Source: Chitinophaga pinensis
GTDB lineage: Bacteria; Bacteroidota; Bacteroidia; UBA4408
Length of the DNA stretch: 64,000 nucleotides
Assembly (NCBI GenBank): GCA_945872355.1
Contig: CAMBZU010000006.1
Span: 1-64,000, forward strand
Direction: 5' to 3'
Every line of letters begins with the position of its first letter. Positions within the stretch are counted from its first letter, which is position 1. Made by a program: the position numbers and the translations under genes. The notes beneath the pieces were generated by a model. It made no database searches. It was not told where the DNA came from and was given only the letters and a program-made list of their open reading frames with translations. This document shows positions 1 to 64,000 of the stretch, piece by piece.

Positions 1-809
1 TTTCTGGATAGAAATTCAAAAAAACTTTCATTATTTATATTTTCGTGACTTCCTTCCTTTAGTGGTATAATTACTCTTCCGTAGCTCGCATCTAAAATAA
101 TAACAAATGCTACTTTTTCTCCATTTGCCATTAAAGAAACTTTATCTACAGGTATATTTAACCAATGGCGGTCATTTCCAATAGTTACAAACGTAAATGC
201 ATATTTTGATGACTCATAGTGATTTCCTTTAATATAGGAAACTTTATCCGAAATTATACCTTCTATTTCCTTAATTACCAATTGAATACTAATTGACTTA
301 GAGGCAATAGAAATACTTTCAATTTCTTCAATTTTGCTTGATTGATTTTCTTTAATATTTGAAGATTCCATTATTGCACTTTCAATTTTTTCAGGGAGCA
401 ATAACAATTTTTCCATTAGGGAATCTGGAATATTATCTGATTTCTCTGCAAAATATTTAGCAAATTCGTAAAATGCAGGAAGCACACAAGCCTTTCGCCA
501 CTTGGCGTTGGCAAACATACCTGTTTTACCATGCACAGCAAAGTTAGTACACGTTTGAATTACATTTAAAATTTCAATTTCGTTTTGTTCAATAAATGAG
601 GTGTTATGTCCTAAATGAGTGATATAATCACTAATTGTCATTTTATTACTTTCCAACTTGAAGGATATGTGCTGTTGTTTAAACAAAATGGCTAACATAT
701 ACTCTGTACTAATACGTATATTAGATAAGTATGAATGATCTCTGTATTTTTCTTCGGATAAGAAAAACTCATCAATATAATGCGCCAACTCTCCATAATA
801 TTTTTCCAT
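1..809 (-). CDS. Hypothetical protein with HEPN/DUF4145-like N-terminal region, truncated by window start
   Basis: Open frame read by hand from ATG (complement of 807-809), MEKYYGELAHYIDEFFLSEEKYRDHSYLSNIRISTEYMLA..., no stop before base 1; not in the ORF track because it runs off the edge. Contains NVIQTCTNFAVHG. Confidence 0.75.
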   Translation of the reverse strand, partial: MEKYYGELAHYIDEFFLSEEKYRDHSYLSNIRISTEYMLAILFKQQHISFKLESNKMTISDYITHLGHNTSFIEQNEIEILNVIQTCTNFAVHGKTGMFANAKWRKACVLPAFYEFAKYFAEKSDNIPDSLMEKLLLLPEKIESAIMESSNIKENQSSKIEEIESISIASKSISIQLVIKEIEGIISDKVSYIKGNHYESSKYAFTFVTIGNDRHWLNIPVDKVSLMANGEKVAFVIILDASYGRVIIPLKEGSHENINNESFFEFLSR

Positions 810-990
810 AAGTGCTTTTTTTTTATTAATTCTGAATGATTTATTTTATAAAAGTAATTAAATTAAATAATAGGGTAACATTCGTTTTGTCTTAGCTTTT
901 ATTTTATATTTTATTTTTTTTATTATTCCAATAAAAATTTGACCTGTAGTAGCATAAAAATATCCGATAACGTATAATGTAAAGGGATGT

Positions 991-2997
991 TTACTTCCTT
1001 TTATAGATATACTTTTGATTCCCATCATTATACTCTATTGTATTGTCATTAATAATTTTAAAATCAACAGGCACACCATTAAAGTTCGCAACGATATTAT
1101 TTTTCAATACTTGATAACTTGAAACACTATTTAAGTTATAGGTTTCATTAATCCACTTTAATTCATTTTTTTTTGCAAATTCAATGTATTCTTTTTCGTC
1201 TAACTTTCCCTCGTGAAAACGATAATATTTATCAGATAAATTCGATTTATTTACAACTGCTTTCTCTTTATCATAATACTTAGCCACAATTGTTGAAAGT
1301 TCTTCATCAGAACAAGTAAATAGTTGTTTCAAACTAAAAAGGACACTTCCAATCTCCAAGCCTTGATTTTTAAACGTGGCAATAGTTTCTTCAATTGTTT
1401 CTGCCCATTTACGAGAGAAATTATTATATTCTTCAATAGTTGAACGAATACTAACTTTATCAATGAATAGATTTAAAAATACAGTATCTTTTTTTAATAC
1501 TAATAATTCATCATTGATCATTTTATACTTAACTATCTTTTCGCAGGTTATTTTATTACTGGAGGAATTTAATTTATCAGATTTGATGATTGATCGAATA
1601 TAAAAATATTTCACTAAATTATTGTCCTTATTTACCATCATTAGCCCTCTAAAGCTATCTACTTGTATTTCTGGATTATTTATTAACAATATCTCGCAAA
1701 TATTTTCTATTAACCGGCCGCTATTTTTTATTCTCTCTAAAAACTGTTTTTTATTTTTTTCATATCCAGGTAATTCTAATATATTTAAATACTCCAAATA
1801 AGGGTCAACATATTCATCTCCATAAGCAAAATATGATTCATAATTAATTAATGCTTTAGCATAATTGCCTTTTCTTCTATCTGCAACAGCATTCGACAAA
1901 TACTGGGCTCTATTTGATGGTTTGCTAAAATAAATATTTTCTGAATTATTAAACGCTTCACTTAAGTCATCTAGGTTATTCTCGACAGAAGTAACTCTTC
2001 CCGCAACTAAACCTAAATCCTTTCTAAAAAAAAACAGTGAAATACTTATTGAGGCAATTAATAAAAAAGTTGTAAATATTAGTTTCGTGTTTAATCGAGT
2101 GTGTTTTTTTAATTCAGTGCTTAACGTTTTTAATTCTGCGATGTCCAATTTTACAGCTTCATATTCTACCTTAATATTTGAAAGGTATGTTTGGAGCGTT
2201 TTTTCATCTACATTATAATAAATTGATGGATTAACAATTGTCCTGCCGTTATCGTGTGCGATTTGTATTCTAGATATAATTTCACCATAGTATAAGTTAA
2301 GCAATTCAATTTGAGCGTCTGACACTTTTTTATTGTGGGCGATGTTATTTCTTACTATTCGGATATCATTTAAAAAAAATCTGAGAGAATTAATTTTGTT
2401 TTTTGCATAACTTAACCCTTCATTCTGATCAAAAACATTATCGTACGATGTGAAAAACTTTTTATCTAAAAAGAGAGCCGAAAGTTCATTAAAAGATGTG
2501 CCACTTAATATTCCTGTATCATCTGCATTTTTTAACCAATTTTGAATAATTTCTGATTTAAATAACTCTTTAAGCTTTTCAAGAATCCCTTGTCTACCTC
2601 CATTGTGTTCTGTTACTAAAGATCTTATTATTAATTCAAATGCACGGGTTTGTTTAAGAGCAATTGATTCATTGGATTTTAAGGTAATAATTTTAACATC
2701 TAAATCTAAATTAATATTATTACCAACTATACCTAATAAAATGATTACTCGCAACAAGGCTATTTGATAAACATTACCTGTTTCATCTTTGTTTTTTTCA
2801 TAGAATTTAAAACTTGATTCTAATTCAAAAAACAATGGAGCATTTATTCCTAATTTATCACAAATACCTTTTTCTGAATATTTATATTTTAACTTTTTAA
2901 AATCTTCAATTGGATTATTGGTAATATCTTGACTATTTGAATTAATATATTTATTAAGGTCACTTATTTTTTCATAAATCTCTGTATGTATCTTCAT
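991..2997 (-). CDS. Hypothetical membrane-anchored protein; HEPN-like RNNIAH motif, one central TM helix, TPR-like C-terminal part
   Basis: 668-aa ORF; LNDIRIVRNNIAHNKK followed by LIFTTFLLIASISISLFFF hydrophobic segment. Confidence 0.8.
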   Translation of the reverse strand: MKIHTEIYEKISDLNKYINSNSQDITNNPIEDFKKLKYKYSEKGICDKLGINAPLFFELESSFKFYEKNKDETGNVYQIALLRVIILLGIVGNNINLDLDVKIITLKSNESIALKQTRAFELIIRSLVTEHNGGRQGILEKLKELFKSEIIQNWLKNADDTGILSGTSFNELSALFLDKKFFTSYDNVFDQNEGLSYAKNKINSLRFFLNDIRIVRNNIAHNKKVSDAQIELLNLYYGEIISRIQIAHDNGRTIVNPSIYYNVDEKTLQTYLSNIKVEYEAVKLDIAELKTLSTELKKHTRLNTKLIFTTFLLIASISISLFFFRKDLGLVAGRVTSVENNLDDLSEAFNNSENIYFSKPSNRAQYLSNAVADRRKGNYAKALINYESYFAYGDEYVDPYLEYLNILELPGYEKNKKQFLERIKNSGRLIENICEILLINNPEIQVDSFRGLMMVNKDNNLVKYFYIRSIIKSDKLNSSSNKITCEKIVKYKMINDELLVLKKDTVFLNLFIDKVSIRSTIEEYNNFSRKWAETIEETIATFKNQGLEIGSVLFSLKQLFTCSDEELSTIVAKYYDKEKAVVNKSNLSDKYYRFHEGKLDEKEYIEFAKKNELKWINETYNLNSVSSYQVLKNNIVANFNGVPVDFKIINDNTIEYNDGNQKYIYKRK

Positions 2998-3161
2998 AAT
3001 TTTAAGATTTTAATTAGGGTAGTTCCTTTAACATTTTGTAGATTTAGGATGGGCGGGCTTTTTACTATTAATGTTCAAGCGTAGCCGAAAACTCTCGTTT
3101 CCACAAAACTGTCTGCGGCAAACCAAACCCCGTCTATTGTTAATGCGCTGTTAAGTTTTTA

Positions 3162-3716
3162 TTATTTTAATTTGTCAGTAAGCGCAAGAATACCTTGTCT
3201 TGTCCCCTCAAAGTAGTTACCCTTTTTAAATTGTGGTATCAAGTAAGTGTCTATAATTTTTTTTGTTTCTTCATTTGATAACACTTTTTCAATGCCATAA
3301 CCATTTTGTATTCTAATTTTCCGCAATGATGAAGATAATCCAATTAGAATACCATTGTCCTTGTCCTTTTTTCCAACACCCCATTGCTGTGCAATTTTTA
3401 ACATCAAATCGTCAAACGCTTCAGCAGTTGTTTGAGAACTATCAAGTGTTACGATTGCAATTTCAATAGTTGTCTGTTTCTGAACTGCTTTTATTAAAGA
3501 GTCTAATGTTATTTCTTGGTTTTCGGAGAAGATTTTTTCATAGTCGTTGACATAGCCTGTTGGTTTGGGAATGTTGTCTGCAAATTTATTTGAAGTGCCT
3601 TGTATGCCAACAGGGTTATTAACTGAATTATTCTGCTTATCATTCGACTGTCCGCAAGCAAGCATTGCAATACAACTTACTGCTGCCAAGATTGTAAAAA
3701 ACTGTTTCGTTGTCAT
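3162..3716 (-). CDS. TPM-domain lipoprotein
   Basis: Lipobox-like LACGQ; YVNDYEKIFSENQEITLDSLIKAVQKQTTIEIAIVTLDS...GVGKKDKDNGILIGLSSSLRKIRIQNGYGIE is typical of the TPM (DUF477) domain. Confidence 0.85.
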   Translation of the reverse strand: MTTKQFFTILAAVSCIAMLACGQSNDKQNNSVNNPVGIQGTSNKFADNIPKPTGYVNDYEKIFSENQEITLDSLIKAVQKQTTIEIAIVTLDSSQTTAEAFDDLMLKIAQQWGVGKKDKDNGILIGLSSSLRKIRIQNGYGIEKVLSNEETKKIIDTYLIPQFKKGNYFEGTRQGILALTDKLK

Positions 3717-3959
3717 TGTTATCGATTTTTAATGTTTGCAGCTAAATAAATTTCAAACCCAAATACCTTTTAAGTATAATTGTCCAGGTGATATATCAAC
3801 AATGTTATTATTTTGTTGAATACAAGTGTATGATTATTTTTGGCTATTAAAAAATGTAAAATGCAAATTTTAGACTTTATAAAGTCTAAATTATTCGCTA
3901 ATCTAAATTGGTATCAATATCAATAACATCCCATTTTATCAATAAAATTGTTGAAATTC

Positions 3960-4772
3960 TTACAAATTGACACAAGGCAAGCTTTGGTCTTTCCAATCGT
4001 AACCCCATAAAATTGTTTTTAAATGAAGAAGACGGTTCATAAGGAATCTCGGCTGTTCGTAATCTTCTTCTTCCATTTCGAAAATATCAACGCCAAATTC
4101 TAATGCCCAATAGGATGAAATAAAATCCTCATCAGTAATTTTTCCATTTACCCATAATATAGGAATTGTGATGCTGAAGTATTCAAAAAAATTGTAAAGT
4201 ATGTTTACTGCTAATCGTTTTGAAATACCCATAGAATCTACTAAAGGCTGTATATCTTGTATTATTTCATCTGAAATAAATTCAACTTCATTTTCATGCA
4301 TTTCTTCCAAACTTTGGTAGTAATTTAGTCCGAAGTTTTTCCATTTTTCATTAAAAAAGTCTCTTGCTTTTTGAGTTTTATTTAGTTCTAAACTACCTGT
4401 ATCGCTTGATACGTTTAGCCGAAAAAGTCTGTCCCATTGCATTTGATCTTCAAACTCAAGCTCCAAATCCATTTGATGTTCCTCATATTCCATTAAGGTG
4501 GATAAGAGGCAGTAAGCAAAACTTTCGCGCAGTTCTTCTCCCGATAATCTTGCTAACACATTATTGAATAAAATCTCATCTTTACTTTGATCGTTTTCAT
4601 CAGTTTTATAATACTTTTCACAAATATGATTTAAGTCTCTAATTAAATTGCGCGAAATATTTTCAGATAAAATAGGATAAGGCTTCCCATTATGGTTTTT
4701 TAATGTGCTTCCATCTGAACCTAACACTTCAAAGGTGTTTTCTTTGGTTTCTTTTCGTGCGTATATTTCCAT
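3960..4772 (-). CDS. Hypothetical protein, possibly a divergent ATP12-like fold
   Basis: 270-aa ORF; layout (N-terminal beta region with GKPYPIL, then helical YEEH...W...L...LWVNGKITDEDFISSYWALEF) is reminiscent of ATP12 chaperones; weak. Confidence 0.7.
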   Translation of the reverse strand: MEIYARKETKENTFEVLGSDGSTLKNHNGKPYPILSENISRNLIRDLNHICEKYYKTDENDQSKDEILFNNVLARLSGEELRESFAYCLLSTLMEYEEHQMDLELEFEDQMQWDRLFRLNVSSDTGSLELNKTQKARDFFNEKWKNFGLNYYQSLEEMHENEVEFISDEIIQDIQPLVDSMGISKRLAVNILYNFFEYFSITIPILWVNGKITDEDFISSYWALEFGVDIFEMEEEDYEQPRFLMNRLLHLKTILWGYDWKDQSLPCVNL

Positions 4773-4960
4773 GAATTTTATAATTTATTTTATATAGTTG
4801 GTAAAAATAAGGAATTCTATGCAAGCAAAAGAGTCATTTGAATAAATTCTGTCGTAAATATCAAGAACAAGTTGCAATTTCATTAAAATCGTTAATGCAT
4901 ACTATTTCTTTTTCTATTAAGTCTTAAAGTAGGATTTTAAATGAGTTTTGCTTTATTATA

Positions 4961-5088
4961 CCTATTACACTTTCAATTTAGTCCAATTGCGGCCAAGCCT
5001 TGTTGTGCTAGTTTCAAGTTGTATCGGCATTAACCATTGTAAATTTATTAAACAGCTTTGGGCTATTTAATAAATAAAATTGGTATTA
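4961..5088 (+). repeat. Dispersed intergenic repeat, copy A
   Basis: TTTAGTCCAATTGCGGC...TTTCAAGTTGTATCGGCATTAACCATT...AATTGGTATTA aligns with the reverse complement of 29941-30070. Confidence 0.85.
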
Positions 5089-5173
5089 TTTTAAGATTAA
5101 TATTTTTTAAATTGCCAATAGTGTATTATATTTACATTTTTAAGAACGAATAAGTGATTCATAATTACATTAA

Positions 5174-6466
5174 ATGGAACGAAAAATAGCAAAACTATTA
5201 AAAGAATGGAAAGCATCAAAGAGCCGGCTTCCTTTACTTTTGCATGGTGCAAGACAGGTAGGCAAAACCTATACGCTGCTGCAATTCGGAAAATCAGATT
5301 TTCAAAATGTTGTGTATTTAAACTTTGAAAACAATACCGAATTACAGAAAGTTTTTGCCGGTGACATCAGCCCCAAGCAGTTGTTACCACAACTTCAATT
5401 AATTGCCGGCCAATCCATATTTGAAGAAAAAACTCTGTTGGTTTTTGATGAAGTACAAACGTGTGAAAGGGCACTTACTTCCTTAAAATATTTTGCCGAG
5501 CAAGCCCCAACATATGCGGTGGTGGCTGCTGGCAGTTTATTGGGTGTTGCCATAAACCGAGAACAATATTCATTTCCTGTAGGAAAGGTACAAATTGAAC
5601 ATTTATACCCCATGGACTTTGAAGAGTTTTTATGGGCAATGGACAAAAAAGAAGCCGTTGCGATAATTAAAGACTGTTTCAACAATAGAAAAGAATGCCC
5701 TTTGCATGCCCATTTTATGGAGTTATTCAGGCTGTACATTTCGTTAGGTGGGATGCCGCAGGTTGTAAACGAATACCTAAAAAACAAAGACTTCAATTTT
5801 GTAATATCCTTGCAGAAAAACATTTTGGATTCCTATATTTCGGATATGGCAAAGTACGCCAATCCTATGGAAACCGTAAAAATAATGGCCACTTACAACA
5901 GTATCCCTTCTCAATTAGCCAAAGAAAACCGAAAGTTCCAATACAAACTCATTAAATCTGGCGGAAGGGCAAGTAACTATGAAGCTCCACTGGATTGGCT
6001 TAAATCATCTGGTTTGATTGTAAAAGTGCAAAAATGCCATCCGCCACATGTACCTTTAATTGCTTTTGCCTCCCCCGATTATTTTAAAGTGTATTTATCC
6101 GATACAGGGTTGCTTTGCTCCAAATTGGGATTAAATAATCAAAGTCTTTTTATTCAGCCCTTTGATATAATTGGAATTAAAGGCGTTATTGCCGAAAACT
6201 ATGTAGCGACAGCACTTAAAACCAACGGATATGAACCTTATTATTGGGAATCTGAAGGAAAAGCCGAAGTTGATTTTATCATCCAAAACAAACAGGGACA
6301 AATTATTCCTATTGAAGTAAAATCATCAGAAAATGTAAAAGCCAAAAGCTTATCCCTATTTTTAAAGCGTTACCAGCCTGAGTTTGGGTATAAAGTATCC
6401 GCAAAAAATTTCGGGTTTGAAGGGAATGTGTATACGATACCTTTGTATGCTGTGTTTTGTGTTTGA
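5174..6466 (+). CDS. AAA ATPase with DUF4143 domain
   Basis: HGARQVGKTYTLLQFGK Walker A, LLVFDEVQ Walker B, C-terminal ENYVATALKTNGYEPYYWESEGKAEVDFIIQ...IPIEVKSSENVKAKSL (PD-(D/E)XK-like DUF4143). Confidence 0.93.
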   Translation: MERKIAKLLKEWKASKSRLPLLLHGARQVGKTYTLLQFGKSDFQNVVYLNFENNTELQKVFAGDISPKQLLPQLQLIAGQSIFEEKTLLVFDEVQTCERALTSLKYFAEQAPTYAVVAAGSLLGVAINREQYSFPVGKVQIEHLYPMDFEEFLWAMDKKEAVAIIKDCFNNRKECPLHAHFMELFRLYISLGGMPQVVNEYLKNKDFNFVISLQKNILDSYISDMAKYANPMETVKIMATYNSIPSQLAKENRKFQYKLIKSGGRASNYEAPLDWLKSSGLIVKVQKCHPPHVPLIAFASPDYFKVYLSDTGLLCSKLGLNNQSLFIQPFDIIGIKGVIAENYVATALKTNGYEPYYWESEGKAEVDFIIQNKQGQIIPIEVKSSENVKAKSLSLFLKRYQPEFGYKVSAKNFGFEGNVYTIPLYAVFCV

Positions 6467-6904
6467 GAGGATTTATGGTAAAACCACTCTAACATTACAG
6501 ATTGTAGAAATGTTTTTAGGTTTTTTAGATTAACACTTTCCTTTGTAATATTTTAGCTTACATAATAATAAAATAACACGGATAAATTAAAAAAACAGAA
6601 GCCAAATGACAATAAATTCAGATTATAAAAAATTGACCATTGTATCTTTAAAAGAAAATATTAAAGCAATATGTAAGCTTCCCCTCAATTAGTGCCATTC
6701 AAAAATAGAATTTTTATTCCATTCGTCTGTATTCCTTAGGCGTTTTATTGTTTAATGATTGGAGCAATCCAAACTTTAAAAATGTACCTATAATAAATAT
6801 TGGAAAATAAAGTACACTTTTAAATATAATTTGGTTCAAGAAAAGAATTGATTTGGGAGCTTGAAAAGAGGCGATAAAGAGGCTATAAATAAATTTGTGT
6901 GTGT

Positions 6905-7345
6905 TTAAATAATTTCCCTTCTTTTTAATTCATTTTCCACCCCTTCTCTCATCGCTTTTCTAATTTCACTGCTGGACATTTCTGATTGAATTTCATCATT
7001 ATAATGAATTGCTTTTTCAATGTTATCAAAGACACTAATTTCGCTTTCATCATCATCTTTTGAACGTAAAACTTCTGCGTAGTTTTCCTTTTCAATTGCG
7101 ATGAAGGTATTTACCCAATTAATACTATTTTGAGGGGCTTCGTTTTTTATTAAAATTGCCAATTCAAAATACAGTTCTTTTTCAATAATGATATCCTTCT
7201 CAGATAAATGAAGAAATAAATCACAACATTTATCTAAATATTCTAAATTTCTTATCGTTAGATAATCTGAAATATTATTTTCAAATCTTCTATTTCCTAA
7301 AGTAATTGTAACTACATTATTATTGTATATTATTTCGCAAGTCAT
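6905..7345 (-). CDS. Small hypothetical protein, candidate partner of the upstream STAND NTPase
   Basis: 146-aa ORF starting 11 nt after the stop of the 1380-aa ORF, same strand. Confidence 0.7.
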   Translation of the reverse strand: MTCEIIYNNNVVTITLGNRRFENNISDYLTIRNLEYLDKCCDLFLHLSEKDIIIEKELYFELAILIKNEAPQNSINWVNTFIAIEKENYAEVLRSKDDDESEISVFDNIEKAIHYNDEIQSEMSSSEIRKAMREGVENELKRREII

Positions 7346-7356
7346 AATTTAACTTT

Positions 7357-10300
7357 TTATATTAATTTGCACCCCATCCATCCTGGAATCTCACTCTCTT
7401 TGCCCAACTCCTTTGAAAGCCTCAGCGCATTTGCTATCGACTCTTGTTTAGCTTTATCTTTTATACCAACATCATCTTTTCTTATTTCTGCAGATTGAAT
7501 AAAATAATCTAAAGCATTCTTCAGTTCATTTAATGCTTCATAGCACTGAGCTATTTGAAATGCAATTCCTCCTTTTTTTAAAATTGTATATGCTCTTTGA
7601 TAATATTCTAATGCTTCATGATAATTATATAAAGCTATGTAACAATTTCCAATGTTAAAATTTGAAGTTGCCACATCCTCATTATCTGCACCTAAATTTT
7701 TTAATTGAATAAAGAGTATTTTCTGATAGTTAATTATAGCATTTTCAAAATCACTATTTAAATAATAATATCTTCCCAGATTGTAGATGATTGAATTAAC
7801 ATATTCATGTGATGAATCAAAAACACTTAAATAAATATCAAGAGCTTTGTTACAATATTCTATACACTTATTAAAATCATTAAGTTTTTCATAAATTGAA
7901 GCATAATTTGAATATAAATATGCTAGTTCTAATTTGGCAGAGTCATTTTGTATTGCCAATAATATTTTTTCACTTTGATTAAAAAAATTTAATGCACTCT
8001 CAATTTCATTCTTGGCAAAGTAAACAAGTCCAATTTTTCGCAATGTTAATGAGTTATTTGATTCTAATTTATTCGATTCCTGTAAGTATATTAATGCTTT
8101 TTCAAATTCTTCCTGTTCATGGTATATTGAACCTATATTAGCGATAGTAACTGCACTTCCAATTCCATTTATAGATTTATATATAGTGTTAGCTTTCAAA
8201 TAATAATTTATTGCTTCATTTAATTCTCTAAAATGATGGTAAGCAACACCTAAATTGTTATACGCATTTTTCAAATACTGATTATTCTCGCCATACTTTT
8301 TTAAGGATAACTCTATACATTTTTTAAAGCAATCAATAGCTTCTTCAAATTGAGTTTGCGCTATGTAATTCCAACCAAGACTAGTATAAATATTACTAAA
8401 ACCGATGTGATTTATTGGTAAAATATTTAGTGCAATGTCTAAACTTTGATTTAATATTTCGTTTGATTTATCAAATCTGTTCAATAGCCTCATTAATTCA
8501 GCATAATTTGAATTAACTTGAATAAAAAAAAGGTTATGTGTGCCAAGAAGTTTCTTTGTTTTTATTATTAATTCTTGAAATAGTTTTTCAGACTCAATGT
8601 ATTCCCTTTTTTCTAATTTACAACACGCAACACTATTTTGAAAACTTAATTTTTGTTTTTCAAAATCCCATCCTGTTTTATCCTTAATTAAATTTAATCC
8701 TTTAGTAAAAATATCTTCTGCATTTTTTATTCCACCAGAAATTAAATAGTAAGCATCTCCAACATATTCATATAATTTACAATTAGAATAATTGTCCAAT
8801 TTTATATTTGAAATATCTTTTTGAATGTATTCTTCATAAAGTTTAATTGCAGTTCGCGAATCGATTTCTGCTAATTGTTCAATAATTAGTGTTAGAAATT
8901 TAAATTTGTTTTCACGAGAATATTCTTCAAATGATTTTTTAGTTATAACTGTATTTAATTCAACAAGTCTGTCATTTGAATTTAAGGACTCATGACAGGA
9001 AATTCTCAGAAAATCTTGATTGATTGATTCTTTAATATCTGATGAAAGGATTTTATTGTCAAATTGTGTCACTATATCATGTAAATCATTTTTCTTGATT
9101 TCCGCCCGTAAGAATTCTAATATTATCCAATCATTCTTCGTTGGATTCTCTAACAACTTTTCAACTGTAGTATCAACCCCTTGAGATTTCAAAAAATACA
9201 ACAGAGGTGTTACACACAATTCTAACTTTTCTTCTCCTTCATCAATTAATTTTGCAATCAAACCTATTTTCCCTTCTAAGGCTTGTTCACACAAAAAAGA
9301 TTCAATGGCCGATTTTTGTAGTTTGGTTCCGTTATTTAGAATTTCACCTATTCCATCAGAGGTGAGTGTAGAATTTTGTTGGTTTAATTTTGTGCCTAAT
9401 AAATACAATAAAAGTCCTTCTAAGGTGAAACTAACATATACAGTTAAATCTTTTACGTATCTACTTATCCAACCTAAAGTCAATAAGCGTAAATAAGGAG
9501 CACTTGAATTATCATTTAGAAAATAAGATTGTAGGTTTTTATTGTTCAATACATCATCTAACAACAATTCATTTTCGCCTGATTCCCAAACAACATCCGC
9601 TAACAAGTTCATAAAATTTTGTTCTTCATTGGAGAAGGTTGCAAACCAATCTTTCCAAACGTGCAGGTGTTTAGTTCCTTTTTTAGGTAGGTTTTTGCCT
9701 TTATATGTTTCTAAGAATATCCGCAGAATCAATGGGTTGTTAATTTGCAGATACAATCCTCTATCAAAAGTGGCAATGTCATTAAAGGAAAATAAAGGTT
9801 TAAATCTATTTCTATCATTAGCAACATAACTTCCCCAAGCACTCTCCATTTCCTTCATGTCTAATGGCGTTAACCAAAAGGCAAACCCACTTAAACTTTT
9901 TACATGGTCTTTGTTTTCACCATAAATGTATTGCAATTGGTTCTCAGAAAGAACGTAGCGGTCTATATCTATTTTTGTATTGGCTCTGCTAGTAATAATA
10001 AACTTAAGACTTCCTGGTTCAAAGACTTTAGAAATTTCAAGAATTTCTTGCCATATGTTTTCCGCATAGGATGATTCATTTAAACCATCTATTAAAATAA
10101 AAAATGGATCTTCTTGCGTTCCTGCCAATGAAATATATTGGGCTATGTCCAAAGAGAAATCCATATTCAACTGGTAGCATAATTCCTCTTTCAAAGATTT
10201 TTTCTCCATGCGTGATGCACGAATAAACAAACTCATTAAATTGCGTTCCGCATATTGCCGTTGCATTTCAACCAACAAATTGGTTTTACCACTTCCGGCC

Positions 10301-11499
10301 TCTGCAGCAATAAAAAAGACATTCGCACGCGCACCAATCCACTCGCGCAATTTTATTTCCATTTCTTCCCGATGCTGGTAAATGCCTTCGATTACTTTTT
10401 TTTCATTGAGCAATGATTTTAACATCAATTGATTTTCTTCGGCTATTCGTGCTGCAAAAACATCTTTGGTATAAGTTTCAGGAGTAAATGGAATTTCTTT
10501 TTGTTTATCGTGTAACAATAATTGAAGTCGTTCAAGCAGCTTGCCAGAGGTTTGTTTGGTTATGCCTTCTGGACTAAAAAAAGTAATGGTTTTGCCGTTA
10601 TTAGACTCATAAGACATGATATTTGGTTTTTCATTGCGGTCTATGGCTAATTCTCCAGGAATGATAAAAAATGGAATGATTGGCATGCTTGTATTAGCAT
10701 CACTACTATAGATTGAAACATTTGAATCTATGTTGATTTTGTTTTCAAATGGTTTTATTTCGATTCCTTGTAGGGAGTAATAAACACCTGATTCTTGTTT
10801 CAACATGGGAAACTTCTCACAAAAAGTAAGTTGCTCCAGTAATGTTCTAAAAATGGGGAAATAGTCATTCCATAACTTTTCTGAAGTAATTGAATTCAAA
10901 GTCAATCCATGACCTAAATAACGATTTCTAAAATTAATCAGCATTCCAATTCCGGTATCTTCTTGCTTTATGTACCTGGTTTCTCCACCATTGTAGGAAT
11001 CAACCACTTCAATTTCTCCTTTATACATTTTTCTTTTTTTTCCTGTTTCAACGGTTTCGTGATATTTCACTAAATCGGGACAGAAGAAAGTATGGTTTTG
11101 AGTTTTTAAATAGGTTAAACATTCTCTAGTAAATGCATTCCAAGATCCGAAAGAAGGCTGTGCTAAATTTTGCGAAAATAAATCTACAATCTTCCGTTCT
11201 TTGAAAGGACTGTTGAAGAACTCAGAGGCTGTAAGCAATCCTAAATATTTAAGATAATTTAAAAAGGTATCTCTAAAATAATTCAACCGTTGTGGTGCAT
11301 TTTTTTCTAATAAAGTTTGCTGGAGAGGATAGGCAATGACGTAGGGTAAAGAATTGATTAGATTTAAATCAGTTTCATTAAAAGATAAAACTTCTGATAA
11401 CGGATTATCACAAAAGGGACAATCCATGTCTACGGGATAAACTTTTCCCTTTTTAATCTCAGGGGCAATGCAATCGGTATTTTTACATACAAAGCTCAT
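7357..11499 (-). CDS. Zinc-ribbon / RNxxxxxH-motif / STAND-type NTPase / TPR-repeat protein (candidate defence or signalling NTPase)
   Basis: N-terminal CKNTDC...CPFC; FRNRYLGHG; Walker A FFIAAEAGSGKTNLL; Walker B PFFILIDGLNE; KFIITSRAN sensor; long C-terminal array of TPRs (e.g. YLKNAYNNLGVAYHHFRELNEAINYYLKA). Confidence 0.9.
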   Translation of the reverse strand: MSFVCKNTDCIAPEIKKGKVYPVDMDCPFCDNPLSEVLSFNETDLNLINSLPYVIAYPLQQTLLEKNAPQRLNYFRDTFLNYLKYLGLLTASEFFNSPFKERKIVDLFSQNLAQPSFGSWNAFTRECLTYLKTQNHTFFCPDLVKYHETVETGKKRKMYKGEIEVVDSYNGGETRYIKQEDTGIGMLINFRNRYLGHGLTLNSITSEKLWNDYFPIFRTLLEQLTFCEKFPMLKQESGVYYSLQGIEIKPFENKINIDSNVSIYSSDANTSMPIIPFFIIPGELAIDRNEKPNIMSYESNNGKTITFFSPEGITKQTSGKLLERLQLLLHDKQKEIPFTPETYTKDVFAARIAEENQLMLKSLLNEKKVIEGIYQHREEMEIKLREWIGARANVFFIAAEAGSGKTNLLVEMQRQYAERNLMSLFIRASRMEKKSLKEELCYQLNMDFSLDIAQYISLAGTQEDPFFILIDGLNESSYAENIWQEILEISKVFEPGSLKFIITSRANTKIDIDRYVLSENQLQYIYGENKDHVKSLSGFAFWLTPLDMKEMESAWGSYVANDRNRFKPLFSFNDIATFDRGLYLQINNPLILRIFLETYKGKNLPKKGTKHLHVWKDWFATFSNEEQNFMNLLADVVWESGENELLLDDVLNNKNLQSYFLNDNSSAPYLRLLTLGWISRYVKDLTVYVSFTLEGLLLYLLGTKLNQQNSTLTSDGIGEILNNGTKLQKSAIESFLCEQALEGKIGLIAKLIDEGEEKLELCVTPLLYFLKSQGVDTTVEKLLENPTKNDWIILEFLRAEIKKNDLHDIVTQFDNKILSSDIKESINQDFLRISCHESLNSNDRLVELNTVITKKSFEEYSRENKFKFLTLIIEQLAEIDSRTAIKLYEEYIQKDISNIKLDNYSNCKLYEYVGDAYYLISGGIKNAEDIFTKGLNLIKDKTGWDFEKQKLSFQNSVACCKLEKREYIESEKLFQELIIKTKKLLGTHNLFFIQVNSNYAELMRLLNRFDKSNEILNQSLDIALNILPINHIGFSNIYTSLGWNYIAQTQFEEAIDCFKKCIELSLKKYGENNQYLKNAYNNLGVAYHHFRELNEAINYYLKANTIYKSINGIGSAVTIANIGSIYHEQEEFEKALIYLQESNKLESNNSLTLRKIGLVYFAKNEIESALNFFNQSEKILLAIQNDSAKLELAYLYSNYASIYEKLNDFNKCIEYCNKALDIYLSVFDSSHEYVNSIIYNLGRYYYLNSDFENAIINYQKILFIQLKNLGADNEDVATSNFNIGNCYIALYNYHEALEYYQRAYTILKKGGIAFQIAQCYEALNELKNALDYFIQSAEIRKDDVGIKDKAKQESIANALRLSKELGKESEIPGWMGCKLI

Positions 11500-11834
11500 A
11501 ATTTATTATTCAAAACTATTGGTAAAGTTAAAACATAAGCTTAGATTTAGAAGGATTTTTTTAAGTATTTTCAATATGTTTTATGGAGAGTGTCACATTC
11601 CGTTAAATTTCTCGACTTCAAACACTACTAATACTTTATCGATACGGCCAATACGACCCAGTTAATTGCACTATAACAACTACTCTATCGACATTAGACA
11701 AGGAATTGACGAAATAGTTCATAAACTCTAAATAAGCCATTACAAATTAATTTACCACTGCGTTGCTTATCATCCTTCATTTTGCGTTTCGTAAGAATAA
11801 AAAAGTTTGAAAACTGCATTAAAATTAAACCTCA

Positions 11835-12296
11835 CTAAAAAAAATTATTCATTGTTTTAGCAAGAGCTTCGAGTTCTGCCTCAAAACCTTTCTTAATAGC
11901 AAATAATGCAGCATCATCTGAGAACATATCTACATAATATTCCTTTTGCTTTTTTGCTTTTTTGGGTCTGCATTCTAAGTCAAATTTTATTCTAATGGCT
12001 TTATTTTTTTCGTAAGGTTCATTCAGTAGCTTAAATGAAATGTTTGGTTCAATAAATGTTAAAAATCTATATTGGGGCTCTTGCCCTAAGCTCAGCTTAT
12101 CAAACCAACCAATTATTTCTTGAACTTCATTGATTGTCAAGAATGAATCAATAACCTCCCATCTCCCTTTATTACATTCGACCTTAAGCTGCACCATAAG
12201 CCAATTAAGGTCGGTTTTATAGTTAGCGGTTTCTGGAGATTCAAAACCTATTAAATTTAAGTGTACAGATTGTTTCGCGCTAAATGGAATTATCAT
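11835..12296 (-). CDS. WapI-like immunity family protein
   Basis: 153 aa; DLNWLMVQLKVECNKGRWEVIDSFLTINEVQEIIGWFDKL pattern resembles WapI-type immunity proteins. Confidence 0.6.
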   Translation of the reverse strand: MIIPFSAKQSVHLNLIGFESPETANYKTDLNWLMVQLKVECNKGRWEVIDSFLTINEVQEIIGWFDKLSLGQEPQYRFLTFIEPNISFKLLNEPYEKNKAIRIKFDLECRPKKAKKQKEYYVDMFSDDAALFAIKKGFEAELEALAKTMNNFF

Positions 12297-12362
12297 CTTT
12301 TAGAAATTTGTTGAATGTATAAATTTACTCAAAAATTATGTAACTTAATGTATTCCATCTAA

Positions 12363-12503
12363 TTAATTTGCAATAATTTGTCCACCAGGCCATGAGGTAT
12401 TTAAATGTAGACCATTTTCCTTAAAAATTTCTTGTTCTTTAATCTTGATACAAAAGAACCACCTGATCATAGCGAAAACGTCAATATCTATAAATTCAAA
12501 CAC
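12363..12503 (-). pseudogene. 46-aa open frame resembling the C-terminal remnant of a larger protein
   Basis: Read by hand: VFEFIDIDVFAMIRWFFCIKIKEQEIFKENGLHLNTSWPGGQIIAN*; only a GTG start available, preceded by in-frame TAA. Confidence 0.4.
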
Positions 12504-12764
12504 TTATGAATAGAGAATGCTGCCAAATGATTTCATTGTTTTTTTGCATTAAAATGTTTAAAAGCATTGATATCATTACGCTACAGAGCGATTTCTTTTT
12601 TTTGCACTTTTACTTTAAGAGATGAAAAAAAACTTTTTTTCAAATACATCGTAAAGAGACTTCAGTTTATAAAATAGTTATAGCCAATGATGTATTGTAA
12701 GTTGCGCTTTGTTTTTCCAATAATTAGAAAGTAAAAAAAGGAATATTCACTTAATATCGGAACT

Positions 12765-13013
12765 ATGGAAACAAAACCAAAAATTAGGAAACAAATAAGA
12801 AACTGGTCCCTTAACGCTATTGCATATGCATTTGTGTTTTTAATAAATTATTTGAGTGTTAAAATCGGAGATTCAAAAAGTGTAATTTATTATTTTAATT
12901 TCATATTTACCATATCGTATGTTTATTTGTTCATAGAGGCTGTTTATAACCGTGAGGGTTGGATAGAAATATACAAGAATCCGACCCTTAAGGATGATTA
13001 TTTTGACCTTTAG
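12765..13013 (+). CDS. Small two-TM membrane protein
   Basis: 82-aa ORF with two hydrophobic segments (AIAYAFVFLINYL; VIYYFNFIFTISYVYLFIEA). Confidence 0.5.
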   Translation: METKPKIRKQIRNWSLNAIAYAFVFLINYLSVKIGDSKSVIYYFNFIFTISYVYLFIEAVYNREGWIEIYKNPTLKDDYFDL

Positions 13014-13182
13014 TAATTTTCAGCTGAAAAAATTGCCTTAATTCTAAATGGATTGCATTTGATACACGATTCACATTTGACAAAACACTATAAATCCGAA
13101 TAAAATTAGATGCTCTATCTATTTTTATTGCAATAAATTGGTGATCATCCTTAACTAAATCTACCTTGGCAAAAAAAGTTTA

Positions 13183-13662
13183 ATGAAAATTACCTTATCA
13201 CAAAAAAACAAAAATACCATGAAAATAAAAGACATTAAAATGCTCAAATTATTTGGTTCGGTTAAAGATGTTGATTCGTTGCTCAAAGCTGAGCTTGAAG
13301 GCTTCAACATTGCATATAAAACCATAGATACAGCAATGCCCGGGGCTACTATTTTGCATGAAGCTGCAAAATGCTGCTATCTGGAGTTGTTGGAATATCT
13401 GATATACAATCGTAAAATGGATGTAAATGATCTTGATGATGACACCTGCACACCCCTTGGATATGTAGTAAATGATGAAACACTATACAATCTCAAAGAG
13501 TTGAATGAAATCGGGACAGTTAATGAGGGCAATCAAAATAAAGATGATATTCTTAAATGTTTAGATTTTTTATTGAAAATAGAGGCAAAAGCAGTGTACT
13601 GCGGAAGAGAGTATTCCAAAGATTGGGTATTAAATTACAAGAAGCAATTAATTGCCACATAA
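13183..13662 (+). CDS. Ankyrin-repeat-like protein
   Basis: GATILHEAAKCCYLELLEYLIYNRKMDVNDLDDDTCTPLGYVV ankyrin-like; alternative start at the internal Met (MKIKDIKM). Confidence 0.65.
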   Translation: MKITLSQKNKNTMKIKDIKMLKLFGSVKDVDSLLKAELEGFNIAYKTIDTAMPGATILHEAAKCCYLELLEYLIYNRKMDVNDLDDDTCTPLGYVVNDETLYNLKELNEIGTVNEGNQNKDDILKCLDFLLKIEAKAVYCGREYSKDWVLNYKKQLIAT

Positions 13663-13767
13663 TAAAGCAAAATAGGTCACATAAAAGCATTGCGATTCTA
13701 TTGGGCCAAGCAAAAGAGGAAAACCCTCAGGAAAAGGTAGAGATTAAATCTAGCCTGTAGAGGAATT

Positions 13768-13798
13768 AGGAGCACGCTTGAGGCGTGTTCCTTTTTTT
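13768..13798 (+). terminator. Rho-independent terminator
   Basis: AGGAGCACGC-TTGAG-GCGTGTTCCT stem-loop (one G-T pair) followed by T7. Confidence 0.8.
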
Positions 13799-13829
13799 GC
13801 ACTTATAATGGCCAATATAATTAGCTGAT

Positions 13830-14951
13830 TTATTTTCGCCATGCTTTGAGCAGTCCATTTGGTTTGATTAAATTATTAATGTCTTTGTATGGAATAAAAA
13901 CTTCTGGAGCACCAGCAGCATAAACTCCAATTTCAGATTGGTCGTATGAAAATAATAGGCCACCAGGTGTTATTGCAAAATCTCTGGTAAGTTCGAAACT
14001 ACCTTGTTCAAATTGCCAGCCTTCGGAGCCATAGGTTTCTATGAATATACTTTCACCAATTTTATTCAAAGTTTCTGCATAGTTTTGAACTAAAATGTCA
14101 TCGAGTGTAATTATATCACCTGTTCGTATATCAAAGTTATATGAATTGCCGACACTTTGCGCGTGTGCTGCCCCAAAATCATAAAATGACTCACCAATAT
14201 TAATACAAATTATATTGTTGTCATTTGTAACCAAGTAAACACCTATTGAAAGTTCAAAACCAGTGCCATCCTCAATTGAATTTACTGAGTTCATCAATTC
14301 TTCAATTGTTGCATAGCGATCGTCATAAATACCTAGGTAACACAAACTTTTCATTATTGTGTCATTTACTTTTTTTGAGGCTTCAGAGGATGGTAATTTT
14401 ACTGTTAACAAATCTAAGTCTATTGTTGTACAGAGTGTATCCCATGACATTGCATCCTCAGTAAGTTTCTTTTTATTCTTTTCAGCATACTTACAATTTT
14501 TACTTTGTCTTTTTTCATATGTTATTTGAACAACACTGTCTGTCTTTTCAGAAAGATTAAATGAAATTGTTTGTTTTCCTACTTTGTCTGTCCATTTACC
14601 TGAAATCGTGGAATTAGATGTGAATGATCCAGAAAAATTCCCAACCTCTTCATAATTATTGTTCGTTTCTGACAAATTGAATTTAAAGTCTGAACCAATA
14701 ATTCCTCTCAAACTTTTAGGAACGCTGCCACTTTTATCATAATACTCACCAGTCAGAATGGTGTCATTTTTTGTCAGGTCCAATACTATTTCTCTACTCC
14801 CAAAAGTTCCAATAAATTTTCTATAGAAAGTATCAGGAAGTGAAATATCCTCATTCATTGTCTTACCACAAATCGGACTTTGAGTTGAATTGGAATTACA
14901 AGCTGTTAAGATGAAAACAACTAAATAAATTAGTATAATTTTTTTTTTCAT
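13830..14951 (-). CDS. Lipoprotein with C-terminal DUF3298 (RsiV-like) domain
   Basis: MKKKIILIYLVVFILTACNS lipoprotein signal (start 14951 preferred over 14999); FDIRTGDIITLDDILVQNY...GLLFSYDQSEIGVYAAGAPEVFIPYKDI matches DUF3298. Confidence 0.8.
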   Translation of the reverse strand: MKKKIILIYLVVFILTACNSNSTQSPICGKTMNEDISLPDTFYRKFIGTFGSREIVLDLTKNDTILTGEYYDKSGSVPKSLRGIIGSDFKFNLSETNNNYEEVGNFSGSFTSNSTISGKWTDKVGKQTISFNLSEKTDSVVQITYEKRQSKNCKYAEKNKKKLTEDAMSWDTLCTTIDLDLLTVKLPSSEASKKVNDTIMKSLCYLGIYDDRYATIEELMNSVNSIEDGTGFELSIGVYLVTNDNNIICINIGESFYDFGAAHAQSVGNSYNFDIRTGDIITLDDILVQNYAETLNKIGESIFIETYGSEGWQFEQGSFELTRDFAITPGGLLFSYDQSEIGVYAAGAPEVFIPYKDINNLIKPNGLLKAWRK

Positions 14952-15137
14952 TTTTTTTAAGTTAAAACTAATTATTTGAAGCTGCAATATTTTTTTCAAG
15001 TTAAGTTTCCGCTATCAACTATGATATGAAACAAATTTATAAAACCTTATATTTTTTCCAATTTAAATTAATTAAAGTAAAGATAAATTGAATATTCAGC
15101 TGCGATAATTATAGCATTTTTATTAAATATTGAGTTA

Positions 15138-16343
15138 TTAATGCGCTGCCTCAGCTGGAGCTTCTTCTACTGCTGGTGCTGCTTCTTCATAATTATCCTG
15201 ATTATATTCAGGTTCAGGATAATTTGCACTCTCAGCCTCAGGAACATACTCAGTTTTTACTGTCATATTTGACGACAAATCATTTCTAATTAAATATAAA
15301 ATTACGTCTGCGCTAGCGGCATCAAATTGAGGGTTTATAATATATTTACCCTCATTGTTTATAAACCCTATTTTGTTACTTGTTTCTACCATTGCCAAAT
15401 TACCATTAAATGAAAACGCTGTTTCAAATTGAGGATTGATGACTATCTTGCCTTCTTTATTGATGTATCCGAATTTATTTCCAATTTTAACAGGAGCCAG
15501 ATCATTTTCCAAGAACATAAGGGCTTCTTTAAATTGATTATTAATAATCGTTTTACCTTCACTGTCACACCAACCCCATTTGCCATCGAGTTCGGTTAAA
15601 CAAATTTTATGATCGTTAATGATTGTTTTATAAATTGGGTTTACAGTGTACAAACCTTTAGCATTTATTACACCACTTTTTCCTCCTGTTTTAACAACAG
15701 CATTTCCTTTGATAATGTTATCGGCTTCATCAAACTGAGGATTGATAGTAATATTGCCCTTTTTATCGATATAGCCCCATTTTCCCTCTCCATTTTTAAA
15801 TGCACATTGTCCTTCACTAAATGTTTTTACTTTTGAAAATTGAGGGATTATTACAATTTTACCTGTTTTATCAATGAATCCCCATTTTTTTTCATAGTTA
15901 TCTAGTATAGCAAAAGAAGCTAGACCTTCTCTAAAAATATTAACCTCAACAGCTTCGGTCATTGTAAATTTTATGTTTCCCTGCTTATCAATGGCAGTAG
16001 GACTTTCATTTTCAGCAACTACCCATGCCAATCCATCACTAAATACTGTTGCTTGGTTGTAAATTGGCGATATAATATATTTACCTGCTTCATTTATAAA
16101 ACCCCATTTGGGGTCATCTGTTGAACTTTTCACCAATGCCAATCCCTCTCTAAAAATAGTAGCATCACTGAATTGTGGATTAATTAAAATTTTGCCTTCT
16201 CTGTTTATATAGCCAAATGATGTACCAATTTTAACTGGAAACAATTTAAGCATTGAGCTGCCGGTGATTGATTTTATTTTGTTGCATGATAATGCTACTA
16301 GCATAATCTGAACAAGTGCAAGAACTGTTATACGTTTCAACAT
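15138..16343 (-). CDS. WG-repeat-containing lipoprotein
   Basis: About nine WG/KWG-type repeats such as WGYIDKKGNITINPQF, FGYINKEGKIVINPQF; LSCNK lipobox-like N-terminus. Confidence 0.9.
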   Translation of the reverse strand: MLKRITVLALVQIMLVALSCNKIKSITGSSMLKLFPVKIGTSFGYINREGKILINPQFSDATIFREGLALVKSSTDDPKWGFINEAGKYIISPIYNQATVFSDGLAWVVAENESPTAIDKQGNIKFTMTEAVEVNIFREGLASFAILDNYEKKWGFIDKTGKIVIIPQFSKVKTFSEGQCAFKNGEGKWGYIDKKGNITINPQFDEADNIIKGNAVVKTGGKSGVINAKGLYTVNPIYKTIINDHKICLTELDGKWGWCDSEGKTIINNQFKEALMFLENDLAPVKIGNKFGYINKEGKIVINPQFETAFSFNGNLAMVETSNKIGFINNEGKYIINPQFDAASADVILYLIRNDLSSNMTVKTEYVPEAESANYPEPEYNQDNYEEAAPAVEEAPAEAAH

Positions 16344-16663
16344 ATTGTGCTTTAATAGTAAAATGAATATTTTACGAAAATAAGTAAAAAACTACAAATA
16401 GTGATTTTTCTTATTTAGATAATCAAATAAGTTACCATTAAAATATAGAATTTTATTTACCTGACTTTCTCAATTAGCCCACTTAAAAGTAATAGTGCTC
16501 AGTAAACTAGAAACTCGGCTTGGTGTTTTTTAATCTTTAGAGCTCCGCTCGGCTTCATGAAATAATGAACAAGAAACAAGGAATGATAAATTATTAAACT
16601 TTGAAGTATTTTTTTATTGAGCCAACAACTTTCAATATCAACTTCTCCTACCTACTTTTAAGT

Positions 16664-16717
16664 GCATAAAAAAAGCCCCAAATAGGGGCTTTAATAAACT
16701 TTCGTGGTCCTGGAGGG
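16664..16717. repeat. 54-bp direct repeat copy 1 (terminator plus tRNA-Arg 3' end)
   Basis: GCATAAAAAAAGCCCCAAATAGGGGCTTTAATAAACTTTCGTGGTCCTGGAGGG, identical to 16765-16818. Confidence 0.95.
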
Positions 16718-16764
16718 CGTTCCCGACAGCGGTCGGGACAGGCTTCCCCTCCCTCCAATGATTA

Positions 16765-16818
16765 GCATAAAAAAAGCCCCAAATAGGGGCTTTAATAAAC
16801 TTTCGTGGTCCTGGAGGG
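16765..16818. repeat. 54-bp direct repeat copy 2, overlapping the 3' end of tRNA-Arg
   Basis: Identical 54 bp to 16664-16717, offset 101 bp. Confidence 0.95.
16769..16793 (-). terminator. Rho-independent terminator of tRNA-Arg
   Basis: On the minus strand AAAGCCCC-TATTT-GGGGCTTT followed by T tract; duplicated at 16668-16692. Confidence 0.8.
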
Positions 16819-16879
16819 AGTCGAACCCCCAACCTTCTGATCCGTAGTCAGATGCTCTATCCAATTAAGCTACAGAACC
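16806..16879 (-). tRNA. tRNA-Arg (anticodon ACG)
   Basis: GGTTCTGTAGCTTAATTGGATAGAGCATCTGACTACGGATCAGAAGGTTGGGGGTTCGACTCCCTCCAGGACCA folds as cloverleaf: 7-bp acceptor GGTTCTG/CAGGACC (one T-G pair), anticodon loop CTACGGA, T-loop TTCGACT. Confidence 0.96.
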
Positions 16880-16924
16880 ATTTTTGAGGGCGCAAAGATA
16901 TAAATATTATTTGATATCCAAATT

Positions 16925-17992
16925 TTACTCGCCTTCTTGCTTGTTTACGGGTGCCATTTGCTGCTGCAGTACTTGCCTATCGCGCATTCTACCATTGATG
17001 AGCGCGGTGTACGACCTGGCTTTTTTATTGCCAAAATCGCTGTAGGCTTTTTTACTCCATTCTAAGGCAATATCAAAGTTGCCTCGTGTTTCACAAAAAA
17101 CTGCCATGTTGTAGCATGCGCGTCCTGCAATCTTTTTTTCTTTGTTTAAGGCTTCCTTTTTCCAAATTTCTGCGGCACCTTCCCAGTCGTTTATCTTTAC
17201 TTTTTTACCCGCCTTTTTCAATTCATCGCTTCCTTTTGTATAGTATTGTCTGCTTTCTGTAACCCACAATGGTGTTATTCTGCGGCCATAACGCTGCCCA
17301 GTATGAAATCCAGTTCTAAACAAGGCATCATACTTTGATGGAAGATTAGCTAGTGCCTCATTTTGAGTTAGGCCCTGTCCAGTAAAAGCCAAAAAATCGG
17401 TGTAGCGAAATTCATCTGAAATCACCTCACTCTTGTTGTTATAAATTCTCCATCCTACGGTGATGTTCATTCTACTATCTGCTCTTACCCCGGGCATATC
17501 TTTATACACATCTTTTGCCACGCGGGTTCTTATGGTAATTGGTGTAAAATTTACGCGCGAGTCTGAATCAAAGGCTTCTAAAGCGATTAAGGCATCTAGG
17601 TTATTTCTTTGACATACCTCATTAATTTTAGCTCGGCTCAATGGTTCTGGAAATTGTCCTGTTCCGCTGCCTTTAAGCATATCGATATCTAAACGTATTA
17701 ACTTAAAACGGGGCGATTGACTCATCACATCTATCATACCATCAACAGTGGCCTCTGAACCTCTTCTATCTGTGCCTATGCCCTCGCCTGTTAAAACGCC
17801 TTCAATAATGTTCCATGCCTTATTATCTTTGGTAGGATAGGTGCGATTGATAACACCTACGTTGATGATATTATCTTCTACGGTTATTTCTGCTGGCTTT
17901 AACACTTGCAGACTCGTACTGGAAGTACAAGCGCCTAAAAGTATTGCTAATAAAGGGATGCAGAGTGCAAGATGTAAAAAAATCTTTTTCAT
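16925..17992 (-). CDS. DUF6340-type lipoprotein
   Basis: LLGACTSS lipobox; VLKPAEITVEDNIINVGVINRTYP...GEGIGTDRRGSEATVDGM pattern; C-terminal TPR-like. Confidence 0.8.
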   Translation of the reverse strand: MKKIFLHLALCIPLLAILLGACTSSTSLQVLKPAEITVEDNIINVGVINRTYPTKDNKAWNIIEGVLTGEGIGTDRRGSEATVDGMIDVMSQSPRFKLIRLDIDMLKGSGTGQFPEPLSRAKINEVCQRNNLDALIALEAFDSDSRVNFTPITIRTRVAKDVYKDMPGVRADSRMNITVGWRIYNNKSEVISDEFRYTDFLAFTGQGLTQNEALANLPSKYDALFRTGFHTGQRYGRRITPLWVTESRQYYTKGSDELKKAGKKVKINDWEGAAEIWKKEALNKEKKIAGRACYNMAVFCETRGNFDIALEWSKKAYSDFGNKKARSYTALINGRMRDRQVLQQQMAPVNKQEGE

Positions 17993-18030
17993 GAGGGGTC
18001 TTTTGTAAGGCTACAATAAAAATTGTGCCA

Positions 18031-20049
18031 CTATTTATCCTGTATCAATTTTTCGATGGCATACATTTCATCTCTGAGGCGCGCTGCTTCCATAAAATCC
18101 AATTCTTTTGCAGCTGTTTCCATTTGTTTTTTTGTAGCCTGAAGTGTTTTTTTCAATTGATCTTTGTTCATATATTGCACCACAGGATCAGCAGCAATAC
18201 TAATGTTCTCTGGCTCAGTATAAGAATGACTATTAAATCTTGCATCACGAGCTTTATGTCCCGATAAAACGGCATCGGTAGATTTATTAATTTGTGTTGG
18301 AACAAGGCCATGCTTGGTATTGTAAGCAATTTGCTTTTCACGCTTTCTATCGGTTTCATCAATGGTAAGTTTCATCGATTTAGTGATATTGTCGGCATAC
18401 ATAATTACTTTGCCATTAACGTTACGCGCAGCACGACCCGCTGTTTGCGTTAAGGAGCGGTGTGATCTTAAGAAACCTTCTTTATCAGCATCTAAGATGG
18501 CAACTAGTGAAACCTCTGGCAAATCAAGACCTTCACGCAATAAATTCACACCTATAAGCACATCAAACTTACCTATTCGCAAATCATGTAAAATTTCTAC
18601 GCGTTCTAAGGTATCTACTTCTGAGTGAATATACCTACAACGAATATTTAAATTAGCCATATATTTTGCCAGTTCCTCTGCCATACGTTTCGTTAAAGTG
18701 GTTACTAAAACGCGCTCATTCAAATCAATACGTAATTGGCATTCATCTAATAAATCATCTACCTGATTAATACTTGGTCTAACCTCAATTACAGGATCTA
18801 AAAGACCTGTAGGTCTTATTACCTGTTCAACCACAACACCACCACTTTTTTCTAATTCAAAATCTGCAGGTGTGGCGCTTACGTAAATTACCTGATTAAT
18901 TAAACTTTCAAACTCATCAAACTGCAATGGACGATTATCCATTGCTGCGGGCAAGCGAAATCCATAATCTACTAAATTTACTTTTCGTGATCTATCGCCA
19001 CCATACATACCTCTAATTTGAGGAATGGTAACATGGCTTTCATCAATAATGGTGATGTAATCTTTCGGAAAATAATCTATCAAACAAAAGGGCCTGGCAC
19101 CTGGTTTACGTTTATCAAAATATCTCGAATAGTTTTCAATACCGCTGCAATAGCCTAGTTCACGCATCATTTCTAAATCAAAAGTAACCCTATCTTCCAG
19201 TCGTTTAGCTTCTAAATGCTTGTCCATTTCTTTAAGATAATCAACCTGCTTTACCATATCCTCTTGTATTTGAAAAATGGCTTGCAACATACTGTCTTTG
19301 GTTGTTACAAATAAGTTGGCAGGACTAATAACTGCTTGCGTTAATGCTTCAATTTTCATTCCTGAAACTGGATCAAAAGAATCTATAGATTCAATTTCAT
19401 CGCCGTAGAAAACAACCCTAAAACCATAGTCGTAATAGGCCAAATAAATATCTACTGTATCGCCTTTCACTCTAAATTTTCCTCTCACAAAATCGGTTTC
19501 GGTGCGAGAATATAAACTACCAACAAGTAAGTGCAAAAATTTATTCCTACTCAGGAGTTGACCTGTTTTTATTCTAATTACATTCTCGTAATAGTCGCTA
19601 GGATTTCCCATACCATAAATGCAAGATACTGAAGAAACCACAATGATATCTTGCCTTCCACTCAACAAAGTAGATGCTGTGCTTAAGCGTAGTTTTTCTA
19701 TTTCATCATTAATGGCTAAATCCTTTTCAATATATGTATTGGTTGTTGGCAAGAAAGCTTCTGGCTGGTAATAATCATAATAAGAAACAAAATACTCAAC
19801 ACGATTATTGGGAAAAAACTGTTTAAACTCACCATATAATTGGGCAGCCAAGGTTTTATTATGACTTAAAATTAATGCTGGCTTTTGCACTTGTTCAATA
19901 ACATTGGCAATGGTAAATGTTTTACCCGAACCAGTTACACCAAGCAGTGTTTGGTTTGGATTGCCCGCGTTTACGCCTTCGCTTAACTGCCTGATGGCTT
20001 CCGGCTGATCTCCGGTGGGTTTATAGTCAGAAACAATTTCGAATTTCAC
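18031..20049 (-). CDS. uvrB: Excinuclease ABC subunit UvrB
   Basis: GDQPEAIRQL...LLGVTGSGKTFTIANVI, YYDYYQPEAFLPTTNTYIEKD, SVSCIYGMGNP, LLREGLDLPEVSLVAILDADKEGFLRS, C-terminal UVR motif. Confidence 0.99.
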   Translation of the reverse strand: MKFEIVSDYKPTGDQPEAIRQLSEGVNAGNPNQTLLGVTGSGKTFTIANVIEQVQKPALILSHNKTLAAQLYGEFKQFFPNNRVEYFVSYYDYYQPEAFLPTTNTYIEKDLAINDEIEKLRLSTASTLLSGRQDIIVVSSVSCIYGMGNPSDYYENVIRIKTGQLLSRNKFLHLLVGSLYSRTETDFVRGKFRVKGDTVDIYLAYYDYGFRVVFYGDEIESIDSFDPVSGMKIEALTQAVISPANLFVTTKDSMLQAIFQIQEDMVKQVDYLKEMDKHLEAKRLEDRVTFDLEMMRELGYCSGIENYSRYFDKRKPGARPFCLIDYFPKDYITIIDESHVTIPQIRGMYGGDRSRKVNLVDYGFRLPAAMDNRPLQFDEFESLINQVIYVSATPADFELEKSGGVVVEQVIRPTGLLDPVIEVRPSINQVDDLLDECQLRIDLNERVLVTTLTKRMAEELAKYMANLNIRCRYIHSEVDTLERVEILHDLRIGKFDVLIGVNLLREGLDLPEVSLVAILDADKEGFLRSHRSLTQTAGRAARNVNGKVIMYADNITKSMKLTIDETDRKREKQIAYNTKHGLVPTQINKSTDAVLSGHKARDARFNSHSYTEPENISIAADPVVQYMNKDQLKKTLQATKKQMETAAKELDFMEAARLRDEMYAIEKLIQDK

Positions 20050-20204
20050 AAGGCGAAGTTAGTTTTTTTTATTAAAGTATGAATAGATGAGGCGCTTATT
20101 CGATTGATTTAACAGTACTTTTAACGCACTTAAAACATCTTAATAATGCTTGGTTAATAAGTACTTTCAATAAATTAAATATACACTTGTAAGTTAATGA
20201 TTGG

Positions 20205-22532
20205 ATGTCTATTTTGGGGCTATTAAATTTTTGCTTTTTGAAACGTATTAAAAAGGAGATAGATCGTTATGATAACTTGAGAAAAGTGATTTACTTTTTT
20301 CCAGTACAACTATTTTTAGTGCATTTCAAAAAAAACCAAATGATGTTGGTTTATTGGCTTATTTTATTTGGCTTTATCTTACAAAAAATTGCCCCTAAAT
20401 ACGGCATTCCCTATTTATTTTTAAATCCTGAGTATTTAGATGATGTTAATTTTTGGTCCTACCTCATCATCGGTTTTGGGGTTGGTGGATTTACGATGGC
20501 ATTTAATATTTCGAGTTATATTATGAATGCCTTTCGCTTTCCATTTTTGGCCACCACTTCCAATCCATTTTTAAAATACTGCCTCAATAATTTCATCATT
20601 CCCAGCTCATTTATTATTGTTTATTGCGTTCAAATTTATTTTTTTCAAATTAAAAATCAATTCTTGTCGGTATCTGAAACGCTCTTTGAAATAACAGGTT
20701 TTCTGTTAGGCGTTTTTCTTTTTCTGTTTTTATCTATCAGCTATTTCTTTAAAACCAATAAAGATTTGTTTAAAATGTTTGGTATTAAAATAGAGGAAGG
20801 CGATGAGTTAAAAGTAAAATTTAAGACAAGTAGAATTACACTTAAAAAAAATATGGACTGGCAAACCATAGATAAAAGCCAGCGCGATTGGCATGTTGAA
20901 ACATATTGGAGCACATTTACAAAAATTAGAAAGGCACGTGATTTTCATCATTACGATAAAGAAATGTTGTTGAATGTTTTCCGCCAAAACCAAACCAATG
21001 CGGCACTTTTTGAAGTATTTGTAGTAATCAGTTTACTGATATTGGGAATGTTTAGAGAAAATCCTTTTTTTGAGATACCCGCAGGCGCAAGTATTTTGTT
21101 ACTTTTTACCATGTATTTAATGCTAAATAGCGCAGTATACAATTGGTTGAGAGGCTGGAGCACGAGTGTATTTTTTATGATTTTGTTGGTGATTAATTCC
21201 ATATTTGCATGGAGTTTTTTTAACGTTATGAATGGGGCTTATGGATTAAATTATCATACTGAAAAAGCAAGATATACCAGACAAACATTACAAAAGTTTG
21301 ATGCTAATAAGCAATATTTAGAGGCCGATATGCAGTCGACCTTAGAAATACTTAATAAATGGAGAGTTAAAAACACTTTGAATAGCATGCAAATGCATCA
21401 TAAACCAAAACTTATTATCATCAATACAAGTGGTGGTGGTTTACGCAGCGCCCTATGGACCTTTTACTCCTTACAATATGCCGATAGTCTGCTTAATGGC
21501 GAATTGTTAAAGCATACTGAATTAATTACTGGTGCATCAGGCGGCATGCTAGGTGCGGCCTATCTTAGAGAATTGTTATTACGAAAATATGATCATAAAA
21601 TTAAAACATTAAATCGCCAAAGTTATATCGATAATATTGCCAAAGATGTACTTAATCCTGTTGTATTTGCAATGACTGTAAATGATCTTTTTTTACGATT
21701 AGAAAATATAAAAATTGGTGCTAATGTTTATAAGAAAGATAGGGCTTACGCTTTAGAGAATAAGATCAATCAAAACACGAATTATGTTTTAGACAAGAAG
21801 CTCATGGACTATGAAATTCCTGAAAAGGAAGCAAAAATACCGATGATGATTTTTTCTCCCTCCATTCTCAATGATGGTAAGAAATTATATATCAGTAGCC
21901 AACATATTTCTTACATGTCGCAGAGCAATAGCACCCAAAATATAAATAAGTATAATTTAATTGAAGGAATTGAATTTAGGAGATTTTTTAAAAATCAAGA
22001 GGCAGATAGTTTGCTCTTTACAAGCGCCATAAGAATGAGTGCTACATTTCCTTTTGTATCGCCTGTTGTGAGCTTACCAAGCAGTCCTGTAATAGATGTT
22101 GTTGATGCAGGAGGTAGAGATAATTATGGTGTAGAAACTTCACTAAAATTTTTATATACTTTTAGAAATTGGATAAGCACCAATACGAGTGGGGTTGTGA
22201 TTTTACAGATACGCGATAGAAGAAAACAAAAGACAGATGAGTCGAACGACAATCCTACTTTAATGCAAAGTATTACTGCGCCTGCCGAAAGTTTGTATGA
22301 TAATTTATTTGCTGTACAAGATTTGAATCAAAATGCATTACTTACCTATGCTGGCTTGTGGTTTGATGGCAAGATTGATGTAGTAGATTTTGAATTGAGA
22401 AATGAAAAACCAGATAAGATATCATTAAGTTGGCATCTTACTAAAAAAGAGAAAAAGAAAGTGATGGAGAGTATTCATCTCCCCGAAAATCAATTGGCCT
22501 TTAAACGTTTGAAAGTGCTTTTAGAAGAGTAA
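20205..22532 (+). CDS. Polytopic membrane protein with patatin-like phospholipase domain
   Basis: Multiple N-terminal TMs; INTSGGGLRSALW oxyanion motif, ELITGASGGMLGAAYLREL nucleophile elbow, VVDAGGRDNYG catalytic Asp. Confidence 0.88.
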   Translation: MSILGLLNFCFLKRIKKEIDRYDNLRKVIYFFPVQLFLVHFKKNQMMLVYWLILFGFILQKIAPKYGIPYLFLNPEYLDDVNFWSYLIIGFGVGGFTMAFNISSYIMNAFRFPFLATTSNPFLKYCLNNFIIPSSFIIVYCVQIYFFQIKNQFLSVSETLFEITGFLLGVFLFLFLSISYFFKTNKDLFKMFGIKIEEGDELKVKFKTSRITLKKNMDWQTIDKSQRDWHVETYWSTFTKIRKARDFHHYDKEMLLNVFRQNQTNAALFEVFVVISLLILGMFRENPFFEIPAGASILLLFTMYLMLNSAVYNWLRGWSTSVFFMILLVINSIFAWSFFNVMNGAYGLNYHTEKARYTRQTLQKFDANKQYLEADMQSTLEILNKWRVKNTLNSMQMHHKPKLIIINTSGGGLRSALWTFYSLQYADSLLNGELLKHTELITGASGGMLGAAYLRELLLRKYDHKIKTLNRQSYIDNIAKDVLNPVVFAMTVNDLFLRLENIKIGANVYKKDRAYALENKINQNTNYVLDKKLMDYEIPEKEAKIPMMIFSPSILNDGKKLYISSQHISYMSQSNSTQNINKYNLIEGIEFRRFFKNQEADSLLFTSAIRMSATFPFVSPVVSLPSSPVIDVVDAGGRDNYGVETSLKFLYTFRNWISTNTSGVVILQIRDRRKQKTDESNDNPTLMQSITAPAESLYDNLFAVQDLNQNALLTYAGLWFDGKIDVVDFELRNEKPDKISLSWHLTKKEKKKVMESIHLPENQLAFKRLKVLLEE

Positions 22533-23018
22533 CTATTTTTCAAACATATCTGCCTTATCTTTTATGCTTTCGTAATACACATCGGGCTGTAAATTTTTAC
22601 CCGCTGCGGCAGCTACCGCCAGCCTATCACAGCATTCATTTTCAGGAATTTCGGCATGCCCTTTAATCCATATAAACTTAACTTTATGTTGGCGGTATAT
22701 GAGCAAAAAACGTTTCCACAAATCTGGATTTTTCTTTTTGGCAAAGCCCTTCTTTTCCCAACCCAATAGCCAACCTTTCTCCACCGAATCAACAACATAT
22801 TTAGAGTCGGAATAAATGGTGATATGAATACCAGGCTTTTTTAGTGTTTCTAATCCAATAATAACAGCTAACAATTCCATTCTGTTGTTGGTAGTTAATC
22901 TAAAGCCATCACTTAATTCTTTTCTATTATGACTACTTAGCAATACCACGCCATATCCTCCTGGACCTGGATTTCCGGTAGCTGCGCCATCGGTGTACAT
23001 AATAACTTGACTCAACAT
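22533..23018 (-). CDS. rnhA: Ribonuclease HI
   Basis: MYTDGAATGNPGPGGYGVVL, TTNNRMELLAVIIGLE, YSDSKYVVDSVEKGW, IKGHAEIPENECCDRLA. Confidence 0.97.
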   Translation of the reverse strand: MLSQVIMYTDGAATGNPGPGGYGVVLLSSHNRKELSDGFRLTTNNRMELLAVIIGLETLKKPGIHITIYSDSKYVVDSVEKGWLLGWEKKGFAKKKNPDLWKRFLLIYRQHKVKFIWIKGHAEIPENECCDRLAVAAAAGKNLQPDVYYESIKDKADMFEK

Positions 23019-23033
23019 ATTTTTATTTTAAAG

Positions 23034-23612
23034 TTATATAACTCCGCTAATGCCAGCGTTTGCTCTAAATAATTTAACCGCAATGGCCAATAAAATTACA
23101 CCAAAAACTTTTCTAACAATATCAATACCCCCCGGACCTAACAATTTTTCGATGTGCATGGTATTTTTTAAAACAATATAAACCAAAGCCACATTTATAA
23201 AAATTGCTATAATAATACTCTCGAGCGCATAGGCTGCTTTTAAAGACAATAAAGTAGTCATAGTTCCAGCGCCAGCTATTAAAGGAAAAGCTATAGGCAC
23301 AATAGCAGCTGTTTTTGAATGACTATCCTTATAAATCTGTATACCTGTAATCATTTCTAAAGCAATAAAAAACAAGATTAAGGAGCCCGCAATGGCAAAA
23401 GAATATACATCAATGCCAATAATATCAAGTATTGAGTTTCCAACAAAAAGAAAAATCATCATTAATAAAAAGGAAACAAAGGTGGCTTTTTCCGAATGTA
23501 TGTGACCAGCCTTTCGGCGCACTTCAATCAACACTGGAATAGAACCAATGATATCGATGACCGCAAACAATATCATTGTAACCGTTAAAATTTCTTTGAT
23601 GTTAAATTGCAT
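23034..23612 (-). CDS. MarC family integral membrane protein
   Basis: LFAVIDIIGSIPVLIEVRRKAG, PLIAGAGTMTTLLSLKA are MarC family hallmarks. Confidence 0.92.
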   Translation of the reverse strand: MQFNIKEILTVTMILFAVIDIIGSIPVLIEVRRKAGHIHSEKATFVSFLLMMIFLFVGNSILDIIGIDVYSFAIAGSLILFFIALEMITGIQIYKDSHSKTAAIVPIAFPLIAGAGTMTTLLSLKAAYALESIIIAIFINVALVYIVLKNTMHIEKLLGPGGIDIVRKVFGVILLAIAVKLFRANAGISGVI

Positions 23613-23826
23613 TGCTTTAAAATTGCTTATTAATTTTTGTGCAAAGAAAAGATATCTATACCGTAAAATTAAACTTCTTTAATGAATTTATCATTCTTAA
23701 AAATTTAGCACTGTTTTAGCAATACATTTTAGTAATGAATAATTTATGATTAACTAAAATTAACTACATTGTGATAACTAAACACAGTCATTTAAGCGTT
23801 AACATTGCACATTAAAACAAAACAAT

Positions 23827-25383
23827 ATGGATAGTATAAACATTCTCTGGGCAGATGATGAAATTGATTTACTTAAACCTCATGTGCTTTTTTTAGAACA
23901 AAAGGGTTATAAAGTAAGCACTGCCAATAGTGGAAATGACGCGCTAGAATTACTTCCAAAAGGAAATTTTGATTTAATTTTTTTAGATGAAAATATGCCG
24001 GGCTTAAGTGGATTAGAAACTTTAGCTAAAATAAAAAACAATTATCCCAATATTCCGGTGGTGATGGTTACAAAAAGTGAAGAAGAAAGCATTATGGAAG
24101 ATGCTATTGGAGCTAAAATAGCAGACTATCTCATCAAACCAGTTAATCCAAATCAGCTCTTATTATCCATCAAAAAAAACCTAGACAACAAGCGTTTAAT
24201 TAGTGAAAAAACAAACGCTGCTTACCAACAAGATTTCAGAAATATTAGTATACAATTGGGCGATAATTTAGACTACCTAGAATGGGTAGAAGTTCATCGT
24301 AAATTGGTATTTTGGGAGTTGGAACTTGAAAAGCTAAGAGACAATGGCATGGTAGAAGTGCTTAGCATGCAAAAGCGAGAGGCAAATGCTCAATTTTGTA
24401 AGTTTATAGAAAAAAATTATCTGTCATGGGTAAATGGCACTGCCAAAGAAATTCCTGTGCAATCTCACACTTTATTTAGTAAAAAAATTGCGCCATTTTT
24501 ATTGGAAGAAGGTCCCATTTTTTTAATCGTAATTGATAACCTCAGATTTGACCAATGGAAAGCCATACAGCCTCTGGTAAATGAGTATTTTAAAACAGAC
24601 ACCGAAGAGTTATTTTATAGCATATTGCCTACAGCCACACAGTATGCAAGAAACGCATTGTTTGCTGGATTAATGCCTTCTCAAATTGAAAAGTTGTATC
24701 CAAAATTATGGTTGAATGATGATGATGAAGGTGGGAAAAATATGCATGAAGAAGAACTGCTAGGTGAACAGTTAAAGCGGAACGGCAAAAACATTAAGTT
24801 TTCATATACCAAAGTAACCAACATAAATGCTGGTAAAAAACTACCTGAAAGTGTAAGTAACATGATGAATAATAAACTGAATGTTATTGTATATAATTTT
24901 GTAGATATGCTAAGCCACGCGCGCACCGAAATGGATATGATTAGGGAATTGGCAGATGAAGAGCCAGCATACCGATCATTAACTGTATCATGGTTTGAGC
25001 ATTCGCCTTTGTTTGAAGCAATGAAAATTATAGCTGAGAAAAAAGCAAGAGTTATTATAACTACCGACCATGGCACTGTGCATGTAAAAGAACCTTCAAA
25101 AATTATTGGCGACAGAAATGTGAATTCTAATTTACGCTACAAACAAGGCAAGAGCTTAGATTATAACAAAAAAGATGTGTTTGAAATTAGAAACCCAGCC
25201 GATGCCTTTTTACCTAAAAATAATGTAAGCTCCTCCTACGTTTTTGCTAAAGAAGATAAGTATTTTGTTTATCCAAACAACTACGCACAATTTGTAAATT
25301 ATTTCAAAAACACCTTTCAACACGGCGGTGTAAGTATGGAAGAAATTTTAATTCCTTTTGTGTCCCTATCGGCTAAACAGTAG
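23827..25383 (+). CDS. porX: T9SS response regulator PorX (receiver plus PglZ domain)
   Basis: INILWADDEIDLLKPHVLFLEQKGY...FDLIFLDENMPGLSGLETL receiver; PglZ domain with LIVIDNLRFDQWKAIQPLV, IITTDHGTVHV. Confidence 0.95.
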   Translation: MDSINILWADDEIDLLKPHVLFLEQKGYKVSTANSGNDALELLPKGNFDLIFLDENMPGLSGLETLAKIKNNYPNIPVVMVTKSEEESIMEDAIGAKIADYLIKPVNPNQLLLSIKKNLDNKRLISEKTNAAYQQDFRNISIQLGDNLDYLEWVEVHRKLVFWELELEKLRDNGMVEVLSMQKREANAQFCKFIEKNYLSWVNGTAKEIPVQSHTLFSKKIAPFLLEEGPIFLIVIDNLRFDQWKAIQPLVNEYFKTDTEELFYSILPTATQYARNALFAGLMPSQIEKLYPKLWLNDDDEGGKNMHEEELLGEQLKRNGKNIKFSYTKVTNINAGKKLPESVSNMMNNKLNVIVYNFVDMLSHARTEMDMIRELADEEPAYRSLTVSWFEHSPLFEAMKIIAEKKARVIITTDHGTVHVKEPSKIIGDRNVNSNLRYKQGKSLDYNKKDVFEIRNPADAFLPKNNVSSSYVFAKEDKYFVYPNNYAQFVNYFKNTFQHGGVSMEEILIPFVSLSAKQ

Positions 25384-26869
25384 TTTGGTTGGGCTTTTCT
25401 TTTAATTGAATGGCTGCTACCATAATGTATGCAATGCTTGTATAATAGAGCAAAGCAGCTTTATCAGTATCTAAAAAATTATTAAAAAAAGCGTGCAAAA
25501 GATAAGTGCATAAACCAAAAAATACCATTAATATTTGTATGCTTATTTTAGGATCATGCGCCTTCTTGTATACTTTTAAGGCATAATAAATAGTTACTAA
25601 AATACTTCCAAAATAAAAAAACAAACTTAAGATACCTGTTTCAGAAAGAAGCAGCAAATACTCTGAATGCGCTGTTCCGCCTTTTCCTTTTTTAATATTG
25701 TAAGGACTTGTTACACTTATTCTAGTCATTTCACTTTTCTTTTGGTAAGATAAGTATTCAAATTGATAGGTGCCAGGTCCGCAACCCAAAAATGGTTTAT
25801 CTAAAAACATGCGCCATGCGCAGGACCATCGATTTAAGCGCTCGGCATTGGATTGATCATTTGTGATGTTTGTTACCGATTTTGTTTGTTGTTCGAGTGT
25901 GGCATTCTTTGCATTTGAATCTGACTTGTTTTGTTTTATGCCATCAATAATCTCAGCTTGATAAACAAACAATAAAATAATTACAGAAAAAATTGTTACT
26001 GCTAATCCTTTAAAACTTAAACCCGCATTAATTGCAAATGTTATTACTACAGCAATTAGCAAACTAATCCAACCTGCTCTGCAATAGGTAAAAAAGAAAA
26101 AAGTGAGCAGGGCCAATGCTAAGCAGCCTATCCAAAACTTTTGATTAAAATTTATACCTAATACTTTGCTATTATAATAAGCCAAAATTGGCAATGGTAT
26201 GATAAAAGCCAAGCAGGCACTATATATGGTGTGATCTGCATAAAAAGGTTCTGTAACCGTGCCACTAATATCTTTTGAAAGTCCGTAATCAAAATGTTTG
26301 ATAAAAATAAGAATTCCAACAATTAAAATTGAGAAAGTATATACCTTTAAAAGCTTTATATGACTGATTTGCTGCTTCAAATATAAATCGGCACTTACCA
26401 CAAAAAACACGATAAAATAACATGATTTAAGAAATATTGTCTTTAAAGAAACCAACGGAATATCAGATCTTATTGTTGATACAAATTGCATCAACAAGCA
26501 TAAAATAGATAACAAAAAAATAGGATGTTTCAGCATGCTAGAAGATACTTTATATCCAAACAAAAGCTTTATTAAAAAGGCTATTGTGATTATAGCTTCA
26601 ATTGGTTGAGAAGGCAAGAGTAAAGTTACATCAGATAAGAATATTTTTTGATTTACTGCAAATGGAATTACAAATACCATTATCATATAAAAATGCGATA
26701 AATTAAATTGTGCAATTACATAAGCCAAAGCCAATATTGTAATTGCGATATATACAGGTAAGGCATAGCTAGAAGCAAAAAAAAACAGCAATAAAAATAC
26801 AATTCCTATCAAGGAGCTTATTTTGCTAAAGCGTGTAATTTCAGAAAAAGCAATGTTTTTGTAGGTCAT
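25373..26869 (-). CDS. O-antigen ligase family (Wzy-like) membrane protein
   Basis: Polytopic; AWRMFLDKPFLGCGPGTYQFEYLSYQ...AHSEYLLLLSETGILSLFFYFG typical O-antigen ligase region. Confidence 0.88.
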   Translation of the reverse strand: MTYKNIAFSEITRFSKISSLIGIVFLLLFFFASSYALPVYIAITILALAYVIAQFNLSHFYMIMVFVIPFAVNQKIFLSDVTLLLPSQPIEAIITIAFLIKLLFGYKVSSSMLKHPIFLLSILCLLMQFVSTIRSDIPLVSLKTIFLKSCYFIVFFVVSADLYLKQQISHIKLLKVYTFSILIVGILIFIKHFDYGLSKDISGTVTEPFYADHTIYSACLAFIIPLPILAYYNSKVLGINFNQKFWIGCLALALLTFFFFTYCRAGWISLLIAVVITFAINAGLSFKGLAVTIFSVIILLFVYQAEIIDGIKQNKSDSNAKNATLEQQTKSVTNITNDQSNAERLNRWSCAWRMFLDKPFLGCGPGTYQFEYLSYQKKSEMTRISVTSPYNIKKGKGGTAHSEYLLLLSETGILSLFFYFGSILVTIYYALKVYKKAHDPKISIQILMVFFGLCTYLLHAFFNNFLDTDKAALLYYTSIAYIMVAAIQLKEKPNQTTV

Positions 26870-26875
26870 TAGTAC

Positions 26876-27844
26876 CTATTTAATATATTCCTTTTTTAAT
26901 TGCATCATTCTATGCATTGCTAAAATAACAAAGCATGAAATAATAAATGCACTAATCATTGATACAAGCACAATGATTGCTCTTTTTGGCGCGTCTTTTT
27001 TATCTGGTACTTGCGCAGGAGTTATGATATAAGCATCAGCAATTTTAGTATTCAATGATTGGTTGGCTTGCTCGTAACTGTCTTTCAATGCGTAAAAACG
27101 AGCAAGTTTGTCTTCATATTCAAATAATAATTCTAGTAATTCTTTATGCTTATCATTTCTGTATTTAGCAATATAATCGCTTAAATTAATTTGGGCTTTA
27201 ATTCTTTCGGCATATTTTTGTTTAGTTAGCGTATTGTAGTTTAACAAAACATTGCTGTTAATACGTTGCATCTCCTCCCCCAACCTTTCTAATTCAGCGG
27301 TGGCAATCAACATGTTTTTTTGCATATTGTTTACGGCTTCAATTAAATTTTGCTTAAAAATATAGGTCTTAACTTTATCGCCTGTTTGAATAATTTCATT
27401 ACACATTAAAGCAGCCAAAGTAGGATCTTCATCAAAAACTGTAACAGAAATTGAATTATATCTTGTTCTATCCACAATAATATTTTCGCTATACAATTTA
27501 TTTAATTTGAATTGCTTATTGTCTTCTTGCTTTTCAATTTTGTAATGCTCCATTAATTTAAATCTTTTAATAATGGAATCTCTCAATAAACTACTTTTAA
27601 GAATTTGAATATGTTCATCTATTTCTTTATCGGCACCAAACCTCAAATCATATTCAGCAATTAACTTGGCCGAATAAGAAGCAGGAGGATAAATAATAGC
27701 TTCGGCTTTAAATATTGGCGGCAAAAAAAAGGGCATTGTAAAAATGATGGCAGCCACAACCGCAATGGCAGTAGTAATTAAAATCACTTTGCGCCAACCA
27801 TAAAGTATAATCAATGGCATAGCATTGTCAGTTTCAGTTTTCAT
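26876..27844 (-). CDS. Wzz/chain-length-determinant-like protein
   Basis: Two terminal TMs; FKAEAIIYPPASYSAKL..., coiled coil, AQVPDKKDAPKRAIIVLVSMISAFI. Confidence 0.85.
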   Translation of the reverse strand: MKTETDNAMPLIILYGWRKVILITTAIAVVAAIIFTMPFFLPPIFKAEAIIYPPASYSAKLIAEYDLRFGADKEIDEHIQILKSSLLRDSIIKRFKLMEHYKIEKQEDNKQFKLNKLYSENIIVDRTRYNSISVTVFDEDPTLAALMCNEIIQTGDKVKTYIFKQNLIEAVNNMQKNMLIATAELERLGEEMQRINSNVLLNYNTLTKQKYAERIKAQINLSDYIAKYRNDKHKELLELLFEYEDKLARFYALKDSYEQANQSLNTKIADAYIITPAQVPDKKDAPKRAIIVLVSMISAFIISCFVILAMHRMMQLKKEYIK

Positions 27845-28136
27845 AGGTTTTAAGAATCGTAGTTAACAAACCTACGTTATTTTTTTGAATCAACAATTTG
27901 AAACATGGCGCGCTTGTAATTCAATAATTGCATTATTTATTACGACAAAGGGCAAATGGAAACAATTTAAACATTTCGCATGTAAAAGCGAGATGCAGCA
28001 AAGCAAATTGATTTCAATTGCAAAAATAGTAAGGATTTTTTAAGTGTTACAACAACAATTGCATTGGCTTTAATGTTGATAACATAATATTAGGCAAAAC
28101 AAGTGCGATAAACTTTATAAATATTAAATAAATAGC

Positions 28137-28144
28137 TACTTTTG
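28137..28144 (+). promoter_or_regulatory. Candidate Bacteroidota -7 element (TACTTTTG) of the acyl-CoA dehydrogenase gene
   Basis: TAnnTTTG match 20 bp upstream of the start codon; -33 element not clear. Confidence 0.4.
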
Positions 28145-28164
28145 CCGCGCAAAAACTAAAAAAA

Positions 28165-29349
28165 ATGGCAGCTAAAACAGACGTATTTCAGCATCCTGAT
28201 TACTATTTAATGGATGAATTATTGACAGATGAGCATAAATTAATTCGCGATACAGCGAGAGCTTGGGTAAAAAAAGAAGTTTCTCCCATTGTGGAAGAGG
28301 CTTGTCAGAAAGCAGAATTTCCAAAACAATGGATCAAAGGATTAGCCAGTATTGGCGCATTTGGTCCTTATATTCCAGTTGAGTATGGTGGTGCAGGTTT
28401 AGATCAAATATCTTACGGCATCATTATGCAAGAGCTAGAAAGAGGCGATAGCGGGCTAAGAAGTACAGCATCTGTGCAAAGTTCTTTGGTAATGTTTCCA
28501 ATTTACAGCTATGCTACCGAAGCGCAAAAAATGAAATATTTACCAAAATTAGCTTCGGGTGATATGATGGGTTGCTTTGGCTTAACAGAGCCAGACCATG
28601 GATCAAATCCGGCTGGTATGATTACCAACATTAAAGACAAAGGAGATCATTATCTATTGAATGGTGCAAAAATGTGGATATCGAATTCCCCATTTGCTGA
28701 TATTGCAGTAGTTTGGGCGAAAGATGAAAGCGGTGCTATTCGTGGAATGGTGGTTGAACGTGGTTGGGAAGGTTTTTCAACGCCAGAAACTCATGGAAAA
28801 TGGAGTTTAAGAGCAAGCGCTACAGGTGAATTGGTATTTGACAATGTAAAAGTGCCTAAAGAAAATGTTTTCCCAGATATTAAAGGTTTAAAAGGTCCAT
28901 TAAGTTGTTTAAATAGTGCGCGTTACGGAATAGCCTGGGGAGCCATTGGTGCTGCTATGGATTGTTATGATTCGGCATTAAGATACTCAAAAGAGCGTGT
29001 TCAATTTGGAAAGCCAATTGCTGGTTTCCAGCTTACTCAAAAGAAATTGGCCGAAATGATTACAGAAATTACTAAGGCACAATTAATTACTTGGCGTTTA
29101 GGGGTGTTAAAAAACGAACACAGAGCTACACCAGCCCAAATTAGCATGGCCAAAAGAAACAATGTGCATATGGCTATAACTATTGCACGTGAAGCACGCC
29201 AGATACATGGTGGAATGGGGATTACAGGAGAATATCCAATCATGCGCCATATGATGAATTTAGAAAGTGTAATTACTTATGAAGGTACGCATGACATCCA
29301 TTTGTTGATCACAGGAATGGACATTACCGGCATTAATGCATTTGAATAA
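28165..29349 (+). CDS. Acyl-CoA dehydrogenase (glutaryl-CoA dehydrogenase-like)
   Basis: MQELERGDSGLRSTASVQSSLVMFPIYSYATEAQKMKYLPKLASGDMMGCFGLTEPDHGSNPAGM; GGMGITGEYPIMRHMMNLESVITYEGTHDIH. Confidence 0.95.
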   Translation: MAAKTDVFQHPDYYLMDELLTDEHKLIRDTARAWVKKEVSPIVEEACQKAEFPKQWIKGLASIGAFGPYIPVEYGGAGLDQISYGIIMQELERGDSGLRSTASVQSSLVMFPIYSYATEAQKMKYLPKLASGDMMGCFGLTEPDHGSNPAGMITNIKDKGDHYLLNGAKMWISNSPFADIAVVWAKDESGAIRGMVVERGWEGFSTPETHGKWSLRASATGELVFDNVKVPKENVFPDIKGLKGPLSCLNSARYGIAWGAIGAAMDCYDSALRYSKERVQFGKPIAGFQLTQKKLAEMITEITKAQLITWRLGVLKNEHRATPAQISMAKRNNVHMAITIAREARQIHGGMGITGEYPIMRHMMNLESVITYEGTHDIHLLITGMDITGINAFE

Positions 29350-29370
29350 AAAATATAGTTAATAAGTTGT

Positions 29371-29402
29371 TTTGATTATTATGTATTTTTAACTTATGTT
29401 TG
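29371..29402 (+). promoter_or_regulatory. Bacteroidota-type promoter TTTG-N20-TATGTTTG
   Basis: TTTG at 29371-29374, TATGTTTG at 29395-29402; 28 bp upstream of ATG 29431. Confidence 0.65.
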
Positions 29403-29430
29403 TGTAAGATATTAAACAAATTAATAGGAT

Positions 29431-29871
29431 ATGAACACACGTAAAATTTTCTCTTTTATAATCGCAGCATTATTGTTTGTTGCTGGGCAATCATTTGCAC
29501 AAAAAAACAAGAGTGAAAAACCTTTAGACGGATTTAACTATGAGGCAAAATTAACTGTTGAAGCGCAGGCTAAACCAACTAAGCCGATGGAAGACGATTT
29601 ATCATTCAAAAACAATAAACTTAAATCGAAAGCACTGGCTGAAAAATACAATTTTAAGGCCGGAGAATTCACCGCCACTGTTGATTCTTCAAATGCTGAA
29701 GAAGTAGTAATTACTTTTGATGCTATTATGAAAGGTGAAACTGCCGATGATATATTAACTTGGCATGGCACTGTTAATGGTGAAGATATTGAAGGGAGTG
29801 CCATTTGGACAAAAAAGGGTAAAACCAAAAAGAGTTTTGCCTTTACAGGATTGCAAAAAAAGAAAAAATAA
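29431..29871 (+). CDS. Secreted hypothetical protein
   Basis: 146 aa with signal peptide MNTRKIFSFIIAALLFVAGQSFAQ; flanked by promoter and terminator. Confidence 0.85.
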   Translation: MNTRKIFSFIIAALLFVAGQSFAQKNKSEKPLDGFNYEAKLTVEAQAKPTKPMEDDLSFKNNKLKSKALAEKYNFKAGEFTATVDSSNAEEVVITFDAIMKGETADDILTWHGTVNGEDIEGSAIWTKKGKTKKSFAFTGLQKKKK

Positions 29872-29890
29872 TTCAACTAAAATGAATACA

Positions 29891-29919
29891 AACCAGTTCG
29901 CAAGCGCTGGTTTTTTTTT
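29891..29919 (+). terminator. Rho-independent terminator
   Basis: AACCAG-TTCGCAAGCG-CTGGTT followed by T run. Confidence 0.75.
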
Positions 29920-29940
29920 GCTTAATAATTTATATTGATA

Positions 29941-30070
29941 GGTAATACCAATTGCATTTATTTTTTTACCTACTAAAAAATAAATATGTAATGGTTAATG
30001 CCGATACTACTTGAAAGTAGTACAATAAGGTAATGCCGCAATTGGACTAAATTGAATTGTAATCGGTACA
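29941..30070 (-). repeat. Dispersed intergenic repeat, copy B
   Basis: Reverse complement contains TTTAGTCCAATTGCGGC...TTTCAAGTAGTATCGGCATTAACCATT...AATTGGTATTA. Confidence 0.85.
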
Positions 30071-30101
30071 ATCTATCACTATTTTATTTAGTCCTTTTTA
30101 T

Positions 30102-30134
30102 TTTGTAAGAGGTATTTAATTTGTATTAACTTTG
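30102..30134 (+). promoter_or_regulatory. Bacteroidota-type promoter TTTG-N21-TAACTTTG of yicC-gmk
   Basis: TTTG 30102-30105 and TAACTTTG 30127-30134; 22 bp upstream of ATG 30157. Confidence 0.65.
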
Positions 30135-30156
30135 CGCGCTAATTCAATACTGAACT

Positions 30157-31029
30157 ATGCAAACAAGGTCGATGACCGGTTTTGGGAAAGCCAAAATTAA
30201 TGTAAAAAACAAGCAAATTATTGCGGAAATAAAATCGGTAAATAGTAAGCAACTCGATTTAGGATTGCGCTTGCCTTACTCACTGCGCGACAATGAAGCA
30301 GCATTCAGAAACCTCATCACTGAAGTTGCAGAGCGCGGAAAAGTTGACTTTAGTATTTATTTTGATGGAGAAAGCAATGAACGCAAAATGGTTTTGAATA
30401 AAAACCTAGCCGGAAACTACTACAAAGAATTAATGTTATTTGCCAAAGATGTAAAAGCCGACACAGGTCATTTACTTGCTACGGTAATGAACCTACCTGA
30501 TGTATTTAAGCAAGAAATTTCAGTTGTAGATGCAGATGAAATAAAGAAAGTTAAACAATTAATTCAAACCGCTTTAACCGCCTTTAATAATTTTAGAAAA
30601 ACCGAAGGCATTACTTTAGGTAAAGAATTAGAAAAAAGAATACTGCTTATTTTAGTCTTGTTGAAAAAAGTAGAACAAGGAGATAGTAAAAGATTAAAAA
30701 CAGTTAAAGAGCGCATCAAAAAAGAATTAAACGAAGTAATTGCCAAAGACAAAATAGATCAAAATAGATTTGAAGAGGAGTTGGTTTATTATGTTGAAAA
30801 GATGGATATTACCGAGGAAAAAGTACGTTTAAAAACCCATTGCGATTATTTTTTAAGTACCCTCAAGGAAAAATCATCGGGCAGAAAATTGGGATTTATT
30901 TCACAAGAAATTGGACGCGAAATAAATACCATTGGCTCAAAAGCAAATGATGCAGCCATTCAAAAAATGGTGGTTCAAATGAAAGATGAACTCGAAAAAA
31001 TTAAGGAACAGTTGATGAATGTATTATGA
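30157..31029 (+). CDS. yicC: YicC family endoribonuclease/stress protein
   Basis: MQTRSMTGFGKAKI...EIKSVNSKQLDLGLRLP...REINTIGSKANDAAIQKMVVQMKDELEKIKEQLMNVL. Confidence 0.96.
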   Translation: MQTRSMTGFGKAKINVKNKQIIAEIKSVNSKQLDLGLRLPYSLRDNEAAFRNLITEVAERGKVDFSIYFDGESNERKMVLNKNLAGNYYKELMLFAKDVKADTGHLLATVMNLPDVFKQEISVVDADEIKKVKQLIQTALTAFNNFRKTEGITLGKELEKRILLILVLLKKVEQGDSKRLKTVKERIKKELNEVIAKDKIDQNRFEEELVYYVEKMDITEEKVRLKTHCDYFLSTLKEKSSGRKLGFISQEIGREINTIGSKANDAAIQKMVVQMKDELEKIKEQLMNVL

Positions 31030-31610
31030 GCAGTAAATTTATACAACCAGGTAAACTAATTATTTTCTCTGCCCCGTCTGGCGCCGGAAAAACCACAATT
31101 GTACATCATATCCTTGAAAAATTTGGGATCATTGAGTTTTCTGTTTCGGCATGCAGCAGAAAGAAGAGAGTTGGAGAAAAAGAAGGTAAAGATTATTACT
31201 TTTTAGGGGTAAATGGATTTAAAGAAAAGATAAAGCAAAATGACTTTGTGGAGTGGCAAGAAGTGTATGAAAATCACTTTTATGGCACGCTCAAAAGCGA
31301 AGTTGAACGCATTTGGGCCAAAGGTCATCATGTTATTTTTGATGTAGATGTTGTGGGGGGATTAAATTTAAAAAAGATATACGGCGATAAAGCACTTTCT
31401 ATTTTTGTAAAAGCCCCATCAATAAAAGATTTAGAAGATCGTTTAAGATTAAGAGCTACTGAAACTGCTGAAAGTATAGCCCGCAGAATGGCCAAAGCCG
31501 AAAAAGAAATGGGTTTTTCTGTTGAGTTCGATTATATTTTATTGAATGATGATATGCAGCATGCACTCATTGATGCTGAACAGTTAGTGGCCGATTTTAT
31601 TTATAGTTAA
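31026..31610 (+). CDS. gmk: Guanylate kinase
   Basis: LIIFSAPSGAGKTTIVHHILE, FSVSACSRKKRVGEKEGKDYYFL; overlaps yicC stop by 4 nt. Confidence 0.97.
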   Translation: MSSKFIQPGKLIIFSAPSGAGKTTIVHHILEKFGIIEFSVSACSRKKRVGEKEGKDYYFLGVNGFKEKIKQNDFVEWQEVYENHFYGTLKSEVERIWAKGHHVIFDVDVVGGLNLKKIYGDKALSIFVKAPSIKDLEDRLRLRATETAESIARRMAKAEKEMGFSVEFDYILLNDDMQHALIDAEQLVADFIYS

Positions 31611-31719
31611 TCAACTGCTCAAAAATTTCCTGCAAACTTTATCGTTTACTTTTCTAAAACCAGCATTAATTTTCAGGTGCATTAGCCTGCTAAAAAGTTG
31701 ATTTTAAAAAGCTAATCAC

Positions 31720-31800
31720 ACCATAGGTTATACAAAATATATAGTCCAATTTTATTGAACTATATTTTGTTATATCGGCATTATCAATTTGTATTTATTA
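31720..31800 (+). repeat. Degenerate copy C of the dispersed intergenic repeat
   Basis: ATAGTCCAATTTT...TATATCGGCATTATCAATTTGTATTTATTA resembles copies A and B. Confidence 0.5.
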
Positions 31801-33240
31801 AACCTTAAACTCATGCATTAAACTTTTAAAGTTTACAATTTTAAGTAGCAAGCCATAAATAACAAATGCCACAGCGCAAATTATTATTGAAAGAGTTAGG
31901 TCTTGAAAATAAATTTTAGTGAAATAGGCGGTAATTTCAGCGCTCAACAAAAACAATAATAAAGCGCCAATAAATGGCCAGTTAACTTTGAACTTAAATA
32001 TTTGTTGCGCAAATAGCACTTGAAAAAGCGCAGTGGCACCTTGTGTTATTAAACTGCTTAAAGCGCTTCCCATGGCTTTATATTGCGGTATTAAGGCAAA
32101 ATTAAGCGCCATATTTAAAAGCATACCTGTTGCTGCCATGTAATTTAAAACTTTTAAATTACCATTCGCAGTGAGCAAGGTGCCAAACACATAGGTGGTT
32201 GATACAAATACAAAGCAACACATGAGCAATGAAAACACTTCGGCAGATGCTGAAACATGATTTTGATAAAGCATATCCATAATTTGCACATTAAAATTTA
32301 CCGCTATTATTGCCGCTGATGAAGCTAAAAGAAATAATATGGAGAATGAAAGCCGAACCAAATCTTCAACTTGATGTTTTAATTTAATCATGCGGGCAAA
32401 AATAGGCAAGAGCAAGCCAGCAAATAAATAGGCTATCATGTTGGCCGCGTCTAATAAGCGATAGGCTGATGCATAGATTGACGATTGTTCCTTACCATCA
32501 ATCAACATACGTTCTAACATCACTGCATCAATGCGGTTGTAAAAAGTCATCAGCAACACCAATATGGCATAAGGATAACTCTTCTTTAATATCATCAGAA
32601 AAAAAGTAGTGTTCCATTTTAGTTTTCTTAAACGCGCCTTTTCAAATACAATAAACAAAGTGATGATAATACTAATTACATAGGCAGTGGTTTGACTGTA
32701 TACATACCATTCAATTTTAAAAGGGTTTTGTTTACTGGTAACACCACCCCAAAGCAGCATTGCGCATATGGCTATCATAATTAACCTATCGAGCACCGAT
32801 ATAATACTGTCGGTTTTAAATAAATGTAAGCCTGCTAAATTGCTTCTTAAATACAAAATAAAAGAGGCCAAAAACTGATTAAAAGCCATAATAAGTAATA
32901 GCTTTAATTGAAAACTATTATAGCCAATTAAATAACCGGTAAGCAAGGTTACCACTAAGTAAACAACAGCTAATATAAGGCGCAAAAATACAATGCCCGA
33001 AAGGTGTTTGCTTAATAGATGGTTATTTTGAGCTATATTTTTATTGTTAAAATTGGTGATGCCAAAATCTAACAAGATGTTGAACAAAAATGAAAAATTG
33101 AAGAGGGCGTAAAATAATCCATATTCTGCAGGACTTACAGCATTTTGAACAGCTCTATCAATTCCTAAAATCCAGAATGGTTTTATTAAGAGGTTGAGCA
33201 GCAGCAGTAAAGCAAGATTTATAATGAATTTCTTTTGCAT
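31798..33240 (-). CDS. Oligosaccharide flippase / MATE-like polysaccharide biosynthesis protein
   Basis: 480-aa polytopic protein; AVSPAEYGLFYALFNFSFLFNILLDFGITNFNNKNIAQ, YNRIDAVMLERML. Confidence 0.88.
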   Translation of the reverse strand: MQKKFIINLALLLLLNLLIKPFWILGIDRAVQNAVSPAEYGLFYALFNFSFLFNILLDFGITNFNNKNIAQNNHLLSKHLSGIVFLRLILAVVYLVVTLLTGYLIGYNSFQLKLLLIMAFNQFLASFILYLRSNLAGLHLFKTDSIISVLDRLIMIAICAMLLWGGVTSKQNPFKIEWYVYSQTTAYVISIIITLFIVFEKARLRKLKWNTTFFLMILKKSYPYAILVLLMTFYNRIDAVMLERMLIDGKEQSSIYASAYRLLDAANMIAYLFAGLLLPIFARMIKLKHQVEDLVRLSFSILFLLASSAAIIAVNFNVQIMDMLYQNHVSASAEVFSLLMCCFVFVSTTYVFGTLLTANGNLKVLNYMAATGMLLNMALNFALIPQYKAMGSALSSLITQGATALFQVLFAQQIFKFKVNWPFIGALLLFLLSAEITAYFTKIYFQDLTLSIIICAVAFVIYGLLLKIVNFKSLMHEFKV

Positions 33241-33535
33241 TGCTATGATTTATTTTAAGCAGCTATAACTCTATAGTGGCGCAAATATTGACAAAAAATC
33301 ATTAAGATTAATGCTTATTTAATTTAATCAACATCGTAAATAAGGTCTTTTTTTTATAAATGCTTTCTAAAAAGATATTTCAGCCCAGGCCAGCATCCTT
33401 TTGTGATTGGTTTTAGATACCTAAATAAAATATCGTTAAGCAAAAAATAAACAACACATGAAAGAGCGCCTACAAATAATTTTAAAACACCTTGCCATCA
33501 GCAAAGTTGATACATGCATAAACCTAATTTGCGTA

Positions 33536-34348
33536 TTATACCAACAATTTATTGCTGTTGCTGTTGTTGGCTTTTGCGCTTTCTGTTAGCTGATTATATA
33601 CGCCATTCCATAATTCAATTCTTTGTTTTAATGATTGTATTACTGCCTCTTCGGCTTCTTTCCAAAATTGTTCATTGTCTTTGCAAAGATTGGCTGTCAT
33701 TGCTAAAGCAAGATGGCTATGATGATCGCCATCAACTTCAATGTGCCTTTCAATGTAGTATTTAAAAACTGAGATATCATCAGGAAAGTTCTTATGGATT
33801 TCATTTATAATTGATATGAACATGCCTGGGATGAGATCTTCACGGCCAAATGTAAAAATAGCTGATTGCAAATAATCTTTTCCGCTATCAATTATTTTGA
33901 ATGTAAAGTCTACAAAATCTTTTGCCTCCTTTGGCGTTTCTGAATGCAAATAAGCGAAGTTAAAGTCGCCAGTATTTTTTAATACATCTATAAATACTTC
34001 AATATTAGTTGTATCAGCGCCGCATTGTTTCATCGCATCAAGATATAATTCAAAATGGCTTTTCCTTATGCCATTAAGGTCAAGGTCCGATTCTTCGCCA
34101 ACAACAATTTCGTTAATAAGAAATCTTGTATCTGCCATGCCTTTTGGGAACCAAGGCACCGATGTGCAAGTTAAATTGTTTTGTAGCGATTTTAAAAGTG
34201 ACATAAAGTCCCAAACAGCGTAAACATGAAATTGCATAAACACTTTCAAATCGTTTAAATCTTTAATAGCCGAATAAACTTTATGATTGATAATCTCTTG
34301 TCTTAAGGGTTCAATTGTTTTTTTAATTTTTTCAATATGACTTTCCAT
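33536..34348 (-). CDS. DUF3050 family protein
   Basis: HKVYSAIKDLNDLKVFMQFHVYAVWDFMSLLKSLQNNLTCTSVPWFP...INEIVVGEESD; start 34348 (MESHIEK) or 34372. Confidence 0.92.
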   Translation of the reverse strand: MESHIEKIKKTIEPLRQEIINHKVYSAIKDLNDLKVFMQFHVYAVWDFMSLLKSLQNNLTCTSVPWFPKGMADTRFLINEIVVGEESDLDLNGIRKSHFELYLDAMKQCGADTTNIEVFIDVLKNTGDFNFAYLHSETPKEAKDFVDFTFKIIDSGKDYLQSAIFTFGREDLIPGMFISIINEIHKNFPDDISVFKYYIERHIEVDGDHHSHLALAMTANLCKDNEQFWKEAEEAVIQSLKQRIELWNGVYNQLTESAKANNSNSNKLLV

Positions 34349-34607
34349 GCTTAATTTTTTATTGGATAACAATTTTAAATGAGCTAATGTTTTATTTTTT
34401 TAAGCTTTAGTTATTTGAAAGTTGAGTGCTTTGCACATAAGCTAATGTTAGGCTTGATACTTACTAAAATATTTGCTGTAATTTAGCTTTGTAAAAAATA
34501 TGTGCTACCATAAAACGCAACATTTGATTGTAAATTAAATTTATATTGGAGCTAATTATCAGTTAAAGCTGAATGCTAAGCATCTTATAAATTATTTGTT
34601 TACTTAT

Positions 34608-35561
34608 TTAGTGAAAACCATTTGCAGCCATATATCGCTCGGCATCCAATGCAGCCATACAACCACTGCCAGCAGCAGTAACAGCCTGGCGGTAAATATG
34701 ATCTTGCACGTCGCCGCAAGCAAAAACACCTTCAACATTGGTGCGTGAACTACCCGGTGTTGTTAAGATATAGCCATTTTCATCCATATTTAAAAAAGGT
34801 TTAAAAACTTGCGAGTTAGGTTCATGTCCAATAGCTACAAAGAATCCGGTTATATCTAAAACTTTTTCTTGCTTGCTTACATTGTCTTGCACCAATACCC
34901 CTGTAACGCCCTTATCGCCTAATATTTCAAGGGTGCTATGATTATATAAAATTTCAATATTTGCAGTGTTTTCAACCCTGTGCTGCATGGCTTTAGATGC
35001 TCGCATTTCTCCTTTACGCACCAACATGTATACTTTGCGGCACAGCTTTGCTAAATAGGAAGCTTCTTCGGCAGCTGTATCACCAGCACCAACAATTGCT
35101 ACGTCTTGTCCTTTAAAGAAAAACCCATCACACACTGCGCATGCCGAAACGCCAAAACCATTTAATCTTTGTTCTGAAGGTAAGCCTAACCATTTTGCAG
35201 AGGCACCAGTGGCAATTATCACCGTATTGGCTTCTACAGTGTGCTTTTCATCAATAATTACTTTATGTGGCACAGCACTAAAATCAACAGAGGTAACCAT
35301 ACCCCATCTAATATCAGCGCCAAAACGTTCTGCTTGCTTTTTAAAATCTTCCATCATTTCTGGCCCTTGGGTGCCATTAGGATAGCCAGGGTAATTCTCA
35401 ACTTCAGTAGTAATTGTTAATTGACCACCAGGCTGTAAACCTTGGTACATCACTGGTTTCATATCGGCTCTTGCAGCATAAATAGCAGCAGTGTAGCCAG
35501 CAGGTCCTGACCCAATAATTAAGCAATTTACTTTTTCAATTGTAGCACTTTCCATATTCAT
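34608..35561 (-). CDS. trxB: Thioredoxin-disulfide reductase
   Basis: CLIIGSGPAGYTAAIYAARADMKPVMYQG, ACAVCDGFFFKGQDVAIVGAGDTAAEEA, GVFACGDVQDHIYRQAVTAAGSGCMAALDAERY. Confidence 0.98.
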   Translation of the reverse strand: MNMESATIEKVNCLIIGSGPAGYTAAIYAARADMKPVMYQGLQPGGQLTITTEVENYPGYPNGTQGPEMMEDFKKQAERFGADIRWGMVTSVDFSAVPHKVIIDEKHTVEANTVIIATGASAKWLGLPSEQRLNGFGVSACAVCDGFFFKGQDVAIVGAGDTAAEEASYLAKLCRKVYMLVRKGEMRASKAMQHRVENTANIEILYNHSTLEILGDKGVTGVLVQDNVSKQEKVLDITGFFVAIGHEPNSQVFKPFLNMDENGYILTTPGSSRTNVEGVFACGDVQDHIYRQAVTAAGSGCMAALDAERYMAANGFH

Positions 35562-35658
35562 AAAATTTAGGCCGCAAATATAATAAATGTAAGCGCTGAA
35601 ATGTCATTAAAGTTGTATTCTAAACAAATGCTGTACTTTTTAATCTTATCTGAATATT

Positions 35659-35708
35659 ATACCGATGTGAAATAAGCAATGGACCAAATTTATAAATCAC
35701 ATTGGTAT
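35659..35708. repeat. Inverted repeat (12-bp arms) possibly related to the dispersed repeat
   Basis: ATACCGATGTGA...TCACATTGGTAT, one mismatch (G-T pair), 26-nt loop containing GCAATGGACCAAATTT. Confidence 0.6.
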
Positions 35709-35864
35709 TACTTAACAATTGATGTTGCCTTAAATAAAACTAAGGCACATGCTACTTCCCGATTAGTCGCAAAAGAAACATACTTTGTATGCGCTATGAA
35801 AGATGGTAGAGCAAGCTCGCCATGATCTTGTTGGAAAAATTTAATTACACAAAAAATAGCTGTT

Positions 35865-37277
35865 TTAATAATTCATGTTTAACACACCAAAAGAATATTC
35901 AGCTTCTAGTGCTGCTTTTTTTGTTTTGTTAATGAGCTCATTTAATTTTAATTGGGCATTAATATAGCTCATTTCTCGACTGTTAATCATGAACAAAGAT
36001 GTTTCGCCTGCATCATATAATCGTTTTTCTGATTGCCATAAGCGCTCGTAATTATTTACATTTTTACCGTAAATTGTTACTTGATTTTTATAATTATTAA
36101 ACTCATTGATTGACGCCCTTGTTTTATTCAATAATTCTATTCGTTTGTTTTTAATTTCGTAGTTGTTATTTTCTATTTTTATTCTGGTTAATTGCAAATC
36201 GCCTCTTTCTTTCCTCAATAAAATTGGAAACCCAAGCGAGAAGCCCCATTTGTAATTGTTTTGATAAGCCAAGTTTAAGTTTTCTGCATCATATAAAGGA
36301 TTAAAATTTGCATTCAAAGTTGGCTTTAGTTTATCCTTTTTAAACTTCTCTTCAATACTTAATTGTTTTAATTTAAAATCATAAATCCTTAAACTTGGAT
36401 GTGAATTAATTAAGCTATCCATATGCGTGGCGCTTAAATTTGCGATAGTTTCTTGCTCAATATTATCTTTAATAGTTTGCGGCACGGTGCTATTGGTAAT
36501 TTCAACAGGTGTTTCATTTTCAATCCATAAATAGTTTGATAACAACAAAGATTTTGTTCTGTAATCCATGAATGCTTGCTGTAAATTAATGATCCTGTCT
36601 TGCAGCTGAATATTTGCTTCAACAGTGTCAATAGCAGGCCTATCGCCCAGTACAAAGGTTCTTGTTACAGCGGTAAAACGTTTTTCACTTAACGCAACTG
36701 CTTCTTGATGTACTTTTAAATTTACGAAAGATAAATACCAATCCCAATATGTTTTTCCTGCGCGATAAAGCAATTCATTGAGTATATTTATTTTCTCAAA
36801 TGCTGATAGCTCTTTAAATACTTTTGCTTGTTTAAGGGTAGCTCTTCTTTCATCTATAATTAAACCCTGCAAAAGCGGAAATGAAATTTGAGAATAAAAC
36901 AAACCTTGTTTAGGCATAATGTTTTCAGGATTCAAATAAGTTCCGTTGTTTTGTTCGTAACCCGCTTTAAAATCTACACCAAACCATGTTGGAACATTAA
37001 AACCTCCATTACCTAAAGCATAGTAATTTTTATTGTCGTAAAATTTGTTTTTAAAATCATAAAATAATTTAGGATCAAAGGCGCCTCTTGCCATCAAAGT
37101 TTTTGCATCTGCCGATGTTGCTATTAATTCTGCCTGCTTTGCTAAGGGGTGAAACTGCTTCACCATTTGTAAGAAATTTGCAAAACTTAATTCACGCAAC
37201 GAGTCATTTTGTGCATGAACTGTGCACGAGAAAAGGAATAGAATTATAAAAAAGCTAAATTTATTTCTTGCTATCAT
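35865..37277 (-). CDS. TolC family outer-membrane protein
   Basis: Signal peptide MIARNKFSFFIILFLFSCTVHAQ (start 37277 preferred over 37358); OEP coiled-coil repeats. Confidence 0.88.
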   Translation of the reverse strand: MIARNKFSFFIILFLFSCTVHAQNDSLRELSFANFLQMVKQFHPLAKQAELIATSADAKTLMARGAFDPKLFYDFKNKFYDNKNYYALGNGGFNVPTWFGVDFKAGYEQNNGTYLNPENIMPKQGLFYSQISFPLLQGLIIDERRATLKQAKVFKELSAFEKINILNELLYRAGKTYWDWYLSFVNLKVHQEAVALSEKRFTAVTRTFVLGDRPAIDTVEANIQLQDRIINLQQAFMDYRTKSLLLSNYLWIENETPVEITNSTVPQTIKDNIEQETIANLSATHMDSLINSHPSLRIYDFKLKQLSIEEKFKKDKLKPTLNANFNPLYDAENLNLAYQNNYKWGFSLGFPILLRKERGDLQLTRIKIENNNYEIKNKRIELLNKTRASINEFNNYKNQVTIYGKNVNNYERLWQSEKRLYDAGETSLFMINSREMSYINAQLKLNELINKTKKAALEAEYSFGVLNMNY

Positions 37278-38628
37278 CTGACTTATTGTGTTTTGTATTG
37301 TCTGTTTTATGCACATAATAGTCGGGAGGAAAACCATTAATTTGCCTCCATAATTCATACCATACAGGCACTTCCTTAAGAAAGGTTAATGTATTTGCAC
37401 CAGCGCCCAAACGTATTTCTTTTGGCCAAGCCGGGTAATCTTTATCGCGAGCCACCAGCACTCTATATTTTCCATTTTCACTTATAAAATTATCTATAGC
37501 TACAATTGTTCCGCCATAAGTACCGTAGGATATGCCTGGCCAACCTGAAAACACAACTGCAGGCCAGCCATCAAATAACAATTGAACATGCTGCCCTTTG
37601 TTTAACAGTGGAATATCCATTGGATTAACATACATTTCTACTGCTAGCTCATAATCGTAAGGCATAATACTAATAATCTCAGCCCCTTCTTTAATTGTTT
37701 CACCAATACCTGATTGAATGGCCTTTGTGATGTAGCCGTCTTGTGGCGCTAAAATGTAATACATGCCAGATCGAATAGTATAGTTTACAAATTGATTTTG
37801 CAATTTCGAAACAAGTGCTTCAGCATCATACATGTTCGACATAGATGTATATTTATCAGATTCTGATTTTGCAATTTTATCATTATAGTCGGCATTGATA
37901 CTTTGCAATTCTATTTTAGCATTCAGCACCTCATTTTTACTTCCAATAAATTTATTTTCTTGCGATATTAATTTAGCTTGTGTTTCCTGTAATTTCTGTT
38001 TTCTGGCTTCTAAATCTGTTAATGATTTAAGGCCTTCTTTATGCAACTCTTCCATCCTCACAAGCTGATCTTTTGCTATTTTATAATTTAACGCTGAAGC
38101 AGAATAATCAATACTATCGCTCTGTACTTTTAAGTTGGCCTGTATTAATTTGTTCTTGGCTTGCTCAAGTTTTAATACCCTCGATTTTATTAATGCATCA
38201 ATTTGAGTATCGTTCGCATTCACTTTTTCAAAATAAGATTTAACAGTCAATTCTTTTGCTTTTAGCTGCTGTTCAGTATTTTCAACCAATTTTGGATCGA
38301 GGTATTCTTCTTTTGTTTCACTTATAAAAAGAATCGTATCCCCTTGTTTAACAAATTGGCCTTCTTGCACATACCATTTTTCAATTCTTCCGGCAATTAT
38401 TGAATGAATATTTTGCGGGCGTTGGTTAGGCTTTAAAGCTGTTACATTGGCCATGGACCTGATATTTTGTGTCCAAGGTAAAAAAAGTACAACCAAACAA
38501 ATAAAGCCTAACACGTAAAGTGTTTTAATTAATTTACGGCTAATTGAGCGCGCATTTAAAATTTGAAAAGACTTCAAATTATTTAATGCTTTCTTATCTT
38601 TTATTGTATTATGAGTTATGTTAAGCAT
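37261..38628 (-). CDS. HlyD family periplasmic adaptor
   Basis: N-terminal TM; GRIEKWYVQEGQFVKQGDTILFIS, long coiled coil, YYILAPQDGYITKAIQSGIGETIKEGAEI. Confidence 0.93.
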   Translation of the reverse strand: MLNITHNTIKDKKALNNLKSFQILNARSISRKLIKTLYVLGFICLVVLFLPWTQNIRSMANVTALKPNQRPQNIHSIIAGRIEKWYVQEGQFVKQGDTILFISETKEEYLDPKLVENTEQQLKAKELTVKSYFEKVNANDTQIDALIKSRVLKLEQAKNKLIQANLKVQSDSIDYSASALNYKIAKDQLVRMEELHKEGLKSLTDLEARKQKLQETQAKLISQENKFIGSKNEVLNAKIELQSINADYNDKIAKSESDKYTSMSNMYDAEALVSKLQNQFVNYTIRSGMYYILAPQDGYITKAIQSGIGETIKEGAEIISIMPYDYELAVEMYVNPMDIPLLNKGQHVQLLFDGWPAVVFSGWPGISYGTYGGTIVAIDNFISENGKYRVLVARDKDYPAWPKEIRLGAGANTLTFLKEVPVWYELWRQINGFPPDYYVHKTDNTKHNKSDDSKK

Positions 38629-38643
38629 GTGAATTTTTTTGAG

Positions 38644-40302
38644 CTATTGTTTGGAAATTTGTCCATCATTCATGTATAAAACTATATCTGATTTTTCCTT
38701 TAAATAAGCATTGTTTGAAATACTGATTAAAGTCCAGTTATTTGTTTTATCAGTTAAAAAATCAATAATTTTATTTCTTTCATTTTCTGCAATAAAATCA
38801 ATATGATTTTCGAGCAAAATGAGTTTGGGTTTATTTACAATACTTCTGGCAATAATTATTTTTTGAATAATACTTTTTGACAGTTTATGTCCTGAAATTT
38901 CTATCTGCGTATCAATTCCTTTAGGCAATTCCTTCACATAATCTAATAAATAAACTTGTTCAATAGCCCATTGTACATCGGCTGTTTTTATAAAATCTCT
39001 ACCTAAAGTAATGTTCTCAATGAGCGTTCCTTCAAATATATTTTCTTCTGCTAAGCCGTTACCAATAAATTTATACAATTCAAAAATATTATAATTTCCA
39101 ATGGGCAAATCATTGATACAAACACAGCCCGAAAGAGGTTGATACAATCCCGCAATTAAATGAATAAGTGTTGATTTTCCTGAACCATTATTTCCAATAA
39201 TACAATAAGAGTTATTTGCCTTAAAACTATAATTAATATCCTTAAGCACTGATTTTACTCTGCCAGGATATGTAAATGACAAATCCTTTACTTCAACTGT
39301 TATTGGCGCCGTAATTTGATGATTTAAGGATGAAGAAGGATGATCATTTTCAAGTTCTAAATCTGTTACTTGACCTATCTTTTCTAAAGAAGAAAGAATA
39401 TCAAATACATTTTCGAGATTTAAAATAATTTTTTCTGAGGAATCAATCACCAACAAAATTATTATTTCTGCGGCCACAAACTGACCAATATTCATTTGTT
39501 GATCAAGCACCAACATACCGCCTACAATCAATAATCCAAAAGCCACTATTATTTTAAATATGAGTAATAAAATATATTGCTTTTTAAGAATTTGAAAATG
39601 GTTTTCTCTAGATTCTAAATAACCAGTAACATGCTCATCAGTTCTTAATTCGGGCAAACTGGTTAATCCTGCCAACTTAAATGTATCTTTAGATCTTGCT
39701 AACTCCTCAAGCCAAGAAACAACTTTATACTTGTATTTTGATTCCTTTAAGCTTGTTTCTAATCCTTTTTTTGTAGTGAATTTTATGATGCTAAAAACAA
39801 GCACAATAAGTAAAATACTAAACAAGATAAAAAATGGATGATAAAGTGATAAGAGGATTAAGCCAAAGATAATTTGAAGCACTGCTGTTGAAAAATCAAT
39901 AATTATTTTAGATAAACTTTTTTGCAAAGTCAATACATCAAAAAAACGATTCATTAACTCGGGCGCATAGTGCTTATATATTTCTTCAAATTTAATTTTA
40001 GGAATTCTATAGGTAAAATCAAAAGCTGCACGCGTAAATATTTTTTGTTGTATTGTTTCGGTAATGCGCATTTGCATTAATTGCATGTAGCCACCCATGG
40101 CAATGCCTGTAATTACTATTCCTACCAGCAAAAGCCATGAAGCAGAAACACTACCTCCTTGTATTAAATTAATAATTGATTGAATACCAATAGGAAGTGA
40201 AAGTGCTATCACGCCTTTAAAAAAGGCATAAGTATAAACTTGATAAATTTCCTTATTATCGGGCTTCAACAGAAGCCAAAATCGTTGGTATGGTGTTTTC
40301 AT
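38644..40302 (-). CDS. ABC exporter (TMD-NBD fusion) with degenerate ATPase motifs
   Basis: Walker A CIIGNNGSGKST; TM domain; non-canonical LSKSIIQ signature and LILLENHID Walker B. Confidence 0.92.
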   Translation of the reverse strand: MKTPYQRFWLLLKPDNKEIYQVYTYAFFKGVIALSLPIGIQSIINLIQGGSVSASWLLLVGIVITGIAMGGYMQLMQMRITETIQQKIFTRAAFDFTYRIPKIKFEEIYKHYAPELMNRFFDVLTLQKSLSKIIIDFSTAVLQIIFGLILLSLYHPFFILFSILLIVLVFSIIKFTTKKGLETSLKESKYKYKVVSWLEELARSKDTFKLAGLTSLPELRTDEHVTGYLESRENHFQILKKQYILLLIFKIIVAFGLLIVGGMLVLDQQMNIGQFVAAEIIILLVIDSSEKIILNLENVFDILSSLEKIGQVTDLELENDHPSSSLNHQITAPITVEVKDLSFTYPGRVKSVLKDINYSFKANNSYCIIGNNGSGKSTLIHLIAGLYQPLSGCVCINDLPIGNYNIFELYKFIGNGLAEENIFEGTLIENITLGRDFIKTADVQWAIEQVYLLDYVKELPKGIDTQIEISGHKLSKSIIQKIIIARSIVNKPKLILLENHIDFIAENERNKIIDFLTDKTNNWTLISISNNAYLKEKSDIVLYMNDGQISKQ

Positions 40303-40305
40303 TTG

Positions 40306-40983
40306 TTATTTTTTTAAAGATTTCAAAGCCATATTAATATAGAAATCACTAATATAATCGGGCGACTTTTGTTTATTGGTAAGGCGTGGCAAATGCGCGG
40401 CAAAGAAAACCTGCAAGTGAGCGCCCTCAATTATAGTTGTTAATAGCATTTGAGGATATTTATAATTTGGGTTTATCTCCTTTATAATTTCGGCCATGCG
40501 AGAAACAAATTGCTTGTAATTTAAATAGGCGCCTTCCTTGTTAGCAATATCAACATCTTTAGTTAAATATGACTTTATTGATTCAGAAATAATAATTTGA
40601 TGAAGCTTACTGATATTGATGCCTTCAATAAATAAATTGTCCTTTTTATTGGAGGTAATTAATAGGATTGATTTTTCTAATCTTACTTGAGCAGAACTAA
40701 TATTTGTAGTTTCAAAAACCAACCGATATTCCATCCAACCCCAATACCAAGAAATTAAGTATGAGAGGAGTTGATTTTTACTTTTGAAATATCTATAAAT
40801 TGAAGCTTCGGGCGAACCAATTTGCATGCCCAATTTTTTAAATGTAAATTTTTCAAATCCAATTTCGTTAATCATATCAACGCTACTAGCTATAATTTTA
40901 TCTCCTAACTTACTGCTCGAAGGGTCGATTTGAAATAAACCTTCACTAATCTTAATTTTAAAATTTGATAATAAAATATCCAT
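40306..40983 (-). CDS. TetR family transcriptional regulator
   Basis: IIASSVDMINEIGFEKFTFKKLGMQIGSPEASIYRYFKSKNQLLSYLISWY HTH. Confidence 0.92.
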   Translation of the reverse strand: MDILLSNFKIKISEGLFQIDPSSSKLGDKIIASSVDMINEIGFEKFTFKKLGMQIGSPEASIYRYFKSKNQLLSYLISWYWGWMEYRLVFETTNISSAQVRLEKSILLITSNKKDNLFIEGINISKLHQIIISESIKSYLTKDVDIANKEGAYLNYKQFVSRMAEIIKEINPNYKYPQMLLTTIIEGAHLQVFFAAHLPRLTNKQKSPDYISDFYINMALKSLKK

Positions 40984-41000
40984 TATGATTGTTTTATGTG

Positions 41001-41022
41001 CAAATATAATAGTATTACTATT
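41001..41022 (-). promoter_or_regulatory. Candidate TetR autoregulatory site: -7 element TATATTTG abutting palindrome AATAGTA-T-TACTATT
   Basis: Perfect 15-bp palindrome at 41008-41022, minus-strand TATATTTG at 41001-41008, 25 bp upstream of the tetR start. Confidence 0.5.
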
Positions 41023-41202
41023 GTTTTTGCGTGTATTAAGATTTTTTAGCTTTTAAAACACTAAATTGTTATGATTATATTTTTATTAAAAGGCCTCATA
41101 CCAGCTAAAATTCCTTTCAACTATTTTACTTTTTTCAATTTTCAAATAATTTAAAAACGAACTAGCAACGGGCGCATGTTTCTTGCCTAATAAAAATAAT
41201 TT

Positions 41203-41766
41203 TTAAGCAGCTAAAATTCTTTCAATGGTCCAATAAACAGCTATGCATGCAATGACTGATGAAATTGGCAAAACAATGCGATTGCTGTACCATGATTTAT
41301 GTGCAAACTGCTTGGTGATAAAAATATACAAAGCCATAATGATAGTAATTTGGGCCAATTCAACACCCAAGTTAAAAGAAATCAAAGACAATAAAAAATT
41401 GTTTTGAAGCATTCCTGTTTCTTTTAATGCACTTGCAAAACCTAATCCATGAATCAATCCAAATATAAATACAATAAGCAAGCTGTACTTTATGTTGGGA
41501 GTTTTTACAATATTTTGAAGTGCAGTAATCAAAATAGAAAATGCAATTAAAGGCTCTATGATTGCACTTTGAGTGGCAACAAAACCAGCAGCACTTAATC
41601 CCAGCGTAATGCTATGTGCCACTGTAAATGCAGCGCATTGTTTAACTATTGATTTAAGTGTATTGCTTAAAAAATAAATGCTTATAATAAAAAGGATATG
41701 ATCAAAACCAAATGGGATAACATGTGCATAGCCAAGCAGGGTAAACTTTTCAATATTTTGAAACAT
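41203..41766 (-). CDS. HupE/UreJ family membrane protein
   Basis: GYAHVIPFGFDHILFIISIYFLS...FTVAHSITLGLSAAG...FGLIHGLGFASALKETGM. Confidence 0.93.
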   Translation of the reverse strand: MFQNIEKFTLLGYAHVIPFGFDHILFIISIYFLSNTLKSIVKQCAAFTVAHSITLGLSAAGFVATQSAIIEPLIAFSILITALQNIVKTPNIKYSLLIVFIFGLIHGLGFASALKETGMLQNNFLLSLISFNLGVELAQITIIMALYIFITKQFAHKSWYSNRIVLPISSVIACIAVYWTIERILAA

Positions 41767-41780
41767 CTAATAAATTAAAA

Positions 41781-42962
41781 TTAGTTTTTAATCAACTTAA
41801 TAGTGATGATTGAATTGTCTATTATTCTCAAGAAATATATCCCATTTTCTAGTTGACTAAAATCATGCATTTCAATAATTTGCCCACTGTAAATAATAGA
41901 TCCTGTTAGATTTATTAATTCGAAAATTTCATTTCCTGTGCTATTAATAATACGCAGGTAATTACTGAAAGGATTGGGAAAAAGTCTTTGTGTGATTGAT
42001 TTTGCAGTTGAAATGGCAGTTGAACTTTGATTGCTTCTTACACAAATGAGATTGTGTTTTACAGTTTTATTATCATAGGTGGTAATTCCAAACTGAGTAT
42101 TTAAATACCATGCTTTGGCTGTTTGATTTGGAAGTGTAGTTGAAGACCAATACTTATTTACATTGGTAACATTAAAATAAGTTGAATTGATGGATGGATT
42201 GATGCGCGTTTCATCGTTTAACGACTGCAATTCTTTGATATTAGGTAATCGCCAATCATTAAAACCTGCTGTGGTTAAAGTATCAGCGTAAGTGAGCGAT
42301 TGTTCCCATGAAAGCGAATCGCTGAAGGGGGCCTTTTGCCAAATTAAATCAGTTAAGTGATCTGTGATGGTGTTATTTCCATTGTCTGTATATTGATTGG
42401 GAATAGCTACCGGAGCAATGGCATCTCTAACTGCTCTTACATGAAACTTTTTGGGTCCTCCTGCACTTATTGTTTCTGATTTGGGATGGTTACCAATACC
42501 CCCACCAGCATTTGTAGCCCATACTTTAGAACTATCATTGGCCTGTCGATCGCTGGTCCACCAATATTCAGCGGCAGTTGTTGTAAATACTTGCACAATA
42601 AGCGCAGGATTAACCAACTGATGATTTAAGATACTGAATGCTTCATGCGCATTTGGCAAGCGCCAATTATTGTAATTCCCTAAAGTAAGTGTATCACAAT
42701 AAATAGTAGCATTTTCAATTGTCATTTCACCTCCATCTAACTTTTGCCAAACCAATCCAGTAATTGAATCGATAACAGTGCCATTGTTGTTTTGTATGAA
42801 CAGTGGTGGATATATGTTAAAGTCATTATCTTCACCAAATGTTGTGGTATAACTTACTATTTGACCCGTATCCGGAAGTCGCAACATCGATTTATAAACC
42901 GTTTGTGCCTTTATTTGTAAACTATAAAAAAACAGTGCTAAGATTGATATTTTATATTGCAT
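41781..42962 (-). CDS. DUF1566 (Lcl) domain protein with T9SS type A sorting domain
   Basis: Two GLVWQK...NWRLPNxxEA repeats; C-terminal RLFPNPFSNYLRI...GIYFLRIIDNSIITIKLIKN. Confidence 0.9.
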   Translation of the reverse strand: MQYKISILALFFYSLQIKAQTVYKSMLRLPDTGQIVSYTTTFGEDNDFNIYPPLFIQNNNGTVIDSITGLVWQKLDGGEMTIENATIYCDTLTLGNYNNWRLPNAHEAFSILNHQLVNPALIVQVFTTTAAEYWWTSDRQANDSSKVWATNAGGGIGNHPKSETISAGGPKKFHVRAVRDAIAPVAIPNQYTDNGNNTITDHLTDLIWQKAPFSDSLSWEQSLTYADTLTTAGFNDWRLPNIKELQSLNDETRINPSINSTYFNVTNVNKYWSSTTLPNQTAKAWYLNTQFGITTYDNKTVKHNLICVRSNQSSTAISTAKSITQRLFPNPFSNYLRIINSTGNEIFELINLTGSIIYSGQIIEMHDFSQLENGIYFLRIIDNSIITIKLIKN

Positions 42963-44206
42963 TATTGCTTAATAATTTTTTCGGTGATTTGATTTTCCCT
43001 GCTTATAATTTTTAAGGTATAAATCCCATTTGGCAAGCCATCTAAAGAAATTTGATCAACAAAATGAGTTGCTATAAATACTTGCTCACCAATTACATTT
43101 TCAAGAATTATTTGTATTACCTCTTGCTGCGCTATGGCAGATTCGAATTTAATATAAATGGAATTATTTGCAGGGTTTGGATAAACATGGCACTTGTTTT
43201 TTGATGGAGAAACATGGCTAAGTGAGGTAGGTGCTGGAACAGTGTAAGTAACAACAACTTCATTGTCTAAAATTAAATTAGTGCTCCAAATAAATTGAGC
43301 ATCTTGCACTGGATCATCAAAAATATTTGTAAAATTTGTGTATGCAGGTTTGTTATTTACACCAACCGTTTGATTGCTATAAATACTTGCTTGAGGGAAC
43401 ACGGCATCATTAAAATTACTATCCATCCAATCAAGGGGTTTCGACCAATGCAAAGCATAATAATTAGTGCCATCATTAGCATCTGCTGTACTGCAATTAT
43501 TTGAAAGTCTTTGATTGCCATTTTCTGTTGGACAATTTAAGTCGGTAATTGGCGCTGTATAAAAGCTTTGTGCTTTCCAATTTTGGTTGGTGATTGCTAC
43601 TGTATTATTAGAAGTATCCTTAAAAACTGTAACAATTCCCCCATCGCCCATGTGATATGGAATTGTGTTATTAACCTCACAGCCAATTCCCAAATACTCT
43701 TCCCAATCTACAAGTAGCATAGCAATTTTAAATGGCTTTTGAACTCTAAAACGAACAATATTAGAATTAAATTCAGTGTAGGGCACATTGTCCTTGCCAA
43801 CCGGCACACCATTGATATATAATTCAAAATAATTATCAGCAAAAATGTAAGCTGTAATTAATTCACCTGTTGAATCTATAGTAATAATATCATTGCCATT
43901 TAGGGCTGCTAATGCTGCATTGGCATTTGTATAATTAGCTCCTACGCAAGCATTATATAAATTTGATGCAAAAGGGAAATTAGCATTTAAATAATTTACC
44001 TCTGCGGGCATTGTCCATACAGAAGCATCAGTTGCCGTAACTATGCCAACATTGGGAATTCTACCATTTGGGCAACTATAAATATTTGCATTGGTAATAC
44101 TGCCTATCCCTTGCGATACCGTTCCTGAGCCATTGTATTGTGCAAAAACATCAAGTTGAAAAAGCATTAAAGAAAGTACTAATGGTGTTGTAAAATTTAA
44201 TTTCAT
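42962..44206 (-). CDS. Secreted protein with T9SS type A sorting domain
   Basis: Signal peptide; C-terminal VYPNPANNSIYIKF...LPNGIYTLKIISRENQITEKIIKQ. Confidence 0.88.
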   Translation of the reverse strand: MKLNFTTPLVLSLMLFQLDVFAQYNGSGTVSQGIGSITNANIYSCPNGRIPNVGIVTATDASVWTMPAEVNYLNANFPFASNLYNACVGANYTNANAALAALNGNDIITIDSTGELITAYIFADNYFELYINGVPVGKDNVPYTEFNSNIVRFRVQKPFKIAMLLVDWEEYLGIGCEVNNTIPYHMGDGGIVTVFKDTSNNTVAITNQNWKAQSFYTAPITDLNCPTENGNQRLSNNCSTADANDGTNYYALHWSKPLDWMDSNFNDAVFPQASIYSNQTVGVNNKPAYTNFTNIFDDPVQDAQFIWSTNLILDNEVVVTYTVPAPTSLSHVSPSKNKCHVYPNPANNSIYIKFESAIAQQEVIQIILENVIGEQVFIATHFVDQISLDGLPNGIYTLKIISRENQITEKIIKQ

Positions 44207-44216
44207 ATTGACCTTA

Positions 44217-45851
44217 TTAATGCACGATAAACTTTTGATTTATGCTATTTCCATCAGTAAAATCAAGGTGCAATAAATATAATCCATTATTTAAATTATT
44301 GAATTCCATTGGAGATTGGTAATTATTTGCTTCAAAAATGAGTTCCCCTTTAATGCTATAAATAGCTATTTTATTCACTTTTTTACCTTGTAAAACTGTG
44401 CTTAATTTAAGTTGGAAATTTCCATTATTTGGATTGGGAAAAATGAATGCTTCGGCTTGTATAACATAATCATTGCTTAGTGAAGAAATTACGGGAACTG
44501 TGCATTGAATAAATCCGTTATTTACAATTTTAGTTGAATCCAACACACCATTGTTATAATACTTGAAAGTATATTGCCCATTGTTTGTCCAGTTATACAC
44601 AACAGAATCTATAAAACCACTGCGCGTGTAAGTGAGGTTGTATCCGTTATTGCTGCTATTGGAGGTGCATGATGTTATAACAGCTCCATTTAAAGGTGTT
44701 AGTGCTTGTCTTACGGGATGCGCTGCAGCCTGCGGAATGAGCTGATGACTAGCATCCTCGGTAACATTGCCAACCATTTTTGCAATCATATAAGGAGCCG
44801 ATTGTGTGCCATGATAATGATAAACACCATTGAATGAATGTCCGTGATTTGCATCTAATGTTAACATTGCATTACCATCAGGTTCAACATTTCCATAAAC
44901 AGCAAATCCATCTAAACCATATGCAATGGGTTTATTAGCTGCAGTGTAACTATATAAATGCAATGGTGCAGTGTGATAATGATAATCATCAGCCCTACCA
45001 CAATGGCCCCCGAAATTATCTAATTGACCATCAACATATGAATCTACACCTGTATTGGTATGTACATTAAAGATAGGCACACCATTAACTGCAATAGCAA
45101 TTGCGCCTCTGGTAAAATGAATAGTATCAACAGGAATTGGAGTAGCTGCTATAGTTGGATTAAGCGGTATTGGCCAAGCATTTGCACCAATATAACATTG
45201 TGGAATTGGAACCTGTTGCTGCCAACCATGATTAGAAATCCCCACCATCATTTCATGTGTAGCCGGAATTCCTTTTGATTCAACATAAAAATAATTGGAA
45301 TCCCAAAAAGTATTAATGACAGGTTTAAAAGGTGAAAAGGCAGAATCGATAGCAAGCGGATCGCTCATACTGCGAAGTGATTTTACTACTTTTATAGAGA
45401 AACTCAGCAATGCGGTACTCATTGAAACCAATAAAACAGGAATAATAAATTTTCTTTTAGCTTTATCAGTATAAATAAATGTGAAAAAACTTAAAGCTAA
45501 GATAAACACAAATACAATGCCTATTTTTTGATTGAACAAAGGCTCAGAAACATTACTATTATTGGCATTTGAGACCAGTTGTTCATTTAACTTGGCAATG
45601 TTTGCATATTTTTTAATCGCAAATTGCTGATCGGTTTTAGTTAGCAAGCTCATTGGAAATGCCCATACTTTTTGATTGGCATCTTCAATATAAACCAAGT
45701 TATTTTTTAACATGGTAAAGGAGCCCTCAATTACTTGCTTTTGGTTTTTTAAATGCCACTGATGTAGGGCAACTTTTTCATAATTACTGTTATGCGCAAA
45801 AATAACAATGTTGGCTATGCATAGCGCAATAAGTAAGATAATTTTCTTCAT
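44217..45851 (-). CDS. YHYH-domain protein with T9SS type A sorting domain and two internal TM helices
   Basis: GGHCGRADDYHYHTAPLHLY...PIAYGLDGFAVYG...GVYHYHGT; C-terminal FPNPNNGNFQLKL...GLYLLHLDF. Confidence 0.9.
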   Translation of the reverse strand: MKKIILLIALCIANIVIFAHNSNYEKVALHQWHLKNQKQVIEGSFTMLKNNLVYIEDANQKVWAFPMSLLTKTDQQFAIKKYANIAKLNEQLVSNANNSNVSEPLFNQKIGIVFVFILALSFFTFIYTDKAKRKFIIPVLLVSMSTALLSFSIKVVKSLRSMSDPLAIDSAFSPFKPVINTFWDSNYFYVESKGIPATHEMMVGISNHGWQQQVPIPQCYIGANAWPIPLNPTIAATPIPVDTIHFTRGAIAIAVNGVPIFNVHTNTGVDSYVDGQLDNFGGHCGRADDYHYHTAPLHLYSYTAANKPIAYGLDGFAVYGNVEPDGNAMLTLDANHGHSFNGVYHYHGTQSAPYMIAKMVGNVTEDASHQLIPQAAAHPVRQALTPLNGAVITSCTSNSSNNGYNLTYTRSGFIDSVVYNWTNNGQYTFKYYNNGVLDSTKIVNNGFIQCTVPVISSLSNDYVIQAEAFIFPNPNNGNFQLKLSTVLQGKKVNKIAIYSIKGELIFEANNYQSPMEFNNLNNGLYLLHLDFTDGNSINQKFIVH

Positions 45852-45876
45852 TTCCTTGTGCTTTAATTTGATGTTT

Positions 45877-46128
45877 TTAAATGGATAATTTTATTAGATT
45901 TTGAAATTCCGGCAATGTATTTATAGTTTGCAGTTGAGGATTTGAAAAAGTATCAATAACTAATTCAATTTCAAATACAGCGATATGAATATCATTTTTT
46001 ACACTCACACTTGTTGATCCAACACCTCTACTTGCTGATTCAAAAGGTTCAATCAAACTCCAGCTTTCAAAACCATCATTGGGCATACTTTGGGAATTTA
46101 CTTGACGCATTAGCTGTGATGAAAGCAT
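45877..46128 (-). CDS. Small hypothetical protein upstream of the YHYH cluster
   Basis: 83-aa ORF, co-directional; no recognisable domain. Confidence 0.4.
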   Translation of the reverse strand: MLSSQLMRQVNSQSMPNDGFESWSLIEPFESASRGVGSTSVSVKNDIHIAVFEIELVIDTFSNPQLQTINTLPEFQNLIKLSI

Positions 46129-46394
46129 TAAAGAAGTAAGGAAATTTTTTGTTATTTTTAATTTGTTGTTTTGTATTACACAAATATAAGGAGACTAAAA
46201 CTGTAAATATAATTTAGCGACAAAGTGCTTTAAAATAGAGGTAAAATGAATTTAAACAAAAGTACATTCAAATAAATTACTGCTGATTAGTGACTTTCAA
46301 AAATTTAAAAAAATTACCCATTTTTCACCACTTTTTTTAGCTGCTTTGCCAATATTTTAGATATTTGCACTCCCATTAAAAAACTGCCATTAAT

Positions 46395-46988
46395 ATGCTT
46401 AATCACATAGAAGGAAAATTAATTGAAAAATCACCTGCCCACGTTGTAATCGACTGCAATGGAATGGGATATACTTTAAATATTTCTTTAAACACTTACT
46501 CTAAATTACAAAAAGTTGACGAAAAAGTAAAATTACTTACCCATGTTTCGGTCAATCAAAACGATTTTACGCAAACAGGCTTTGGTTTTTTTGAAGAAAG
46601 TGAACGTGTACTTTTTCGTCAATTAATTTCTGTTTCTGGCGTTGGTTCAGCCGCTGCACGCATGTTTTTATCGAGCTACAACCCTTTGGAATTAACACAA
46701 CATATTATCAATGGAAATGTGGGCGCACTCAAAAATGTTAAAGGGATAGGCGAAAAAACAGCGCAACGCATCATTGTTGATCTAAAAGCAAAGGTTGGAA
46801 AAAATGAGGCCTTGCCTGATTTTAGCTTCAATCCACACAATAAAATGAGAGAGGAAGCGTTAAGTGCTCTTGTAATGTTAGGATTTGTAAAAAATACAGC
46901 CGAAAAAGCGGTTGACAAAGCCATTGCCCAATTAGATAATAATGCGGCTGTGGAAGACATTATTAAAGTTGCTTTAAAATCGCTGTAG
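46395..46988 (+). CDS. ruvA: Holliday junction branch migration protein RuvA
   Basis: MLNHIEGKLIEKSPAHVVIDCNGMGYTLNISLNTY; LISVSGVGSAAARMFLS; GIGEKTAQRIIVDLK. Confidence 0.97.
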   Translation: MLNHIEGKLIEKSPAHVVIDCNGMGYTLNISLNTYSKLQKVDEKVKLLTHVSVNQNDFTQTGFGFFEESERVLFRQLISVSGVGSAAARMFLSSYNPLELTQHIINGNVGALKNVKGIGEKTAQRIIVDLKAKVGKNEALPDFSFNPHNKMREEALSALVMLGFVKNTAEKAVDKAIAQLDNNAAVEDIIKVALKSL

Positions 46989-46998
46989 TATTAGTTTA

Positions 46999-49900
46999 GT
47001 GAGACCTTTAAAAAGTATAAATATAATATTGTTTTGTATAGTTGTACCAATGCTAGCCATAGTTTTTGGTGCTGCAACTGTTATAAAACCAATACACCGC
47101 TTTGCAAAGGCTCCAATACCGCCAGCAGATACTACCAAAAAAGAAAAACCAAGATTTCCTGGCACCGACAATAATTACGACCCTACTGATATTGACCCCA
47201 ATCAAACCTTACAATTAAAAGATCCTATTAATTTAAAAACTGATATTGAATACGATTTCCAAACTGGAAATTATGAATTTGATCAGAAGATGGGTGCTGT
47301 GAATTACAGAAATCCATCTTACATGACTTTCAAGGAATACATGGATTATGACATGGAAAAGCAGATTGACAATTACTGGAAACAACGTCATGAAGCCGAG
47401 AAAGTGAATGCCAGCAAGGGTTTGATTCCGAAAATCATGATTAACAACGAAACATTCGACCGTATTTTTGGTGGCAATACCGTTGATATCAGACCTCAAG
47501 GGGCAGCAGAGTTAATATTTGGTGTTAATACTTCGAGAACCCAAAACCCGGCCATAGCTGAAAATCAAAGAAAAATAAGCACTTTCGATTTCAATCAAAA
47601 AATACAAATTAACCTTTTAGGTAAAATTGGCGATAAGTTAAAAGTGACCACCAACTACAACACCGAAGCTGCTTTCGATTTCGAAAATCAAATGAAATTG
47701 GAATATACTGGCTATGAAGATGAAATTCTACAAAAAATTGAAGCAGGTAATGTTAACTTGCCATTAACAGGCTCGCTCATTACTGGTAGCCAAAGTTTAT
47801 TTGGCTTAAAGGCACAAATGAAATTTGGCAAAACAAATGTAACTACAGTATTTTCAGAACAAAGAGGAAAAAAGCAGGAAGTAAATGTGCAAGGAGGTGC
47901 GCAAATCCAAAGGTTTGAAGTAAATGGTGATAATTACGAAGCCAACCGTCATTATTTCTTATCACAATATTTTAGAGAAAGCTATGATACTGCTATGGCT
48001 AATTTGCCATTAATAGCTTCAAATATTAACATCACCAAAATAGAAGTATGGGTAACAAATTTAAGTGGAGCAGTTGATAATACCAGAAACATAATTGCAT
48101 ATACCGATTTAGGGGAATCAAGAAGAACAAGTGATCCAAGTAATCCGGCCAACCAAAATAAAACTTGGTATGCCGATCAATTTATTGACCCTCCAGTTGG
48201 CGCAAATTCAGGCCCATATCCATCTAATCAAGGCTCAAACAATTTATACACAAAGCTAACCACACCTGGTGGTTTCGATAGTATAAGAAGTATTTTTCAA
48301 GCATCAAGCATTTTATCAGTCTACAATTCAGGTGCTGACCCCGCTTTTTCTCCAGTTAGAGATTATGAAATTCTTGAAAATTCAAAACGACTGTTACCTA
48401 CCGAATACACCTTTAACCCGCGTTTGGGCTTCATATCACTTAACCAATCATTAAACAACGGTGAGGTTTTAGCAGTAGCCTATCAATACTCCGTTGGAAG
48501 TGCTACCTATCAAGTTGGAGAGTTTTCAGTTGATGGAATTGCAGCGCCTAGAGCTTTGTTCGTTAAATTATTAAAACCATCAAATGTGCGCGTGAAACTG
48601 CCAATTTGGGATTTAATGATGAAAAATGTATACTCTATTGGTGGTTATAATATTGATGTAAAAGATTTCAAACTTGAATTGTATCATGCCAATCTGCAAA
48701 GAGGTGTTGATTTGAATTACATTCCTGAAGGCGCTGTAAACAAAAAAATATTGATTCAGGTATTAGGGATGGATAAAATCAATAATCAATCAGAAAGAAT
48801 TCCCGATGGTTATTTCGATTTTATTGACGGTTTAACCATTAACAAATCCAATGGCAGGGTTTATTTCCCTGTGATTGAACCTTTTGGAAGTTATCTAAGA
48901 GCTCAATTTGCTGCTAATGAGCAATCCATTGCCAACAAATATGTTTTTCAAGAACTTTATGACTCTACAAAAACAGCAGCCCAGCAAATTCCTTCTAAAA
49001 ATCGTTTTAAAATTAAAGGTCAATACTCTTCTGCTTCGGGCTCCGACATTTCTTTAAACGCAACCAATATTCCACAAGGCTCGGTTACAGTTACAGCAGG
49101 CGGCGCTGTGTTGCAAGAAAATATTGATTACACCATTGATTATTCATTGGGCAGGTGTAAAATAATTAATGAAGGTGTGCTGGCATCTAATCAACCAATT
49201 AAAGTGCAACTTGAAAGCCAAAGTTTATTTAACATTCAAAGAAGAAGGATGTTGGGAATGCACTTTGACCATAAGGTAAATAAAGATTTTACACTAGGTG
49301 GAACTATCATTAATTTAAGTGAACGACCATTAACCCAAAAGGTAAACATGGGCGATGAGCCAATTAATAACACGATTTGGGGACTAGATGCCAACTATAA
49401 AACAGAAGTTCCTTTTCTTACACGTTTAGTTGATAAAATTCCATTTATCGATACAAAAGAAAAATCAACAGTTACACTGCAAGGTGAATTTGCACATTTA
49501 ATTCCCGGACATAATAAAGCTGTTACAAAAGAAGGCAATTCTTATATTGATGATTTTGAAGGTAGTCAAGCATTGATTGATATTAAAGCAGTGCAAAATT
49601 GGAGTTTGGCAAGTATTCCACAAGGCCAACCCGATCTTTTTCCTGAAGCATCACTAAGCAACGATTTAAGAATTGGAATGAACCGTGCTAAATTCTCGTG
49701 GTATGTGATTGACCCATTATTTTTTAGAAGTAACAGTTTAACGCCCGACCATATTAAAAATGATTTAGTATCGCAAAGCAATCACTTTACTCGAGAAATT
49801 CTTGAAACTGAAATTTTTCCAAACAGAACACCTCAAAATTCGCAAATAACCAATTTACCAGTATTAGACCTTGCATTTTATCCCAATGAAAGAGGACCTT

Positions 49901-52900
49901 ATAATTATGATGTAAACCCTACTGCTTTTTCGGCAGGACTAAAAATAGATGGCGGCCTTGAAGCACCAAGTACAAGATGGGGCGGCATGATGCGCAAGAT
50001 TGATAATACCGATTTTGAAACTACAAATATTGAGTATATTCAGTTTTGGTTAATGGATCCCTTTAATGAAGATAACACAACGCCAAATACAACTGGTGCT
50101 TTATATATTAATTTAGGAGATGTAAGTGAAGATATTCTTAAAGACTCAAGAAAATCTTTTGAAAATGGTTTGCCAATTGGCGCAACCATTCCGGACCCTA
50201 ATTTATATGACAGTACAAAATTTGGCATTGTGCCAGTGGTGCAGCAAGTGGTGAATGCATTTGATAACAATCCCGAATCAAGAAAATTCCAAGATGTTGG
50301 TTTAGATGGGCTAGGTAACGATAATGAAAGAACATTTTATGACACTACCTATGTTTCTAAAGTTGTAAATAAATTTTCTGCCGCCAACTCGCAAGCGCCC
50401 GCAATTTTAAAAGCACAAAGTGACCCTTCTGCCGATGACTTTAAATATTTTAGAAGTAGTGCTTTTGATGCCGAGGAAGTGCCTGTTTTAGAGCGTTACA
50501 AAAACTTTAGAGGTTTAGAGGGCAACTCTTCCGTCGACCAGCCCGATGGCTATCCAATTACCTCAACTACATTGCCAAATGTGGAAGACATAAACCGTGA
50601 TAATAATCTTACCTACAACGAAGCATACTATCAATACAAAGTAAAAATTGACCCTAACAGTATGCAGGTTGGTCAAAATTATATTACTGATGTGTTGAAT
50701 GCAACAGTGCAAACAAAAAATGGTCCGCGTTCAATAAAGTGGTACCAATTTAAAGTGCCATTAAGAAGCCCCGAAAAGGTTGTTGGTGGTATTGCAGATT
50801 TTAGATCTATCCGATTCATGCGTATTTATTTAAAAGGTTTCGACCAACCTGTTGTTTGTCGATTTGGCCGTTTAGATTTAATTAGAGGCGATTGGAGAAA
50901 ATATATTTATGATTTAAGATATCCTGGAGAATATATTCAACAAGACAATCAAAGTCAAACAGAATTTGAGGTTGCAGCTGTAAATATTGAAGAAAATGGC
51001 AACAGGGTGCCTATTAATTATGTTGTACCTCCCGGAATTAAAAGGGTAATTGATCAGAGTACAACAAACTTACGTCAATTGAATGAACAATCTTTAGTGC
51101 TAAAAGTTTGTAATTTGCAGGATGGTTATAGCAAAGCTGCCTACAAAAATTTATCTATCGATGTGAGAAGATACAAGCGTTTAAAAATGTTTGTACATTT
51201 AGAAGCAAGAGGCGATGAGGCTGCATTAAAAAAAGAAGATTTACGTTTCTTTATGCGTATTGGTACCGACTTTGACCAAAATTATTATGAATACGAAATG
51301 CCTGTTACACCAACTGCTTGGGGAAATAACGACCCAAATGCAATTTGGCCTACAGATAATGATTTAGAAATTGTTTTTAAAAATCTAACCAATGCAAAAT
51401 TAGATAGAAATGTAAAGAACAAAGATGTTACAGTGCCCTACCGAATTAAAGATACTGAAAGCACTTATCCTGATAGATATATAACAGTAGTTGGAAACCC
51501 GAATTTAGCAGCTGTTAAAACCATTATGGTAGGTATAAAAAATCCCAAGAAAAGCACCCCTTCCGATGCCGATGATGGTGCGCCTAAATGTGCTGAAATG
51601 TGGGTTAATGAATTGCGATTAACTGATTTTGATGAGAAAGGTGGTTTTGCAGCAACAGCTCGAATTCAAGCTAAATTAGCTGATTTTGCAGATGTTAGTG
51701 CCTCTGGAAATTGGCGCACACAAGGGTTTGGTGGTGTAGAACAAAAAATTATGGAGCGCAGCACAGACAATATGCTTTCCTATGAGGTATCCTCTACAGT
51801 TAAACTTCAAAAATTCTTTCCAGAAGCCTATAATATTTCACTTCCAATGTATGTAGGCTTATCTGAAACTTTTATTAATCCGCAATGGAACCCATTGGAC
51901 CCAGATGTAACAATGAAGGATTACAAAGAGGTTTATCAAGTTTTTCCAGAACAAAAAGATTCAATTGTAAATATAACACGCGATTATACCAAGCGAAGAA
52001 GCATCAATTTTACCAATGTTAAAAAGAACAAAGGCAAAGGCAAGAGCAAAACCCATATTTATGATGTTGAAAATTTCTCCTTAAATTATGCCTACAGCGA
52101 AATTTACAGAACTAGTTTTTTAATTGAAGCTGATAGCACAATTAATTACAGAGGAGGCGTTGCATATAACTTTAACAACAATCCAAAAAACTTTAAACCT
52201 TTATCTAAAATTGGTTTTTTAAAAAATGATGCCTTTAAAATAATAAGTGATTTTAATTTTAATTTAATGCCTTCTCGTATTGGTGTACGCACCGATTTTG
52301 ATAGAATGTACAATGTAAATAAACCAAGAAATACAACACCAAATTCAGATATAATAATTTTACGCAACTATAATAAATCATTTACCAATACACGTAATTA
52401 TGATTTTAAATACGATTTAAGCAAGGCCATTGCTTTTGACTTTACAGCCACTACTAATGCACGTATTGATGAAGTAGCCGGCAAAAGATGGAAAGACTTT
52501 AATGGCCCTAATGATGCAGATACGGTAAAAATTATTCGCGATTCTTTAAATAGCAATCTTAAAAACTTTGGCAGGATGACCAATTATCATCAAACCTCAA
52601 ATATTAATTGGAATGTGCCTATCAATAAATTACCATTTTTAAATTGGATAACAGCAACTGCAAAGTATGCTGGAAATTATGATTGGATAGCTGCAACCCC
52701 TGCTCCTGCAAGCTTTAATTTAGGAAATACAATTTCTAACTCCAATAACAAGCAAATTAATGGTAATATAAATATGGTATCATTGTATAACCGTGTGCCC
52801 TATTTTAAAAAGGTAATTAGTGGTAAAAAAACACCCCCTAAAGCAGCAGCAAAAAAGGAAGATAAGAATAAACCAAAAACAGAAAAAGAGGAAGAAAAAG

Positions 52901-54345
52901 CACTAAAAGAAGCGCAGGATACCACTAAAAAAGACAATAAATTTGTTGAAGCTTTGGCAAGAATTGCAATGACTTTGCGCACAGGTTCTGTTTCTTATAC
53001 CGAAACACAAGGAAGTTCATTACCCGGATTTTTACCAACTGCAAGATACCTTGGCATGGCCGATAACACTGACGGCTATAAAAATGCACCCGGCACAGGC
53101 TATGTTTTTGGGCAACAAGATCCCGCATTTTTGGCAAATGCCAGGGCTAACGGTTGGATTACACAAAACCAAAATTTAAACACAAGCTTTAGTAATTCCG
53201 AAAGTAAAAATTTTACAGCAAGAGTTAATCTTGAACCTGCAAAGGATTTTAAAGTAGAATTAAATGCCACCAAATCATCTTCGTTAAATAAATCAGGAAT
53301 ATATCGCTACAACCCCAGTGATAGCCAAGCCGATGAATATGGTTTTATCACGCAAAGCCCTATGGAAACAGGAAACTACAGCGTTTCTATCATCACATGG
53401 AAAACAGCCTTTAAAAAGATTGATAAACAAACTTATGCTTCTGAAACATTTGATGCCTTAAGAGAAAACCGTAAGGGTGTATCTGAATTATTAGGTACCC
53501 AAACTGGCAATTTCTCTGAAGGTAAAGATAGTGGCGGTTTTTATAATGGCTATGGACCAACGTCGCAAGAAGTACTTATTCCTGCATTTATTGCAGCCTA
53601 TACGGGTAAAAGCATTCAAGAAACTGGAACCAATGTTTTTCCAACTATTCCATTACCAAATTGGAGAATTACTTATGATGGATTAACCAAAATAGAGAAA
53701 ATAAAAAAACATTTTAAATCATTTACTTTGAGTCATGCTTATCGCTCAACTTATAATGTGGGATCATTTACAACCAATCAATTTTACAAAGATTCATTGG
53801 GCGATGGCTTTACAGGAAGGCGCGATTTAAACGATAATTTTAGACCACAAAAAGAAATTCAAGTAGTTACTATTTCAGAGCAATTTGCGCCATTTTTACT
53901 CATCGATATGACTTGGGCAAGTAGCTTAATCACAAAAATAGAACTAAAGCGTGAACGCAACTTGTCGATGAGTTTAACCAATGCGCAGCTCACAGAAATG
54001 CGCACGAACGAGATTGTTACAGGTGTTGGTTATAGATTTAAAGATGTGGTTCCTCCGTTTGCAAAAAGATTCAAGTTTAAGGTAAAAAGCGATTTAAATT
54101 TAAGAGCGGATGTTTCCTTCAGAAGAAATCAAACATTAATTAGAAAAGTAGTGGAAAACCTTACCCAACCAACTGCAGGGCAAAATGTAATTTCTATAAA
54201 AGTTTCAGCAGATTACATCGTTAACGAAAAACTAAACATAAGAATTTTCTACGATAGAATTATTACAACACCGCTTGTAAGCACCACATTCCCTACTTCA
54301 AATACCAACAGCGGTATAAGTTTAAGATTTACTATTGCGCAGTAA
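46999..54345 (+). CDS. sprA: T9SS translocon / gliding protein SprA
   Basis: 2448 aa; DPTDIDPNQTLQLKDPINLKTDIEYDFQTGNYEF...FDRIFGGNTVDIRPQGAAELIFGVNTSRTQNPAI...; GTG start. Confidence 0.97.
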   Translation: MRPLKSINIILFCIVVPMLAIVFGAATVIKPIHRFAKAPIPPADTTKKEKPRFPGTDNNYDPTDIDPNQTLQLKDPINLKTDIEYDFQTGNYEFDQKMGAVNYRNPSYMTFKEYMDYDMEKQIDNYWKQRHEAEKVNASKGLIPKIMINNETFDRIFGGNTVDIRPQGAAELIFGVNTSRTQNPAIAENQRKISTFDFNQKIQINLLGKIGDKLKVTTNYNTEAAFDFENQMKLEYTGYEDEILQKIEAGNVNLPLTGSLITGSQSLFGLKAQMKFGKTNVTTVFSEQRGKKQEVNVQGGAQIQRFEVNGDNYEANRHYFLSQYFRESYDTAMANLPLIASNINITKIEVWVTNLSGAVDNTRNIIAYTDLGESRRTSDPSNPANQNKTWYADQFIDPPVGANSGPYPSNQGSNNLYTKLTTPGGFDSIRSIFQASSILSVYNSGADPAFSPVRDYEILENSKRLLPTEYTFNPRLGFISLNQSLNNGEVLAVAYQYSVGSATYQVGEFSVDGIAAPRALFVKLLKPSNVRVKLPIWDLMMKNVYSIGGYNIDVKDFKLELYHANLQRGVDLNYIPEGAVNKKILIQVLGMDKINNQSERIPDGYFDFIDGLTINKSNGRVYFPVIEPFGSYLRAQFAANEQSIANKYVFQELYDSTKTAAQQIPSKNRFKIKGQYSSASGSDISLNATNIPQGSVTVTAGGAVLQENIDYTIDYSLGRCKIINEGVLASNQPIKVQLESQSLFNIQRRRMLGMHFDHKVNKDFTLGGTIINLSERPLTQKVNMGDEPINNTIWGLDANYKTEVPFLTRLVDKIPFIDTKEKSTVTLQGEFAHLIPGHNKAVTKEGNSYIDDFEGSQALIDIKAVQNWSLASIPQGQPDLFPEASLSNDLRIGMNRAKFSWYVIDPLFFRSNSLTPDHIKNDLVSQSNHFTREILETEIFPNRTPQNSQITNLPVLDLAFYPNERGPYNYDVNPTAFSAGLKIDGGLEAPSTRWGGMMRKIDNTDFETTNIEYIQFWLMDPFNEDNTTPNTTGALYINLGDVSEDILKDSRKSFENGLPIGATIPDPNLYDSTKFGIVPVVQQVVNAFDNNPESRKFQDVGLDGLGNDNERTFYDTTYVSKVVNKFSAANSQAPAILKAQSDPSADDFKYFRSSAFDAEEVPVLERYKNFRGLEGNSSVDQPDGYPITSTTLPNVEDINRDNNLTYNEAYYQYKVKIDPNSMQVGQNYITDVLNATVQTKNGPRSIKWYQFKVPLRSPEKVVGGIADFRSIRFMRIYLKGFDQPVVCRFGRLDLIRGDWRKYIYDLRYPGEYIQQDNQSQTEFEVAAVNIEENGNRVPINYVVPPGIKRVIDQSTTNLRQLNEQSLVLKVCNLQDGYSKAAYKNLSIDVRRYKRLKMFVHLEARGDEAALKKEDLRFFMRIGTDFDQNYYEYEMPVTPTAWGNNDPNAIWPTDNDLEIVFKNLTNAKLDRNVKNKDVTVPYRIKDTESTYPDRYITVVGNPNLAAVKTIMVGIKNPKKSTPSDADDGAPKCAEMWVNELRLTDFDEKGGFAATARIQAKLADFADVSASGNWRTQGFGGVEQKIMERSTDNMLSYEVSSTVKLQKFFPEAYNISLPMYVGLSETFINPQWNPLDPDVTMKDYKEVYQVFPEQKDSIVNITRDYTKRRSINFTNVKKNKGKGKSKTHIYDVENFSLNYAYSEIYRTSFLIEADSTINYRGGVAYNFNNNPKNFKPLSKIGFLKNDAFKIISDFNFNLMPSRIGVRTDFDRMYNVNKPRNTTPNSDIIILRNYNKSFTNTRNYDFKYDLSKAIAFDFTATTNARIDEVAGKRWKDFNGPNDADTVKIIRDSLNSNLKNFGRMTNYHQTSNINWNVPINKLPFLNWITATAKYAGNYDWIAATPAPASFNLGNTISNSNNKQINGNINMVSLYNRVPYFKKVISGKKTPPKAAAKKEDKNKPKTEKEEEKALKEAQDTTKKDNKFVEALARIAMTLRTGSVSYTETQGSSLPGFLPTARYLGMADNTDGYKNAPGTGYVFGQQDPAFLANARANGWITQNQNLNTSFSNSESKNFTARVNLEPAKDFKVELNATKSSSLNKSGIYRYNPSDSQADEYGFITQSPMETGNYSVSIITWKTAFKKIDKQTYASETFDALRENRKGVSELLGTQTGNFSEGKDSGGFYNGYGPTSQEVLIPAFIAAYTGKSIQETGTNVFPTIPLPNWRITYDGLTKIEKIKKHFKSFTLSHAYRSTYNVGSFTTNQFYKDSLGDGFTGRRDLNDNFRPQKEIQVVTISEQFAPFLLIDMTWASSLITKIELKRERNLSMSLTNAQLTEMRTNEIVTGVGYRFKDVVPPFAKRFKFKVKSDLNLRADVSFRRNQTLIRKVVENLTQPTAGQNVISIKVSADYIVNEKLNIRIFYDRIITTPLVSTTFPTSNTNSGISLRFTIAQ

Positions 54346-55684
54346 TAGCATTGCGCTTTTTTGGTTTGCTTAAAATCATTAATGCTAAGATTAGTACAAA
54401 AATCATAAAAGCATACAATGGCTTTTGCTTTGTAAACAAGGTTAAAATATTGCCATCATTAAATCCATCTTTAAGTTTAGCAATAAGATAACTTAAAATG
54501 TTTTGATTAATGGGTGGCACCGAATATATAACAGTATGTTTAGCCAGCAACATGCACACAATACCATATCCACAAACAATCCAAAACACCGCTTTAAATT
54601 TACCAAATAAATCAGACTGAATAATTGCAAAAATAAGCAAAGTACTTACTGCAGTTAAATGTCTTGGCCCATAACTCCAGCCGCCATCCCAAGCAGCGTG
54701 AGATGAAATAAATAGCAAGGTTAGAATAAAAGGCAATAAGACCGGATGAGTTAAATAGCTTCGGATTGTTAGTTTCCAACTGAAACTTGGTTGTGTAAAA
54801 AAAAGAAACAATCCATAAACCAATACAGGAGCGTAAAAAAACAAGCCTCTATTTTCAGAAAAAAGCAGTCCGTATAATGCTTTTAATTTAGGAAAACTTA
54901 AGCCATAAGTTGATTTTGTAGCAGCATCAAAATTATCGGCAACAAATAAATACAACATGGTAAAAGGATTTCCAGTGAAGTAAAAATTATAATACAATAG
55001 GATGAGCACAGCAGGTAAAAAACCCAACATCAATTGCAAAGCATGTTGCGTAGATTTATGTTTAAACAATTCAATTACAAGCCATGCAAATACAATCCAA
55101 AGTGTTGTATATTCTGTTAAAAACCCAAGCCCGCATAACATACCAGCTGCATAATAGTTGGCTTTCTGGTATTTTACAAATGCAATCATTACCAAAGTTG
55201 CCGCTAAAGCATGCGCAAAAAATGTTCCTGCAAATACAAAAATAAAGGAGCCAAATAAAGCAACAAAAGCCTGCAAAATTAAGTCTTCGCGCTGTTTTAA
55301 GATCAAAGATTGCGCAATAAAAAACAACATAATTAAAAAAGGAATAATGCCACAAACAATGGCACCAGCGATGTAAATCGTTTTCCCATAGTAACTTCCT
55401 CCCTCAGCCTGCGTAATTCCTAAACCCTTTAAAAGGCCAAAAAAAGGAAGTGTTATAAATGTAGGCAATGGTGCTTTATCCATATAATAATGCCCATCAA
55501 TAACACTTATATCAATGGTTTTATCTTTATATTTATCTAAAACAAAATTGCCTTGTTCAAAATAAGTGGCAATAGGCAAAACCCTGGAGCATGAATTAGA
55601 GTTTTCCCAAACATCAATGTACCAAAAACTAAAAAGCAGGGTACACAATACAAATAATTTATTCTCTATGATAAAGTTTTTCAA
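54332..55684 (-). CDS. Polytopic membrane protein, glycosyltransferase-39-like
   Basis: 450 aa, many TMs; GHYYMDKAPLPTFITLPFF, SYGPRHLTAVSTLLIFAI. Confidence 0.75.
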   Translation of the reverse strand: MKNFIIENKLFVLCTLLFSFWYIDVWENSNSCSRVLPIATYFEQGNFVLDKYKDKTIDISVIDGHYYMDKAPLPTFITLPFFGLLKGLGITQAEGGSYYGKTIYIAGAIVCGIIPFLIMLFFIAQSLILKQREDLILQAFVALFGSFIFVFAGTFFAHALAATLVMIAFVKYQKANYYAAGMLCGLGFLTEYTTLWIVFAWLVIELFKHKSTQHALQLMLGFLPAVLILLYYNFYFTGNPFTMLYLFVADNFDAATKSTYGLSFPKLKALYGLLFSENRGLFFYAPVLVYGLFLFFTQPSFSWKLTIRSYLTHPVLLPFILTLLFISSHAAWDGGWSYGPRHLTAVSTLLIFAIIQSDLFGKFKAVFWIVCGYGIVCMLLAKHTVIYSVPPINQNILSYLIAKLKDGFNDGNILTLFTKQKPLYAFMIFVLILALMILSKPKKRNAITAQ

Positions 55685-55781
55685 GGTCAGCTATAGGTTT
55701 GAACAAATGTAAATTCCATTTTGATAAACACAAGCATTTATTTTTAAAAAATAAAGTTACTTTTAACGCTTTCTAAATACT

Positions 55782-56780
55782 ATGGAAAAGATACAAAAAA
55801 TTGCAGTTATAGGAGGAGGAAGTTGGGCTACAGCTATTATTAAAATGCTAAGTAACAATAGCAACGAAATATTATGGTGGATCAGAAAGCCTGAAATTGC
55901 AGATTTCATTAAAAAATACAAACACAATCCTACTTATTTAAGTGCTGTTGAAATAAATTTAGAACGTGTAGAACTTAACACCTCGCTTACCGAAGTTATT
56001 AAATTGGCCGACATCATTGTATTGGCTGTTCCCGCAGCTTTTTTGGCTGATAGTTTGAAAAAACTAACTAAAGAAGCTTTCGAAAATAAAATAATTGTGA
56101 GTGCTATTAAGGGCATTGTGCCTGAACAAAATAAAATAGTTGGGGAGTTTATACATGATAGTTTTAATGTAGATTATCAAAACATAGCTGTAATAAGCGG
56201 GCCCTGCCATGCCGAAGAAGTAGCTTTGGAAAAACTCTCCTACTTAACCATTGCATGCAGCAACACCAACAACGCACAAATCATAGCCAATCAATTAATG
56301 TGTCGTTATATTAAATGTTCTGTTTCTGATGATATTTTTGGCACTGAATACGCTGCGGTGCTTAAAAATATTTTTGCAATTGCCAGCGGTATTTGTCATG
56401 GTTTAGGCTATGGCGATAATTTTCAAGCAGTACTTGTATCTAATGCAATACAAGAGATTGATCGTTTTGTAAATGCCGTGCATCCTATCAATAGAGATAT
56501 AAAAAATTCGGCATACTTAGGCGATTTGCTTGTAACAGCTTACTCACAATTTAGCCGCAATAGAACTTTTGGAAATATGCTCGGCAAAGGCTACTCGGTA
56601 AAATCTGCCCAGTTTGAAATGAATATGATTGCCGAAGGTTATTATGCAGCAAAATGTTTACACGAAATAAATAAAAAACATCAGGTAAACATGCCTATCT
56701 CTGCCGCAGTTTACAACATTATTTACGAAAGAATTTCGCCAGTAATTGAGATGAAGTTGTTGACTGATAAGTTGAGTTAA
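55782..56780 (+). CDS. gpsA: Glycerol-3-phosphate dehydrogenase (NAD(P)+)
   Basis: KIAVIGGGSWATAIIKMLSNN, VISGPCHAEEVALEKLSYLTIA, GTEYAAVLKNIFAIASGICHGLGYGDNFQAVLVSNAIQEI. Confidence 0.95.
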   Translation: MEKIQKIAVIGGGSWATAIIKMLSNNSNEILWWIRKPEIADFIKKYKHNPTYLSAVEINLERVELNTSLTEVIKLADIIVLAVPAAFLADSLKKLTKEAFENKIIVSAIKGIVPEQNKIVGEFIHDSFNVDYQNIAVISGPCHAEEVALEKLSYLTIACSNTNNAQIIANQLMCRYIKCSVSDDIFGTEYAAVLKNIFAIASGICHGLGYGDNFQAVLVSNAIQEIDRFVNAVHPINRDIKNSAYLGDLLVTAYSQFSRNRTFGNMLGKGYSVKSAQFEMNMIAEGYYAAKCLHEINKKHQVNMPISAAVYNIIYERISPVIEMKLLTDKLS

Positions 56781-57613
56781 AAATAGGCTCTCTTGCCAAA
56801 TTTATACCTTAGGCCAATTTGAGGACTAACGCCCATTTGTGGATGAAATGCAGCAGCAAAATCTAGGTTAAATTTATTTAACTCTATTCCAAAACCTGCT
56901 GCGTTTAACGATGGATTGTTTGATAAACCTCCACGCAAATAAATTTCGTCTGCTATCCTATACTCAGCCCCAATCTTTAAGATAGGTTTGTTGGCTATGT
57001 CTTTTTCAACTTCTACAGTGGTAAAAACTTTATCAGAAAAGGTGTATTGCAATCCCATTTTAATGATAGTTGGCACACGCTCATTATTGTATTGAGCCGT
57101 TTTAGATCGTGTTGGATTATAAATATGCACGCCAACTTTTAAATTTTTAATCACTTCAACTATAAAACCTGCTTCAACAGCTAAAGTTCCTCTACTTCCA
57201 TAGTTATTATCGCCAATAAAAGTGTTCAGATAGTTTATTTGCATGCCAGCAGAAATAGCCTTGCCAAACTGGCGCGAGTAGCCTAATCCATATTTACTCT
57301 CGTTGTACAAATTTTTAAACCCTAAGCGAGTAAACGTAACACTTATTACGCCATATTTAAATGGGCTTGCCACTGCCACTGCATTCATCAATACTTTACT
57401 ATTAGGATAAACGATCTGACTAAAAACACCAACTTCCTGTTTTTTTAAATTGGCCAAGGCGGCTTGATTGTGCTGCACTGCCCAAACATCGTTAATACAA
57501 ATACTTGCATGAGCCATACCTGCACTGCGAGCACCTACAGGTAAATTATCATTGGCAGCCTTTAAAGTAAAAGCGCTTATTAATAAAAACAACAAAAGAT
57601 TTATTCTCATCAT
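56777..57613 (-). CDS. PorV/PorQ-like outer-membrane barrel protein
   Basis: Signal peptide; LPVGARSAGMAHASICINDVWAVQHNQAALANLKKQEVGVFSQ; beta-barrel ending in RYKFGKRAYF. Confidence 0.8.
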   Translation of the reverse strand: MMRINLLLFLLISAFTLKAANDNLPVGARSAGMAHASICINDVWAVQHNQAALANLKKQEVGVFSQIVYPNSKVLMNAVAVASPFKYGVISVTFTRLGFKNLYNESKYGLGYSRQFGKAISAGMQINYLNTFIGDNNYGSRGTLAVEAGFIVEVIKNLKVGVHIYNPTRSKTAQYNNERVPTIIKMGLQYTFSDKVFTTVEVEKDIANKPILKIGAEYRIADEIYLRGGLSNNPSLNAAGFGIELNKFNLDFAAAFHPQMGVSPQIGLRYKFGKRAYF

Positions 57614-57760
57614 CTATTTTGAATGGATAAATGTAGTAAAATATTAAAAAACAATGCCCCTTTTATTAAAACATGCATAATTATAATATTCCAACTTTTA
57701 TTAATTGTTTCTTTTCTAAAAAATACAAATTACATTTGGTTGTTATTTGTAGATGCAATT

Positions 57761-58348
57761 ATGCCAAATCAATTCAATCTCATCAGAAAAAACATAGAAA
57801 AACAGATTGTCATTAATGATGATGAATTCAAAATTTTTAGTAGCTTTTTGATTGAGAAAAAAATATCAAAAAGAGATTTTTTATTAAAAGAAGGCGAAGT
57901 TTGTAACTATACCGGCTTTGTAAATCAAGGCTGTTTTAGAACCTTCACAAGAGATCATGAAGGCAATGAAAATGTAACTCGTTTTGCTGTTGACGATTAT
58001 TGGATTGGTGATTTATACAGCTACCTTACCGGCGATGTTTCTCCTTATAATATTGAAGCTACAATGGACTCAACAGCGCTTTTGATACATAAAAATGATA
58101 TGGAAAAAGTGTATGAGCAAGTCCCTAAATTTGAGCGCTTTTTTAGAATAAATGTACAGCGTGGTTATATCGCGCTCGAAAGAAGATTTAGTATAGATTT
58201 AAGCAGTGATGCAAAAGAAAAATATGAAAATTTATTAAACAAAATTAATGATATAGAACTGCGTGTGGCACAAAAACATATTGCTTCTTACTTAGGTATT
58301 ACGCCTGAATCTTTAAGTAGAATAAAAAGAAAATATTATAAAAAGTAA
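57761..58348 (+). CDS. Crp/Fnr family regulator
   Basis: cNMP-binding-like ISKRDFLLKEGEVCNYTGFVNQGCFRTF, C-terminal HIASYLGITPESLSRIKRK HTH; start at MPNQFN preferred over 57623. Confidence 0.9.
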   Translation: MPNQFNLIRKNIEKQIVINDDEFKIFSSFLIEKKISKRDFLLKEGEVCNYTGFVNQGCFRTFTRDHEGNENVTRFAVDDYWIGDLYSYLTGDVSPYNIEATMDSTALLIHKNDMEKVYEQVPKFERFFRINVQRGYIALERRFSIDLSSDAKEKYENLLNKINDIELRVAQKHIASYLGITPESLSRIKRKYYKK

Positions 58349-58392
58349 CGCCTTTAATAATTAAAAGCCTCACAATTTTATTCCTTTAATGA

Positions 58393-58929
58393 TCAAGCTT
58401 TATTCAATCTTTGTTTCATCACTTTCACCAATTGCACGGCCTCCTCTTCGGTTAATTGCAAACCCAATGCTTCTTCTTTTCCATTGTAATCAAAAAGCAC
58501 TGTTTCGTATCCCATATTCCAATACAAAGGCGTTACGCGTGCCAATACTTTTCTATCCTTGAAATTTACGGTGCTAATATTCTTTACTTCTTCGCGTGCA
58601 TAAACTTTATCAATGCCTCTTCCATTTATATCTCTGCGTAAAGTAAAACCGCTTTCGCTGAATGTTAATATTTCTTTTCCCTTTCTTCTCCAACTTAATA
58701 ATACACTCGCTTTGTATTCAAAATAAGCCCAAAATGCCATCCAAACGGCATACATCAATTTTACATCTTTTGTACTTGGCATAAAAAATTGACTAAACAC
58801 CACCATCCCACATACCGTCCATAGCACAAACCAAACAATTAATATTTTTAGTTTAGTTGTATCTTCAATACTTGGAATTTCTAATGTTTTTCTATCGTTA
58901 CTTAATTGAATTCTATTCATGATGGGCAT
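58393..58929 (-). CDS. Conserved hypothetical membrane protein
   Basis: 178 aa with two TM segments; alternative start at 58920 (MNRIQL). Confidence 0.7.
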   Translation of the reverse strand: MPIMNRIQLSNDRKTLEIPSIEDTTKLKILIVWFVLWTVCGMVVFSQFFMPSTKDVKLMYAVWMAFWAYFEYKASVLLSWRRKGKEILTFSESGFTLRRDINGRGIDKVYAREEVKNISTVNFKDRKVLARVTPLYWNMGYETVLFDYNGKEEALGLQLTEEEAVQLVKVMKQRLNKA

Positions 58930-58930
58930 A

Positions 58931-58965
58931 AAAAATTAACGGGAACAAAGTTAATTGTTCCCGTT
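58931..58965 (-). terminator. Rho-independent terminator downstream of nrdA
   Basis: 11-bp perfect stem AACGGGAACAA/TTGTTCCCGTT (58938-58965), 6-nt loop, then minus-strand AATTTTTTA. Confidence 0.8.
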
Positions 58966-58988
58966 AGATGAGTTGATGTTTTTTTTAA

Positions 58989-61367
58989 TTAACTACCACA
59001 AGCTTCGCAAGCTTCTGGGTTATCTAGTGAACATGCTATTTGTTCAATTGCTAATTCATGTGATTGCCCCTCGCCTCCGTTAATTGGTTTAAATTGTTCT
59101 TCGGCTTGCTTCTCCACAGTAAACTTAATTGCATCAGATGCGGCTTTAGTTCTTAAATAATACATGCCTGTTTTTAGTCCTTTTTCCCAAGCATAAAAAT
59201 GCATAGAAGTTAACTTAGCAAAATTGGCATCTTGTATAAATAAGTTCAATGATTGAGATTGACAGATGTAAGCTCCTCTATCAGCAGCCATATCAATAAT
59301 GGACTTTTGTTTAATTTCCCAAACTGTTTTATAAAGTTCTTTAATGTTTTCAGGAATATCGTTAATGGCTTGAATAGATCCGTTATTGGCAATTATTTGA
59401 TTCTTTAAACGATCATTCCAAATTCCTAATTTCACTAAATCTTTCAATAAATGCTTGTTTACAATTACAAACTCACCACTTAATACCCTGCGCGAGTAAA
59501 TATTAGATGTATAAGGCTCAAAACATTCATTATTACCTAATATTTGCGAGGTTGAAGCAGTTGGCATAGGCGCAACCAATAAAGAGTTTCTAACGCCATA
59601 TTTTGCAATTTCTTCTCTTAGCACATCCCACTCCCAACGATTTGATGGCGTTACTCCCCACATATCAAATTGCATTTGACCTTTTGACATTGGCGACCCT
59701 TTGTATGTTTCATAAGCACCCAACTCAATTGCAATATCTTTGGAGGCTGTTAAAGCAGCATAATAAATGGTCTCAAAAATATCTTTATTTAATTGACGTG
59801 CATCATCACTATCAAAGGCCATACGTAATAAAATAAATACATCGGCTAAACCTTGCACACCTAAACCAATAGGGCGGTGACGTAAATTACTGTTTCTGGC
59901 TTCAACTACTGGATAGTAATTTCTATCAATAATTTTATTTAAATTTTTTGTAGCAACATAAGTTACTTCAAACAAACGTTGATGATTGAACTTACCATCT
60001 TCAACATATCTTGGCAATGCTAAAGAAGCCAAATTACAAACAGCCACCTCATCAGGTGAGGTATATTCTAAAATTTCGGTACATAAGTTAGATGACTTAA
60101 TAGTACCAAGATTTTTTTGATTCGACTTTTCGTTGCAAGCATCTTTGTACAACATGTATGGATTGCCTGTTTCAATTTGAGAATCTAATATAGCAAACCA
60201 TAACTCTTGTGCTTTTACTGTTTTACGCGCTTTACCTTCTCTTTCGTATTTAGTATAAAGGGCTTCAAATTCAGCACCGTAACAATCGCTCATTCCGGGG
60301 CATTCGTTAGGGCACATTAAAGACCATTCGCCATTGTCTTTTACACGTTTCATAAATAAATCTGGAATCCAGAGTGCAGTAAATAAATCGCGTGCTCTTA
60401 TTTCTTCTTTACCTACATTTTTTCTTAAATCTAAGAACTCAAAAATATCTGCATGCCATGGTTCAAGATAAATTGCAAAACTGCCTTTGCGTTTTCCCCC
60501 ACCTTGATCTACATAACGGGCGGTATCATTAAACACACGTAACATTGGAACAATACCATTTGATGTTCCATTGGTACCTCTAATGTATGAGCCTGTAGCG
60601 CGCACATTATGAATACTTAAGCCAATTCCGCCAGCACTTTGCGATATCTTTGCACACTGTTTTAAAGTGTCATAAATTCCATCAATGCTATCATCTTTCA
60701 TGGTTAATAAAAAGCATGATGACATTTGTGGTTTTGGTGTGCCTGCATTAAACAAGGTTGGTGTTGCATGTGTAAACCAACGCTCACTCATTAAGTTATA
60801 GGTTTCAATCGCAGATTCAATATCTTCTTTATGAATACCAACAGATACACGCATTAGCATGTGTTGCGGGCGCTCAGCTACTTTACCATTTAAACGCAAA
60901 AGGTAAGATCGCTCTAAAGTTTTGAAACCAAAATAATCATACCCAAAATCGCGATCATAGATAATTGTTGAATCTAATAATTGCGCATTTTTTTCTATAA
61001 TTTCATGCACATCATCAGCAATAAGCGGTGCTTGTAATCCGGTTTTAGGATCTACAAAATGATACAAAGCCGACATTGTTTTTGAAAACGACTTGTTGGT
61101 GCTTTTATGTAAGTTGCTCACTGCAATTCTTGAAGCCAACAAAGCGTAATCAGGGTGAGTTGTTGTTAATGAAGCTGCAATTTCTGCTGCTAAATTATCT
61201 AACTCGTGCGTGGTAACTCCTGCATATATTCCTTCAATAACTTTCATCGCTACATTTACAGGATTCACATGCGTAGGCTCCAAACCATAACACAATTTTT
61301 GAATCCTGGCCGTAATTTTATCGAACTTTATTGATTCCTTGTTGCCATCACGTTTTAATACATACAT
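58989..61367 (-). CDS. nrdA: Ribonucleoside-diphosphate reductase alpha subunit (class I)
   Basis: N-terminal ATP-cone; [69 protein letters not shown]-terminal CEACGS. Confidence 0.98.
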
Positions 61368-61406
61368 ATCTTAAATCTAATTTAAATAATTAATACAATT
61401 TTTTTT

Positions 61407-62375
61407 TTAAAAATCCTCTTCTAATGAAAACACGTTGGTGTCTTTAGAACCCATTACGCCACTTTTTTGATACTCTGCCACTCTTTTTTCAAAGAAGTTT
61501 GTTTTTCCTTGCAATGAAATTAATTCCATAAAGTCAAAAGGATTTGTTGCATTGTAAACTTTGCTACAACCTAAGGCCAATAATAAACGATCAGCAACAA
61601 ACTCAATGTATTGACACATCATATCAGCATTCATCCCTATTAAACGCACGGGTAATGATTCGGTAACAAATTCTTTTTCAATCCTTACCGCGTCTGTAAT
61701 TATTTCTGCAACTTTTTCCTTTGGAATTTGATTTACTAATTGACTGTACAAAAGGCATGCAAAATCGCAGTGTAAACCTTCATCACGAGAAATAAGCTCG
61801 TTACTGAAAGTAAGTCCTGGCATTAAGCCTCTTTTCTTTAACCAGAAAATACTGCAAAAACTTCCTGAGAAGAAAATCCCCTCAACGGCTGCAAATGCTA
61901 TTAACCGTTCAGCAAATCCACCATTCTCAATCCAGCGCAAAGCCCATTCTGCTTTATGTTTAACCGCAGGAATTGTTTCTATGGCATGAAATAATTTATC
62001 TTTTTCTTGTGGATCTTTGATATAGGTGTCAATCAGTAAAGAGTAGGTTTCTGAATGAATATTCTCAATCATGATTTGATAGCCATAAAAACAACGCGCC
62101 TCAGGATATTGCACTTCATTCATAAAGTTAACAGCCAAATTTTCGTTAACAATACCATCACTGGCAGCAAAGAAAGCAAGCACATGTTTTATAAAATGAC
62201 GCTCGTCATCACTCAATTTTGCCGTCCAATCAACTTGGTCGCTCGAAAGGTCTATTTCTTCAGCCGTCCAAAAACTAGCTTCCGCTTTTTTATACATTTC
62301 CCATATATCATTGTGCTTGATTGGGAAGAGTACGAAACGATCTTTATTCTCTTGTAAAATTGGTTCTATTGACAT
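61407..62375 (-). CDS. nrdB: Ribonucleoside-diphosphate reductase beta subunit
   Basis: [58 protein letters not shown]. Confidence 0.98.
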
Positions 62376-62562
62376 CTTTTTTTTCCTTTAATTTATAAAA
62401 ATTGGTAGCTTAAATTTCAATCAAGGATGAAATGAATTAAAATTACCCATTTTTGAAGTCAACAAATTTTCCTCAAAAAAACTTGGTAAACAAGGCCAAA
62501 GGATTAACAATTAATTGAAGTTATAAACATTGCCTAAAAGCCGCAATTTTAGAGGGATTGCG

Positions 62563-62605
62563 CAAAACTAAAAACTTACCCTTTTTATATCAACACTATT
62601 GTGTT
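62563..62605 (-). promoter_or_regulatory. Candidate nrdBA promoter with overlapping palindrome
   Basis: Minus strand TTG-N20-TAGTTTTG (62563-62593) overlapped by palindrome AACAC-TATT-GTGTT (62592-62605). Confidence 0.5.
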
Positions 62606-62732
62606 ATTAAATATGTAAATAAGTGTAGTAATTTTGTTAGCAACAAATTTTGAAATCAAAATGATTTTTTTTAAGAGAACGAATGAAGATATTTTTACTC
62701 TTTACAAAAGTGCTTCATCATTTGATATAAAA

Positions 62733-63626
62733 TTACAAACTTGCTGCTACTTTTTCAAAATTTCTGATATTTTCCATCACACTTTCCATAAGCCACATAG
62801 GCGTGGAGGTTGCACCACAAATTCCTACATTAACAGCATGTTCAAACCATTCCTTTTTTAATTCTGATGGTTCTGATATAAAATATGATGCCTCATTTTC
62901 TGATTTGCAAGTATCGAATAAAGCCTTGCCGTTAGAACTTTTTTGACCACTCACAAAAATAATTACATCATGCTTTTGTGCAAATATTTTTAATTGTGGC
63001 TCACGATTACTCACTTGGCGACAAAGGGTATCATTGGCTTCAAAAGAGAGCTTAGCATCGCCACCGGCTGCTTCTATCCTTTGCTCTATTTGTTTCTTTA
63101 AATTCATGAAGCCTTTGGTGCTCTTGGTTGTTTGAGAAAACAACTGAATTGGTTTTGTGAAATCTATTTTTTCTAAATCAGCTTCTGTCATCACAACAAT
63201 TGCCTTGCCTCTGGTTTGGCCTACTAGCCCGTTCACTTCTGCATGTCCTTCTTTTCCAAAAATAACCAATTGACCTCCTATTTCCTCCACCTCATCAAAT
63301 CCAGCTCTTACTCTATTTTGAAGTTTTAAAACCACTGGGCAAGAAGCATCAATTAACTCAATATTATTTTCTGCCGCAATAAGATAGGTAGAAGGAGGTT
63401 CGCCATGCGCACGAATTAAAACTTTAGCGTCTTTCAATGCTTTAAATTGATCATGATCAATAATTTCCAAGCCTTTTGATTTTAGGCGCTCCACTTCCAT
63501 GTTATTATGCACAATATCACCTAAACAATAAAGCATACCGTGCTCATCTAATTCATCTTCTGCCATCTGAATAGCATACACTACACCAAAACAAAATCCA
63601 GAATTAGCATCTATATCAATGTTCAT
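62733..63626 (-). CDS. ispH: 4-hydroxy-3-methylbut-2-enyl diphosphate reductase
   Basis: DANSGFCFGVVYAIQMAE, YCLGDIVHNNMEVERL, IRAHGEPPSTY, DASCPVV, GICGATSTPMWLMESVM. Confidence 0.97.
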   Translation of the reverse strand: MNIDIDANSGFCFGVVYAIQMAEDELDEHGMLYCLGDIVHNNMEVERLKSKGLEIIDHDQFKALKDAKVLIRAHGEPPSTYLIAAENNIELIDASCPVVLKLQNRVRAGFDEVEEIGGQLVIFGKEGHAEVNGLVGQTRGKAIVVMTEADLEKIDFTKPIQLFSQTTKSTKGFMNLKKQIEQRIEAAGGDAKLSFEANDTLCRQVSNREPQLKIFAQKHDVIIFVSGQKSSNGKALFDTCKSENEASYFISEPSELKKEWFEHAVNVGICGATSTPMWLMESVMENIRNFEKVAASL

Positions 63627-63726
63627 GATTATTAAATTTGAAAAACAAAAGTAAACATTATTAATGATACCTAATTAAACAAATTTACGCCTAATGTTAG
63701 CATACAAATGCTCCTAAAAAACCCTT

Positions 63727-64000
63727 TTATACTGTAACTCTTAGCCCACGCACTACAAAATAAGCGCCTATCAAAATGAGCAAGGCTGCTGCTGCAAATG
63801 CTGCTCCTGGGAAATAAATTATAGCAGCTGGTTTAGAAAATTGGTAAAATAAATTTGTCATGATTAATGGCGATAAAATAGTTGAAATACTATTTAAGGC
63901 TGTTGTCATTCCTTGTAGTTCGCCCTGTTCATTGGCTGCCACACGCCCCGAAATAATTCCTTGAATGGCTGGAGGTGCAATGCCACCTAATGCATAAACA
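63727..64000 (-). CDS. TCR/Tet-type MFS transporter, truncated by window end
   Basis: Frame stays open to base 64000: VYALGGIAPPAIQGIISGRVAANEQGELQGMTTALNSISTILSPLIMTNLFYQF, typical of this MFS family; the ORF-track start at 63942 is an internal GTG. Confidence 0.9.
   Translation of the reverse strand, partial: VYALGGIAPPAIQGIISGRVAANEQGELQGMTTALNSISTILSPLIMTNLFYQFSKPAAIIYFPGAAFAAAALLILIGAYFVVRGLRVTV

Follow-up and report, generated by a model that had tools for sequence, protein, structure and literature searches.

The locus considered here raises the question of whether two closely spaced genes form one defence system or whether the larger of them acts on its own. In the 64,000-nt stretch of DNA that was analysed (the window), a 1380-aa ORF, P0001, is followed on the minus strand, after a gap of 11 nt, by a 146-aa ORF, P0002. 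This arrangement agrees with a preliminary description, which had read the two as a cassette and, possibly, as an uncharacterised STAND defence system with an N-terminal effector. The features are the following:

7357-11499, minus strand: P0001, zinc ribbon, HEPN-like, STAND NTPase and TPR protein of 1380 aa
11410-11487, minus strand: zinc ribbon CX4C-X16-CX2C, residues 5-30
10834-11376, minus strand: HEPN-like helical domain, residues 42-222
10909-10929, minus strand: RNRYLGH motif, R191-H197 (Rx5H)
9820-10374, minus strand: STAND NTPase core, residues 376-560
10282-10305, minus strand: Walker A AEAGSGKT, residues 399-406 (K405)
10075-10104, minus strand: Walker B FFILIDGLNE, residues 466-475
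9100-9819, minus strand: post-NTPase helical region with NNPLILR (NACHT-like NPL motif), residues 561-800
7480-8793, minus strand: TPR array, about residues 903-1340
6905-7345, minus strand: P0002, 146-aa downstream orphan gene, co-directional with P0001
16805-16879, minus strand: tRNA-Arg(ACG), bounding the variable region
16642-16821, plus strand: two direct copies (16642-16720 and 16743-16821) including the tRNA 3' end, attachment-site-like

Domain architecture of P0001

The motifs named in the preliminary description (C5/C10 and C27/C30, R191-H197, K405 in AEAGSGKT, and FILIDGLNE) can be located in P0001; only its label RNx5H is incorrect, the motif being Rx5H (RNx4H). Its assignment of a STAND NTPase likewise holds. 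The NTPase core reaches 26.6 bits against Pfam NPHP3_N, above the curated cut-off of 24.8, while the match to Pfam NACHT (E=0.004, 17.4 bits) lies below the cut-off of 26.7. Walker A from A399 to T406, including GSGKT, and D471, N474 and E475 of Walker B (DGxNE) are invariant in seven family members, and P589 and L590 of the NPL motif are invariant among family members as well. A model of residues 1-700, with a pLDDT of only 58, resembles CED-4 (E=4.2e-4), Apaf-1 (3.2e-3), ORC/Cdc6, and the plant NLR RPP1. P0001 combines intact Walker A and B motifs, a curated profile match, and a predicted AP-ATPase-like fold with C-terminal repeats, the characteristics of a NACHT/NPHP3-like STAND NTPase. PADLOC yielded only a weak GajB match over the P-loop (E=0.0076), which is not regarded as relevant; with no Avs or other known-defence profile matching, P0001 is not assigned to Avs.

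The C-terminal part carries about ten TPRs, as the preliminary description had noticed, with TPR family matches down to E=8e-45 and TPR_12 (E=7.7e-45) matching in several stretches. Identity to relatives is 58-64% in the HEPN-like region, 62-65% in the NTPase, and 49-58% in the post-NTPase residues 561-800, and drops to just 18-26% in the TPR residues 801-1290; in the relative at L006, neighbouring TPR units are up to 100% identical. Judged from these alignments, the engine of the protein is conserved and its putative sensor, the TPR tail, is fast-evolving.

The helical domain following the ribbon appears to be HEPN-like, as is suggested by its motif, by the placement of this motif at the end of a helix, and by a homologous paralogue. 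In an alignment of the seven family members RN..GHG is invariant, and among nine HEPN-like domains with 15-61% identity to the window copy the R, N, H and G of the motif are the sole invariant residues. When residues 39-245 are modelled with AF2 (mean pLDDT 81), RNRYLGH falls at the end of helix 183-198, which is followed by helix 203-223. HEPN domains are defined as helical bundles in which the motif closes helix 3 and is followed by a loop and helix 4 (Anantharaman et al. 2013, PMC3710099); the P0001 domain possesses both the Rx4-6H motif with a polar residue after the R and, according to the AF2 model, the motif-helix placement. The paralogue (L003:5667-6278), which aligns with the P0001 domain at 4.6e-20 in hhalign, scores just under the cut-off of PF18735 (HEPN_RiboL-PSP; E=3.4e-6, 27.5 bits, cut-off 28.4), and direct hhalign comparison of the P0001 domain with PF18735 members gave P=0.004 versus 0.41 for reversed sequences. 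The window's own N-terminal domain has no direct match in Pfam, including to any curated HEPN family. Foldseek with its model yielded no match below E 0.5 in PDB and BFVD and did not recover a solved HEPN fold; 5yep, a HEPN-MNT toxin-antitoxin complex, is listed at E=3.1 only. Since no significant Foldseek match was obtained in these databases, the domain is named HEPN-like and not HEPN.

The four-cysteine ribbon, formed in P0001 by C5/C10 (CX4C) and C27/C30 (CX2C), is kept in six of the seven family members. Because the relative at L006 carries a SAM domain in its place (Pfam SAM_1, E=1.2e-8), the slot can be regarded as exchangeable, and an adaptor role suits the ribbon better than membership of the effector. 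The earlier view of the N-terminal region as effector is retained for the HEPN-like domain and less favoured for the ribbon.

Distribution and genomic setting

P0001 belongs to a small family that occurs sporadically in Bacteroidota: six relatives are 55-62% identical to it across the N-terminal 700-830 residues, and one further relative is more distant. Strong matches were found in one of eight genomes of its taxonomic family and in three of 395 in the class, its own genome counted. The P0001 locus is part of a strain-variable stretch of 16.7 kb at tRNA-Arg, which three congeners lack at the equivalent position; the congener G002 keeps the tRNA-Arg and the gene to its right, with homology ending at 16743. 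The direct copies that span the tRNA 3' end (79 nt, 87% identity, spacing 101) are attachment-site-like, and the location is tRNA-island-like. No close relative was found on plasmids, phages, or viral contigs, and mobile spread of the family is accordingly not proposed. The patchy distribution, the variable tRNA-linked region and the fast-evolving repeats support a conflict-type gene; of the STAND defence system proposed in the preliminary description, it is the two-gene form that is not upheld.

Proposed function and alternatives

We consider it somewhat more probable than otherwise that P0001 is a stand-alone, one-protein NLR-like conflict sensor, most likely antiphage, with a HEPN RNase effector. 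The C-terminal TPR array would bind a trigger; this would free the NPHP3/NACHT-like STAND ATPase for ATP binding and oligomerisation, and oligomerisation may, in turn, pair the N-terminal HEPN-like domains as dimeric, metal-independent RNases (R191/N192/H197). These are predicted to cut host and/or phage RNA, by which growth would stop. The N-terminal zinc ribbon, or SAM in one relative, could be a replaceable adaptor through which the sensor attaches to a partner or scaffold.

An improbable alternative is that the HEPN-like domain is a non-catalytic coupler by which the STAND sensor recruits the other HEPN proteins of the locus through like-to-like contacts, these or a host partner doing the damage. 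It draws on the neighbours of several relatives: in L005 and L006 the gene immediately upstream of the family member codes for a membrane protein with RNKTRGHG, and in L002 and L003 for a HEPN-like STAND protein. In the window, a second HEPN gene of the STY4199 membrane type (991-2997; PF18729, E=1.6e-29) is found 3.9 kb away, and adaptor domains that recur in both the core gene and the effector gene of an operon have been described (Kaur et al. 2020, PMC7159879). A pure adaptor, however, would not need the invariance seen for the catalytic R, N and H; the membrane HEPN-like proteins align with the P0001 domain in the motif alone (hhalign P=0.09), so that homology to them is not claimed, and in the window the two HEPN genes are separated by P0002 and three further, unrelated genes. 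Slightly less credible still is a multi-protein NLR network with HEPN domains as its common currency, in which a STAND-TPR sensor with a zinc ribbon or SAM address tag would couple through its HEPN-like domain to separate, partly membrane-bound HEPN effectors of the same locus.

Equally improbable as the non-catalytic coupler is a role of P0001 outside defence, as an envelope or stress-response STAND signalling protein that would work together with an envelope-type gene cluster. Several relatives sit in this cluster (DUF4407, OmpA, transglutaminase-like, DUF350) and not in classical defence islands; the cluster adjoins the gene wholly or partly in L003, L004 and L013 and with its edge in L005. 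A diverged copy is even present in the window's own genome, but on contig C32, unlinked to P0001, and the cluster's 450-aa gene, the most frequent neighbour of the relatives, is lacking there, as judged by single searches of that genome; for these two reasons dependence on the cluster is not obligatory. Moreover, cluster genes (L059, L060) and the 450-aa gene (L058, L061) occur without the sensor, most of the cluster is missing in L002, L006 and L014, and the patchy presence is a better fit to conflict genes.

Least probable is that the two genes form a toxin-antitoxin or regulated pair, with P0002 restraining or helping P0001. P0002 does look coding, with coding-like codon use in its own frame only, and with no ORF of its length in 2000 shuffles of its region; its position 11 nt from P0001 on the same strand and its low GC, similar to that of the TPR part, would fit a partner. 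The preliminary description had suggested a regulator, toxin or antitoxin and had named lack of conservation next to homologues as evidence against the pairing. P0002 is absent beside every relative, where other genes or none are found at its position, and tblastn detected no P0002 relatives in 395 genomes of the class or in viral contigs, plasmids and phages, nor was there a match worth keeping in Pfam, NCBIfam, PHROGs, PADLOC or PDB. The 186-aa gene located about 50 nt downstream of the family member in L003-L005 could suggest a variable small partner, yet it is unrelated to P0002, and L006, L008/L013 and L014 have no small downstream gene. As P0002 was found nowhere else searched, a two-gene system, whether toxin-antitoxin or defence pair, is not supported.

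Relation to known systems

P0001 can best be understood as a variation on the HEPN-STAND-TPR architecture on record since 2013, when Npun_F6454, MED222_16016 and Desac_1927 were assigned in silico to the Swt1-like HEPN group as fusions of HEPN, STAND ATPase and TPRs (Anantharaman et al. 2013, PMC3710099); no characterised member was found in the literature searched. It shares with them the union, in a single bacterial polypeptide, of a HEPN-like domain with conserved Rx4-6H, a STAND ATPase and TPRs, the comparison being one of architecture; its family adds the N-terminal zinc ribbon or SAM. An N-terminal effector, a STAND NTPase and a C-terminal repeat or sensor region are common to P0001 and the NLR-like antiphage bNACHT and Avs proteins, from which it differs in its sub-threshold NACHT score, the missing PADLOC Avs match, the HEPN-like domain and the TPR sensor. 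An exchangeable N-terminal adaptor, a STAND core and repeats also recall the MoxR-vWA conflict systems with EAD adaptors (Kaur et al. 2020, PMC7159879; 2021, PMC8195603). MoxR and vWA genes, the neighbourhood described for these systems, adjoin the family member in L006 but are absent from the window and from the surroundings of the other relatives, and membership in such a ternary system is not assigned.

Metazoan NPHP3 and the HEPN-NACHT receptors (DZIP3 and CXorf38 groups, PMC3710099) resemble P0001 in the NPHP3_N NTPase with TPRs and in the joining of HEPN to NACHT and a zinc ribbon; this similarity is distant only and does not suggest orthology. The family lends itself to a clean test: it comprises a single gene whose catalytic and ATPase residues can be predicted, its TPR sensor diversifies rapidly and in some relatives contains tandem units that are nearly identical, and the zinc ribbon has been exchanged naturally for a SAM domain; if P0001 protects against phage, HEPN-NACHT receptors of animal type and NLR-like defence in bacteria would be joined in one mechanism. 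The Walker motifs of the P0001 NTPase are intact, unlike those of iSTAND.

The two open reading frames and the P0001 family

The preliminary description located two neighbouring genes on one strand, separated by 11 nt; re-examination confirmed positions and spacing and places both on the minus strand.

Window 7357-11499 (-): P0001 ORF, 1380 aa
Window 6905-7345 (-): P0002 ORF, 146 aa

The best-supported reading of P0001 is an NLR-like one-protein sensor, in which the TPRs would bind a trigger, the STAND core would assemble in an ATP-dependent manner, and this assembly would draw HEPN domains together, whereupon RNA would be cleaved and growth arrested. We infer all of these functional steps from the named families; architecture, conservation and setting were observed. 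Fusions of HEPN, STAND ATPase and TPRs were already listed in 2013 (PMC3710099); new here are the P0001 family, the adaptor swap within it, its neighbourhoods and the measured difference between engine (HEPN-like region and NTPase) and sensor (TPR array).

Domain organisation of P0001
Residues 5-30: zinc ribbon
Residues 42-222: HEPN-like helical domain
Between HEPN-like domain and NTPase: beta-rich linker
Residues 376-560: STAND NTPase
Residues 561-800: helical region with NPL motif
Following the helical region: TPR array, then C-terminal cap

Scanning 84,980 species genomes by short peptide patterns, and hence giving a lower bound, yielded five relatives, L002-L006, whose best segments (over residues 1-830) are 55-59% identical to P0001. 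One strong relative (L008/L013, 56%) and one more distant (L009/L014, 41%) came in addition from 395 genomes sampled across the class. The distribution is sporadic: among eight genomes of the taxonomic family only that of the window carries a member, and one of 396 genomes in a phylum sample gave a match at E<=1e-15.

While the relatives are 58-64% identical to P0001 in the HEPN-like region and 62-65% in the NTPase, identity over residues 801-1290 is just 18-26%. Neighbouring 42-residue TPR units are up to 100% identical in L006 and 93% in L002; therefore, the array turns over fast. The C-terminal part of the gene is also lower in GC (0.262 vs 0.336), likewise in L004, L005 and L008. At the other end, six of the seven members retain the zinc ribbon, whereas a SAM domain (Pfam SAM_1, 1.2e-8) replaces it in L006 (L006:9794-14008), the pattern that an exchangeable adaptor shows.

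The STAND core and the HEPN-like domain

The proposed STAND NTPase is supported by Pfam NPHP3_N, which passes its cut-off; the NACHT match is weak. A model of residues 1-700 of modest quality (AlphaFold, pLDDT 58) has ORC/Cdc6, CED-4, Apaf-1 and the plant NLR RPP1 among its best PDB matches, consistent with this assignment.

All motifs named previously were found; only the formula "RNx5H" needs correction, R191-H197 in RNRYLGH being Rx5H (RNx4H). Across nine domains of the family and neighbouring paralogues, R, N, H and G of RN..GHG are the sole invariant residues. In a separate, good model of residues 39-245 (pLDDT 81), the motif is found where a long helix ends and a loop leads to the next helix, a predicted placement that agrees with the published HEPN definition, in which the motif closes a helix ahead of a loop and following helix (PMC3710099). 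The homologous domain (hhalign 4.6e-20) of a 1461-aa neighbour in L003 reaches 3.4e-6 against HEPN_RiboL-PSP (PF18735), slightly below the curated cut-off, and direct comparison of the P0001 domain with PF18735 members gave P=0.004 (reversed sequences, 0.41). The domain is thus a likely HEPN domain, and we label it HEPN-like because Pfam HEPN models do not match P0001's own domain and Foldseek against PDB and BFVD returned nothing significant for its model.

Genomic setting and the downstream ORF

The region that holds P0001 (1 to 16.7 kb; GC 0.304 vs 0.339 in the remaining window) ends at a tRNA gene.

Window 16805-16879: tRNA-Arg(ACG)
Window 16642-16821: direct repeat, two copies (79 nt, 87%, spacing 101), containing the tRNA-Arg(ACG) 3' end

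The repeat resembles an old attachment site. Congener G002 has the tRNA and its right-hand gene, DNA homology breaks off at 16743, and none of the window genes from 991 to 16343 occurs in the 16 kb beyond; G001 and G003 retain UvrB and the gene at 16925-17992, with none of the variable-region genes within ~17 kb. The region is likely a genomic island, unproven since its second boundary is out of view, the contig beginning at window base 1, and no integrase was noticed among its ORFs. It also holds a second HEPN gene (991-2997 (-); STY4199-type, PF18729 E=1.6e-29), whose product has a long C-terminal part and what appears to be a transmembrane segment, and, immediately upstream of P0001, a WapI-like immunity gene (11835-12296 (-); PF24716 E=8.9e-24) with no obvious toxin adjoining.

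P0002 appears to be a genuine gene, its codon use resembling that of real genes; no relative was detectable. The suggested two-gene cassette is not conserved as a unit, and the genes downstream of P0001 relatives differ: a 186-aa gene unrelated to P0002 in L003-L005, LRR, MoxR (AAA_5) and vWA (DUF2201) genes in L006, and a convergent gene in L013.

Neighbourhoods of the relatives

Several relatives adjoin a recurrent Bacteroidota cluster made up of genes for DUF4407, another membrane protein, OmpA, a membrane protein resembling transglutaminases, DUF350 and a hotdog thioesterase, plus a 450-aa/185-aa pair.

L013:7-7257, L004:958-6468, L065:7919-13677: DUF4407, membrane protein, OmpA, transglutaminase-like, DUF350 cluster; uncharacterised, recurrent in Bacteroidota
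L004:16372-17721, L014:3034-4386: conserved 450-aa gene, usually with the 185-aa gene; no Pfam family

A search of the window's genome found no 450-aa gene, which lies near the loci of six of the seven relatives and occurs in 7 of 395 class genomes; a diverged DUF4407-OmpA-transglutaminase-DUF350 cluster lies elsewhere in that genome, on contig C32.

A further RN..HG protein, either STAND or membrane protein, is encoded immediately upstream of the relative in L002, L003, L005 and L006. The membrane proteins (L006:5273-9790, with two tandem copies, and L005:1564-3966) carry RNKTRGHG in a soluble tail and match no Pfam family. In L014:8350-16525, the distant relative has two tandem HEPN-like domains and is followed by a run of genes with additional TPR arrays, as though the sensor had come away from the protein and been copied several times.
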